46,611 nt of DNA from assembly GCF_000814475.1 (NCBI RefSeq), contig NZ_JSVC01000014.1, positions 1-46,611 of the forward strand, given 5' to 3'. The position numbers and the translations under genes are program-made. This document shows positions 1 through 46,611 of this stretch, in pieces. Positions within the stretch are counted from its first letter, which is position 1. Every line of letters begins with the position of its first letter. The notes under the pieces were generated by a model. That model saw only the letters and a list, made by a program, of their open reading frames with translations. It was not told the DNA's origin and did no database searches. This DNA comes from Flavihumibacter solisilvae (lineage in GTDB: Bacteria; Bacteroidota; Bacteroidia; Chitinophagales; Chitinophagaceae).

Positions 1-88
1 CTTACTTTCCTCTTACTTTCCTCTTACTTTCCTCTTACTTTCCTCTTACTTTCCTCTTACTTCCCTCTTGCTTTCCTCTTGCTTTTCT
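1..88. repeat. 11-bp tandem repeat (8 copies)
   Basis: Eight contiguous copies of the unit CTTACTTTCCT run from the first base. Copies 1-5 are identical and copies 6-8 each carry one or two substitutions. Two more degenerate copies with the same period appear at about 120-141. The array may continue beyond the left edge of the window. Eleven is not a multiple of three, so copy-number change would shift a reading frame or alter promoter spacing. No gene overlapping it is convincing. Confidence 0.9.
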
Positions 89-688
89 AGTGAATAGACG
101 GCATTATCACGGCATTATCCCCTTACTCTCCCCTTGCTCTCCCTATGGTTCCCTTCTGTTAGCAAATGTTTCGAATCCGTCGCATCATCAGCCTGAATTG
201 AGATGATGGATAGAACATCTGATTTGAGAAAGGAAGTTCTGATCCTGATCCAAATAAGTTGTAGTTGTATAAAATTTGGTTTTGCAAACTCTACTCAAAT
301 GGATCATCGTTTCCAAACTTTTTTCAGAATTGCACTAAAGTCAGGAATAATAGGTTGCAAACGCAGAATAATTGGTCCATCCAATTAAGACATTTCGAAT
401 CAGACGAAATAATTGATAGAAAATCCGAGACTTAAAACTTGCCTGAAATAAAGGTTTTCGCTCCCAAAATGAAGGTTGTGTTGTGTCTACATTCGATCCT
501 GGACAGGTCGAAGATGTCAGCGTCTTTCACAAATTCTAGCACCGGCGGGAGGTTAGTTTTTTGCATGGCATCAAGTTATAAGCACTTGCTGATTCCTGCA
601 AGGTTTTCACGGTATTTTGGCAGAGATCGGAACAGAGAAACACCACTGCAGGATATTGAATGATATGGAAGAAGCTTTCAATACTCGA
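89..688. other. gene-poor stretch, no convincing gene
   Basis: This 600-base stretch holds only short ORFs without recognisable families: 203-388 (+), 439-663 (+) and a 44-codon ORF at 432-566 (-). A weak inverted repeat, CATCATC at 183-189 with GATGATG at 202-208, lacks a T-tract. A 42-base segment at 433-474 resembles the 3' end of the OsmC gene elsewhere in the window and is listed separately. The stretch could hold decayed sequence. Confidence 0.5.
433..474 (-). repeat. 42-bp segment similar to the 3' end of the osmC-like gene
   Basis: Aligned without gaps, this segment matches 24789-24830 at 36 of 42 positions by my count. The match covers the last codons and stop of the OsmC family gene. 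Here the frame equivalent to the OsmC tail reads SFWERKPLFQ, with TTA where OsmC has the stop TAA. It may be a vestige of a duplicated gene end or a small dispersed repeat. Nothing else around it resembles OsmC. Confidence 0.45.
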
Positions 689-1555
689 CTACAGATATGG
701 TTCCAGGGTTCTTTGTAAATAATCCCAAACCTTCTGCTCATTTTGAACGGACCAATACTTATCATCCGGCTTTTCCACTTTTGCTTTGCTATCATAAAAC
801 TGACCACTAATGCCTTCTACTTCAGGTGAAGTAGCCAGATAGATACTTGATATTGCACCCGCTTCCGGCCTGGGCATAAAACGCAAGGCAACTTTGAAGA
901 CCAGGTTGATAAAAAATCCTTTGTCAGCATCCTGGCCAAAATTGGTTGCTACAGCACCGGGATGTGTGCCATTCACGGTAATGTTTGTAATTCCCCTCTG
1001 TTGAAGTTCTGAAGCCATGTGCCTTGTTATCCATACCAGGTATAATTTGGAAAGACCATACGCCCTTGCAGGCTTGTAACTATTCACTAATTGAAAATCG
1101 TTGAAGTCAGGTTTTCCACCCCTTTTGTGCATGGCAGAATACATGTTAATGATACGTGCTGAAGGACTTTTCGCCAATACCTCTGTTAATAATTGCATTA
1201 ATAAGAACGGAGCAAACAAATTGAGGGCCATCGTCTTTTCAAAGCCTTCCTTTGTGATCTCTCTTTGCTTATTAAAGAAAGCCCCTGCATTGTTTATCAG
1301 TACATCTAAGTGGTAATACCTGGATTTGAAATCCGCTACCATGCGTTTAATGTCTGCCATTGAAAGCAAATCAGCTAACACATAATCTACTTTGTCATTT
1401 CCGGTTTCAGATTTAATTTCCTGGCACACAGCTTCTGCTTTCTGCCTGCTGCGCCCATGAACGATAATTATATGACCTTGCGCTGCTAACGATTTTGCGG
1501 TTATTTTACCAATGCCATCTGTAGCACCCGTTATAAGAATGGTTTTCTGCTCCAT
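689..1555 (-). CDS. short-chain dehydrogenase/reductase (SDR)
   Basis: A 288-residue protein of the SDR superfamily, closest in layout to the retinol dehydrogenase/WWOX-like subgroup. It should be a cytoplasmic NAD(P)(H)-dependent oxidoreductase of unknown substrate. Visible motifs are the Rossmann glycine motif TGATDGIG (9-16), NNAG (88-91), catalytic Ser140 and the YGLSK pair Tyr166/Lys170, so the active site is complete. It is the last gene of a minus-strand run of four that starts with an AraC regulator, lying 42 bases after the lectin-like gene. Whether it acts on a substrate sensed by that regulator is inference. Confidence 0.9.
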   Translation of the reverse strand: MEQKTILITGATDGIGKITAKSLAAQGHIIIVHGRSRQKAEAVCQEIKSETGNDKVDYVLADLLSMADIKRMVADFKSRYYHLDVLINNAGAFFNKQREITKEGFEKTMALNLFAPFLLMQLLTEVLAKSPSARIINMYSAMHKRGGKPDFNDFQLVNSYKPARAYGLSKLYLVWITRHMASELQQRGITNITVNGTHPGAVATNFGQDADKGFFINLVFKVALRFMPRPEAGAISSIYLATSPEVEGISGQFYDSKAKVEKPDDKYWSVQNEQKVWDYLQRTLEPYL

Positions 1556-1597
1556 GTCTGAATAGTTGTTTGAATGTGTTTGAATGAAAAATGCGGT

Positions 1598-2158
1598 TTA
1601 AATCCAGGGCGTTTGCCTGATCAGTTTCCATCGTTGTCTATCTGACTTCTCCAATGGCATCAGAACTATTGGCGCATTCTCAGCTTTTGAAGAAATAGTT
1701 AAATACAGTTCGGTACTTTTTAGGCGTACCAGGTAGGTTTCGTCCGGTTGCCTGATGAATTCCCAATGCTGAAGGGGAGTTCCACCTAATGTTTGTTGCC
1801 AAAGCCCAACACCTGGTTTAGGTCCTGATTTGGGTTGGAATGTCTTTTCAGTAAACAGGTTTTTTAGTAAAAAAGCACTGTCGCCAATTTCAATCATTTC
1901 CCAGGTGACGCATTCCCAATCTTTATGATTGTATGCAATAATTTCATTTCCGTTTTTATATCCGGCATCCAGGGGTCTTACACACATACCCGAAGAAACA
2001 TTCTGAATGGCATAGGTATTTTGAAACGCCAGTTTCTTTTTGATGTCCTTTCGTACCCGGGTAGATATGGCTACCTGGGTCACTATCAAAACGATGCCGG
2101 CTACTATTGAACTAATGATAAATATCCTTTTCATGATTGCTTGCTGAATTTTAGCCAT
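1598..2158 (-). CDS. membrane-anchored ricin-type beta-trefoil (RICIN-like) protein
   Basis: A 186-residue protein with an N-terminal hydrophobic segment (about residues 10-28) and a C-terminal domain that looks like a beta-trefoil lectin. Two QxW-type motifs are visible (QHW and QRW) together with the 'Y-x-I-x-N-x-x-S' opening typical of RICIN repeats. It is probably exported or anchored at the inner membrane facing the periplasm, where it could bind carbohydrate. No catalytic domain is present. The first ATG has AGGG seven bases upstream; an alternative ATG at 2134 would remove eight residues. It sits between two NAD(P)-binding oxidoreductase genes in an apparent operon, an unusual partner for them. 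Confidence 0.7.
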   Translation of the reverse strand: MAKIQQAIMKRIFIISSIVAGIVLIVTQVAISTRVRKDIKKKLAFQNTYAIQNVSSGMCVRPLDAGYKNGNEIIAYNHKDWECVTWEMIEIGDSAFLLKNLFTEKTFQPKSGPKPGVGLWQQTLGGTPLQHWEFIRQPDETYLVRLKSTELYLTISSKAENAPIVLMPLEKSDRQRWKLIRQTPWI

Positions 2159-2213
2159 AACAGTGCCCTTGCTGCTATTTGCAGCTTAAAAACAGTTTTG
2201 CACAACTGGTATG

Positions 2214-2873
2214 TTAATTGGATTGCCTGCTTACCTGGCGAATGTCTTTCACATAAATCACATTACGGCCATAACCATTCTTTGAGAAGTAAATCATTGC
2301 TTTTGCAACCTCCTTCATCGTGCTGTACATATTGGGCAGCAATGTTTTTACAACAGGAAAAAGCCAGGAAACATATTTATAGTATGACAGAACATGCTGT
2401 TGACCGGCAGCAGCCTTGACAAAACCTATCCTGAATCCAAAAACCTGTTTGAAAGGAAGTTTCGCCAAATCATTTTCCGTTTTGCCCTTTACTCTTGCCC
2501 ACATTATTCTGCCTTTTTCTGTGCTGTCAGTACCACCGCCACTTACATAAACAAATGACATATTTGGATTAGGCTGCAAAGCTTTTGCGAAATGTATAGT
2601 TGTGTCGTAGGTGATACGCCTGTAGTCTTCTTCTTTCATACCTACCGCACTTACGCCTGCGCAATAGAAACAAGCATCATAACCCTTTAACTTTTCATCA
2701 TTCACGTTTAGCGACAGAAAGTCTGGAACAACATACTCTTTTAGTTTCTGGTGTGCCTTGCCTGTTGGCTTACGGCTTACACTCAAGACTTCTGTAATTT
2801 CCGGATTGTTCAAACATTCAATTAGCACTCCTTCACCAATCATTCCTGTAGTTCCTGTTATAATAACTTTCAT
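2214..2873 (-). CDS. NAD(P)H-binding Rossmann-fold protein (NmrA/epimerase-like)
   Basis: A 219-residue protein starting directly with a beta strand and TGTTGMIG (6-13), the dinucleotide-binding loop of NAD(P)H-binding proteins related to NmrA and atypical SDRs. A later VYVSGGGTDS strand and a Lys in a VKGKTE context fit an extended-SDR-like scaffold, but no clear YxxxK pair is seen. Such proteins are redox-linked sensors or uncharacterised reductases. The gene begins 13 bases after the stop of an AraC regulator and precedes the lectin-like gene by 55 bases, so it is probably the regulator's first co-transcribed target. Confidence 0.85.
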   Translation of the reverse strand: MKVIITGTTGMIGEGVLIECLNNPEITEVLSVSRKPTGKAHQKLKEYVVPDFLSLNVNDEKLKGYDACFYCAGVSAVGMKEEDYRRITYDTTIHFAKALQPNPNMSFVYVSGGGTDSTEKGRIMWARVKGKTENDLAKLPFKQVFGFRIGFVKAAAGQQHVLSYYKYVSWLFPVVKTLLPNMYSTMKEVAKAMIYFSKNGYGRNVIYVKDIRQVSRQSN

Positions 2874-2886
2874 AGTTAACTGACTT

Positions 2887-3801
2887 TTAGTTGAATGACT
2901 GTCTAAACTCCAGCGGTGTTACGTTGGTCTTGTTCTTAAACAGCTTGTTAAACGATTGTGGGTATTCAAACCCTAATTGGTAAGCTATTTCGCTTACTGA
3001 CAAATTAGTCGTGCTTAGTAGTTCCTTTGCTTTCCCGATTACTGTATTGTGAATGTGCTGCTGCGTTGTCTGACCCGTCAGGTTTTTCAGCATATCATTT
3101 AAGTAATTGGGAGAAACAAACAGCTTGTCTGAAAAATACTGCACCGATGGCAAGCCTTCCGGCCCTTCCACATCGCCGTTGAAGTAAGCTGTTAGCAGCT
3201 CTTCAAATTTCACAAGCAAGTCGCTGGAAGCCTTTTTTCGGGTAATAAACTGTCGATTATAGAAACGGTTGCTATAGTTAAGTAACAATTCTATATGAGA
3301 AACAACCACGTCCTGCGTATACCCATCTATAATAGCTGCTATCTCATCCTGCAAATTTTGCATGATGCCATTTATAACCTGATTTTCTTTATCTGATAAG
3401 TGCAGGGCTTCATTTACGGCATAAGAGAAAAAACCAAAGTCCTTCATTTTCTTTGCAATAGGATAGCCGTGAAGAAAATCGGGGTGGATGACAAGCATCC
3501 ACCCTTCTGATTTTGAGCCTGTCGGCTCTTCCAGTTCAATTCTTTGTTTTGGGGCAACAAATGTCATTACGCCTTCATCAAAATCATAGTAATGCTGTCC
3601 GTACTTAATCTTGCCTTTACAGTTCGTCTTTACATTTATTACATAGAAGTTGAAAATAACAGGTTCTGTAATTTGAATGCTCTTAACATCTACGTCTTCC
3701 GCTCTAATAACGCTTACTAACGGATGCGCTGACTTCTTTAGTTTCAGCAATGAATGAAGCTGGGATATAGAATTCAGTACCGTATGCGCCTTGTCTTTCA
3801 T
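2887..3801 (-). CDS. AraC family transcriptional regulator
   Basis: About 304 residues with an N-terminal cupin-like sensing domain and a C-terminal AraC double helix-turn-helix. The second HTH is clear, with LSVSEIAYQLGFEYPQSFNK followed by a TPLEFR ending. I prefer the ATG at 3801 over a possible start at 3825, because a -7-like AACTTTG lies at 3823-3829, inside the longer version. It heads the operon leading to 689. The motif RFYNRQFITR in the linker is shared almost exactly with the regulator at 45152, which makes the two close paralogs; the regulator at 16561 is a more distant member. Confidence 0.88.
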   Translation of the reverse strand: MKDKAHTVLNSISQLHSLLKLKKSAHPLVSVIRAEDVDVKSIQITEPVIFNFYVINVKTNCKGKIKYGQHYYDFDEGVMTFVAPKQRIELEEPTGSKSEGWMLVIHPDFLHGYPIAKKMKDFGFFSYAVNEALHLSDKENQVINGIMQNLQDEIAAIIDGYTQDVVVSHIELLLNYSNRFYNRQFITRKKASSDLLVKFEELLTAYFNGDVEGPEGLPSVQYFSDKLFVSPNYLNDMLKNLTGQTTQQHIHNTVIGKAKELLSTTNLSVSEIAYQLGFEYPQSFNKLFKNKTNVTPLEFRQSFN

Positions 3802-3822
3802 TGTCTCTTTATGATAGTAACA

Positions 3823-3829
3823 CAAAGTT
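3823..3829 (-). promoter_or_regulatory. probable -7 element of the AraC operon promoter
   Basis: On the minus strand the sequence reads GGGAACTTTGTGTTAC, close to the Bacteroidota -7 consensus TAnnTTTG, about 22 bases before the chosen ATG at 3801. The same GGAACTTTGnnnTAC pattern occurs before the aldo/keto reductase gene at 42118-42124. No clear -33 element is visible. Confidence 0.4.
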
Positions 3830-3951
3830 CCCTATTCCCAGGTGTCTGTGTGTATCTAAATCTCAGGTAGTTGTATCCAAAAAAGCCCGCGAAGAAAATT
3901 AGCCAAAAAACGATTAATTATTATTTTACTAATCATTAAAGACCTGAAACG

Positions 3952-5289
3952 ATGTATAGCCGGAATTTCCCCTGGTCATATTTACTGTTGTTCCTTTTTA
4001 TCGCCGGATGCCAGTCCGATCCGCAGCCCGCAAAACAAGCAACACCCGCCGTTTCCCTTATTCCTGCTGAAACCTTCCTGTTCAATTCATTTGTCGATTG
4101 CAATATGGCCACCGTATGGGTGGGCGATAGCTTTCGCATCTTTCCCGGGAAGTATGGTGAAGACCCGTTATGGGGAGAAGCCCATGAACTAAAATATGCC
4201 TCCGGCACAACGGTTGATGAAGTATTCCTGCACCCGCCATCTGCTTTCACCGAACCCGGAATGCCGCCTAATGCCCCTCCCGGAATACCAGGGCTCCATG
4301 GCGCTGCCTGGTTTGAAACCATGTACCAGGATTCATCTGACGCTACCGGGCAAACGCTTTTTGCCTTGTACCACAACGAAAATTATCCTTCCACTTTGCC
4401 TTATGACAGTATTACGGGTGAAGGCTATCGTGACATCAACTGGCCGCAGGGTTTAAAAGGTCCGGATACCAAAACAGCAGTCTGCCGCATCGGGATCATG
4501 AAATCAACCGACGGGGGAAAAAGCTGGACCGACAAAGGCATTATCCTGCAGGACTACCAGCCGAGGCTGATCCTGAAGCCTCATAACAATGGAATTAATT
4601 TTGCCGGTGGAGTAGGCGACCCCTCTGCAGTTGCCAATGGAGACTGGTTGTATATTTTTTACGGCGAATACGGTTATCCCGGCGCATATGACCCTAGCCG
4701 TTACGACACGGCTACCGAGTGGGAAGGACAGTGCATCAGCATAGCCCGCATTGCATTGAAAGACCTCGATAACCCGGTCGGCAAAGCTTTCCGCTGGAAC
4801 GGAACCTCCTTTAAAGCGCCAGGCGACAGTACCGGCAAACCAGTTACCAGGCTCCAGATCCCGCTGGCAAAGGGAGGCGGACCGGCATCTTCGCCCACAT
4901 CCCTCTATTACTGGGGCCCCTCCGTTAGCTGGAATACCTACCTCAGCTGCTGGGTCATGCTCATGGCCAGTGCAGAAGGCCCGAGCTGGAAGGGAGGTGC
5001 CATCTACATTTCATTTAATCCACATGCCGATCTATCGGCAGGAGCCAATTCGCAGGACTGGTCAGTGCCCGACCTTTTGATCGAAAAACCCGGGCATATT
5101 GTCTGGTATCCGTCGCTGCAACCAATAAACAGTGCAGAAGATAAGGCAGCCCGTTTCACCTCATTACGCCTCGGTAAAAAAGCCAGGCTCTTTTACAAAG
5201 ACAATGATGGGAAAGACAGCCGCTACTTATCTGAATACCTGCTTGAGTTCAAGAAACCCGGAGAAACTGAGCCTGGTGTATCCCGGTAA
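3952..5289 (+). CDS. DUF4185-like lipoprotein, sialidase-fold type
   Basis: A 445-residue lipoprotein: a hydrophobic signal ends in FIAGC with the lipidated Cys at residue 20. The mature part looks like a beta-propeller of the DUF4185 type. It has one Asp-box (STDGGKSW), GDPSAV and WLYIFYGEYG strands, and a WYPSLQPI segment near the end. These proteins resemble glycoside hydrolases but have no proven activity that I know of. It should sit on the outer or inner membrane. It stands alone on the plus strand and is followed by a hairpin at 5290-5316. The family assignment comes from pattern recognition and is the uncertain part; the lipoprotein call is firm. Confidence 0.7.
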   Translation: MYSRNFPWSYLLLFLFIAGCQSDPQPAKQATPAVSLIPAETFLFNSFVDCNMATVWVGDSFRIFPGKYGEDPLWGEAHELKYASGTTVDEVFLHPPSAFTEPGMPPNAPPGIPGLHGAAWFETMYQDSSDATGQTLFALYHNENYPSTLPYDSITGEGYRDINWPQGLKGPDTKTAVCRIGIMKSTDGGKSWTDKGIILQDYQPRLILKPHNNGINFAGGVGDPSAVANGDWLYIFYGEYGYPGAYDPSRYDTATEWEGQCISIARIALKDLDNPVGKAFRWNGTSFKAPGDSTGKPVTRLQIPLAKGGGPASSPTSLYYWGPSVSWNTYLSCWVMLMASAEGPSWKGGAIYISFNPHADLSAGANSQDWSVPDLLIEKPGHIVWYPSLQPINSAEDKAARFTSLRLGKKARLFYKDNDGKDSRYLSEYLLEFKKPGETEPGVSR

Positions 5290-5316
5290 CCGGCTTGAAT
5301 TTTTCCAGCAAGCCGG
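5290..5316 (+). terminator. stem-loop after the DUF4185-like gene
   Basis: A perfect 8-bp stem CCGGCTTG / CAAGCCGG with an 11-base T-rich loop begins directly after the stop codon. There is no T-tract after the stem, so it may be a weak terminator or an mRNA 3' stabiliser. Confidence 0.5.
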
Positions 5317-5393
5317 AGTTGTAAATACTTCTCCATTAGATTTCGTTTGAACCGAATTATTTGTATTTTGATTGTAACCCAAACCCATGGAAC

Positions 5394-6104
5394 ATGGAAA
5401 AGTTACACCTGGTATCAGCCGGCCTCCTGGCTTTTTTACTGATTTCCTGCGATCAGGGTTTGCCTGATGAAAATTCTTACAGCACTTCCCCCGCTGCAAC
5501 TTCAACTTCAGCTGCAGCAGCTGCGAATTCTGCTCCAGCTCCGGCCATTGCTCCATTACCTTCACCTGCATCTGCTTCCGTACCTGTTATTAATCCGGCG
5601 CACGGTCAACCCGGACACAGATGCAATATTCCTGTAGGTGGATTAATCCCAAATGCTGCTCCAAACAATACTCCCAATGCTGCCAATAATTCTTCTACGG
5701 TAGTTCTTCCTCCTGTTAGGGCGCCGAGGATTGCCGGCTTTGCAAATGCAGCCAATGCTTCCAACCGAAATCCGGCTACTCCTTCTTTATTTCCAACAAG
5801 AAGCTCCGGACAATTACCCTCCATTGCCACACCGCAGACCATCCAAACAAATGCGTTGAATCCGGCTCATGGTAAGCCTGGCCATCGTTGTGATATTGCG
5901 GTGGGCGCTCCGTTAAATTCCGCCGCCAGAGCCGCCAGCGCAGTTCCTTCAGCCCCTGCCAGCACCATTGCTGCTCCTACTGCCCCAGCAATTTCAATTC
6001 CTGCTCAACCTGTTGCCGTAGCGCCTGCCGTGAACCCCTCGCATGGTCAACCTGGACATCGTTGTGACCTCCCCGTTGGTTCTCCGCTGAACAGCAAACC
6101 TTAA
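5394..6104 (+). CDS. lipoprotein with three HGxPGHRC motifs
   Basis: A 236-residue lipoprotein from the ATG at 5394: signal peptide with LLISC, lipidated Cys19. The possible upstream start at 5361 would bury the signal. The mature chain is low-complexity, rich in Ala, Pro, Ser and Asn, and carries three copies of the block NP(A/S)HG(Q/K)PGHRC(D/N)(I/L)xVG. The core HGxPGHRC falls at residues 70-77, 159-166 and 217-224, about 90 and 60 residues apart. I recall single copies of this block near the C-termini of Bacteroidota proteins without assigned function. The invariant His-x4-His-x-Cys spacing suggests metal or heme binding, which is inference. There is no other recognisable domain. Confidence 0.8.
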   Translation: MEKLHLVSAGLLAFLLISCDQGLPDENSYSTSPAATSTSAAAAANSAPAPAIAPLPSPASASVPVINPAHGQPGHRCNIPVGGLIPNAAPNNTPNAANNSSTVVLPPVRAPRIAGFANAANASNRNPATPSLFPTRSSGQLPSIATPQTIQTNALNPAHGKPGHRCDIAVGAPLNSAARAASAVPSAPASTIAAPTAPAISIPAQPVAVAPAVNPSHGQPGHRCDLPVGSPLNSKP

Positions 6105-6125
6105 TAAACAAACAGAGAAAACCGG

Positions 6126-7586
6126 TTAAATTTTTACACTTAAGTGCTTGCGAATATCCCGTAAAGAGCACTCCCTTACTAGCTTTCCGTCTTTAAAAAC
6201 TGTTCTCAATTCACCCTGTTTTTCTTCTTCCCAACTTACCCTGTCGATTAACACATAAGATCCGTTTTCCCTTTTCACCTGCAACAAGCCAGTTGCTGAC
6301 CTTTTTGTACCATCGTCTGTTACGGGATCTTTGAATATTTCCCGTCCTTCGCCATCAACCACTACATAGGTTGCTTTCATGGCTGTACCAAATGTGTCAC
6401 GGGTGTTGTATTGATAGGTGTAACTGCCGATACCAAAAACTACCTGCGAAGCGAACCCCTTTGCTTTCAGTCTTTCACAGATCAAAGTGGCCCGTTCAAT
6501 GTTAATGCTATCCCCATAAATTGCTCCAATGTGTGGGTCCAGTAATTTGAATCCTTTATCTGTAACCGTCCCGCCAAACACATCCCACAACAATTCAATC
6601 ACACCCCTCCGTTCAGCTTCTGTATTACCATCAGGATCACCACAGATAATTTTCACCGGATCCCCACTATCAGGCCGAATTACAACTTTGCCATTACGAT
6701 TTGTAATTATCTCTTTTAATGCTGGTAAATATTCCGTGCATACTTTCCATAAGTCCCATGTGTCACTCACAATGCTTACTATACCGGTGGGATATACCTG
6801 TGTAATTAATCGCTTAAAGGTTTCAAGTTCGCCATCTTTACTTCCACTGCACATAACACTATGCTCCGTGGCTGCAACGCTGCCGCCAATTAATTCCAAA
6901 TCGGCATTGGCATTGTAGTATTGCTCTAAAGCGTCAATAGCAGGAATGGTATCAGTCCCGGTGAAACTTAACAGGTGCCCCATGCCGCTCAGTACAGATG
7001 TTTCAAGGGAACTCATTCCCCGAAACGAAAAATCATGGCCCTGCCATTGTACAAAATCCATTGGCATTCCAGTTTCACAAGCATATTTGTTCAACAGTTT
7101 CCGATAGGTATACGCGATGGTTGCGCTGGTACTTGGCTGCCAGATAACGGCACTCAGTAAAGTTTCAAGGAAATTGGTGAGCCAGTAAAATTCCGATATA
7201 GTATTAACTATTGTTAGACATGGTACACGCATGGGTACTCTGCTACCTTCGGGCAATGCTTTTATTTCAACTGGTAGATAACCTAGGTCATGCAGTGCTG
7301 CCAGGTGTTCGTAAGAAGGCAGATGCGCTCCCAGGGAAGAAACGATCCGTCTTTTATAATCAGCCATCACTTTTTCCTTCGGCTGTTGGAAAATTTCTTC
7401 ATTAAAATAACTGACCAGATATTCTTTAATGAAGTATTGCAACCCGAAAAAGACCATTTCATCAATATCCTGTAACCTGCTTTTGCGGGGTGTCAGGTTG
7501 CTGTACACCAGTTCTGTTTTATCAGGGTATTGAAATACGTGGCCTACTTTATAATAATCCGTTAATAGGAAAGGATTTACTTTCAT
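6126..7586 (-). CDS. nadV: nicotinamide phosphoribosyltransferase (NAMPT family)
   Basis: A 486-residue protein, close to the usual ~490 of NAMPT/NadV, which joins nicotinamide and PRPP to give NMN for NAD salvage in the cytoplasm. Landmarks align with human NAMPT: GTDT with Asp212 (human Asp219), EHS with His242 (His247) and RPDSGDP at 304-310 with Arg304 (Arg311). It starts 18 bases after the PRPP-synthetase-like gene and forms an operon with it, downstream of a Nudix-type regulator. The phage enzyme Namat, which uses ADP-ribose-pyrophosphate instead of PRPP, belongs to the same family, and I cannot separate the two by eye. Confidence 0.9.
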   Translation of the reverse strand: MKVNPFLLTDYYKVGHVFQYPDKTELVYSNLTPRKSRLQDIDEMVFFGLQYFIKEYLVSYFNEEIFQQPKEKVMADYKRRIVSSLGAHLPSYEHLAALHDLGYLPVEIKALPEGSRVPMRVPCLTIVNTISEFYWLTNFLETLLSAVIWQPSTSATIAYTYRKLLNKYACETGMPMDFVQWQGHDFSFRGMSSLETSVLSGMGHLLSFTGTDTIPAIDALEQYYNANADLELIGGSVAATEHSVMCSGSKDGELETFKRLITQVYPTGIVSIVSDTWDLWKVCTEYLPALKEIITNRNGKVVIRPDSGDPVKIICGDPDGNTEAERRGVIELLWDVFGGTVTDKGFKLLDPHIGAIYGDSINIERATLICERLKAKGFASQVVFGIGSYTYQYNTRDTFGTAMKATYVVVDGEGREIFKDPVTDDGTKRSATGLLQVKRENGSYVLIDRVSWEEEKQGELRTVFKDGKLVRECSLRDIRKHLSVKI

Positions 7587-7604
7587 TTTACTTAATGATG
7601 TTTA

Positions 7605-8408
7605 TTAAAAAGAATGACAAAAAGGTACTACCTGTATGATGTCAGAATCAAATTCATCCCGGTAGCTATCGCTTACTATGATTTCGTTAAAGGGTTTTTC
7701 CAGTGCGGTAAAACCTTTACTGAAAATGCCATGTGTAACTATAAGCGTGAGATGTGCCGGTTGCACCTGTTGTGCAATAGCCAGGAATGTGCCGCCACCG
7801 TCACAGAGATCGTCTATAATCACGCAATTCCTGTCCTTGCATTTTTCCGGTTCCATCACCTGCAAGGTAATTGCACCAGTACCCAGGTCACGTGACTTAT
7901 TACAATACACCACCTCGGTGAGGTTAGGATTCCATTCCGCATAATCGCTCACCTTCTTTGCCGCACCTTTATCCGGGCATATCAACACTGCATTCTCTTT
8001 TTTGTATGATTTTACCAGCTCAGAATTGGTGATATTTACTGCGTTAGAGATAAACTGAAGAGCAACCGTGGAATGGACATCGAATAAAAACACCTGCTCA
8101 AACTGCATGCTGTTGATCAAGCTGGAAATCATTTCCAGGTCAAAACTATCCCCTGTTACCATCAGGCGATCAAACCTGGCCCCCATAAGGTAAGGGATAA
8201 TTAGCTTTTTCTTTAGCGCTTTCGCATGGCCAATTGCGTTTGCTGTTTGCAAAAGCTGCAATAAAATATTGCTATCGGTAATAGAGCAAATAACTGTTAC
8301 ATGTTCCCCTTCATTGATATCCTGCAGAATTACGTGCGGTTGGTTATCAGGGAAAACAAACCGTTTGACATGCGTGCCTTTATTCAGATTGATCGTCTTT
8401 GCATTCAT
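7605..8408 (-). CDS. short PRPP synthetase-like enzyme (Prs family)
   Basis: A 267-residue type I phosphoribosyltransferase-fold protein, clearly shorter than canonical ribose-phosphate pyrophosphokinases (about 310-320). The PRPP-type loop is IIDDLCDGGGTF (197-208), there is a CPDKGAAKK segment (144-152), and FDVHS (109-113) stands where Prs enzymes have a DLH motif. ARFDR (77-81) replaces the canonical ARQDR. It probably makes PRPP from ribose-5-phosphate and ATP for the adjacent NAMPT-like enzyme. Phage Adps, which pyrophosphorylates ADP-ribose, is also a Prs homologue, so the substrate is open. The gene is 140 bases downstream of the Nudix regulator gene. Confidence 0.85.
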   Translation of the reverse strand: MNAKTINLNKGTHVKRFVFPDNQPHVILQDINEGEHVTVICSITDSNILLQLLQTANAIGHAKALKKKLIIPYLMGARFDRLMVTGDSFDLEMISSLINSMQFEQVFLFDVHSTVALQFISNAVNITNSELVKSYKKENAVLICPDKGAAKKVSDYAEWNPNLTEVVYCNKSRDLGTGAITLQVMEPEKCKDRNCVIIDDLCDGGGTFLAIAQQVQPAHLTLIVTHGIFSKGFTALEKPFNEIIVSDSYRDEFDSDIIQVVPFCHSF

Positions 8409-8427
8409 TTTGCGTATTTATTAAGCA

Positions 8428-8437
8428 ATATTAATAT
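8428..8437. promoter_or_regulatory. AT-rich palindrome upstream of the NAD salvage operon
   Basis: The perfect palindrome ATATTAATAT lies 20 bases upstream of the prs-like start codon, in the 140-base gap after the Nudix regulator gene. A second ATATTAAT copy is present near 8480. NrtR regulators bind AT-rich palindromes in front of NAD genes, so these are candidate operators, but AT-rich palindromes are common in such spacers. Confidence 0.3.
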
Positions 8438-8548
8438 CGGAAATTGATATATCCAACTTTTTTTGCTTCTTTTTTACGCATATTAATCCTACAACATTGC
8501 TTAACTTGTTAAACTGGGTTGTAGTTAGATAACCGCCTAGGATGAAAA

Positions 8549-9241
8549 TCATATTTCGAAGTGAAAACCTTCTTTCAGTAATTCCTTATACCGCTTTGGA
8601 TTGAACTGGTACATTTTGCTCGGGCGACCTTTACCTTCCGGCTTTGATAGTTCACCTGTTTCTTCAAGAAAATCAAAGGACAAAATCTTCTTGCTAAAGT
8701 TTCTCCTATTGATCTCCTTATCAAGCAATGCTAAATATAATTTCTCCAAATCGGAGAATGGGAATTTCTTGTCCAACAACTCAAAGCCAACAGGTTGATA
8801 TCGCACTTTTGCACGCAAACGTTCAATAGCAGCAGTGATCATCTGCTTGTGATCAAAGGCCAGCGATGGCAGTTTTTTTATGCTGAACCAATTTGCGTTC
8901 TCTGCGTCTGTGCTGGCTTTCAATTCCTGGTACTGTGATGTTTTTACTAACCCAAAATAAGCAATGGAAATCACTCGTTGACGTGGATCACGATTCGGTT
9001 CACCAAATGTGTACAGCTGTTCAAGGTAATTTACTGTAATGCCAGTTTCTTCCAACAGTTCACGTTTCACTGCATCTTCCAAACTTTCATCTTCTAAGAC
9101 AAAGCCCCCTGGAATTGCCCAGATGTCTTTATACGGTTTGTACTTCCGTTGAATCAACAATACAGAAATCCCGTCGTGTTTTGAATAACCAAAAACAATG
9201 GCGTCCACAGCCACTTTTATACCGGAAGATTTATTTTGCAT
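8549..9241 (-). CDS. Nudix-domain transcriptional regulator, NrtR type
   Basis: A 230-residue protein with an N-terminal Nudix domain and a C-terminal winged-helix segment containing GKGRPSKMYQFNP. The Nudix box is complete (Gly46, Glu52, Arg60-Glu61, Glu64-Glu65, Gly67), so hydrolase activity is possible. NrtR proteins repress NAD synthesis genes and respond to ADP-ribose or related nucleotides; some Bacteroidota homologues control sugar genes instead. The position directly upstream of a NAMPT/Prs operon on the same strand supports control of NAD salvage. Its own upstream region runs from 9242 to 9464. Confidence 0.85.
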   Translation of the reverse strand: MQNKSSGIKVAVDAIVFGYSKHDGISVLLIQRKYKPYKDIWAIPGGFVLEDESLEDAVKRELLEETGITVNYLEQLYTFGEPNRDPRQRVISIAYFGLVKTSQYQELKASTDAENANWFSIKKLPSLAFDHKQMITAAIERLRAKVRYQPVGFELLDKKFPFSDLEKLYLALLDKEINRRNFSKKILSFDFLEETGELSKPEGKGRPSKMYQFNPKRYKELLKEGFHFEI

Positions 9242-9464
9242 ACAATCAACGCAAAATTACAGGTATTTACTGCCATCACCATATTTTTCGATGTTTATTG
9301 AAATAGCAATATTCTATTAGCCCTCACAAAAAATTAAAATATTGCAAACTAACGATTTAGAATACCGGCACGCCGATTGACTATCGGTAATGTATACTCA
9401 AGACTGCGCACTCATTAAATGGGCTATGCGGGGCACGAAGCGGAACGCAACAAAAACCAGTCAA

Positions 9465-9869
9465 ATGACTACAAATATTGAAGAAAACAAAGCCCTTGTT
9501 CTACGGTTCTTCGCTGCCATTGAAAATAATCGTTTAGAAGAATTCGATTCGATAGTAGCAATAAACTACGACGACCATTTGCCTGGTCAAAGTCCCGGGC
9601 GCGAAGTATTGAAGAAATATTTTTCCGGCCTACATGCAGTGTTTAAGTACCTAAAGCTTCCAATACACGCGATAATTGCCGAAGGAGATAAGGTGGCCGT
9701 TTACAATAGCGTTCAAGGCGTGCATAATGGTGACTATGGCAGCTTCAAAGCCAAAGGAAACCTGGTGGATGCAAAAGCATTCCAGCTTTATCGGATAGAG
9801 AACGGGCAATTCGCAGAACATTGGGAGGTCGCGGATTTTATTACACTCGTTACACAGATTCAGGCATAA
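9465..9869 (+). CDS. SnoaL/NTF2-like ester cyclase-type protein
   Basis: A 134-residue protein from the ATG at 9465 (MTTNIEENK); the longer ORF back to 9390 adds 25 residues that look non-coding. The NTF2-like cone fold is indicated by the opening helix ENKALVLRFFAAIENN, the NYDDHLPG loop, and the final strands KAFQLYRIENGQFAEHWEV. SnoaL-like proteins include polyketide cyclases and small-molecule isomerases, but most members, like this one, have no known substrate. It is cytoplasmic and stands alone between the NrtR gene, which points away from it, and a secreted hydrolase. Confidence 0.85.
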   Translation: MTTNIEENKALVLRFFAAIENNRLEEFDSIVAINYDDHLPGQSPGREVLKKYFSGLHAVFKYLKLPIHAIIAEGDKVAVYNSVQGVHNGDYGSFKAKGNLVDAKAFQLYRIENGQFAEHWEVADFITLVTQIQA

Positions 9870-10001
9870 CCAGGCTTCTATCTTGGGAAATAAGTACAAT
9901 ACGCATCCACTTTTATCCATTCTTCCTGGGCTGACCTTATCTCATCTTTGCGATATCAAATAAGCATTTCAATTCTATTTCGCCTCTTAAAATCTTAAAA
10001 A

Positions 10002-10910
10002 ATGAAATCAGTTATTGCATTAGTCGGCCTATTTATGAGTTTGCTGTTTAGTCAGCCTCTTTTAGCACAAGGGAAAAGAGTACCAGCCTCAGCCGGAAGG
10101 GAAGAATTCATTGAAGTGGAGAAAGGAGTAAAACTTCATGTTACCGACATCGGAGAAGGCAAACCTATCGTTTTGATACACGGCTGGCCGCTGAGCGATG
10201 CCATGTATGAATACCAATATCAATCCCTTGCAAAGAAAGGGTTCCGGGTAATTGGTATTACCCTAAGAGGTTTTGGAAGATCTGACAGGCCTTATGGACG
10301 ATATGACTTCGATGTATTCTCAGACGATATTAAAGCGGTACTGGAAAAATTAAAAATCCAGGATGCTACATTGGGCGGTTTTTCTATGGGCGGAGCTGTG
10401 GTTATTCATTATGTTACAAAATACAATGCAGCCCACATAAGCAAGCTGGCTCTATTTGCGGCCGCTGCGCCATCCTGGATCCAACGCGAAGGCTTTCCCT
10501 TTGGTCTGTCTAAATCAGATGTCGATGGTCTCATCAATGCTACCCTGACAGGCCGGCAAGACCTGATCGCCAGTTTCGGCGCATCGTTTCCTGCCAAAGA
10601 AGGCAACATCTCGAAGAACGTGGAAAAATGGTTAGAGAACATTAACCTGGAAGCGTGGCCTTATGCAATTACCCAATCTATCACCGCATTGCGTGACCTC
10701 GATCTTCGCCCTGACCTGGCAAAAATCAAAATTCCGGTGGCAATCTTTCATGGCACCCACGACAAACTGTGCGATTTCACATTTGCAGAACAACTTAACA
10801 AAGGGATCGCGAATTCTTACATCGTTAAGTTCGAAAACAGCGGACATGCCTTGTTCGTGGAAGAAGCTGAGAAATTCAACTCTGAACTGGAAAAATTTGC
10901 AGGAAAATAA
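10002..10910 (+). CDS. secreted alpha/beta hydrolase (chloroperoxidase-like)
   Basis: A 302-residue protein with a signal peptide (cleavage near LLAQ, residues 20-23) and a full alpha/beta hydrolase domain. The oxyanion segment is LIHGWP (58-63), the nucleophile elbow is GFSMGG with Ser128, a late Asp is in HGTHDK, and the His is in NSGHALFVEEAEKF. The layout resembles the non-heme chloroperoxidase/esterase group. It is exported to the periplasm. The substrate is unknown. It lies upstream of an AraC regulator and an efflux pump on the same strand, but a separate -7 element at 10966 suggests these are transcribed independently. Confidence 0.88.
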   Translation: MKSVIALVGLFMSLLFSQPLLAQGKRVPASAGREEFIEVEKGVKLHVTDIGEGKPIVLIHGWPLSDAMYEYQYQSLAKKGFRVIGITLRGFGRSDRPYGRYDFDVFSDDIKAVLEKLKIQDATLGGFSMGGAVVIHYVTKYNAAHISKLALFAAAAPSWIQREGFPFGLSKSDVDGLINATLTGRQDLIASFGASFPAKEGNISKNVEKWLENINLEAWPYAITQSITALRDLDLRPDLAKIKIPVAIFHGTHDKLCDFTFAEQLNKGIANSYIVKFENSGHALFVEEAEKFNSELEKFAGK

Positions 10911-10965
10911 AAATACAATGCCCGTTTTTAACATCTAAATATCGACCCGGTGTATCCGACCTTTT

Positions 10966-10973
10966 TAAATTTG
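10966..10973 (+). promoter_or_regulatory. -7 promoter element of the AraC gene at 11001
   Basis: TAAATTTG matches the Bacteroidota -7 consensus TAnnTTTG and lies 27 bases upstream of the start codon. The -33 region is not well matched. Confidence 0.45.
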
Positions 10974-11000
10974 TATTCTACATCTTATTTGCTTTAGGAA

Positions 11001-11858
11001 ATGATAAGTGAACAATTATTTCAGAGTGACCTGAAAATCTTAGGACTTATACCACTGAACGAAGAAACCGCAGTCCGGATTAATGGCGATGCCTATAAAC
11101 AATATATTAAAATCCTGTTCCTGCCAAAGGGCTTTCAACTCCAGGTTGACCTAACGGAATATACCGTAAAACAATCTTCTTTGTTTTTCATCAGTCCAAA
11201 TCAGTATTTACATTTAATAAAACCGGGTATTGAAGGCGGGCATTTTATTTTTTACAATCGTGATTTCTATTGCATTCAAATCCACGACAATGAAGTTGCT
11301 TGTGATGGGCTCCTTTTCAATAATATTCACAATATGCCCTTGATAACGTTGAACAAAGAAGAAACGACTTTCTTTAATTACATTTTCGACCAGATGGCGG
11401 ATGAGTTCAACCAGAAAGATACTTCCCTGGAAGAAATGATACGTACGTACCTGAAACAACTGTTTCTTAAATCCGCACGCGTGTGGAAAAAACAAAACCT
11501 GGACAAGGAGCTTGTGCAACAAAACGCCGACCTGGATTTCTTCAGGAAATTCACCTTGTTGGTTGAGGATCATTACAAACAGAAACATAATGTTGCCAAT
11601 TATGCTGAACTTCTGTTTATGGCACCTAAGACGATCACTCATAAATTCAAAAGGCTCAACCTGCCCCAACCTAACGATATCATCAAGAACAGGATTGTAT
11701 TGGAAGCAAAACGTTTGCTGGTCCACACGAACCTGACGGCAAAAGAGATCGGATATGAATTGGGATATGAAGACCCTGCCTATTTCAGCAGGCTTTTTGT
11801 CCAGAAAACAGGTGAAACGCCATCGGGATTCAGGACAAAGTTTCTCGCTGAAAATTAA
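11001..11858 (+). CDS. AraC family transcriptional regulator
   Basis: A 285-residue regulator with an N-terminal cupin-like domain and a C-terminal AraC HTH pair. The second HTH is LTAKEIGYELGYEDPAYFSR followed by TPSGFR. It lacks the RFYxRQF linker motif of the three other cupin-type AraC regulators in this window, so it belongs to a different subgroup. The efflux transporter gene starts 18 bases after its stop, and the two are probably one transcript, which suggests that the regulator controls the pump in response to the pump's substrate. Confidence 0.9.
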   Translation: MISEQLFQSDLKILGLIPLNEETAVRINGDAYKQYIKILFLPKGFQLQVDLTEYTVKQSSLFFISPNQYLHLIKPGIEGGHFIFYNRDFYCIQIHDNEVACDGLLFNNIHNMPLITLNKEETTFFNYIFDQMADEFNQKDTSLEEMIRTYLKQLFLKSARVWKKQNLDKELVQQNADLDFFRKFTLLVEDHYKQKHNVANYAELLFMAPKTITHKFKRLNLPQPNDIIKNRIVLEAKRLLVHTNLTAKEIGYELGYEDPAYFSRLFVQKTGETPSGFRTKFLAEN

Positions 11859-11876
11859 TCTTCCACTTATATTTTC

Positions 11877-12818
11877 ATGGGTAATTCTTACAAGGCCTTA
11901 ATGCTTGGCCTGCTGGCATCGCTGTTTTTTGCCGTGACCTTTATTGTAAACCGGGTAATGTCGCTGGATGATGGCAGTTGGATCTGGAGTGCATCTCTAC
12001 GCTTCTTCTGGATGCTTCCATTCTTCCTGGTGATCGTTCTTTCCAGGAAAAACTTCAGCGTCTTATGGAACGAAATAAAAAGAAATCCCCTGCAATGGAT
12101 AGTTTGGAGTACAGTAGGCTTCGGCATTTTTTATGCTCCGCTCACTTTTGCGGCAGCGTATAGCCCATCCTGGCTGGTAGCGGGTACCTGGCAAGTCACT
12201 ATTATTGCCGGCATTGCACTGTCGCCGCTGATCAACAAACAACCGCAGGCAAAGCAAAACAACCTCCTATCCTCGTTGTTTTTTTCAGGTATCATCCTGT
12301 GCGGAATTGTTATCATGCAGGTAAGCCAAGCGAGCAAATTTACCTTCGACCATCTTTTACTGGGAACGCTACCGGTGTTAACAGCTTCCTTTGCATACCC
12401 CTTGGGCAACCGTAAAATGATGCAGCTTACCGGCGGCCGGCTGGATGTGTATCAGCGAATCCTGGGGATGCTGCTGGGTAGTTTACCATTCTGGCTATTG
12501 TTAAGTGGATACGATTTGTTTGTAAATCGTACGTTGCCAGGTAGTAATCAGTACACACAAACCTTTATTGTGGCAATATCCTCTGGTGTGGTGGCAACCG
12601 CATTGTTTTTCCTGGCAACCGACAAAGTCCGGAATGATGAGAAATCATTGGCCAGGGTTGAAGCCACCCAATCAGCAGAAGTACTGTTTGCCCTGTTGGG
12701 AGAAATCCTGATCCTGAATGCTCCGCTACCTGACCGATATGCATTTATAGGAATGGTACTTATAGTCCTGGGAATGATATTACATAGTATTGGCTTTTCT
12801 TCATCGAATCAAGAGTAA
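11877..12818 (+). CDS. DMT-superfamily efflux transporter (multidrug resistance type)
   Basis: A 313-residue inner-membrane protein with about ten predicted hydrophobic segments, fitting the two-repeat EamA/EmrE-like layout of the drug/metabolite transporter superfamily. The opening 'MLGLLASLFFAVTFIVNR' and the second-half segment with KSLARVEATQSAEVLF, then IGMVLIVLGM, are typical of the multidrug-efflux subgroup. It likely exports small organic molecules. It is co-directional with and 18 bases after an AraC regulator. Its stop codon is only three bases from the stop of the convergent prpD gene. Confidence 0.85.
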   Translation: MGNSYKALMLGLLASLFFAVTFIVNRVMSLDDGSWIWSASLRFFWMLPFFLVIVLSRKNFSVLWNEIKRNPLQWIVWSTVGFGIFYAPLTFAAAYSPSWLVAGTWQVTIIAGIALSPLINKQPQAKQNNLLSSLFFSGIILCGIVIMQVSQASKFTFDHLLLGTLPVLTASFAYPLGNRKMMQLTGGRLDVYQRILGMLLGSLPFWLLLSGYDLFVNRTLPGSNQYTQTFIVAISSGVVATALFFLATDKVRNDEKSLARVEATQSAEVLFALLGEILILNAPLPDRYAFIGMVLIVLGMILHSIGFSSSNQE

Positions 12819-12821
12819 CCT

Positions 12822-14273
12822 TCAAATCACCAACAGGTCTACAAACTCATTTACATCCAGGCCCGCAAGCTTTTCAAAGTCCAGCGAATAGTCAAGTACA
12901 ACCTCTTGCTGCTTTTCAGGAAATATTCGTGCGAGATTGATCTTGTATTTCCTGATGAGTTCAGGAATTCCTTCTTCCCTTCTGCGTTTATGCCCGATGG
13001 GGTATTCTACTGCCACTTCGTCTAAAACAGTTCCATCATTCAACTCTATTGTCATAGCATTGGCGATGGAGCGTTTTTCGGGGTCGAGATAATCTTTGCT
13101 GAACTGCTTATCCTCCACACATTCTATTTTTTGGCGGAGCAGATCGATTCGCGGATCAGCGGCTACATCATCTTCGTAATCGGCAGCAGTCAGTCGCCCG
13201 AAGATTAACGGAACCGCAACCATATATTGAATGCAATGATCGCGATCAGCCGGATTGTTCAGCGGTCCTTTCTTATCGATAATGCGGATGGCTGCTTCAT
13301 GGGTACGGATAATAATTCTTTTAATGTCAGCGGCAGTCTTTTCGAGGGAGTGCAGTTTATCGTGAAGCGTCATGGCAGCCTCCACTGCTGTTTGGGAATG
13401 GAATTCTGCAGGGAAGGAAATCTTGAACAGCACATGTTCCATTACATAAGAGCCATAAGGCCTTTGAAAGGTGAACGCATTTCCCTTGAATGATACATCG
13501 TAGAAGCCCCAGGTTTTGGCGGTCAGTACGGAAGGATAACCCATCTCACCGGTTTTCGCAATCAATGCAAGGCGCACTGCCCGCGAAGTGGCATCACCAG
13601 CAGCCCACGATTTGCGGCTGCCGGTATTGGGCGCATGGCGATAGGTCCTGAGAGCCTGTCCGTCTACAAATGCCTGTGATATCGCATTGATCAGTTCCTC
13701 GCGGGTTAACCCGATCAGTTTTCCTACCACTGCCGTTGAAGCAAGCTTTACAAGCAGCACGTGATCGAGGCCGACACGGTTAAAAGAATTTTCCAATGCC
13801 ATCACACCCTGGATCTCATGGGCCATGATCATCGCTTCAAGTACTTGTTTCATTTTCAAGGGAGCTTTTCCTTCTGCTACCTGCGCTCTTGACAGCCAGT
13901 CTGCCGTAGCCAGGATACCCCCCAGGTTATCAGACGGGTGCCCCCATTCAGCTGCCAGCCAGGTATCATTAAAATCCAGCCAGCGGATGATGGCGCCGAT
14001 ATTGAAGGCTGCCTGGACGGGGTCCAGTTGAAATTGCGTTCCAGGCACTTTAGCACCATTGGGAACGATAGTACCTTTTACTATGGGGCCGAGTAATTTT
14101 GTGCAGGCCGGGTAGGTCAGGGCTTCAAAACCGCAGCCAAGGGTATCCAGCAGGCAGTAATGGGCTGTCTTCCAGGCCAGGTCACTTTTAATTTCATAAT
14201 TCAATACATAGTCTGCAATATCCGATAGTACTTTATCCGGTTGGGGTCTTTCGTTTGAAATGTATGATGACAT
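12822..14273 (-). CDS. prpD: 2-methylcitrate dehydratase (MmgE/PrpD family)
   Basis: A 483-residue PrpD protein, the same length as the E. coli enzyme. It dehydrates 2-methylcitrate to 2-methyl-cis-aconitate in the propionate-degrading methylcitrate cycle and is cytoplasmic. The MmgE/PrpD helical domain covers the first part ([10 protein letters not shown], then [19 protein letters not shown]), and the C-terminal part has [10 protein letters not shown] and the [20 protein letters not shown] segment typical of true PrpD. It is the third gene of prpBCD, 20 bases after prpC. Confidence 0.93.
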
Positions 14274-14293
14274 CTTGGTCTTGAATGTTATGA

Positions 14294-15445
14294 CTATTTC
14301 CTTTTTTCTATCGGTACAAATTCCCTGTCATCGGGACCGATATAGTTAGCACCAGGCCTGATGATCTTTCCATCCTGTCGCTGTTCAATGATGTGAGCGC
14401 TCCAGCCGGTAACCCGCGAAATCACAAACAGCGGGGTGAACATCTTTGTAGGTATCTCCATCAGGTGATAGGCGACAGCTGAAAACCAGTCAAGGTTGGC
14501 GAACATTTTCTTTTCATTCCACATTACCGTTTCCAGTCTTTCTGCAATATTGTACAGCAGCATATCACCGGCTTCCTCAGATAGCTTCTTCGCAACTTTT
14601 TTAATAACTGCGTTCCTTGGGTCGGAAACCGTGTAAACAGGATGTCCAAAACCAATAATGACATCTTTATGGGCTAAGTGGTCTTTAATATCAGCTTCCG
14701 CTTCATCGGGCGATTTATAACCGCTTTGGATTTCGTATGCCACTTCGTTGGCCCCGCCATGCTTTGGTCCACGCAGTGCCCCAATGGCACCAGTAACCGC
14801 CGAATACAGATCCGAAGCTGTACCGGCAATAACACGGGCGGTGAAAGTGGAAGCATTGAACTCATGTTCCGCATACAGGTTCAATGAAACCTGCATGGCT
14901 TGTACCCATGACCGGGGAGGAACATTGCCGTGTAACAAATGCAGGAAATGTCCACCAATCGTTTCATCATCAGTTTCCACCTCTATTTCTTTCCCATTGG
15001 AACTATAATGATACCAGTAAAGAAGGGCGGAACTAAATGAAGCCAACAGTTTATCGGCGATTGCCCTGGCACCTCCTTCTGTGTGGTCTTCCTTTCCTGC
15101 CAGGCATCCAAGAAAAGATGTATAAGTGCGCAATACATCCATATGGTTTGCAGACGCCGGAATACTCCTGAGAATAGATTTCACGGGATCAGTCAGCCCC
15201 CTCAGCGTTTTCAATCTTTTTTTATAAGCATCGAGTTGCACCTGCGTGGGCAAATCACCATAAATCAATAAGTATGCGACTTCCTCAAATGCTGCCTTTT
15301 CAGCGAGGTCGGCAATATCGTATCCCCGGTAACGCAATTCTTTGCCATTTCTGCCCACAGTACAAAGAGCGGTATTTCCTGCAGCCACACCGGAAAGCGC
15401 TACATGTTTCTTCGGGGGAAATGATGATGAAGTGTTAGTTTCCAT
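14294..15445 (-). CDS. prpC: 2-methylcitrate synthase
   Basis: A 383-residue citrate synthase family protein that condenses propionyl-CoA with oxaloacetate. Family landmarks are [20 protein letters not shown], the catalytic-site segments GPKHGGANE and [14 protein letters not shown], and a C-terminal [15 protein letters not shown] place the start at the ATG at 15445 (METNTSSS), which overlaps the end of prpB by 11 bases. The ORF continues upstream to 15583, but those 46 residues lie in an antiphase overlap with prpB and look unlike protein. The overlap indicates translational coupling. Confidence 0.92.
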
Positions 15446-16358
15446 CGAATTTCGTTTTAAAGAGTTCATCCAGCTTTTGTTCATAGTCATGGTACCCGAT
15501 GGTCCTGTACAACTCTTCCCTGGTTTGCATGGTATCCAGTACATTTTGTTGCGTGCCGTCTTTCCTGATGTGTTCGTAAACATTCAGGGCAGCTTTATTG
15601 GCCGCACGGAATGCGGAGAGCGGATACAGGATCAATTCCACCCCGGCTGCTTTCAGTTCATCGACAGTGTACATTTTTATCATCCCGAACTCCGTTATAT
15701 TGGCAAGCACCGGGAGGCCGGTGGCATCCACGAATTTTTGATATGCGCCAAGGTCCGGTACGGCTTCAGCAAAGATGAAATCCGCCCCTGCCTCTTTGTA
15801 AGCTACGGCTCTTTCGAGTGTTTTTTCAAGTCCTTCAACCGCAAATGCATCTGTTCTAGCCCCGATCACGAAATTCCCGTCGGTGCGTGCGTCTACCGCA
15901 GATTTCAGGCGATCAACCATTTCTTCCCTGGTTACCACTTCTTTACCGGGACGGTGGCCACATCGCTTGGCACCGACCTGGTCTTCCATGTGAAGGGCAG
16001 CCGCTCCAGCCCTGATCAATGAACGGACCGTACGGGCAATATTGAAGGCGGAAGGCCCGAAACCAGTATCGACATCAACCATCAGCGGCAAATCACATAC
16101 ATTGGTAATGCGGTTAACGTCAGTCAATACGTCGTCCAGCGTTGTAATTCCAAGATCCGGAATACCTAACGAACCTGCTGCTACACCGCCTCCTGAAAGA
16201 TAGATAGCATTAAAACCTGCCTGCCGGGCGAGTAAGGCGTGTTGGGCGTTGATGGCACCGACGATCTGAAGTGGTTTTTCCTTTTCCATTGCCTGCCTGA
16301 ATCGAAGTCCAGCTGAACCTAAACTATCTTTCATATTCATACTGTTATTTGTATGCAT
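15435..16358 (-). CDS. prpB: methylisocitrate lyase
   Basis: A 307-residue isocitrate lyase/PEP mutase superfamily enzyme that cleaves 2-methylisocitrate to pyruvate and succinate. It carries the methylisocitrate lyase signature [12 protein letters not shown] with the catalytic Cys, the metal-binding DVDTGFG and MEDQ segments, and [11 protein letters not shown] later. It heads prpBCD. A PrpE or other propionyl-CoA activating gene is not in the window. The upstream spacer is shared with a divergent AraC gene at 16561, so that regulator may affect prp expression. In-frame ATGs at residues 7 and 9 are alternative starts. Confidence 0.93.
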
Positions 16359-16467
16359 CCCCTGGGGAAAATGCTATACACAAGATACATAACAATAAGT
16401 GCTGCCGTACAATCCGAAAACGGGGATTGGCTAACCATGGTGAGTTCAAGAACCAGGAGCGGTTAAA

Positions 16468-16535
16468 ATCAGTAAAATGTTTCCTTTTGTCCTTTAAAAG
16501 TTTTCATTTAGACCAGTAGTCGGGTAGTTAATTTG
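16468..16535 (+). promoter_or_regulatory. repeated operator/promoter module 1 (AraC gene at 16561)
   Basis: The sequence ATCAGTAAAATGTTTCCTTT at 16468-16487 recurs almost unchanged at 17421 and 18669. Here it is followed by GTTTTCATT at about 16503-16511 and a -7-like TTAATTTG at 16528-16535, which starts 60 bases after the module start, as in the other two copies. It lies between the divergent prpB and AraC genes. It probably carries the AraC binding site for autoregulation. Confidence 0.65.
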
Positions 16536-16560
16536 TAAATTCAATTAAGAGACTATCCAG

Positions 16561-17409
16561 GTGGGAAAGACATTCAATATACCCGACTTTTTAAAATACA
16601 TAAATATAAAAGGAACCGGTAATGACAGTCTCCAGGTAATTCACTATGACGAGTATGAGAATATTCTATTGAAATCTCCGCCTGTCAAAATCGATTTCTA
16701 TTTTTTAGCCATTAAACAAAATGTAGACATTCAGCCCCCGATAGAAGAAATGTCAGACTCGTATGTTTATTTGAGTGGCCCGGGTAACGCTATGGAATGG
16801 GAAATGACGGGACCGATCTCCGGTTACAGTATACTCATCAGCGAAAAGTTATTAGGTAAATTTGCCAGGGATTACAAGTTTATGGACTACAATAATCACG
16901 AAGCACTTTTTCTTAAGCATGATGAGAAGGTAGTTTTGTATGATTTATTTATTAAAGCACACCTGGAATTTGCAAAGAATCAAATTTCCAGGGACATAAT
17001 AGTTTCTTATTCAGCGCTCATACTCACCTATGCACAAGCTTTTTATGAACGTCAGTTTGAATCACGGAGTAAAATATACCACAAAGTGGTGGCAGATTTT
17101 TATGAACAATTACACGCTTACTTCCGCGATGAGGCATCTGTAAAAAACCTGCCATCCGTTGGATATTTTGCTGAAAAAGCCAACCTGTCGACAAACTACT
17201 TTGGAAACCTGGTGAAGCATTTCACAGGCAACTCGCCTATTGAGCATATACATCAACACATCATTCATATTGCCAAGAATAAACTACGCCTGACAAAATT
17301 ATCTGTCAACGAAATAGCCTACAGCCTGGGCTTTGATTACCCCACATACTTTACACGCTTTTTCCGTAAAGAAACCGGAATTACTCCTAAAGTATTCCGG
17401 AATCAGTAG
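16561..17409 (+). CDS. AraC family transcriptional regulator
   Basis: A 282-residue regulator beginning with GTG at 16561; the -7-like element at 16528 leaves a leader of about 20 bases, which supports this start. The N-terminal half is a cupin-like sensor and the C-terminal half a double HTH (LSVNEIAYSLGFDYPTYFTR, then TPKVFR). The linker holds AFYERQFESR, related to the RFYxRQFITR motif of the regulators at 2887 and 45152. Its promoter module is repeated in front of the next two genes, which makes it the obvious candidate to regulate both itself and those hydrolases. Confidence 0.88.
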   Translation: MGKTFNIPDFLKYINIKGTGNDSLQVIHYDEYENILLKSPPVKIDFYFLAIKQNVDIQPPIEEMSDSYVYLSGPGNAMEWEMTGPISGYSILISEKLLGKFARDYKFMDYNNHEALFLKHDEKVVLYDLFIKAHLEFAKNQISRDIIVSYSALILTYAQAFYERQFESRSKIYHKVVADFYEQLHAYFRDEASVKNLPSVGYFAEKANLSTNYFGNLVKHFTGNSPIEHIHQHIIHIAKNKLRLTKLSVNEIAYSLGFDYPTYFTRFFRKETGITPKVFRNQ

Positions 17410-17420
17410 CTACCTTAGCA

Positions 17421-17487
17421 ATCAGTAAAATGTTTCCTTTTTTGAGGGATTTGTTTTCGTTACCACTAGTGCGTGCGTTTAATTTTG
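17421..17487 (+). promoter_or_regulatory. repeated operator/promoter module 2 (hydrolase gene at 17605)
   Basis: ATCAGTAAAATGTTTCCTTT at 17421-17440 is identical to module 1 over 20 bases. It is followed by GATTTGTTTTCGTT, also found in module 3, and a perfect -7 box TAATTTTG at 17480-17487. The -7 box starts 59 bases after the module start. The leader to the ATG at 17605 is about 110 bases. Confidence 0.7.
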
Positions 17488-17604
17488 AATAAACGCAATT
17501 CATCGTAGTTGATCATCTGACAAGTTAATTCCCCCTTTTCAGGACACCCCCTTAATCTCGATATATGAAAACAATAAAAATCATTAACTACTAAATTATT
17601 TAAG

Positions 17605-18576
17605 ATGAAAGAATCAGTAAAATTCAAAAATCTTTCCTGGGATGTGGCAGCAGATATTTACTTCCCTCCTGATTTTAATGAAAGTAAAAAATACGCTGCG
17701 ATTATCAGTGCTCATCCAATTGGAAGCTGTAAAGAACAAACCTCCGGAAATGTATATGGCCAGGCGTTAGCTGATGCAGGTTTTGTAGTATTAGCCTTTG
17801 ACGCTTCTTTTCAAGGATCAAGTGGCGGCGAGCCCAGATTTATTGAGGACCCGACTTTAAGGGTAGAAGACTTCCGTTGTGCATGTGATTATTTGGTAAC
17901 ACTTCCTTATGTGGATGAAAAACGTATCGGTGTTTTAGGTATTTGCGGTGGCGGTGGCTATTCAATCAATGCTGCTATGACAGAACGCCGCATTAAGGCT
18001 GTTGGTACCGTTACAGGAGCGAATTATGGAAGGCTCTGGAGAGAAGCCTTTGGCAATTATGACCCTATTGGGGCACTGGAAAAAATTGCCGAACAACGGA
18101 CTGCTGAAGCCAGGGGAGAAAAATTGCGTGTAGATGACTTGCTTCCGCCTTCTGTTGAAGCAGGAAAAAAAGCAGGGATCAAAGACATCGATGTCTTAGA
18201 AGCTACAGACTATTACCGAACTCCAAGAGGACAAAAACCAAACGGGTTGAACCGTTCTTTATATTCACACAACAGTGCAGCAGTAGGTTGGGACGCTTTT
18301 TACCTGGCAGAGGTATTGCTAACACAACCTTTGATGGTGGTTATTGGTGACAAGCCGGGCGGTTTTGGGGCATATAGGGACGGATTGGAAATCATGAGAA
18401 GAGCAAAATCCGAAAAGAAAGAATTAGTAATCGCTGAAGGTTGGTCACATTACGATCTGTACGACAAACCGGAACCAGTAAAAATCGCCCTGGATAAATT
18501 AATTCCCTTCTTTAAAGAAAATCTTCAGTATGTGCCTGCACAACAAAAGAGCACAAAAGCTGAAGCAGTTGTTTAA
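17605..18576 (+). CDS. alpha/beta hydrolase, dienelactone-hydrolase-like (Cys nucleophile)
   Basis: A 323-residue cytoplasmic alpha/beta hydrolase without a signal peptide. The elbow reads LGICGGGGYS, so the nucleophile is a Cys, as in dienelactone hydrolase; the acid is probably the Asp in VVIGDKPGG and the base the His in EGWSHYDLYD. It is a paralog of the next gene and of the exported hydrolase at 37144. It ends in KSTKAEAVV, a tail also seen on the next two hydrolases. A strong intrinsic terminator follows at 18596. The substrate is unknown; lactones or thioesters would fit the Cys-type family, but this is inference. Confidence 0.88.
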   Translation: MKESVKFKNLSWDVAADIYFPPDFNESKKYAAIISAHPIGSCKEQTSGNVYGQALADAGFVVLAFDASFQGSSGGEPRFIEDPTLRVEDFRCACDYLVTLPYVDEKRIGVLGICGGGGYSINAAMTERRIKAVGTVTGANYGRLWREAFGNYDPIGALEKIAEQRTAEARGEKLRVDDLLPPSVEAGKKAGIKDIDVLEATDYYRTPRGQKPNGLNRSLYSHNSAAVGWDAFYLAEVLLTQPLMVVIGDKPGGFGAYRDGLEIMRRAKSEKKELVIAEGWSHYDLYDKPEPVKIALDKLIPFFKENLQYVPAQQKSTKAEAVV

Positions 18577-18595
18577 ACTTGAATGTGAAATGATG

Positions 18596-18623
18596 AAAGC
18601 CGGAGTAATACTCCGGCTTTTTT
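18596..18623 (+). terminator. intrinsic terminator after the hydrolase gene at 17605
   Basis: Stem AAAGCCGGAGT / ACTCCGGCTTT with a two-base loop, followed by further Ts. It separates this transcript from the next promoter module at 18669. Confidence 0.9.
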
Positions 18624-18668
18624 GTGCCAATGCCCTGCACACAAATAATAACATCATGAAGGATGTGA

Positions 18669-18736
18669 ATCCGTAAAATGTTTCCTTTTTAGAGTGATTT
18701 GTTTTCGTTTAACGGCAGTGTCTCATTTTAATTTTG
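18669..18736 (+). promoter_or_regulatory. repeated operator/promoter module 3 (hydrolase gene at 18778)
   Basis: ATCCGTAAAATGTTTCCTTT at 18669-18688 differs by one base from modules 1 and 2. The match to module 2 continues through GATTTGTTTTCGTT, and a perfect -7 box TAATTTTG lies at 18729-18736, 60 bases after the module start. The leader to the ATG at 18778 is about 35 bases. Confidence 0.7.
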
Positions 18737-18777
18737 ACTTGTGAAAAACAAGTCCTGACATTTTAAAATAAATTTTT

Positions 18778-19743
18778 ATGGCACAAAAAATCAACTTCAA
18801 AAACAGCAACAACGGAAACATAATTATATCGGCCGTTATTAATTTTCCTGAGGGATTTAAGGAAAATAAAAAATACCCAACTGTCATTGTCAGCCATCCC
18901 GGTGGAGGAGTCAAAGAGCAGGCATCAGGTTTGTATGCGAAAAAGTTAGCGGAACAAGGCTTTGTAACGATTGCTTATGATGCTTCTTACCAGGGCGAAA
19001 GCACGGGTGAACCCCGTCAACTGGAAAATCCATATATCAGAACAGAAGATGTAAGTGCGGCGATTGACTATATGATCGGGCTCCCATATGTGGACGTTGA
19101 AAATATCGGTGCAATGGGCATTTGCGCCGGTGCAGGTTACACAGCAAATGCGGCTATTAATGACCATCGCATCAAAGCAGTGGGAACCGTAAGTGCAGTT
19201 AACATCGGGTCAATGTTCCGCAATGGTTGGGATAACAATGTAAAAGATGCAGATGCCCTTCCTTACCTGGTAGCAGGTTCAAATGCAAGAACAAGCGATG
19301 CAGGTGGCGCTGCTATTGCCACCATACCGCTGGCACCCTTAAAAGAAGAAGATGCACCTAATGAAGAACTAAGGGAAGCCTGGGAATATTATCATACCGA
19401 TCGTTGCCAGTATCCGACAGCTCCCGGATTTGCGACAGCAAGAAGCCTTACACAGATTATTTCTTACGATGCTTATAACAAAGCAGAAGCATTTCTCACA
19501 CAGCCATTACAAATAATAGCAGGCAGTGTTGCAGGCAGCAAGTGGATGAGTGATGACCTGTTTAACCGGGTGGCAAGTAATGACAAAGATTTCCATATTG
19601 TTGAAGGCGCCAACCACATGTCGTTGTATGATGTAACAAAATATGTGGATGAAGCTGTTTCGGTTCTGGCTGATTTCTTTAATAAGAACCTGCAGAATGT
19701 TACAGCCAGTGCAAAGAGCGATAAAGCTGGAGCAGTTGCATAA
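18778..19743 (+). CDS. alpha/beta hydrolase, dienelactone-hydrolase-like (Cys nucleophile)
   Basis: A 321-residue paralog of the preceding gene, also cytoplasmic. It opens with SHPGGGVKEQASGLYA, a segment nearly repeated in the hydrolase at 37144. The elbow is MGICAGAGYT with Cys at the nucleophile position, and the catalytic His is probably in EGANHMSLYD. The tail KSDKAGAVA matches that of its neighbours. It has its own copy of the repeated promoter module, and the next hydrolase follows 51 bases after its stop, likely on the same transcript up to the terminator at 20892. Confidence 0.88.
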   Translation: MAQKINFKNSNNGNIIISAVINFPEGFKENKKYPTVIVSHPGGGVKEQASGLYAKKLAEQGFVTIAYDASYQGESTGEPRQLENPYIRTEDVSAAIDYMIGLPYVDVENIGAMGICAGAGYTANAAINDHRIKAVGTVSAVNIGSMFRNGWDNNVKDADALPYLVAGSNARTSDAGGAAIATIPLAPLKEEDAPNEELREAWEYYHTDRCQYPTAPGFATARSLTQIISYDAYNKAEAFLTQPLQIIAGSVAGSKWMSDDLFNRVASNDKDFHIVEGANHMSLYDVTKYVDEAVSVLADFFNKNLQNVTASAKSDKAGAVA

Positions 19744-19794
19744 CATAGTAACGAGGTTTAAGTAAAAGGCTTTTCAATTATTAAAAGGAAAATC

Positions 19795-20865
19795 ATGAAA
19801 AATAGCTCAAATCTATCTGGCATAGAAAGTCAATCTACCGGTAAAGCAAGAATATCTAAAGAAAATTTAGAAAAAGCAGTAGATCAGTTAAACGCTATTT
19901 CGCCTGAAGATTATGCAAAAATCCAGGGAATGGTAGCGGTAGTGCGAAGGGATTTCAGAAGTATCCTGCATAAAACACCGGATGACTACGGAATGACCAA
20001 CTGGGAGGACATTTATTTTCAGGCAGACGATGGCGTACCCTTAAACGGCTGGTACATTCCGGCAAAGGGTGGTGAAAGCGATAAACTGATAATCTTCAAT
20101 CATGCCCTGCCGATGTGCCGCGCAGGGTTCCAGGGACACCTGGGCGAACCCTGGAGTAATTTTGAAGCCGTTGAAATAGATTTTGTTATTCAAATGAAAC
20201 ATTTAACCGATGCCGGCTATAATGTATTGGCTTATGATATCCGAAATCACGGGCAAAGCGGCTCAGCCAATAACAATGTTTGCGGTATTGGATTATTGGA
20301 ATGGAGAGATTGTGTAGGTGTCAAAAAGTATGTGGACAATCACCCCAGGCTCGGTAAAATGAAAGTAGCCTTGTTCAGCCAGTGTATGGGTGGCTGTTCG
20401 CAATACGTAGCAATTGACAAACGACCTGACTTATTCCAGAATGTTTTATGTATGGCAAGTCCATTGGTCCCTTCTATGGGTTCAATCTACCAGGCATTTA
20501 CAGAATTGCTGGGAGTAAGTCAATACCTCGAACTTCTGGACCTGGAACTAGTGAAAGCAGGCGGTTTTACGAGAGCTGAAATGGACCCGAAGCTCTATAC
20601 TAAAAATATAAAAATGCCCTTGCTGATGTGGCAGGTAAAAGAAGATGCCTGGGTTAAAAACCCCGAAGATGCACAGGCCACTTTTGATAAAATACCCAGC
20701 AAGGAAAAAGAATTGCATTGGATCGAAGGCACTACACACCGTTTCCGGGATGGCTACAACTATTTCGGCAGAACCCCGGAAAAAGTTCTTGCTTTTTTCG
20801 ACAAGCATATGAAACAGGCAGAAACCAAATCTTCAAAAGCGGGTACACTTGTTTCGGAAAATTAA
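19795..20865 (+). CDS. alpha/beta hydrolase of a second subfamily (Cys nucleophile)
   Basis: A 356-residue alpha/beta hydrolase that differs from its two neighbours. An N-terminal helical extension of about 60 residues precedes the core, the elbow is FSQCMGGCSQ with Cys as likely nucleophile, an Asp is in QVKEDAW, and the His is in EGTTHRF. NHGQSG marks the strand-4 loop. It has no signal peptide. Although the fold details differ, it ends in KSSKAGTLVSEN, a version of the same tail as the two dienelactone-hydrolase-like neighbours. An intrinsic terminator follows 27 bases later. Confidence 0.85.
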   Translation: MKNSSNLSGIESQSTGKARISKENLEKAVDQLNAISPEDYAKIQGMVAVVRRDFRSILHKTPDDYGMTNWEDIYFQADDGVPLNGWYIPAKGGESDKLIIFNHALPMCRAGFQGHLGEPWSNFEAVEIDFVIQMKHLTDAGYNVLAYDIRNHGQSGSANNNVCGIGLLEWRDCVGVKKYVDNHPRLGKMKVALFSQCMGGCSQYVAIDKRPDLFQNVLCMASPLVPSMGSIYQAFTELLGVSQYLELLDLELVKAGGFTRAEMDPKLYTKNIKMPLLMWQVKEDAWVKNPEDAQATFDKIPSKEKELHWIEGTTHRFRDGYNYFGRTPEKVLAFFDKHMKQAETKSSKAGTLVSEN

Positions 20866-20891
20866 GTCCACGTTGGAAACTCTAGTAAATC

Positions 20892-20923
20892 ATAAAAGCC
20901 GAAGCCTTTACTTCGGCTTTTAT
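20892..20923 (+). terminator. intrinsic terminator after the hydrolase gene at 19795
   Basis: Stem AAAAGCCGAAG / CTTCGGCTTTT around a six-base loop, followed by TATT. It closes the hydrolase transcript. Confidence 0.85.
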
Positions 20924-20948
20924 TGATGGCAAATCAATACAATAAAAA

Positions 20949-21587
20949 ATGGAAAAAAGAAAAGTCCTGGTGCTTGGTGCGGGCGGTGCCATTGCAAAGC
21001 ACGTAATCGAATTCCTAAAGAACGATAAGAATATTGAATTGACGCTATTCGCAAGAAATGCTGGCCATTTACAGGCCTACCATTCACTGGCCCAAATTAT
21101 TGAAGGCGATGTGTTAAATGATAATGACCTGAATGAAGCAATTAAAGGACAGGATCTTGTATATGCAAACCTCTCAGGTAACGTAGATAAGATGGCAAAG
21201 CAAATTGTAAATGCAATGTCAGCCGCCAATGTCAGGCGCCTGATATTTGTGACATCACTTGGTATTTACGATGAAGTTCCGGGTGCCTTTGGTAAATGGA
21301 ATAACAGGATGATCGGCTCTGCATTGACCACTTACAGAAAGGCGGCAGACATTATTGAAGGCTCTGCCCTGGATTACACCATCGTAAGACCTTCCTGGTT
21401 GACAGACAAAAACGAGGTCGAGTATGAAATCACACAAAAGGGTGAGCCATTTAAGGGAACTGAAGTCTCAAGGAAAGCTGTGGCGGCATACATTACCAGC
21501 ATTATCACACATCCTGAAAATGACAGGAAAGCAAGCGTAGGCGTAAATAAGCCCGGGGTATATGGCGACAAACCTGCATTCTACTAA
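20949..21587 (+). CDS. NAD(P)H-binding protein (NmrA/atypical SDR type)
   Basis: A 212-residue Rossmann-fold protein opening with VLVLGAGGAIAKHV, a GxGGxIxxH version of the dinucleotide-binding loop. LIFVTSLGIYD and YTIVRPSWLTDK correspond to the strand and loop segments of atypical SDRs such as flavin reductase/BLVRB-like proteins. The substrate is unknown. It is the first gene after the terminator at 20892 and runs 12 bases ahead of the RibD-like reductase gene, so the two form a likely redox pair. Confidence 0.87.
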   Translation: MEKRKVLVLGAGGAIAKHVIEFLKNDKNIELTLFARNAGHLQAYHSLAQIIEGDVLNDNDLNEAIKGQDLVYANLSGNVDKMAKQIVNAMSAANVRRLIFVTSLGIYDEVPGAFGKWNNRMIGSALTTYRKAADIIEGSALDYTIVRPSWLTDKNEVEYEITQKGEPFKGTEVSRKAVAAYITSIITHPENDRKASVGVNKPGVYGDKPAFY

Positions 21588-21599
21588 ACAAACATCGGT

Positions 21600-22331
21600 A
21601 TGAATGTAGAAAACAGACCTAAAGTCGTGTGCCATGTATTGGTCTCATCGGACGGAAAGATTTCAGGCAGGTTTTGGCGTAATTATAAAACACGCTTCGT
21701 AGATGAAGTATTTGAAAAGGCCAACAACAGCGATAATCCTTCTGCCTGGGCTTGCGGACCTATAACTACTGAACAGGTGTTCACTCAGTTTCACAAACCT
21801 ATATTGAACGAAAACACACCGACAGTTCCGGAAGGCGATTTTATAGCTGAAAACAATGCCCCGATATACTACGTGTCCATTGATGCGGACGGCAAGGTAG
21901 GCTGGAAAAAAAACAGTTTGCGTTATGCTAATCGTCAACATGCGCATATCATTGAAGTATTAACACTACAAGCTTCTAATGCTTATAAAGCTCACCTGCG
22001 TTCTGTCAATGTATCTTACATTATTTCCGGAACCGACCAACTTGATTTCAAAATTGCCTGCGAAAAATTGTATGCTTTCTTCAATATCAGAACACTTATA
22101 GTTTCAGGCGGGGGCAGCATCAACGGTTCCTTCCTGAATTCAGGAATTATTGATGAACTGAGTTTATTGATCTCCCCGGTAGCGGTTAAGGCCACAAATG
22201 GGCCTCCACTGTTTGAATACGGAAGGGTACTGCCAGATAATAAGCTTGCGGAATTTGATTTAAGAAATATTGAAAAGCTGGAAGGTGGTGGTGTTTGGTT
22301 GCAGTATACAACGTCAAAAAGACATCAGTGA
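21600..22331 (+). CDS. RibD C-terminal/dihydrofolate-reductase-like protein
   Basis: A 243-residue protein of the RibD_C family, which uses NADPH and has a dihydrofolate-reductase fold. It shows the opening VVCHVLVSSDGKISGRFW, a central ISGTDQLDFKIACEKL, the LIVSGGGSINGSFL cofactor loop and the DELSLLISPVA strand. No deaminase domain is present, so it is not the bifunctional riboflavin enzyme and may reduce another substrate. It follows an NAD(P)H-binding protein gene by 12 bases and converges with the GlxA-type regulator gene. Confidence 0.87.
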   Translation: MNVENRPKVVCHVLVSSDGKISGRFWRNYKTRFVDEVFEKANNSDNPSAWACGPITTEQVFTQFHKPILNENTPTVPEGDFIAENNAPIYYVSIDADGKVGWKKNSLRYANRQHAHIIEVLTLQASNAYKAHLRSVNVSYIISGTDQLDFKIACEKLYAFFNIRTLIVSGGGSINGSFLNSGIIDELSLLISPVAVKATNGPPLFEYGRVLPDNKLAEFDLRNIEKLEGGGVWLQYTTSKRHQ

Positions 22332-22345
22332 TACTCATGCCTCGC

Positions 22346-23344
22346 TTATACAGCCTGCAAACTTGCTTCCTTATTATACCGCGCCCTGTATTCCAGTGGC
22401 GACATGCCAGTAAGCTTTCTGAAAACCTCCCGAAATGCTTTAACATCTGAATACCCAACCTCGTACATAACCTCGTTAACGGTTTTGCGGGTCGTTTCAA
22501 GGGATTTTTTTGCGGATTCAATTTTTACCCGCTGCGCATACTCACCTGGTGTATTACCGGTAGCTTTTATAAACCTCCGGTCAAAATTCCGCCTGCCCAC
22601 AGAAAACCTGGAAGACAAATGCTCAAACGATACCTTTTCATCCAGCCTGCTTTCAATATAGGCTTGCGCTGCTTTTACCATTTCATCACCATGTAATTTC
22701 TGCCCGGTAAATATGGTGAACGGAGACTGGCTGTTCCGATCCAACTCTATCTGGCACATTTTGGAACAATAAATAGCTGTTTGCCTGTTATAATATTTCT
22801 CTACCAGGTAAATCAGCAGGTTCAGGAAAGAATACGCGCCACCATTGGTATATATTCCATCTTCGTCCGTGATCAAATGATCAGCCTGCACATTTACTTC
22901 GGGAAACATAGCCTTTAATGCACCTGCATTAGCCCAATGGGTGGAGCAATTTTTGCCATTCAGCAAACCCGACGAGGCAAGCATAAACGCACCGGAGCAC
23001 AGCGAAGCTACCTGCGCTCCTTTTCTATATTGCTGAATAATCCAATCAACCAGCAAATTATTTTCCTGTTTGAACTTCTGATCAGTATAAGCCACAGGAG
23101 GAATAATGATAAGATTGGTTTTGCCAATAGCCGAAATGTTGACCTGCGGTTTCAGTGTAAACACGCCATCATAAACTTCAGTTTGCTCTAAAGCGCCTGC
23201 TGATTCTATCCTGAACAATTCCTTCCCCTCGCGTTGCTTCCAATAACTATTCGCTGTTGCGAATACTTCAAATGTACTGGCGATACAGGTTACCGTGCTT
23301 AAAGTGCCTTTCCCTGCAGGAACGACTATGGTAATGTGTTTCAT
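22346..23344 (-). CDS. GlxA-type AraC regulator with DJ-1/PfpI domain
   Basis: A 332-residue regulator with an N-terminal DJ-1/PfpI-like domain (about 1-190) and a C-terminal AraC HTH pair (about 230-320). The elbow motif is ASLCSGAFML, keeping the Cys typical of the DJ-1 superfamily. The second HTH has VNEVMYEVGYSDVKAFREVF and ends in SPLEYR. GlxA-type regulators usually sense metabolites without catalysis. It is convergent with the RibD-like gene and divergent from the secreted protein gene at 23498, a plausible target. Confidence 0.9.
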   Translation of the reverse strand: MKHITIVVPAGKGTLSTVTCIASTFEVFATANSYWKQREGKELFRIESAGALEQTEVYDGVFTLKPQVNISAIGKTNLIIIPPVAYTDQKFKQENNLLVDWIIQQYRKGAQVASLCSGAFMLASSGLLNGKNCSTHWANAGALKAMFPEVNVQADHLITDEDGIYTNGGAYSFLNLLIYLVEKYYNRQTAIYCSKMCQIELDRNSQSPFTIFTGQKLHGDEMVKAAQAYIESRLDEKVSFEHLSSRFSVGRRNFDRRFIKATGNTPGEYAQRVKIESAKKSLETTRKTVNEVMYEVGYSDVKAFREVFRKLTGMSPLEYRARYNKEASLQAV

Positions 23345-23411
23345 TGCGTGAAAGTGTTACTAATAAAGGTACTTAAATGTCCTGTCCAAATCAACCCGCT
23401 ACAAAGTCCAT

Positions 23412-23450
23412 TTTGCACCCTGTAAGCCGCGGCGAAGGATTTTAGCTTTG
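23412..23450 (+). promoter_or_regulatory. Bacteroidota-type promoter of the gene at 23498
   Basis: TTTG at 23412-23415 and TAGCTTTG at 23443-23450 form a -33/-7 pair with about 27 bases between them, longer than the usual spacing. The -7 box is a perfect TAnnTTTG. It fixes the start of the downstream gene at the ATG at 23498, not the in-frame GTG at 23450. Confidence 0.5.
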
Positions 23451-23497
23451 TGAACTACGGTGATGACAAAGAATTAGCCATACTAAATTTTATAATT

Positions 23498-24301
23498 ATG
23501 TCACGCAGCACAACACGGCTAACCGCATTCATTGTAAGCATGATTTTCTCCTTTACAATACATGCACAGCCTAAACAGGACCAAGGCCACATGGGTAAAA
23601 TAGAGCCACTACCAAAGGATTTGGAAATCCGATTGGCGCTCAGTGCATTGCCACCGCATCTCAGGGATAGTGCAACAGTATATGTATTGAATCCGGATAG
23701 GGGTTTTGAAATTGCCCGCAAGGGAACCAATGGATTTCACACCTTAGTCTCCCGGAACGGAGACGATGCAATGAGAGGTTCCTGGCCGTTGAAAGAATAC
23801 AGGAACGATATTCTTTACCCGATTTCATTTGATGAAGCCGGCGCCAAAACCATAATGCCCGTTTTCTTTGACATCGCAAAAATGCAGGCTAAAGGAACTT
23901 CTCCAATTGAATTGAAAAACATCATCCAGGATCGTTTCAAAAAGAAATATTATAAGGCGCCCGAACGGGCTGGCATATCATACATGCTGTCACCGATACT
24001 CAGGACCTACACCAACCCCGATCAAGATGATCATGTAATTACCGCAAGCGTTCCCCACGTTATGTACTATGCGCCGAATGTCACCAATGCGGAGGTAGGT
24101 GGTGGGAAACCCGGACCCGGGGCAATGTATCCGTTTGTAATATTACACGGGCCTCATGGATACAGCGTTCAGTTTCTTGGAAAAACTGAAACCGAAGCGG
24201 TAAGAAAGGAATATAAAGAATTGCTTGAACAACTCTGCGCGATCAATAAAGCATGGTGCCTACCTGTTGCTGACGCCCCTTCCTCATCTGCACATCACTA
24301 A
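23498..24301 (+). CDS. secreted protein of unknown function
   Basis: A 267-residue protein with a signal peptide ending near IHAQ (residues 20-23). I do not recognise the family. The mature part has a KIEPLPKDLEIRLALSALPPHLR segment, a VLNPDRGFEIARKGTNGF segment that reads like two strands, a central region with HVMYYAPNVTN, and HGPHGYSVQFLG before a C-terminal helix with two Cys. It is likely periplasmic and globular. It lies downstream of a clear promoter and 14 bases ahead of the SRPBCC gene, with which it is probably co-transcribed. Confidence 0.75.
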   Translation: MSRSTTRLTAFIVSMIFSFTIHAQPKQDQGHMGKIEPLPKDLEIRLALSALPPHLRDSATVYVLNPDRGFEIARKGTNGFHTLVSRNGDDAMRGSWPLKEYRNDILYPISFDEAGAKTIMPVFFDIAKMQAKGTSPIELKNIIQDRFKKKYYKAPERAGISYMLSPILRTYTNPDQDDHVITASVPHVMYYAPNVTNAEVGGGKPGPGAMYPFVILHGPHGYSVQFLGKTETEAVRKEYKELLEQLCAINKAWCLPVADAPSSSAHH

Positions 24302-24315
24302 AAAACCACAAAAAA

Positions 24316-24774
24316 ATGACAACTACAGATTTTACGCTCACGCTAACAACGAAGCGAACTCCGATGGAAGTGTTTAATGCGATTACCAATGTTCGTGGCT
24401 GGTGGTCAGGATATTACTCTGAAGTAATTGAAGGCAGTACGCGTGAACCCGACGATGAGTTTGTCTTTCGTGCCGGAGACGGTGCTCATTACAGCAAACA
24501 AAAACTGGTAGAAGTAATACCCAACAAAAGATTGGTATGGCTGATAACGGAAGCTGAGCTGACCTTTGTTGAGGAGAAACATGAGTGGACGGGCACCAGG
24601 ATAATTTTTGACATTTCAGAAAAAGCGGGCAATACCGAACTGGTTTTTACGCACGAAGGATTGAATCCGGATTTTCAATGTTTTGATGCCTGTGCTCCCG
24701 CCTGGACTCAGTATTTACGTAATAAATTACTGCCTTTGATCGATAACACAAATCGAATGAGTAGTAATTGCTGA
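24316..24774 (+). CDS. SRPBCC/AHSA1-like domain protein
   Basis: A 152-residue single-domain protein of the START/Bet v1-like superfamily, AHSA1-like branch. It shows the opening strand DFTLTLTTKRTPMEVFNAIT, a VRGWWSG motif, LVEVIPNKRLVWLI, and the strand GNTELVFTHEGL. The final helix has the usual WTQYLRN. Such proteins bind hydrophobic ligands or act in stress responses; nothing identifies a ligand here. It follows the secreted unknown protein gene by 14 bases and converges with the OsmC gene. Confidence 0.87.
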   Translation: MTTTDFTLTLTTKRTPMEVFNAITNVRGWWSGYYSEVIEGSTREPDDEFVFRAGDGAHYSKQKLVEVIPNKRLVWLITEAELTFVEEKHEWTGTRIIFDISEKAGNTELVFTHEGLNPDFQCFDACAPAWTQYLRNKLLPLIDNTNRMSSNC

Positions 24775-24788
24775 TAGAAAAAAAGGCC

Positions 24789-24830
24789 TAAAACATTCCT
24801 GAATTTAAGGTTTTCGTTCCCGAAATGAAG
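24789..24830 (+). repeat. 42-bp segment similar to 433-474
   Basis: Covers the last codons and stop of the OsmC gene on the minus strand. It matches 433-474 at 36 of 42 positions by my count, with no gaps. Confidence 0.45.
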
Positions 24831-25290
24831 TATCTGCCAATCGCATAGTTGCCTTGTTCGAAAACACTTCGCTCCCGTTGAAATAGATGTCCCATGTCAC
24901 CGGCAGCGCTTTTTTCAGCATACTGCTCACGCCACATATTTTTTCCTGCGAGTCCGTGATGGCATTTACAATCGCATCCTTGTCTTCTTCTTTTCCTTGT
25001 ATATCATAAACGACATGTATCGCCACATATTCCAACGGCTGATGCTTACTAAGTTCCCCGGTGACTTTCAAACTAAAATCATCCAATGCAATATTCGCTT
25101 TGCGCAGCAGGGCAACTACATCCATACCCGTGCAGCCTGATAAGGCTGTTAATACGAACGGTTTCGGGATGGGCCCGTTTTCTTCGCCTCCTGCTCTTGC
25201 TGGAGCATCCATTACTATTGTATGTCCGTTTACCAGTGCGTTGAACTGCATTTTACCCATCCACTGTGTTTCTATTTCATGCTGTGCCAT
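24805..25290 (-). CDS. OsmC family peroxiredoxin-like protein
   Basis: A 161-residue OsmC/Ohr superfamily protein starting at the ATG at 25290 (MAQHEIETQW); the ORF extends eight residues further without need. Landmarks are NGPIPKPFVLTALSGCTGMDVVALL, with one of the two reactive Cys in the SGC turn, and a second Cys in QEKICGVSSML. These two Cys form the peroxide-reducing centre of OsmC and Ohr proteins, so thiol-dependent hydroperoxide reduction in the cytoplasm is likely. It is divergent from the tryptophanase gene and may protect against oxidative by-products; that link is speculation. Confidence 0.88.
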   Translation of the reverse strand: MAQHEIETQWMGKMQFNALVNGHTIVMDAPARAGGEENGPIPKPFVLTALSGCTGMDVVALLRKANIALDDFSLKVTGELSKHQPLEYVAIHVVYDIQGKEEDKDAIVNAITDSQEKICGVSSMLKKALPVTWDIYFNGSEVFSNKATMRLADTSFRERKP

Positions 25291-25552
25291 TGTAACTGTT
25301 GATTGAGAAAGCAAATGTCAGAAGGCAGTGGCTGTAGTGATCTAACTTTCGTCATCCAATTCGCAGCGAAAACATGATTTTCGTCATGTGGGCTTTGTTC
25401 CGGCGTTGTTATTTTCGCGTTGATGTATAATAACATCTTCAAGAATATTATCCGCAAGCCTTCCTGAGGTATCCCGCAGATGCTTCCTTATCATTCTTTC
25501 AACAAACCTGTTTCAAATAACACCGCAATAACGCGGGACAAAATTCCAACGG

Positions 25553-26926
25553 ATGAAAACCATCATTGAACCATTTAAAATAAAATCGGTCGAGCCGATT
25601 AGTTTCAACACAAAAGAAGAACGATTCGAAATTCTTGAAAAGGCGGACTATAATCCTTTCCAGGTTAAGGCTGGAGATGTACTGATTGACCTGCTAACTG
25701 ACAGTGGTACCAGCGCCATGAGCAGCAACCAGTGGGCAGGTGTCATGATGGGCGATGAATCGTATGCCGGGAGCGCCGGTTTCTTTCATTTCGAAAAAAC
25801 TGTAAAAGACATTACGGGTTTTCCTATTGTGATCCCCACTCACCAGGGCAGGGCTGCCGAAAAAATTCTATTCTCTATTCTGGGTGGAAAGGGAAAATGG
25901 TTTATCAGCAATACTTTGTTTGATACGACAAGGGCAAACATTGAATTTTCCGGCGCGGAAGGAATTGACCTGCTGTGTGAGGAAGGCAAACACCCATCCG
26001 TTCCTTCAGCCTTTAAAGGGAATATGGATATCGAAGCGCTGAAAAGAGTGATTGGAGAAAAGGGAGCGGAAAACATCCCGATGGTCATCATGACGGTGAC
26101 CAATAATTCTGGCGGTGGTCAGCCCGTGAGTATGCAAAATATTAAAGAGGCCAGTGCTGTTTGCAAAGAACACAGGATTCCTTTCTTTATTGATGCCTGT
26201 CGATTTGCCGAGAACAGCTATTTCATCAAATTGAGGGAAGAGGGATATGCCGACCGTTCTGTTCCTGAAATTGCCGCTGAGCTTTTCTCTTATGCGGATG
26301 GGTGTACCATGAGCGCCAAGAAGGATGCTTTTGCCAATATCGGCGGTTTCCTGGCCATGAAAGATCCTGAATTGGCAGCGAAATGCAGAAATCTATTGAT
26401 CATTACCGAAGGGTTTACCACGTACGGCGGGTTGGCAGGACGAGACCTTGAAGCCATTGCCATCGGTCTAAAGGAGGTGATGGATGAACATTACCTGCAA
26501 TACCGCATCCGCAGTGTTGAATACCTCACCAATAAATTAATCGCCGCAGGCATACCGGTAATGCAACCGGCAGGCGGGCATGCCGTGTACATTGATGCAA
26601 AGGCTTTCCTGCCACATATCCCGGTTGACCAGTACCCCGGACAGGCTTTGGTTTGCGCCCTGTATATTGAAGGAGGGATAAGGAGCGTGGAAATAGGATC
26701 ACTCATGTTTGGCAAATACGATGCGAACCACCAACTCAAACCGGCACAAATGGAGCTGATACGATTAGCTATTCCCCGGCGGGTCTATACGCAAAGCCAT
26801 ATAGACTATGTAGCCGAAATAGTCATCAACGTGTTTGAATCAAAAGATTCATTGAGAGGATTGACAATAACAGAGGAAACGGCCCTGCTAAGACATTTTA
26901 CTGCCAAATTAAAACCTGTTCAATAA
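25553..26926 (+). CDS. tnaA: tryptophanase
   Basis: A 457-residue PLP enzyme of the beta-eliminating lyase family, which splits L-tryptophan into indole, pyruvate and ammonia. The PLP Lys is in SAKKD (Lys257). Three positions that separate tryptophanase from tyrosine phenol-lyase point to tryptophanase: Asp124 in FDTT where tyrosine phenol-lyase has Thr124, Ile380 where it has the tyrosine-binding Arg381, and His448 in LRHFTAKL where it has Phe448. No leader peptide or permease gene (tnaC, tnaB) is adjacent. Its stop is seven bases from that of the last nor-cluster gene, which converges on it. Confidence 0.88.
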   Translation: MKTIIEPFKIKSVEPISFNTKEERFEILEKADYNPFQVKAGDVLIDLLTDSGTSAMSSNQWAGVMMGDESYAGSAGFFHFEKTVKDITGFPIVIPTHQGRAAEKILFSILGGKGKWFISNTLFDTTRANIEFSGAEGIDLLCEEGKHPSVPSAFKGNMDIEALKRVIGEKGAENIPMVIMTVTNNSGGGQPVSMQNIKEASAVCKEHRIPFFIDACRFAENSYFIKLREEGYADRSVPEIAAELFSYADGCTMSAKKDAFANIGGFLAMKDPELAAKCRNLLIITEGFTTYGGLAGRDLEAIAIGLKEVMDEHYLQYRIRSVEYLTNKLIAAGIPVMQPAGGHAVYIDAKAFLPHIPVDQYPGQALVCALYIEGGIRSVEIGSLMFGKYDANHQLKPAQMELIRLAIPRRVYTQSHIDYVAEIVINVFESKDSLRGLTITEETALLRHFTAKLKPVQ

Positions 26927-26933
26927 AACCCCC

Positions 26934-27164
26934 TTACAGTATTACCAGTATTGCTGCTGAAACGAATGTTACTACTATTATCATAGATACTTTCCAGAAC
27001 GAGTGAGCTTTTTTAAGCTCCATAAACTGGAAAGCTACCAGCAAAAATTTCATTGCGGAAATTAACAGGATTAAAATGGCCGCATATCGCGGGCCGATTA
27101 AAAATGCGGTGATGATAGTAAGTAACATCAGCACGATCCAGGTAATGCTGTTTTTGTTTTTCAT
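26934..27164 (-). CDS. small subunit IV-like membrane protein of the NO reductase cluster
   Basis: A 76-residue protein of mostly hydrophobic segments, about three by eye (residues 8-20, 24-48 and 56-75), resembling prokaryotic cytochrome c oxidase subunit IV or NorF-type proteins. The fingerprint is IGPRYAAILILLISAMKFLLVAFQFMELKKA. It lies 39 bases after the NorE-like gene and is the last gene of the denitrification unit. It probably assists assembly of, or associates with, NorB. Its stop is seven bases from that of tnaA. Confidence 0.72.
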   Translation of the reverse strand: MKNKNSITWIVLMLLTIITAFLIGPRYAAILILLISAMKFLLVAFQFMELKKAHSFWKVSMIIVVTFVSAAILVIL

Positions 27165-27203
27165 TGTTCTCCAGTTTTAATTCAATTATTAGTGCTGGTC
27201 ATA

Positions 27204-27791
27204 CTATAACACCAGGTACAGCGCCGGAAACAGGAGCAGCCAGATTAGGTCACACATGTGCCAGAAGGCGGCGCCGGCCTCCATATGCTCCATATCGATA
27301 ACAGCATCTTTCTTTCTAAGACGCAGCCAGGATACAGCCAGCATCACCAGTCCAACTGCCACATGTACACCATGAAAAGCGGTCAGCATCCAATAAAAGG
27401 TGTAAAACAAATTGGTGTTGATGCTGATCCCTGCATTTAGCTTTTGACTATACTCCACTCCCTTTAAGACCATGAAAAGCAGTCCACCCAACATTGTGAG
27501 TTGCAAATAAAAAGAAGCTTTCGCCCTATTATTTCGCCTGAGCTCATTTATGGTGCTGGCCATAAAATAGCCGCTCGTGAGCAATAGTGCTGTATTGATG
27601 GCGCCGAATGTTTTGTTCAGGCTTAACCGGGAAGTATGAAATAATGCGGGATCCTCTTTGCTACAATAGATCAGCGCGATGATGCCCATGCCAAAAGTAG
27701 CCAGCTCCAAAAAGATAAGCATCCAGACAAGGATTCCGCCGGGCGGGTACCAGAAATTATTAAGGTCAGGATTGGTGTTTAATTCTTTCAT
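27204..27791 (-). CDS. norE: NorE-like heme-copper oxidase subunit III
   Basis: A 195-residue inner-membrane protein of the cytochrome c oxidase subunit III family, here most likely NorE because of its position. It shows GGILVWMLIFLELATFGM, a central long helix, FYWMLTAFHGVHVAVGL and a final WHMCDLIWLLLFPALYL helix. NorE supports NO reductase activity or assembly in denitrifiers. Its start overlaps the end of norD by 26 bases, so the two are translationally coupled. Confidence 0.85.
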   Translation of the reverse strand: MKELNTNPDLNNFWYPPGGILVWMLIFLELATFGMGIIALIYCSKEDPALFHTSRLSLNKTFGAINTALLLTSGYFMASTINELRRNNRAKASFYLQLTMLGGLLFMVLKGVEYSQKLNAGISINTNLFYTFYWMLTAFHGVHVAVGLVMLAVSWLRLRKKDAVIDMEHMEAGAAFWHMCDLIWLLLFPALYLVL

Positions 27792-29532
27792 AAAGTTTTA
27801 CAAGTGACTGCAATAAGTCGTTAAGGTTACTGAGGATCTGGTAATGATTTTGACCGAACATTTGCGGCAGGTAATAGCGGGCCTGCGCTTCTATAGCCAA
27901 TGCATACGATTGAATTTGCCGCTGGTTCAGTTCACGGAGGGCCTGCTTTACGTCCTGGATGCCATAGCGGCCTTCGTACCTGTCATAGTCATTAGGTTTG
28001 CCATCCGAGATCAATATCACCCATTTGTTTTTGCTGTTTCGTTGATCAAGCAAGGCCCCGGAATGCCGCAGTGCGGCGCCAATGCGGGTATAGCCATTGG
28101 GTTCAGCTGCCCCTATTCTGTATCGGGCTTTCTGCCAGTTTTCCTCAAAATCTTTCATCATAAGGTAGCTGCAATGGTTGCGGGTTTTGGAATAAAAACC
28201 GGCGATCGCAAAGTCAATATTGAATTCATTTAAGATTTCCCCAAACAACAGGGAAGCCTGTTTCTCTACATCAATCACCCGGTTTCCATCGGCATAACCA
28301 TCACTTGACAGGCTGATGTCGAGCAATAGGAGTATGGAAAGATCCTTTTCTTTTTTTCTTTTGGAGAGATAGATATTTTCAGAAGGACTATGCCCGGAAT
28401 GTATATCAGCAAATAGGTCGGTTATGGCATCGGCGTCTATTTCCTCCCCCTGCCTCAGCCTCCGCTGCTGTTGCAGCTTATTGTTTACATTGGTGAGCAT
28501 CTTTCGCAAACCCGTCAGTAAAGAGGAATTTTTGGAAATCGTTTGCTTGTAATACCCTGCATCTTCCTTTAGTTGCCGGGCGGGATAGACCTTACAAAAC
28601 TTTTCTTTGTACGTCCTTTTGGCATAGTTCCATTCATCATAACAAACAGACTGACCGGTGCCGCTGGCATCCGCACTTTCGGCGATGGTAGTGTTTTCGG
28701 TAAAGTCGGCCTGGTAAACGGAATGGGCAGTATCGTCCACCCTTACAGTAAATTTCATGTTCAACTCATCCAGGGCATCGGCTTGTTTCTCCAGTTCATC
28801 TTCCCCGTCAAAGTCACGCCATACACCACTGAATTCATCAGCCGTATCCACTTTTTCGAAATTGTGGGTCAACACATAATCTTCCTGCTGTTTCTTATCC
28901 ACCTGTATGCTGGTGATTGCTTCTACGGCTTTGGCTTTCAGAACTGTAGTAATTTTATTTTCATTAGCAGTCTTTGTTTTGTCGGAAAAATGACGAAGTA
29001 ATTCGTCAGCATTGTTTTCTGTACCGTCGCGCATCCATTTTCCATAGAGCCAACTATAGTCAACCGGTGATTTCTCCGTCTGGCATTGTTGAAGCTGTGC
29101 TATAAAATCATCATGCAGTTGCTTTGTAACAGGATATTCCTCAAAAAGATTTTCCAATACCTGCGCCGAAGTTTCCTTCGCTCTTCGTTGCGATGTAATA
29201 TCCGGTTGTTCATCAGCGGCATACCAGTTGAAATGCAGTTTTCTTTGCACCGACAGGTACAGGATCCTGAAAAAGTAAAAAGATAAGTTTTGCTGATAGG
29301 ACGGGAAGAGAGAGAAGGCTGGCGGCAGAAAAAAGTTGTTCTGCTTATAGCCACCTTCTCTTTCGGCCGGGTATAATTCTATAGCGCTTCCGGTAACGGC
29401 CCTTGCCAGGATGGTAAGTCGTGGCTTTATATCCGCCAGCGAAACCATTCTCGAGATAATTTCATCGGGAATGGTTTTCCGCTTTTTGAAATAGTTGGCG
29501 ATTTTGCCGTAAAGGAATTCATCTAATGCCAT
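27766..29532 (-). CDS. norD: NorD, VWA-domain protein of the NO reductase activation system
   Basis: A 588-residue NorD/CbbO-type protein with a C-terminal von Willebrand A domain. The metal-ion site DISLSS (around residue 405), a later ILISDGKPND and the NGYTRIGAALRHSGALL segment match NorD. The N-terminal 350 residues are charged, mostly helical, and contain a run of acidic residues. NorD works with the AAA+ protein NorQ to insert the active-site iron of NorB; that role is family knowledge. It starts 15 bases after norQ. Confidence 0.92.
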   Translation of the reverse strand: MALDEFLYGKIANYFKKRKTIPDEIISRMVSLADIKPRLTILARAVTGSAIELYPAEREGGYKQNNFFLPPAFSLFPSYQQNLSFYFFRILYLSVQRKLHFNWYAADEQPDITSQRRAKETSAQVLENLFEEYPVTKQLHDDFIAQLQQCQTEKSPVDYSWLYGKWMRDGTENNADELLRHFSDKTKTANENKITTVLKAKAVEAITSIQVDKKQQEDYVLTHNFEKVDTADEFSGVWRDFDGEDELEKQADALDELNMKFTVRVDDTAHSVYQADFTENTTIAESADASGTGQSVCYDEWNYAKRTYKEKFCKVYPARQLKEDAGYYKQTISKNSSLLTGLRKMLTNVNNKLQQQRRLRQGEEIDADAITDLFADIHSGHSPSENIYLSKRKKEKDLSILLLLDISLSSDGYADGNRVIDVEKQASLLFGEILNEFNIDFAIAGFYSKTRNHCSYLMMKDFEENWQKARYRIGAAEPNGYTRIGAALRHSGALLDQRNSKNKWVILISDGKPNDYDRYEGRYGIQDVKQALRELNQRQIQSYALAIEAQARYYLPQMFGQNHYQILSNLNDLLQSLVKLYERIKHQS

Positions 29533-29547
29533 GTTCGTTCATTTCAC

Positions 29548-30327
29548 TTAAATCAAGAGGTCGCTTAAATCATTCAATGCCGCCAAAACCTCGGGGTCGT
29601 CGGTGAGTGGTTCATTCACGGCTACCCTTACGGAAAGCCTTTTGGGCAAGCCTGAATGAATGAGCTTACCGGCATCTACCAATAATCGCGTCGATACTGT
29701 TTCTGTCAATCCCAGTTCGGTAAGGTTCCTGATCTTGCCGCCAATGGCCACTAATTTTTTTGCCACCGATCCTTCCAGTTTAGTTTCATTCACCAGTATT
29801 TCTGTTTCATGATCTGCTTCCGGATAGTTGAAGGTTAAAGCGACAAAACGCTGCCGGGTGGATGGCTTCAATTCTTTAAATCCCCGCTGATATCCCGGGT
29901 TAAAAGAGGCCACAAGCATAAAATCCTCGTGCGCCTTAAACGTTTTTCCAAGTTTATCAACGAATAGTTCTCTGCGATGGTCGGTTAAGGAATGAATGGC
30001 CACAATAACATCAGGCCGGGCTTCGGCTATTTCATCCAGGTAAATAATAAAACCTTCTTTAACGGCAGTGGTCAGCGGACCGTCGAGCCAGGTGGTTTCT
30101 GCGCCTTTGAGAATAAAGCGCCCAACCAGGTCGGTGGAAGATGTTTCTTCATGGCAGCTGATGGTCAATAATTTCTTATTTAACTTATATGCCATGTATT
30201 CAACAAACCTCGACTTACCCGTACCGGTTGGGCCTTTCAATAATATGGGAATCTTATTCCTGCAGGCATGTTCAAACACTTCTTCTTCTTTGCCCGTGCT
30301 ATGATAATAGGGCGCCGTTGTGCTCAT
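29548..30327 (-). CDS. norQ: NorQ/CbbQ-type AAA+ ATPase
   Basis: A 259-residue MoxR/CbbQ-class AAA+ ATPase. Walker A is GPTGTGKS (32-39), Walker B is FIIYLDEIAEA, and the VASFNPGYQRGFKELKPSTRQRF segment carries sensor 1 and the arginine finger in the CbbQ/NorQ pattern. It forms a hexameric chaperone with NorD for NO reductase maturation. It lies 25 bases after norB and 15 before norD. Confidence 0.93.
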   Translation of the reverse strand: MSTTAPYYHSTGKEEEVFEHACRNKIPILLKGPTGTGKSRFVEYMAYKLNKKLLTISCHEETSSTDLVGRFILKGAETTWLDGPLTTAVKEGFIIYLDEIAEARPDVIVAIHSLTDHRRELFVDKLGKTFKAHEDFMLVASFNPGYQRGFKELKPSTRQRFVALTFNYPEADHETEILVNETKLEGSVAKKLVAIGGKIRNLTELGLTETVSTRLLVDAGKLIHSGLPKRLSVRVAVNEPLTDDPEVLAALNDLSDLLI

Positions 30328-30352
30328 GTGTTAATTTTTAGAAAATGGATTA

Positions 30353-31720
30353 TCAGATAACCGGGCTTATCACGTTAGCTTTCATTGGCGAAGGCGCCAG
30401 CGCTTCTTCGGTAGGGCGGCCGTATTTAATGAATTCATAAATGAACAGCGCAATTCCGCTGGTAAACATAGTAGCGCAAAGCACCAGGATTAAAAAGTGT
30501 ACCTGTATTTCCGTTTGTACCTCGCCAAATTCAATACCCACTTTTCTTTCCAGGTATACCTGCGCCACACCGGCAACACCAAAGGCCGTAGTCATTCCCA
30601 GCATACCGATATTGGATAACCAGAATGCTAACTGGCCTGTAGTGCTGTCAAAGAATTTGCGGCCGGTAAGATTGGGCATTGTATAACTAATGATGGAGAA
30701 AACAATCATACCATATGCGCCCCAAAAAGCAAGGTGCCCGTGCATGGCAGTTACCAGTGTTCCGTGCGTGTACATATTAACCTGCGGCAATGTATGTGCA
30801 AGTCCCAGCAGACCAGCGCCAACGAAAGAAACAATCGATGTGCCCAGTGTCCAGTTCAAGGCCATTTTATTGGGATGCTTTTTCTCACCTTTTCTATACA
30901 TAGCCACAGCGAACAAGGCCATCGCTAAAAATGCAAGTGGCTCCAGGGCAGAGAAGATACCTCCGACAATCAACCAGATTTTTCCTACGCCTATATAATA
31001 GTAATGGTGGCCTGTGCCCAATATGCCTGAGATGAATGTAAGTCCTACGATTACATACAGCCATTTCTCAATTACTTCCCTGTCCACACCGGTGATTTTG
31101 ATTAACAGGAAGGCCAGTATGCCACCCATAATCAATTCCCAAACTCCTTCTACCCAAAGGTGCACTACCCACCAGCGGAAGAACGAATCCATGGTCTGGT
31201 TATCGAACCATATCATACCAGGCAGATAGAGCAGCGCCGCAAACACCAGGCCCATGGTCAGTACCAATGCCGTGGTTGTACGTTTTTTTCCTTTATAGAG
31301 CGTCGCCAGGATAATACCCAGGAAAGTCAATACATTCAACACTACCAGCCAGTCCAGCGGCCTTGGGATCTCCAGGAACTTCCGTCCTTCCCAATAATTA
31401 AAATGATAACCCACTATAGCGGTTACCCCCACCGCCGCCAATGATATCAATTGGATATAAGCAAGTTTTACGCTGACCAGTTCATTTTCCGATTCTTCAG
31501 GAATGATATAATAAGCAGCCCCCATAAAACCGGATAGCAGCCAGACGACAAGCAGGTTGGTATGTACTGCTCTTGCGGTGTTGAAAGGGATGATGCTGTG
31601 CAGACCGTCATAGCCCATGTGGGCGAAGCCCATGATAAAGCCATAGATGATCTGCAGAGAAAGCAGCAGCATGGACAGTGCGAAAAACCAATACGCTACT
31701 CTTTGTGATTTATATTTCAT
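30353..31720 (-). CDS. norB: nitric oxide reductase large subunit
   Basis: A 455-residue, 12-helix inner-membrane protein of the heme-copper oxidase superfamily, cNOR type, which reduces NO to N2O. Visible ligands are His53 in ARAVHTNLLVVW, His187 in VVHLWVEGVWE (non-heme iron FeB site, with the Glu of cNOR), His238-His239 in GTGHHYYYIG (FeB) and His327/His329 in MHGHLAFWG (hemes b3 and b). The length fits cNOR and lacks the N-terminal quinol-oxidising extension of qNOR, agreeing with a separate norC. It lies 25 bases after norC. Confidence 0.95.
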   Translation of the reverse strand: MKYKSQRVAYWFFALSMLLLSLQIIYGFIMGFAHMGYDGLHSIIPFNTARAVHTNLLVVWLLSGFMGAAYYIIPEESENELVSVKLAYIQLISLAAVGVTAIVGYHFNYWEGRKFLEIPRPLDWLVVLNVLTFLGIILATLYKGKKRTTTALVLTMGLVFAALLYLPGMIWFDNQTMDSFFRWWVVHLWVEGVWELIMGGILAFLLIKITGVDREVIEKWLYVIVGLTFISGILGTGHHYYYIGVGKIWLIVGGIFSALEPLAFLAMALFAVAMYRKGEKKHPNKMALNWTLGTSIVSFVGAGLLGLAHTLPQVNMYTHGTLVTAMHGHLAFWGAYGMIVFSIISYTMPNLTGRKFFDSTTGQLAFWLSNIGMLGMTTAFGVAGVAQVYLERKVGIEFGEVQTEIQVHFLILVLCATMFTSGIALFIYEFIKYGRPTEEALAPSPMKANVISPVI

Positions 31721-31745
31721 AAATGTTGTTTAGTATTTGGCAGGA

Positions 31746-32171
31746 TTATTTTTTCAGATCAGGTTTTGCGGGGAATCCATTCAGGTCAGTTTCACCAATC
31801 CATTTGAAAAATGCGGTCAGGTTGGCGGCATCTTCTTTGGAAAAACCATAAGCCACCATTTGCCTTCCCCGTGGCTGCCAGGGAATTTTGCTCGTTAAGA
31901 CAGCGTTGATAAAACCTTCGCCTCTCCGGTCATATACTTTGGTAAGCTCAGGGGCGTAATAAGCCCCCTCGCCCATAATGGTATGGCAGCCCATGCAATT
32001 GTTTTTCTCCCAGAGCACCTTACCCTTAATCACCTGCTGGCTAAGGTTTTCTTCATGTGTTCGTTTCGGCACTTCATGACTTAATGAAGTCCACGATAAT
32101 GCCAGGAATATGGCGAAGGTGACCACCGTGCCACCCAGGAAAAATATTTTTGCCTGTGATTTTGATAACAT
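31746..32171 (-). CDS. norC: nitric oxide reductase cytochrome c subunit
   Basis: A 141-residue protein with one N-terminal transmembrane anchor (about 9-28) and a single heme c domain in the periplasm. The heme motif is CMGCH (59-63), followed by TIMGEGAYYAPELTKVY, a strong NorC fingerprint. The distal ligand is probably the Met in GRQMVAYGFS. It hands electrons to NorB. It starts 12 bases after the SCO gene. Confidence 0.93.
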   Translation of the reverse strand: MLSKSQAKIFFLGGTVVTFAIFLALSWTSLSHEVPKRTHEENLSQQVIKGKVLWEKNNCMGCHTIMGEGAYYAPELTKVYDRRGEGFINAVLTSKIPWQPRGRQMVAYGFSKEDAANLTAFFKWIGETDLNGFPAKPDLKK

Positions 32172-32183
32172 AGATTTTGGTTT

Positions 32184-32807
32184 TTATTTTCTGATTGCAT
32201 CTTTTATTTCGCTGATGGTTTGCGTATGATTGGCAAACAGTCCTTCCTGCTGAAACCGGAACACACCGTTTTTATCCAAAACGGAAACCATGTTGCTATG
32301 GGAAAAATTCCCACTGGCCGATTTTTCATATTGCACATTCAGCAATACCGATAAGGATCTTACAGCTTCATCACTGCCATGTAATAAGGTCCAGTTCTCA
32401 CCCAGTCCCATTTCGCCGGCGAATTGTTTCAGTCGTGCCGGGTGGTCCCTTTCGCTGTCAAAACTTACCAGCAGGAAGTTTACTTTATCCGCCTGTCCTT
32501 GTAATGAGTCAGCGATACCTTTTATGTCGCTGGTCAGTCGTGAACAGGCATAGGTGCAATTGGTGAAGATCATTCCCACTACGGTTGGTTTTCCTTTGAG
32601 CATCGCCAGGTTGAAGGGCTTGCCATCCTGTGTTTGAAAAGTGTCGGCGAGTTGAAAAATACTTTCTGCAGCGGGTTTGCTTTTGATTTCCGTTGTGGCA
32701 TTTACTGATTTTTTCAACGGGTCAAGCCCGCTTGTTTCTACCGCGTATGGCCTGCAGCCAGCCAGCATCAGCATGGCAAAAAGGGTTATGATAATATGGC
32801 TGTTCAT
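32184..32807 (-). CDS. SCO1/SenC-type copper chaperone lipoprotein
   Basis: A 207-residue lipoprotein starting at the ATG at 32807, with signal LMLAGC and lipidated Cys18. The longer ORF to 32846 would hide the signal and overlap the next gene. The thioredoxin-like domain holds the SCO copper site: FTNCTYAC (Cys84 and Cys88) and a His in NFSHSNMVSVLD. It should deliver copper or act as a thiol reductase in the periplasm. Its place two genes downstream of nirK suggests that NirK, rather than an oxidase, is its client. Confidence 0.9.
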   Translation of the reverse strand: MNSHIIITLFAMLMLAGCRPYAVETSGLDPLKKSVNATTEIKSKPAAESIFQLADTFQTQDGKPFNLAMLKGKPTVVGMIFTNCTYACSRLTSDIKGIADSLQGQADKVNFLLVSFDSERDHPARLKQFAGEMGLGENWTLLHGSDEAVRSLSVLLNVQYEKSASGNFSHSNMVSVLDKNGVFRFQQEGLFANHTQTISEIKDAIRK

Positions 32808-32824
32808 TGCTTTGTATTTAAATG

Positions 32825-33610
32825 TCAGGGGATGTCTTTGGCACATCTGAACCCAAGATTGGGAATGCAGTAATTGCCCTTCAGGCTACCTCGATAACTG
32901 AACCGGAGAAATCCCGCATAGTCGTTTTTGTCTTTCACCTTAACCGAGCCGGCGGCGCAAAAGGCTTTTGCTTCATCTTCTGTGCTTCCCCGCGAATCGG
33001 CTTTGCTGGTAAAGCTGTTGAAGTTGAATGTCCACTCCCAAACCAATCCATGCATATCGTACAATCCATACTGGTTTTGGTAAGTGGTTTTTACATTCGG
33101 CAATACCGGCGGATTGGGTTTCTTATACCAGCCCAAAATATATTCGGTCAGCGATGTGTATTTAATATTCCGTGGCTTCCCATTTCCGGCCAGTTCCCAT
33201 TCGGCAATTGTTGGCAACCGTTTGTTCTTCCATTTGCAATAAGCCTGCGCCGCGAACCAGGAAACATTCACTACCGGTGAGTGGTAAATGTTCGCATTTA
33301 TTTTACCGATGGATAAATCACTTTCCCAATGTTTCAGGTAATTGCTGTCGGCGAAAAGCCTGTTCACCTTTGATCTTCTCCAGGCTGGATTGGCTTTTAC
33401 AAATTCCAGGAACTCCGCATTGGTTACGGCGCATTCATCCATTTTAAAAGCAGCTACCATTAACGGCCTGCTGTCATTTGTTTCAAAGAATGGCTTATAG
33501 ATTCCGGCAGCTACAGTGACCATTTTCTTATCTGCAATAACTGCTTTCTCCTGGGCCTGTGCAAGCCCGGAGAAAACAGTTAACAACAGTATGGTCAGGA
33601 AATATTTCAT
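32825..33610 (-). CDS. FGE/SUMF1-domain protein of the nirK cluster, catalytic Cys missing
   Basis: A 261-residue exported protein (signal to about LAQAQ) with a formylglycine-generating-enzyme (FGE-sulfatase) domain. The domain is marked by MDECAVTNAEFLEFVKANP, VVNVSWFAAQAYCKW, RLPTIAEWELAGNG, LYDMHGLVWEWTFNF and the C-terminal NLGFRCAKD. The two active-site Cys of true FGE, which precede the NxGFR segment as a CxxxxC pair, are not there; only a single Cys (GNYCIP) is seen. So it probably does not make formylglycine and more likely has a binding or maturation role for NirK. No sulfatase gene is nearby. It starts 21 bases after nirK. Confidence 0.85.
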   Translation of the reverse strand: MKYFLTILLLTVFSGLAQAQEKAVIADKKMVTVAAGIYKPFFETNDSRPLMVAAFKMDECAVTNAEFLEFVKANPAWRRSKVNRLFADSNYLKHWESDLSIGKINANIYHSPVVNVSWFAAQAYCKWKNKRLPTIAEWELAGNGKPRNIKYTSLTEYILGWYKKPNPPVLPNVKTTYQNQYGLYDMHGLVWEWTFNFNSFTSKADSRGSTEDEAKAFCAAGSVKVKDKNDYAGFLRFSYRGSLKGNYCIPNLGFRCAKDIP

Positions 33611-33631
33611 GAATCAGTACACTGCGTTTTT

Positions 33632-34672
33632 CTATTTCTGCGTTTTTATTTTATTGAATACTTCAGGGTTTTCATCGCCTGATACTTTTATCTGTGCCAA
33701 TGCGCCTTTGTGGAAAGTGCGGTATAGTGCATGGTCAACAATATTCAGCATGCCCGGTACCTGCAGTTTCATTTCAACTATTGATGACCCACCTGCCGGC
33801 ACTACAGTGGTTTGCACATTTTCATTGATCAAATCGCCACCTTCCACATATACTTTATCAAACACTTCACCAATCACATGAAAGGAAGATGTAAGGTTGG
33901 GACCGCCATTGCCGACAAACAACCGGACGTTTTCACCCGTTTTCGCCTGCATGGCATTGGCTCCTGTATTGGCCCGCACCCGGCCGTTGAACAAAACATA
34001 ATCGGGGTTTTCCTGGATGGCTTTATCCTGGTCGAACTCCTGCAGGCCAGGGGCCTCGTATTTCCCTTTGGTATAAAAATCTCCCTGCATTACATAGAAT
34101 TCTTTATCCACTTTGGACATTCCTTCTTTGGGTTCCACCATGATCAGGCCGTACATCCCATTGGCGATATGCATACCCACGGGACCGGTAGCGCAATGGT
34201 AAACGTAGAGGCCGGGATTCAATGCCTTGAACTGAAACCTGGCAGACTGACCCGGAGCAACCAAAGTAGCTTCGGCCCCACCACCTGGACCATTTACAGC
34301 ATGCAGGTCAATGTTGTGTGGCAGTTTACTGTCGGGCAGGTTTTTCAGCGTGAAGTCAACCAGGTCACCTTCCCTGACGCGGATAAACTTACCTGGTACG
34401 CTGCCGCCGAAAGTCCAGAATGTATATTCTGTGCTGTCCGCAATTTTCATAACCTTCTCTACCACGTCCAGGTTTACAATCACTTTGGTGGCGTGTTTAC
34501 GGGTAATGGGTGGCGGTACATTGGGTGCGTCAGTGAGCACGGCGGTTTCTTCGCCTTTTATTTCATCGATAGCTACTGATGAAGTGGATGTTGTGGCGGA
34601 GCTGTCGCAGCCGGCCACCAGCGAGGCAAGCAGGGCCAGCGCTAAGACGGATTTAATAACAGTCAGTTTCAT
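33632..34672 (-). CDS. nirK: copper-containing nitrite reductase
   Basis: A 346-residue lipoprotein (LVAGC, Cys22) with two cupredoxin domains, reducing nitrite to NO in the periplasm. By position, type 1 copper ligands are His119, Cys160, His168 and Met173; type 2 ligands are His124, His159 and His314; the catalytic pair is Asp122 in HNIDLH and His265 in SSFHVIGE. The [18 protein letters not shown] segment places it with the AniA-like clade. Lipidation fits membrane anchoring near NorC. It lies 22 bases after the porin gene and 21 before the FGE-like gene. Confidence 0.95.
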
Positions 34673-34694
34673 ATTGACATGTTTTTATGAATAT

Positions 34695-35975
34695 TTAGTT
34701 GGGTGATTTAAAGACATGTTTAAAGAATACAGGCGATATTTTCAGCATGATAAAAGCCCAGCCGTTATAGTTATTGTAGTCCCCGCCTTTCACACTTTCC
34801 ATATTTTCCGTGGCGAATAGCATGGCGTATCCCGCCTGCAGGTTGATGATAGTGGACGGTTTATATTCCATTGTAAAATCCGTTTCTGTCCCGGCCGGTT
34901 TCCCAACACTTTGGAATTCACTGTTGGTTTCATGTGCAAAGGAGAAATGATGCAGGTCGGCGTTTACAGTAAGCCGGGAAGAAGGATAAACCGTTAGCCT
35001 CAGATAAGCATCTGCTAATCCTCTTTGTTTTGTATCAGCCGGTATATTGAGAAAATAATCCATCTGTCCATAGAACTTATGGTTGGTGGCATACAATGTG
35101 GAGAAGCTGTGGCTATGCCCGGTTTTGGTGGCATCGCTGCTACCTGATAAATAATCCAGGCCTAAACCGGCGGCAATTCTGTTGATTCTTTTTTCCGCAT
35201 AAGCATTGAGCATGAAAGCCAACAGCTTTAAATTGTTTTCCGTTTTACCTCCCTGGTAATAGCCCCCCAGGATCGTTTTCCAGCTATGCCCGTTATAGTT
35301 GTACAAAGGGCCGAAAGTGAAACTTGCTTTTAGATTTGGCGCCGATGCGACAGTTGAGTTCAATCCATTCAGGATGGCTATGGCCGAAAGGGAATGTTGC
35401 TGGCCGAACTCCTTTTTTAGCCAGCCAAAAGCCAGCGCCTTATAATTTTTTAATGGATAAGAAGTACCGTACAGCGGTTCGCCGCTTTGATTGAATGCAC
35501 CACCAGCATGTGCCTGGAATTGTTTTTCCCGGTTTGTAAACTTTACAACAATCGCATCATGGGAACGGGTGACATTGCCCCATTCCATATTGCCCAACAG
35601 GCGATGGTCGTCATATACCAGTTCCTGGCGGCCCAGCTTAACGGAAAGTTTCCTGTTGAGCGCAAACTCAAACCAAAGCTCATTTACCTGCAGGCCCGCG
35701 AGGTCTTTTGCGCCTTCTTCATCGCCCCAGGTACGGCTGTCCTGGATGGAAATCCGGGAAGCAACACCTGATTTCTGATAGTCAAAAATCAGCCTCGCCC
35801 TTTGGGCCAAAAAAAAAGCTGCGGTTGTAGTGTCCGAGCTTAATGTTCTATATCCGTTTCTGAATTCAGGTCTAAGCCTGTATTGACCTGAAATGGTGAA
35901 ATGTTCTTCCTGGCTGTATGATTCAGCATGACAGAATAGGCAAATAATGGCAATCAGGGCGGAGTGGAATTTCAT
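34695..35975 (-). CDS. outer-membrane beta-barrel porin, alginate-export-like
   Basis: A 426-residue protein from the ATG at 35975 (MKFHSALIAII), with a signal peptide ending near SYSQ; the longer ORF to 36044 adds 23 residues before the signal. The mature part has alternating amphipathic strands and ends in an aromatic-rich barrel strand. The segment DSRTWGDEEGAKDLAGLQVNELW and the GRQELVYDDHRLLGNMEWGNV stretch match the alginate-export (AlgE-like) family. It is the first gene of the nir-nor unit, so it may admit nitrite or nitrate rather than alginate, which is inference. Confidence 0.82.
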   Translation of the reverse strand: MKFHSALIAIICLFCHAESYSQEEHFTISGQYRLRPEFRNGYRTLSSDTTTAAFFLAQRARLIFDYQKSGVASRISIQDSRTWGDEEGAKDLAGLQVNELWFEFALNRKLSVKLGRQELVYDDHRLLGNMEWGNVTRSHDAIVVKFTNREKQFQAHAGGAFNQSGEPLYGTSYPLKNYKALAFGWLKKEFGQQHSLSAIAILNGLNSTVASAPNLKASFTFGPLYNYNGHSWKTILGGYYQGGKTENNLKLLAFMLNAYAEKRINRIAAGLGLDYLSGSSDATKTGHSHSFSTLYATNHKFYGQMDYFLNIPADTKQRGLADAYLRLTVYPSSRLTVNADLHHFSFAHETNSEFQSVGKPAGTETDFTMEYKPSTIINLQAGYAMLFATENMESVKGGDYNNYNGWAFIMLKISPVFFKHVFKSPN

Positions 35976-36060
35976 AACGGGGTTATTTAATTCGCTGTTT
36001 GGCGGTATAAAACTAGTCGGGGCTTTTTTCCATTTACCTAACATTCCGCAGGCGGGAATA

Positions 36061-36072
36061 TGACATTAATCA
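36061..36072. promoter_or_regulatory. candidate CRP/FNR-family site upstream of the nir-nor unit
   Basis: TGACATTAATCA has the two-half-site form TGAC-N4-ATCA of DNR/FNR-type boxes (TTGAC-N4-GTCAA), with imperfect symmetry. It lies 86 bases upstream of the porin start codon and 100 bases upstream of the RlpA-like gene on the other strand. A weak -7-like TAGTTTTA lies near 36006-36013 on the minus strand. Confidence 0.35.
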
Positions 36073-36172
36073 TAAATCAGGACATTTTTATCCTTTATTA
36101 TATGGCCATATATTGAGTTAGTAGTAAATTTAAGTTGCGAAACGGCATTGAGCATCCTATATCAACCGTTAT

Positions 36173-36658
36173 ATGAAATGTTCCAGTCAGCCGTCAGATG
36201 TTTTTCAACATTTCCACGCCACTTCTCTTTTGGTGCTGACCGTGCTTGCTTGTTCAGTCTTCGTGAATTGCGTATCCTGCACTGATCCATCAGCAAATAC
36301 AAAAGATACCATGGTCATTAAGGAGTCTAAAACCGGGTTGGCTTCCTATTACGGCCATGAATTTGAAGGCAAAGAAACCGCCAGCGGAGAAACGTTTCAT
36401 AGTAAGGAGATGGTTGCGGCGCATCCGACCTACCCGCTGGGAACCGTGGTTCGGGTAACGAACCTTGAAGGGGGTGATACGGTGCACGTTCGCATTATAG
36501 ACCGTGGACCAACAGACGAGAACGTGGCCGAAGGCGTTATCATTGACATGTCGAAAGGCGCGGCGGAGAAATTGGGTATGGTAAAAGAAGGCCGTGTACG
36601 CGTAAAGGTTGAGGTGCTGCAATGGGGGACGAACGAATACAAACCTGAGAAAAAGTAA
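36173..36658 (+). CDS. RlpA-like double-psi beta-barrel protein
   Basis: A 161-residue exported protein with an N-terminal hydrophobic segment (about 15-35) containing several Cys, so it may be a lipoprotein, and a C-terminal RlpA-like double-psi beta-barrel. The domain shows GLASYYGHEFEGKETASGE, HPTYPLGTVVRVTNL, VRIIDRGP and IIDMSKGAAEKLGM. RlpA proteins act on glycan strands of peptidoglycan stripped of peptides, at division sites. There is no SPOR domain. It is divergent from the nir-nor unit and converges with the cupin gene, 13 bases apart. Confidence 0.87.
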   Translation: MKCSSQPSDVFQHFHATSLLVLTVLACSVFVNCVSCTDPSANTKDTMVIKESKTGLASYYGHEFEGKETASGETFHSKEMVAAHPTYPLGTVVRVTNLEGGDTVHVRIIDRGPTDENVAEGVIIDMSKGAAEKLGMVKEGRVRVKVEVLQWGTNEYKPEKK

Positions 36659-36671
36659 GCCTCATAACAGG

Positions 36672-37133
36672 TTATTTGTGATACTCTTCGTCTGTTACTG
36701 CATCTAGCCAAACCGTTTCTCCTTTTTCTCTTCCTGTTATAGCTAGTTGGACAAAAGGCGTGTCGGCACTGGCCCCGTGCCAGTGAGGGGTATTTGGGGG
36801 GCATTTTATAACATCGCCTTTGCGAAGTATTTTTTTGGGTTGGCCTTTTTCCTGGTAATAGCCGACACCATTGGTCACTAACAATATTTGCCCTGCGGGG
36901 TGCAAATGCCATTTGCTCCTGGCTCCAGGCTCAAAAGTCACATTTCCGACGGATATAGAGTTGAGACTATCCGCTGCCATCAGTGGTTGCAGGTAAGCAG
37001 TTCCCGTGAAATTTTCATTATTGATTCTTTCACCTTTTGGAAAGATGGTTGGTTGCGCAGAATCACTTTTTTCCCTACAGGAAAAAACAATCATTCCGAT
37101 AAGCAACACACCAGCTATATTTTTGAAGTTCAT
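36672..37133 (-). CDS. cupin-domain lipoprotein
   Basis: A 153-residue lipoprotein (IVFSC, Cys19) with one cupin domain. The first motif is WHLHPAGQILLVTNGVGYYQ and the second KGDVIKCPPNTPHWHG, with metal-binding His in both. It resembles the cupins fused or linked to carboxymuconolactone decarboxylase-like proteins. Its exported position is unusual for a small-molecule cupin. It is the last gene of the aldo/keto reductase operon, 10 bases after the hydrolase gene. Confidence 0.88.
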   Translation of the reverse strand: MNFKNIAGVLLIGMIVFSCREKSDSAQPTIFPKGERINNENFTGTAYLQPLMAADSLNSISVGNVTFEPGARSKWHLHPAGQILLVTNGVGYYQEKGQPKKILRKGDVIKCPPNTPHWHGASADTPFVQLAITGREKGETVWLDAVTDEEYHK

Positions 37134-37143
37134 TAGTTTTAAA

Positions 37144-38211
37144 TTAAAGGTTGCCCTGGTAAAAACTCACTAATTTATTCACTGCCTGCGATACATATGC
37201 GGGCTTCCAATAAGTTTCTATATGAGTGGCCCCGTTGATAAGGAATAATTCCTTGTTCTTTGAATTGACGGCTTTGCTAAATGCATCATCCGTCATATAA
37301 TAAGTATCGGCTTTACTTCCCGCAATCATTAATAATGGCTGGCTAATTAAATCCATATTGGTGCTGGCGTCAAAAGTCATCAAATCCATCAGGCTGCTTA
37401 ATGTATATTTTGCACTGGAGTTTGGATGTGCGTGCGTTTTTCCGTAATATATATAACCTTCACGGTACAAGTCAAACGGAAGTTTTGCGATCTGTTCATC
37501 CGTTAACGGCGTTGTGCTATTATTTACATATAATGCTTCACCTCCGGCTGCCTCCAATGCCCGTGCATCCGATGCCTGTTTTAATCGTTCCTGTATAGTT
37601 GAAAGTTGGGAATTCATAAAACCATTACGTCGGACTACGCCTGAATTGAACATACTTACAGTTGCAACTGCTTTGAATCTCTTGTCTGCCTGGGTGGCTT
37701 TTAAAGAATATCCACCACCACCACAAATTCCAAGTAGCCCCAGTCTTGCTGTGTCAACACCAGGAAACCGGGAAATAAAGTCCCCCATTGCATAAATGTC
37801 TTCAATCCGGTTTGCTGGCTTATCTACATATCGGGGAGCTCCTTCACTACCACCCTGGTACGCAGCATCTGCCGTAATGGTGATATAGCCCAGTTCCGCT
37901 AACCGCTGGGCATATAAACCTGCAACCTGTTCTTTTACACCACCGTTAGGATGCGCAATAACTATAGTTGAGTATTTGTGTGTAGAGATGTAGCCTGGTG
38001 GCGTGTAAATATTTGCCGCTATCCTGATGTCTTTTATTTTATAAGAAACCGGGTGAATGTTTACTTTTCCTTTTACATTTTCTTTGATGGCCCCGTCATA
38101 TACCAGGCCATATAGATTTTGGTGATCTGTTACCCGTTTACTGGTTTGACCGTATGCAATATTCATTGCTGTTATTGCCATTGCTAAGATTATTAATGGT
38201 AATTTTTTCAT
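37144..38211 (-). CDS. exported alpha/beta hydrolase, dienelactone-hydrolase-like (Cys nucleophile)
   Basis: A 355-residue protein starting at the ATG at 38211 with AAAAGTGAG just upstream, with a signal peptide ending near AYGQ. The catalytic domain is paralogous to the hydrolases at 17605 and 18778: AHPNGGVKEQVAGLYAQRLA, GICGGGGYS with a Cys nucleophile, and NGATHIETYW carrying the His. It lacks the KSxKA tail of those proteins. It lies 20 bases after the carboxymuconolactone-decarboxylase-like gene. An export signal on this Cys-type hydrolase is uncommon and agrees with the export of most products of this operon. Confidence 0.87.
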   Translation of the reverse strand: MKKLPLIILAMAITAMNIAYGQTSKRVTDHQNLYGLVYDGAIKENVKGKVNIHPVSYKIKDIRIAANIYTPPGYISTHKYSTIVIAHPNGGVKEQVAGLYAQRLAELGYITITADAAYQGGSEGAPRYVDKPANRIEDIYAMGDFISRFPGVDTARLGLLGICGGGGYSLKATQADKRFKAVATVSMFNSGVVRRNGFMNSQLSTIQERLKQASDARALEAAGGEALYVNNSTTPLTDEQIAKLPFDLYREGYIYYGKTHAHPNSSAKYTLSSLMDLMTFDASTNMDLISQPLLMIAGSKADTYYMTDDAFSKAVNSKNKELFLINGATHIETYWKPAYVSQAVNKLVSFYQGNL

Positions 38212-38231
38212 GTTCTCACTTTTCTGAATTA

Positions 38232-38957
38232 TCACTGTTGGCGACCTTTAATCACTTCATCAAGAATTGCTTGCGAAGCTTTTGCTTCTTTGTCACCTAT
38301 GGTTGATTTGATTACTCTTACAAATTGCTGCAACTGTCCTGGTGTTAGCCCTACATTAAGGCAGATATTCAAATGCGCCTTTAGCATTGGCTCGACACCG
38401 CCAATGCTGCTCAGCACTGAGATCGTCACCAATTCTCTTTCTGCATAGCCTAAAACATCACGTTCAAAAACATCGGCGAAGAGATGTTCCTTGAGAAACA
38501 CTTCTATTACGGGAGCAAATGCTGCATAACCGGTTTGGGGACCAGTTTGCGGTGCACCTAAAAGGGAATCCAAAACAGCTTTGCCCCGGTCGTATTTGTT
38601 ACGTTCATCCTTTATTGGTGATGCTTCAGCACCAATTACATCTTTAATGCCTTTGGCTTTGCGCTCTTCCAATACAGCCATGAAAGTCTGTAACCCCCGG
38701 ATGCTGCGGGGAAACCCGGCGTAGGCATAAAGATGTACGAGTACTTCCTTAACCTGGTTGACAGTCAACCCGGCTTCCAGCCCGGCATTCAGTTCTCCTT
38801 TCAGCTTTGACAAATTGCCTGTCGCGGTAAATGCTGAAATGCGGATAATTGCCTGCTGCCTGGAATTTAAATTCTGACCTGTATCCGCTTGAGCGTGCCC
38901 GGTAGTCTTAACCATTACTGCTAATATTAACAGGACCAATTTCAAAATTTTACTCAT
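38232..38957 (-). CDS. exported carboxymuconolactone decarboxylase-like protein, two CMD domains
   Basis: A 241-residue protein from the ATG at 38957, with a signal peptide ending near GHAQ. It has two tandem CMD/AhpD-like units: first around residues 30-100 (RQQAIIRISAFTATGN, VKEVLVHLYAYAGFPR), second around 150-240 (FERDVLGYAERELVTISVLSS, LNICLNVGLTPGQLQQ). I do not see the CxxC pair of peroxide-reducing AhpD proteins. Its reaction is unknown; decarboxylases of lactones belong to this family. It lies 22 bases after the preceding hydrolase gene. Confidence 0.87.
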   Translation of the reverse strand: MSKILKLVLLILAVMVKTTGHAQADTGQNLNSRQQAIIRISAFTATGNLSKLKGELNAGLEAGLTVNQVKEVLVHLYAYAGFPRSIRGLQTFMAVLEERKAKGIKDVIGAEASPIKDERNKYDRGKAVLDSLLGAPQTGPQTGYAAFAPVIEVFLKEHLFADVFERDVLGYAERELVTISVLSSIGGVEPMLKAHLNICLNVGLTPGQLQQFVRVIKSTIGDKEAKASQAILDEVIKGRQQ

Positions 38958-38979
38958 GTTCCTTTGCATTTGTGAAGAA

Positions 38980-40101
38980 TTACTTATCCAGCCCTTTCTC
39001 TTTTAACCACCCGGACACCAGGTCTGCGACTTCTACATTATTCAGGTCCGACATTGGAAAATGGGTATTACCCTTGAGGCCCACTTCGGGAAGGCGAATA
39101 AGTGTAACATCCCCGCCATGCTTATTTACTATATCCCGCCATCGCTTCGCCATTGCAACAGCAGCACGCCACTGCTCCTGGCCAGGATTCTCAGCGGGCT
39201 GGTTAGGGATGTAGTCGCCGTAATAGATGATGATGGGAATTTTCGTGAGTTGAGAAAATTCATCCAGTGGGATACCCGTAGCTTTCAATACTCCACCAAC
39301 ATAAGGTACTGAATCCGGCACCTCTCCCTTCGGAAACACAAAACCGCTACCTGGTTCGTAAGAAACAACGGCTTTTATATTCCTGTTCTTAATTGCAGCA
39401 ACCCACCCCTGGCCACCACTGTGTGAATGGGTTACCAAAATGCCTGGACCAGTTTTATCGAACAGTGCTGATACCGCATTCGTGCTTACTGCCAAATCAA
39501 AAGGACCTGTATTTGGAACCATGTGACGATAGAACTGGTTCAGGGCTTCAGGATCTTTTGAGAACTGAACACCAGGATAAAACTCAGTACCGATACCCAT
39601 GCGGAAAATTCCAAACCAGAGTTGTTCGTCCGGTGCCGCGTCGATGGTTACAGGTTTGGTACCACGTGCTGCTCTTCCACGCCGGGGCTGGTCAACCAGG
39701 TAGACCGGAAATCGACGTCGAAGAAAAATATTCTGAAATCCTTCCCTGCCATCAGGAGTTGTTTCCCAGGTCTTTGCAGATTGTCCATACCCATGCCAGA
39801 ACACCAGTGGCAGCTTTCGTGCATTTTGCGGCACCTGGTAAAAAACATAAGCATGGTCGCCGTGCAGGGTCTGACCTTCTGAGGCCTGGTTTGCGGGATT
39901 GAATGCTCCGTGTTTGATAGGGTCGAATGTTCCAGGAGCAGTTATAACGGTACCGCCCGCAGCGAAGCTGCCCTGTTCCTGGATAGCCAATGTCCCATTG
40001 TTTGCACTTCTTTTAGTAGAACTACAAGAAGTAAAAGCAATAGAGACAGTAATTGATAATAATATAAGACCTGCTCTTTTAATCATTTCCACTTTATTCA
40101 T
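38980..40101 (-). CDS. alpha/beta hydrolase lipoprotein
   Basis: A 373-residue protein with a signal peptide and lipobox FTSC. Possible starts are 40101 (MNKVEMIKR) and 40086 (MIKRAGL); I use 40101. The core has VFWHGYGQSAKTWE for the oxyanion region, THSHSGGQGW with a Ser nucleophile, and a C-terminal NTHFPMSDLNN that should supply the His. It differs from the Cys-type hydrolases in this window. It is likely an esterase attached to a membrane. It lies about 16-31 bases after the flavodoxin gene, depending on the start. Confidence 0.83.
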   Translation of the reverse strand: MNKVEMIKRAGLILLSITVSIAFTSCSSTKRSANNGTLAIQEQGSFAAGGTVITAPGTFDPIKHGAFNPANQASEGQTLHGDHAYVFYQVPQNARKLPLVFWHGYGQSAKTWETTPDGREGFQNIFLRRRFPVYLVDQPRRGRAARGTKPVTIDAAPDEQLWFGIFRMGIGTEFYPGVQFSKDPEALNQFYRHMVPNTGPFDLAVSTNAVSALFDKTGPGILVTHSHSGGQGWVAAIKNRNIKAVVSYEPGSGFVFPKGEVPDSVPYVGGVLKATGIPLDEFSQLTKIPIIIYYGDYIPNQPAENPGQEQWRAAVAMAKRWRDIVNKHGGDVTLIRLPEVGLKGNTHFPMSDLNNVEVADLVSGWLKEKGLDK

Positions 40102-40117
40102 ATATAACACTTTTGAG

Positions 40118-40744
40118 TCAAGGATTTTCTTTCATTAACCTGAGTCCTTGCAGCCAGTTCTTTACCTGCGTTTGCGCTTCTTTCCTTTTTTTATCTTTAA
40201 TAACCAGGTATCGTCCATCTCTTTCTGATCCGCCCTGGATAGTGAACCCATTCAATACTTTGCTATTAGGACATAATTCCTTTACTGCCTGGAAACTGCT
40301 TCCAATTCCATAGCCACCATTGGTATTAAAGGGCACAATTGTTTTCCCACCCAGATCATACTGGTTTAGGAAGCTCTTCATTGGCGGCGGTAGCTGCATC
40401 CCCCAGGTAGGAAAGCCTACAAACACAACATTATAATTATCAATGTTGTCTATTTTTGTCTTTAAGGGGGGTAGGTAGCCCGTTTCATTTTCCTTCGCTA
40501 CCTGTTGCACCGTAGCCTGGTAATTTTCAGGATATGGCTTTTCTAATTCGAGTGGCACAAGTGTTCCACCCATATTTTCGTAAATGATTTCAGCTATTGC
40601 CTTTGTGTTGTTTGTCCGGGATAAATAAACTATCAATACTTTGTTCGGTTGTATGGTGGTATCATTCCTTACAATAACATCCTCCGTCACCGATGAAGTA
40701 CAGGATGAAATAAAAAGAACAATTGCGCACAACAGGTTTGTCAT
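40118..40744 (-). CDS. flavodoxin lipoprotein
   Basis: A 208-residue protein with a lipobox (ISSC, Cys15 from the ATG at 40744; a start at 40762 is possible) followed by a flavodoxin domain. The FMN phosphate loop is LSRTNNTKAIAE, and VFVGFPTWGMQLPPPMK and FNTNGGYGIGSS form the two isoalloxazine-binding loops. Flavodoxins normally stay in the cytoplasm, so a lipid-anchored exported one is notable and would need a periplasmic electron donor. It lies 33 bases after the NTF2-like gene. Confidence 0.87.
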   Translation of the reverse strand: MTNLLCAIVLFISSCTSSVTEDVIVRNDTTIQPNKVLIVYLSRTNNTKAIAEIIYENMGGTLVPLELEKPYPENYQATVQQVAKENETGYLPPLKTKIDNIDNYNVVFVGFPTWGMQLPPPMKSFLNQYDLGGKTIVPFNTNGGYGIGSSFQAVKELCPNSKVLNGFTIQGGSERDGRYLVIKDKKRKEAQTQVKNWLQGLRLMKENP

Positions 40745-40777
40745 ACAAGTAATTATTTCCATTTCAACTACAAAGAT

Positions 40778-41227
40778 CTATTGCCCTATTAACCTGGTGA
40801 ATGATAGTGAGCCCAGCAACCATTTACCGCTTTCTTTTATATAAACTTCGGTTACCATAAATGGATTGGTTACTTCATTTCCTCCTACCACAGCCAGCAG
40901 GGTAATCCTGTTTAACAGTATTGCCGTGTTACCGATAATCTTCACGGAAACCTCGTGGATATCCGCTTTCTTATAATGAATTCCCCCGCTTTTAATTACG
41001 TTGATCTCCTGTTCCTTTCCCCAGCTTCCTCCCATATGGACGAACATGGATTTTTCATGGAAGAGCGCTGCCAGCGTATCTGCCTTTTTATCCGCCATCC
41101 ATAGCCATTTCTGCCGGGAAAGGTTAATAATTTCCTGCTCAATGCTTGTACTGATCTTATCCTGTGCAGACGCGTGAACAGGCAGAATTGCCGATAATAA
41201 AATTGTGAAGAACAATACTTGTTTCAT
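40778..41227 (-). CDS. exported NTF2-like protein (DUF4440 type)
   Basis: A 149-residue protein with a signal peptide ending near ASAQ and an NTF2-like fold: IINLSRQKWLWMADKKADTLAALFHEKSMFVHMGG, then the final strands TEVYIKESGKWLLGSLSFT. It is clearly paralogous to the protein at 46092-46547, matching in FVHM, INVIKSG/LEIIKSG and YKKADIH/YKKADVH. It lies 17 bases after the aldo/keto reductase gene in the same operon. No reaction is known. Confidence 0.88.
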   Translation of the reverse strand: MKQVLFFTILLSAILPVHASAQDKISTSIEQEIINLSRQKWLWMADKKADTLAALFHEKSMFVHMGGSWGKEQEINVIKSGGIHYKKADIHEVSVKIIGNTAILLNRITLLAVVGGNEVTNPFMVTEVYIKESGKWLLGSLSFTRLIGQ

Positions 41228-41244
41228 ATGCTTTTATTGGTAAG

Positions 41245-42186
<942 letters not shown>

Positions 42187-42200
42187 AAAGGAGATCAGTT

Positions 42201-42668
42201 TTATTTCGGATTTTTTCGCTGAATCTCGGCTGCCAGGTGTATCGCTTTATGAATACGCAGGTAGGTGCCACAGCGGCAAATATTGCCTTCCATAGCGCTG
42301 TCTATGTCCTTGTCAGTTGGGTTCTTGTTCCCTTTCAGCAAAACTGCCGCCGACATAATCTGGCCTGCCTGGCAATACCCACATTGTGAAACATCAAGTT
42401 CCAACCAGGCTTTCTGTAAAGGATGGTCATTATTTTCCGATAAACCTTCGATTGTCACTACTTCCTGCCCGACCGCCCTGCTAACTTTTGTAACACAGGA
42501 GCGAACTGCCTGCCCCTGCAGGTGAACAACACAGGCACCACATTGTGCTACGCCGCATCCGTATTTCGTTCCCACAAGTCCAATCACATCCCTGAGCACC
42601 CAAAGCAACGGTGTTTCGGGATCTACATCCAGTTCATAACTTTTCCTGTTTATATTTAGTTTGATCAT
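42201..42668 (-). CDS. 2Fe-2S subunit of a molybdenum hydroxylase
   Basis: A 155-residue protein with two [2Fe-2S] clusters, plant-type first: [12 protein letters not shown]; then the all-helical second cluster with CGYCQAGQ and ICRCGTY. It corresponds to the small subunit of isoquinoline 1-oxidoreductase or aldehyde oxidase-type enzymes. It has no export signal, so it probably travels with the Tat-exported large subunit. It lies 24 bases after the large-subunit gene. The shared 18-bp element starts just after its stop. Confidence 0.93.
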
Positions 42669-42692
42669 AGCTGATGAAAATTGATAGTGATA

Positions 42693-44972
42693 TTAAAATG
42701 ATCTTTTATTTTCCGGCTTGCTTTTAGGCTGCAACGGTGCACCAAGAAATGGCTGGTTATAATATCTTTTATTGGTGCTTTTGTACAACGCATTTGCAAC
42801 GGCGCCAAACACGGGTGGAAAAGGCGGTTCACCCAAACCGGTAGGATCGATATCATTCTGAACAAAATGCACTTCGATTTTCTTCGGCGCTTCACTATGC
42901 CGTATCATCCTGTACCGGCTAAAATTGTTTTGCTCTGGCGCACCTTCTTTGTGGCTGAGCTTACCGTAAAACGCGTTGCCAATGCCATCGACTATCGCTC
43001 CTTCCACCATATTTGTCGCAGCGTCGGGATTTACTACGATGCCACAGTCCATCGCGCTAAAAACCCGCTCAACATATGGGCGCCCGTTTCTCATTACCAT
43101 GTCAACCACATGCGCAGCATATGAATTATGGCAGAAATATGCAGCAACACCCCGGCTGTATTTATTATTTTCCGTGTTGCCCCATCCTGATTTTTCTTTA
43201 ACCAGTTTTAATACGCCGGCATACCTGTCCGCATCATATTCGTTGTTTTTGCCAACGGGATTTTCTTTGGCCTTTTTGAGCAATTCAAGCCTGAAATCAA
43301 TCGGGTCCTTACCCATTGCTTCTGCCAGTTCATCTAAAAAGGATTGCTCCGCTGCAGCATTGAAGTTTGATCGCGGGGCCCTGAATGCGCCAATCGTAAT
43401 ATTGGATGGAATCTGCCATGCTTCAGCGAGATAATTTTCAACCGCACCGGCAGGAAACCTGTTTGCATGAATGGCATGTTCAGGAATGCCACCGCCTTTA
43501 ACATGAAATGCGACCAGGTTTTTGTTTGCATCCAGCGCAGCCCGGTAAGTTGCGGTGTACATGGGACGGTAAATACCATAGGTCATATCATCTTCTCGGG
43601 TGTATACAAGTTTGACAGGAGCTTTTACTTTTTTGGAGATCAGGGCGGCCTCCACCAGGTAATGTCCATATGCCCGGCGACCAAAGCCTCCGCCCATACG
43701 CGTCATTTGAATTTCAATCTTGTCGGCTGGCAATCCTAAAACTTTCGCAAGGGTCGGTTCTGTCCAGCCCGGCGCTTGCAACGGCCCAACCAATAATGCT
43801 TTTTCATCCGTAACGTGGGCGAAGAAATTCATCGGCTCCATGCAGTTGTGCGCCAAAAACGGTGCGTTGTATGTGCGTTCAATGACCTGGGCTGCATTTT
43901 TAAAAGCCGCCTCGGGATCCCCGTCTCTTCTTAGCTGTTCAGCGGGCTTGTTTGCGTATTCCTGCATTTTATCAAGCTGGGCATCTGTACTCTCCAATTG
44001 CCCGGGAATTAAGACCTCCCTTTTTTGTCCCCTGAAGTTTACTGTTTCTTTAGAATCGCCGGCAGGCTCCCAGTTCGCTTTTAATTTTTTACGGGCATTC
44101 ATTACTTCCCAGGTAGTTTTGCCAACAACGACCAGCAATTCGTTGTAAGTACGGGTGTCGAAGCCGGCCTGTTCGAAACCATCTTCATATAATTTTTGCC
44201 TAAACACATCTTTGATGCCCGGCATTTTCAAGGTTTCAGCTGCATCAAAAGATTTAAGTTTCATCCCGAAAGCAGGTGGATGTTCAATCATGGCAATCAG
44301 CATCCCCTCGTGTTTATAATCTAGTCCAAAAAGCGGTTTACCAGACACAATTTTCAACCCCTCGACATTTTTCTGTGAGTTTCGCACTACTTTAAAATCC
44401 TTTACTTCTTTCAGCTTAACCCCCTTTGGAATGGGAATTACCGAAGCTTTTGATGCAAAGCTGCCATATGTTCCCGATTTACCGCTCTTTTCATGGTAAA
44501 GCATCGCTGCTTTTGTTGACACTTCTTCCACTGGTACGTTCCAGGACTGGGCAGCGGCCTCCATCAACATCCGGCGTGCCGTAGCGCCTGCTTCCCGGAG
44601 CGGTTTCCAATACATCCGCACAGAATTGCTTCCACCGGTAAATTGAGGTCCCAATTTTACATTATCGTGCGGCCCCATTTCGATCACTACCTTTTGCCAG
44701 TCAGCATCCAGCTCTTCCGCTACAATCATTGGGAGGGAAGTCATTACATTCTGCCCGAATTCCGGATTAGGATTAAGGATCTTGATGATATTATCCGGGG
44801 TGATTTTTATATACCCGTTTATTTCAATCCATTCGGGAAGATCAGTGCCATTTGAAGTACCTGCCGCGGTTTCAGCAAACCAGGTAAAACTGATCATTAG
44901 ACCTCCACCAGCTAATAGTGAAGATCTTAAAAAGGAACGCCTGCTGTGGGTGGTAGACTTAAATTGTTCCAT
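42693..44972 (-). CDS. molybdopterin-binding subunit of a xanthine dehydrogenase-family enzyme, Tat-exported
   Basis: A 759-residue large subunit of the xanthine dehydrogenase/aldehyde oxidase family, isoquinoline 1-oxidoreductase (IorB) type. A Tat signal is present: SRRSFLRSS (residues 10-18) followed by a hydrophobic stretch. Molybdopterin-binding landmarks include MTRMGGGFGRRAYG, NCMEPMNFF and the TGLGEPPFPP segment near the end, with the active-site Glu expected in that last part. It likely oxidises aldehydes or N-heterocycles in the periplasm. There is no FAD subunit, so electrons probably go to a cytochrome or quinone. Confidence 0.9.
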   Translation of the reverse strand: MEQFKSTTHSRRSFLRSSLLAGGGLMISFTWFAETAAGTSNGTDLPEWIEINGYIKITPDNIIKILNPNPEFGQNVMTSLPMIVAEELDADWQKVVIEMGPHDNVKLGPQFTGGSNSVRMYWKPLREAGATARRMLMEAAAQSWNVPVEEVSTKAAMLYHEKSGKSGTYGSFASKASVIPIPKGVKLKEVKDFKVVRNSQKNVEGLKIVSGKPLFGLDYKHEGMLIAMIEHPPAFGMKLKSFDAAETLKMPGIKDVFRQKLYEDGFEQAGFDTRTYNELLVVVGKTTWEVMNARKKLKANWEPAGDSKETVNFRGQKREVLIPGQLESTDAQLDKMQEYANKPAEQLRRDGDPEAAFKNAAQVIERTYNAPFLAHNCMEPMNFFAHVTDEKALLVGPLQAPGWTEPTLAKVLGLPADKIEIQMTRMGGGFGRRAYGHYLVEAALISKKVKAPVKLVYTREDDMTYGIYRPMYTATYRAALDANKNLVAFHVKGGGIPEHAIHANRFPAGAVENYLAEAWQIPSNITIGAFRAPRSNFNAAAEQSFLDELAEAMGKDPIDFRLELLKKAKENPVGKNNEYDADRYAGVLKLVKEKSGWGNTENNKYSRGVAAYFCHNSYAAHVVDMVMRNGRPYVERVFSAMDCGIVVNPDAATNMVEGAIVDGIGNAFYGKLSHKEGAPEQNNFSRYRMIRHSEAPKKIEVHFVQNDIDPTGLGEPPFPPVFGAVANALYKSTNKRYYNQPFLGAPLQPKSKPENKRSF

Positions 44973-45018
44973 TTGTAAGCGGTTATTGTATTAAAAAAGA
45001 CTCACTACTTTATCAGAA

Positions 45019-45087
45019 CTAAGTTCCCTGATTTTTAAAGGCTCCTCGTATATATTTTACTGTTTTGTCTACCAATATTCCTGATTA
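45019..45087. promoter_or_regulatory. divergent promoter with the shared 18-bp element
   Basis: TACCAATATTCCTGATTA at 45070-45087 is an exact match to 42169-42186. On the minus strand it is followed 38 bases later by TCAGGGAACTTAG, the -7-like region of the molybdenum hydroxylase gene. On the plus strand TAATTTAG at 45123-45130 is a one-mismatch -7 box for the AraC gene, 35 bases beyond the element. The element therefore sits midway between the two promoters. Confidence 0.62.
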
Positions 45088-45151
45088 TCCGTTCCTGCAT
45101 GGCTAAACCTCTGATAAACGAGTAATTTAGGGATGTATTAAAAAGCATGTT

Positions 45152-46048
45152 ATGGACAATATGCGTCGTTTTGAGACTATTCAGGAGTACAATGCGTTTA
45201 ACAATAATGAAACATTGCACCCACAGGTAAGCGTAGTCGATTTGTCCAAAGCCAGCCCAAGAAGCGGATCAAAAATGTACTTCGGCTTTTACACCATCTT
45301 CCTGAAAGATGTTAAGTGCGGCGATTTGGTCTACGGTCGCCACACCTATGACTACCAGGAAGGGACATTGGTTTTCCTGGCCCCGGGGCAGGTAGCGGGA
45401 ATTAACAGTAACGGCGAAATTTATCAGCCGAAGGGATATGCATTGGTGTTTCATCCTGATTTAATCCATGGCACTTCTCTCGGGCGGACTATGCAGGATT
45501 ATACTTTCTTTGGTTATCAATCGAACGAGGCCCTTCATTTATCGGAACGTGAGAGAAAAATCGTTCTGGATTGTTTTACAAAAATTGAATACGAACTGGA
45601 GCGCGCAGTAGATAAGCATAGTAAACGGCTTATTGTGGCCAATATTCAACTGTTCCTGGACTATTGCGTTCGCTTTTACGATCGCCAGTTTATTACCCGT
45701 GACAATGCACACAATGGAATCCTGGAAAGATTTGAGCAATTATTGAATGAGTATTTCCAGACAGACAAACCGCAAACTATGGGTCTGCCTTCAGTAGCTT
45801 ACAGTGCAGGCGAACTCAATTTGTCAGCAAATTATTTTGGTGACCTGATCAAAAAAGAGACCGGTAAAACAGCACAGGAATATATACAATCAAAAATTAT
45901 TGAAGTCGCAAAGCAAAAGATATTTGACCAAAGTAAATCGGTTAACCAGATCGCCTACGAATTAGGATTTAAATATCCCCAGCATTTCTCCCGCTTATTT
46001 AAACAACGTGTTGGATCTTCCCCAAATGAGTATCGGACGAGTAATTGA
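45152..46048 (+). CDS. AraC family transcriptional regulator
   Basis: A 298-residue regulator with an N-terminal cupin-like sensing domain (about 10-150) and a C-terminal AraC double HTH (VNQIAYELGFKYPQHFSR, then SPNEYR). The linker RFYDRQFITR is nearly identical to that of the regulator at 2887. It is divergent from the molybdenum hydroxylase genes with the shared 18-bp element between them, which makes it the likely regulator of both minus-strand operons. It is co-directional with the following NTF2-like gene. The ATG at 45161 is an alternative start. Confidence 0.9.
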   Translation: MDNMRRFETIQEYNAFNNNETLHPQVSVVDLSKASPRSGSKMYFGFYTIFLKDVKCGDLVYGRHTYDYQEGTLVFLAPGQVAGINSNGEIYQPKGYALVFHPDLIHGTSLGRTMQDYTFFGYQSNEALHLSERERKIVLDCFTKIEYELERAVDKHSKRLIVANIQLFLDYCVRFYDRQFITRDNAHNGILERFEQLLNEYFQTDKPQTMGLPSVAYSAGELNLSANYFGDLIKKETGKTAQEYIQSKIIEVAKQKIFDQSKSVNQIAYELGFKYPQHFSRLFKQRVGSSPNEYRTSN

Positions 46049-46091
46049 AGATCACCCGAAGCAAAGGCCATTTAATTTGAAATTTATAAAT

Positions 46092-46547
46092 ATGAGATCA
46101 TTAGCTATCGCATTTGTTTTCTTAATGACATTCACACAATTGGCTTATTCACAGCAGAACGATAAGTCGTCTGAAGAACTAGTAGCATTATCGAAAAAAA
46201 AATGGCAGTGGATGGCTGACAAAAATGTAGATAGTTTGGCACCGCTCTTCCATGATAAAGCGAAGTTTGTTCATATGAGCGGGACCTGGAAAAAGAACGA
46301 GGAACTGGAAATTATAAAGTCCGGAAGTATTTGGTATAAAAAGGCAGATGTCCATGATGTTGCTGTTGAAATAGTTGATGACGTTGCAGTCCTTTGGAAT
46401 CGCATTACGCTTACTGCGAACGTCCGGGGAAATGATGTAGTAACCGAATTTACCGTTACGGAAGTCTATAAAAAAATTGACAGGAATTGGAAAATGCTAG
46501 CATTGACCTTCAGCAGTGTACGGGACACACATAAGATTGCTCATTAA
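46092..46547 (+). CDS. exported NTF2-like protein (DUF4440 type)
   Basis: A 151-residue protein from the ATG at 46092, with a signal peptide ending near AYSQ; the ORF start at 46008 overlaps the AraC gene and is not used. It is a paralog of the protein at 40778-41227: SKKKWQWMADKNVDSLAPLFHDKAKFVHM, IIKSGSIWYKKADVHDV, TVTEVYKKIDRNWKM. The two copies flank the aldo/keto and molybdenum hydroxylase genes and may act on the same compound. It lies 43 bases after the regulator gene. Confidence 0.87.
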   Translation: MRSLAIAFVFLMTFTQLAYSQQNDKSSEELVALSKKKWQWMADKNVDSLAPLFHDKAKFVHMSGTWKKNEELEIIKSGSIWYKKADVHDVAVEIVDDVAVLWNRITLTANVRGNDVVTEFTVTEVYKKIDRNWKMLALTFSSVRDTHKIAH

Positions 46548-46611
46548 TTCCGCTGCTCATCACCGTTTCATATTACCGGCAGTTAGCTTCAACTAATTTC
46601 ATTGAATCATT

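Follow-up and report, generated by a model that had tools for sequence, protein, structure and literature searches.

Genes of the locus

The window analysed here is a 46,611-nucleotide stretch of the Flavihumibacter solisilvae genome (contig NZ_JSVC01000014.1). Its forward strand encodes an AraC/XylS-family regulator of 282 amino acids with a GTG start (16561-17409), divergent from the methylisocitrate lyase gene prpB on the minus strand (15435-16358; 410 bits, above cutoff). Three alpha/beta hydrolase genes follow on the forward strand: hydrolase 1, similar to YcjY and PA2218 (17605-18576; PDB 5xb6, E 7e-67; 2hdw, E 4e-43), the YcjY-like hydrolase 2 (18778-19743), and, after a gap of about 50 bp, hydrolase 3 (19795-20865; Hydrolase_4). 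An NmrA-like NAD(P)H-binding protein that recurs as a member of this cassette is encoded next, also on the forward strand (20949-21587; NAD_binding_10). Hydrolases 1 and 2 are paralogues with 42% identity. The match to YcjY (5xb6) extends over 303 residues with 497 bits for hydrolase 2, and hydrolase 1 is more distant (229 bits); a GIC motif is common to the window query and to the YcjY (5xb6) and PA2218 (2hdw) chains. Each of the three hydrolases has a Cys that aligns with the nucleophile position, and this residue together with full-length similarity marks hydrolase 2 as YcjY-like. Judged by the alignment and by dienelactone-hydrolase chemistry, the aligned Cys of hydrolase 2 is presumably the nucleophile.

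A hairpin at 18595-18621 on the forward strand (12-bp stem, 3-base loop, -18.4 kcal/mol, z -4.4), accompanied by a T run, is a probable intrinsic terminator ending the hydrolase 1 transcript; it is absent from the list returned by a scan for consensus terminators. Since hairpin and T run lie before the third operator described below, hydrolases 1 and 2 are probably on separate transcripts. Hydrolase 3 is probably co-transcribed with hydrolase 2, and co-transcription of 20949-22331 with these two genes is uncertain because of a hairpin at 20892-20923. A search of 16300-19000 for RNA elements gave two weak Rfam matches over the terminator region, both below their gathering scores. An RNA-element reading was rejected, as these matches are sub-threshold and the sites lie upstream of the -7 elements.

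The regulator carries a C-terminal double helix-turn-helix, formed by HTH_18 (PF12833, residues 204-282; 72.6 bits) and HTH_AraC (PF00165, residues 242-281; 44.6 bits), both above cutoff. In its predicted structure (mean pLDDT 85.5), the DNA-binding domains of known AraC/XylS members align at 2.4-4.1 A rmsd. A cupin-type domain for ligand binding and dimerisation was looked for in the N-terminal region, which has no Pfam match; the predicted structure there is strand-rich over residues 24-94, followed by helices, and resembles the N-terminal domain of AraC only weakly (2arc_A, E 3.9e-3). In the second HTH, the segment F-D/E-YPTYF is identical in 19 of 19 aligned rows of the clade and different in three outgroup rows, which is weak and partly selected evidence because GFDYPTYF was itself a search pattern. 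The genome encodes 36 matches to this protein at E <= 0.001.

Three copies of a promoter-linked site

A first-pass annotation had pointed to three modules with almost the same 20-base start, one before araC and the others before separate hydrolase genes. The 20-mer ATCAGTAAAATGTTTCCTTT is indeed exact at 16468 and 17421 and carries one substitution at 18669, and the three copies precede araC, hydrolase 1 and hydrolase 2. With up to three mismatches allowed, it has zero matches in 100 dinucleotide shuffles of the window. The repeated start thus stands, but the conserved unit, as comparison with other genomes places it, is a 37-bp tandem site (about GTAAAATGTTTCATTnTTnnnGTnATnTGTTTTCnTn) and not the 20-mer. 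The stretch GATTTGTTTTCGTT, which had been noticed as common to the second and third copies, belongs to the second half of this site. From the start of the 20-mer to the start of the -7 element the distances are 60, 59 and 60 bp for copies 1, 2 and 3, as had been described; the -7 elements proposed there are exact TAnnTTTG in copies 2 and 3, and that of copy 1, TTAATTTG, is one base off.

Copy 1 (16472-16508, forward strand as are all three; matrix score 29.9, 16.0 bits with a sequence-only model) lies at araC's own promoter. Its first half-site is GTAAAATGTTTC (16472-16483), its second, weaker one is TTTAAAAGTTTT (16493-16504), and the -7 element (16528-16535) begins 56 bp from the start of the site. 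That this copy has a weaker second half and an imperfect -7 element counts against its reading as an operator; the same position is occupied before many, not all, orthologous araC genes. Overlapping TTAATTTG at 16529-16536 is TAATTTGT, which fits TAnnTTGY, a form that one study reports beside the sigma-A consensus in Flavobacterium psychrophilum (PMC9723704). Copy 2, at the hydrolase 1 promoter (17425-17461; matrix score 39.0, 21.6 bits), has half-sites at 17425-17436 and 17446-17457 and the -7 element TAATTTTG (17480-17487) 55 bp after the site start. The window carries AATCAGTA at the araC stop codon and once more, 19 bases further on, at this operator. Copy 3, at the hydrolase 2 promoter (18673-18709; matrix score 45.1), is at 25.3 bits the best match of the sequence-only model in the whole genome; its half-sites occupy 18673-18684 and 18694-18705, and the -7 element, again TAATTTTG (18729-18736), starts 56 bp after the site start.

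Architecture of the site and the promoter

The 37-bp site consists of two direct half-sites like GTAAWWTGTTTC with a period of 21 bp. When the first 11 bases of each of 30 sites were compared with shifted sequence, self-identity had its sole peak at offset 21 (8.4 of 11), other offsets from 14 to 26 giving 2.6-4.7, so that the two direct half-sites lie about two helical turns apart, as in a tandem operator of the AraC type. Mean pairwise identity among 31 sites is 0.88 in half-site 1 and 0.62 in half-site 2, 0.53 just before and 0.62 just after half-site 1; in the spacer it is 0.44, and in the stretch between site and -7 element 0.28. One variant, L045:8923, has half-sites 22 bp apart and lies before the first of two hydrolase-2 relatives. 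The proximal half-site has on average 1.3 mismatches at targets and 2.0 at araC's own promoter (Mann-Whitney P = 0.03), a stronger proximal half-site at targets that is a lead only, as the rows are related.

Promoter geometry was counted over 39 sites, three from the window and 36 from elsewhere (L051, near-identical to L050, was left out). TAnnTTTG starts exactly 55 or 56 bases from the site start in 35 of them; the four exceptions (window copy 1, L045:8923, L047:7908 and L115:490) carry near variants of the -7 element at the same distance or within two bases of it. The reported -33/-7 consensus is TTTG/TANNTTTG (PMC6847099). In the -33 stretch, TTG is found at six of the 39 sites and TTTG at three, and in 1794 ten-base stretches beside the sites the background frequencies are 10% and 4%; TTG is therefore near background there. 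With the first T of the -7 element numbered -12, the site extends from about -68 to about -32 and its proximal half-site mostly fills the place of the absent -33 element, abutting or overlapping a poor -33/-35 element as at class II promoters. The site and the spacing seen in the first-pass annotation are real, and the 21-bp period and the mostly absent -33 element, like the patchy distribution of the cassette described below, had gone unnoted.

Occurrence with AraC orthologues

Contigs were searched with the 16561-17409 protein, and the best 80 of 93 relatives were kept. The site lies beside the araC gene in all 17 loci at 37-65% identity (L035-L051), and orthologues in this range span seven Bacteroidota families. 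Of the 24 loci examined in the AraC clade, 23 have it. L052 (42% identity) is the one without: its best score is 7.1, and it is cut off upstream, its contig beginning 303 bp ahead of the open frame, while the congeneric locus L050 has its site some 930 bp upstream of araC. Among 62 loci with more distant AraC genes (L053-L114), no site scored 15 or more, the best reaching 14.7. Later orthologue searches covered 394 genomes of the window's family and 395 of the phylum at E <= 1e-50. They gave five further orthologues, found after the matrix was built, four of them in the family (G132, G250, G340 and G365) and one outside it (G677); each comes with the site, in eight copies altogether, and TA..TTTG stands at 55 or 56 in eight of eight.

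How the sites were found bears on the weight of their scores. The matrix was trained on 17 sites that had been found with a window-derived pattern, and the scores of these 17 are circular for that reason. The training set does not include the three sites of the window, which score 30-45, or the eight found later, which score 16-47. A pattern made from window copies 2 and 3 alone, with up to 10 mismatches, matches 12 of 18 orthologue loci, none of the 62 other AraC loci and one of 360 Markov-resampled sequences. One of the 18, L115, was fetched by such a pattern, in G388, a genome of the window's family that the later protein search also found. The best matrix score in 50 shuffles of the window is 16.0, and the weak sites L143, L145, L144:5912 and L046:7911 score 15.8-17.7, near this value. 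Given the shuffle best and two chance-like matches at 26-27 (see below), the weakest sites rest on position only. L045:8923, which scores only 11.2, was added by hand for its position.

A site lies directly upstream of araC in the window and in 14 other loci (L035-L039, L041, L042, L045-L047, G388, L141, L142 and L144). In five loci (L040, L043, L044, L143 and L145), no site can be recognised in the 250 bp ahead of araC, where the best score is -2.6, so autoregulation of araC is not universal. Upstream of araC in L143, the best match scores -3.6 yet has TAnnTTTG at 55; it is perhaps a decayed site. L048-L051 have the site ahead of a short-chain dehydrogenase gene, after which araC comes (Pfam was checked for L048 only).

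At the target sites the enzyme genes vary. Hydrolase-1 orthologues come first after the site in the window and in L035, L036, L040, L143, L144 and L145, hydrolase-2 relatives in the window and in L037, L038, L045, G388, L141 and L142, and hydrolase-3 orthologues in L042, L043, L044 and L047. A flavodoxin-like protein and then a short-chain dehydrogenase follow the site in L046, and in L041 the site is followed only by an araC copy. In L039 (9755-10049), an operator stands before a hydrolase-3 remnant that matches only over the first 65 residues. Orthologues of the NAD(P)H-binding gene occur in eight of the 23 loci. Among 20 loci examined, 10 have a target operator that begins one base ahead of the araC stop codon (L035:2148, L036:8846, L040:8846, L042:8858, L043:8858, L044:8858, L046:8846, L047:8852, L143 and L145), so that the stop codon TAA forms part of the half-site.

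The distribution of the cassette is patchy. The AraC orthologue was found in six of the 394 family genomes, the window's included, and in none of the other nine sampled members of the window's genus; another search of the genus gave none of 14. The tree mixes families, rows from Myroides and Proteiniphilum sitting with those from Chitinophagaceae, which suggests transfer. In two cases the cassette lies among conjugation or mobilisation genes. In Myroides (L035:1-5976) it is placed among DUF4133 and DUF4134 genes, which we take to be the conjugation genes traF and traE, and in G250 (L141) it adjoins MobC-like and relaxase genes.

Searches of the genome and the phylum

A search of the genome for more copies had been proposed, hundreds of which would have spoken against a regulatory element. 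The 5,407,881 bases of the genome (75 contigs) hold the window's three 20-mers and only one other match, with three mismatches, at 20192 on the minus strand within a coding gene; by our own estimate about 0.3 such matches are expected by chance. The small regulon that had been predicted is accordingly confined to the local cluster in this genome, with no further 20-mer in promoter context. A sequence-only model built from 27 outside sites gave 10 genomic matches at E <= 10, three of which are the window copies. The other seven have a best matrix score of 11.6, and none has TAnnTTTG at 55 or 56. As one of them, on contig C14 (E 0.037), outranks window copy 1 (E 0.09), the sequence-only model alone cannot separate the weakest true copy. 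A genome-wide regulon was rejected, no further copy with promoter context having been found in the 5.4-Mb genome. Elsewhere in it (C23:46390-48169), another AraC-family gene (28% identity) stands directly before a paralogue of the hydrolases (37%; one stop was noted near it). This pair, which the sequence-only operator model did not match, may be a parallel switch that uses a different code.

A motif-first search of the 395 phylum genomes returned, besides the window, two matches, in G491 and G770 (scores 26.9 and 26.4). Both fall within coding sequence of the opposite strand, and their 3-kb loci contain none of the cassette genes. The G491 match (C5:95078-95110, L133) runs antisense where a response-regulator gene meets a histidine-kinase-like one; at +56 it has TAATTTTT and then a G, which differs from the -7 consensus by a single base. 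The G491 genome has no AraC orthologue at E <= 1e-50. Lacking the AraC and lying inside coding sequence, the two matches were rejected as true operators and taken as chance; they make clear that a matrix score of 26 is by itself no proof. In a phylum sample that appears to be the same one, the AraC orthologue is confined at E <= 1e-50 to the window's genome and G677, and the weak site of G677 scored below the threshold of the motif-first search.

Proposed mechanism and alternatives

In the first-pass annotation, the repeated element was suggested to be where the local AraC protein binds, and the comparison, through co-occurrence with the orthologues and the fixed distance to the -7 element, supports it as a candidate. 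The modules are read as tandem operators of the 16561-17409 protein in which the proximal half-site would replace the -33 element and polymerase would be recruited in class II fashion, a reading given a probability of roughly 0.84. At the level of sequence, the site, its repeat period, its constant placement before the -7 element and its association with the AraC clade are established by these comparisons; we infer from them binding and activation by the regulator, activation from geometry alone. The protein would occupy both half-sites through its two DNA-binding domains, which fit one face of the helix because the half-sites are 21 bp, or two helical turns, apart. It would probably sense a small molecule through its N-terminal domain. 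Once bound, it would recruit sigma-A polymerase from the -33 position, where it most likely substitutes for the -33 element, since the proximal half-site sits there and most of the promoters have no TTTG or TTG. The predicted transcripts would carry hydrolase 1 alone and hydrolases 2 and 3 together, perhaps with 20949-22331, and araC would here be autoregulated through its weaker site. The enzymes may hydrolyse small-molecule esters or lactones, perhaps in detoxification.

The same protein might bind the same site and act chiefly as a repressor over the -33 region, to be freed by a ligand. The proximal half-site covers the -33 position and repression is possible for some AraC-family proteins; however, promoters that have a good -7 element and mostly no -33 element fit the need for an activator, and neither the -7 element nor the start region is covered by the site, which makes a repressor unlikely. 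Far less probable is that a different regulator binds the site. The second AraC-family protein of the window (22346-23344) is nearby and has an AraC-type DNA-binding domain, yet it has no match at E <= 1e-20 in the 23 site-bearing loci, all of which contain an orthologue of the 16561-17409 protein, though they were chosen by it. A regulator encoded elsewhere in the site-bearing genomes would be a variant of this alternative.

The copies could also be leftovers of a tandem duplication of hydrolase and promoter that have no present function. That the paralogous hydrolases 1 and 2 have the most similar copies agrees with such an origin, but one copy stands before an unrelated gene, araC, the half-sites were kept while flanks and spacers diverged, and across families the site is conserved before unrelated genes, among them those for short-chain dehydrogenases and a flavodoxin-like protein. 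This explanation can practically be dismissed, and activation by the neighbouring AraC protein from tandem operators is preferred.

Relation to known systems

E. coli AraC is an activator at araBAD I1-I2, where direct half-sites 21 bp apart bring the proximal one to the -35 region. The sites described here share the tandem direct half-sites, the 21-bp distance and the proximal position at -35/-33; they differ in an unrelated half-site sequence, in the Bacteroidota -7/-33 promoter and in the hydrolase enzymes that they precede. In Pseudomonas, CdhR is reported as an AraC-family class I activator with half-sites GGTCGC and a 15-bp spacer (PMC5806209), and MtlR as an AraC-family activator whose site of at least 37 bp has two similar 15-bp blocks upstream of the -35 element (PMC4514859). 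CdhR has a direct repeat with the same 21-bp period and MtlR a direct-repeat site of comparable length (at least 37 bp, against 37 bp here), and both differ in motif and ligand. The switch is therefore of an ordinary, known type; its motif, regulon and cassette were not found described in the literature searched, judged by title and the start of the abstract. The half-site GTAAAATGTTTC occurred there only in papers unrelated by title.

AraC-type genes are numerous in Bacteroidota, and literature searches on AraC binding sites in Bacteroidetes yielded little. What is gained here is an exact predicted operator, its geometry relative to a promoter of the unusual -7/-33 type, and roughly two dozen naturally occurring variants. 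The hydrolases, NAD(P)-binding proteins and flavodoxins may handle esters, lactones and reactive small molecules, though this is a guess. The odds are even that the locus represents a self-contained and transferable Bacteroidota switch. In it, an AraC activator, often with its target operator overlapping its own stop codon, would be linked to exchangeable enzymes (flavodoxin-like proteins, short-chain dehydrogenases and hydrolases, YcjY-like or other) and spread partly by conjugative elements, and one operator code, taking the place of the -33 element, would hold throughout the phylum. Once its inducer is identified, the operator may provide an inducible promoter part for Bacteroidota.
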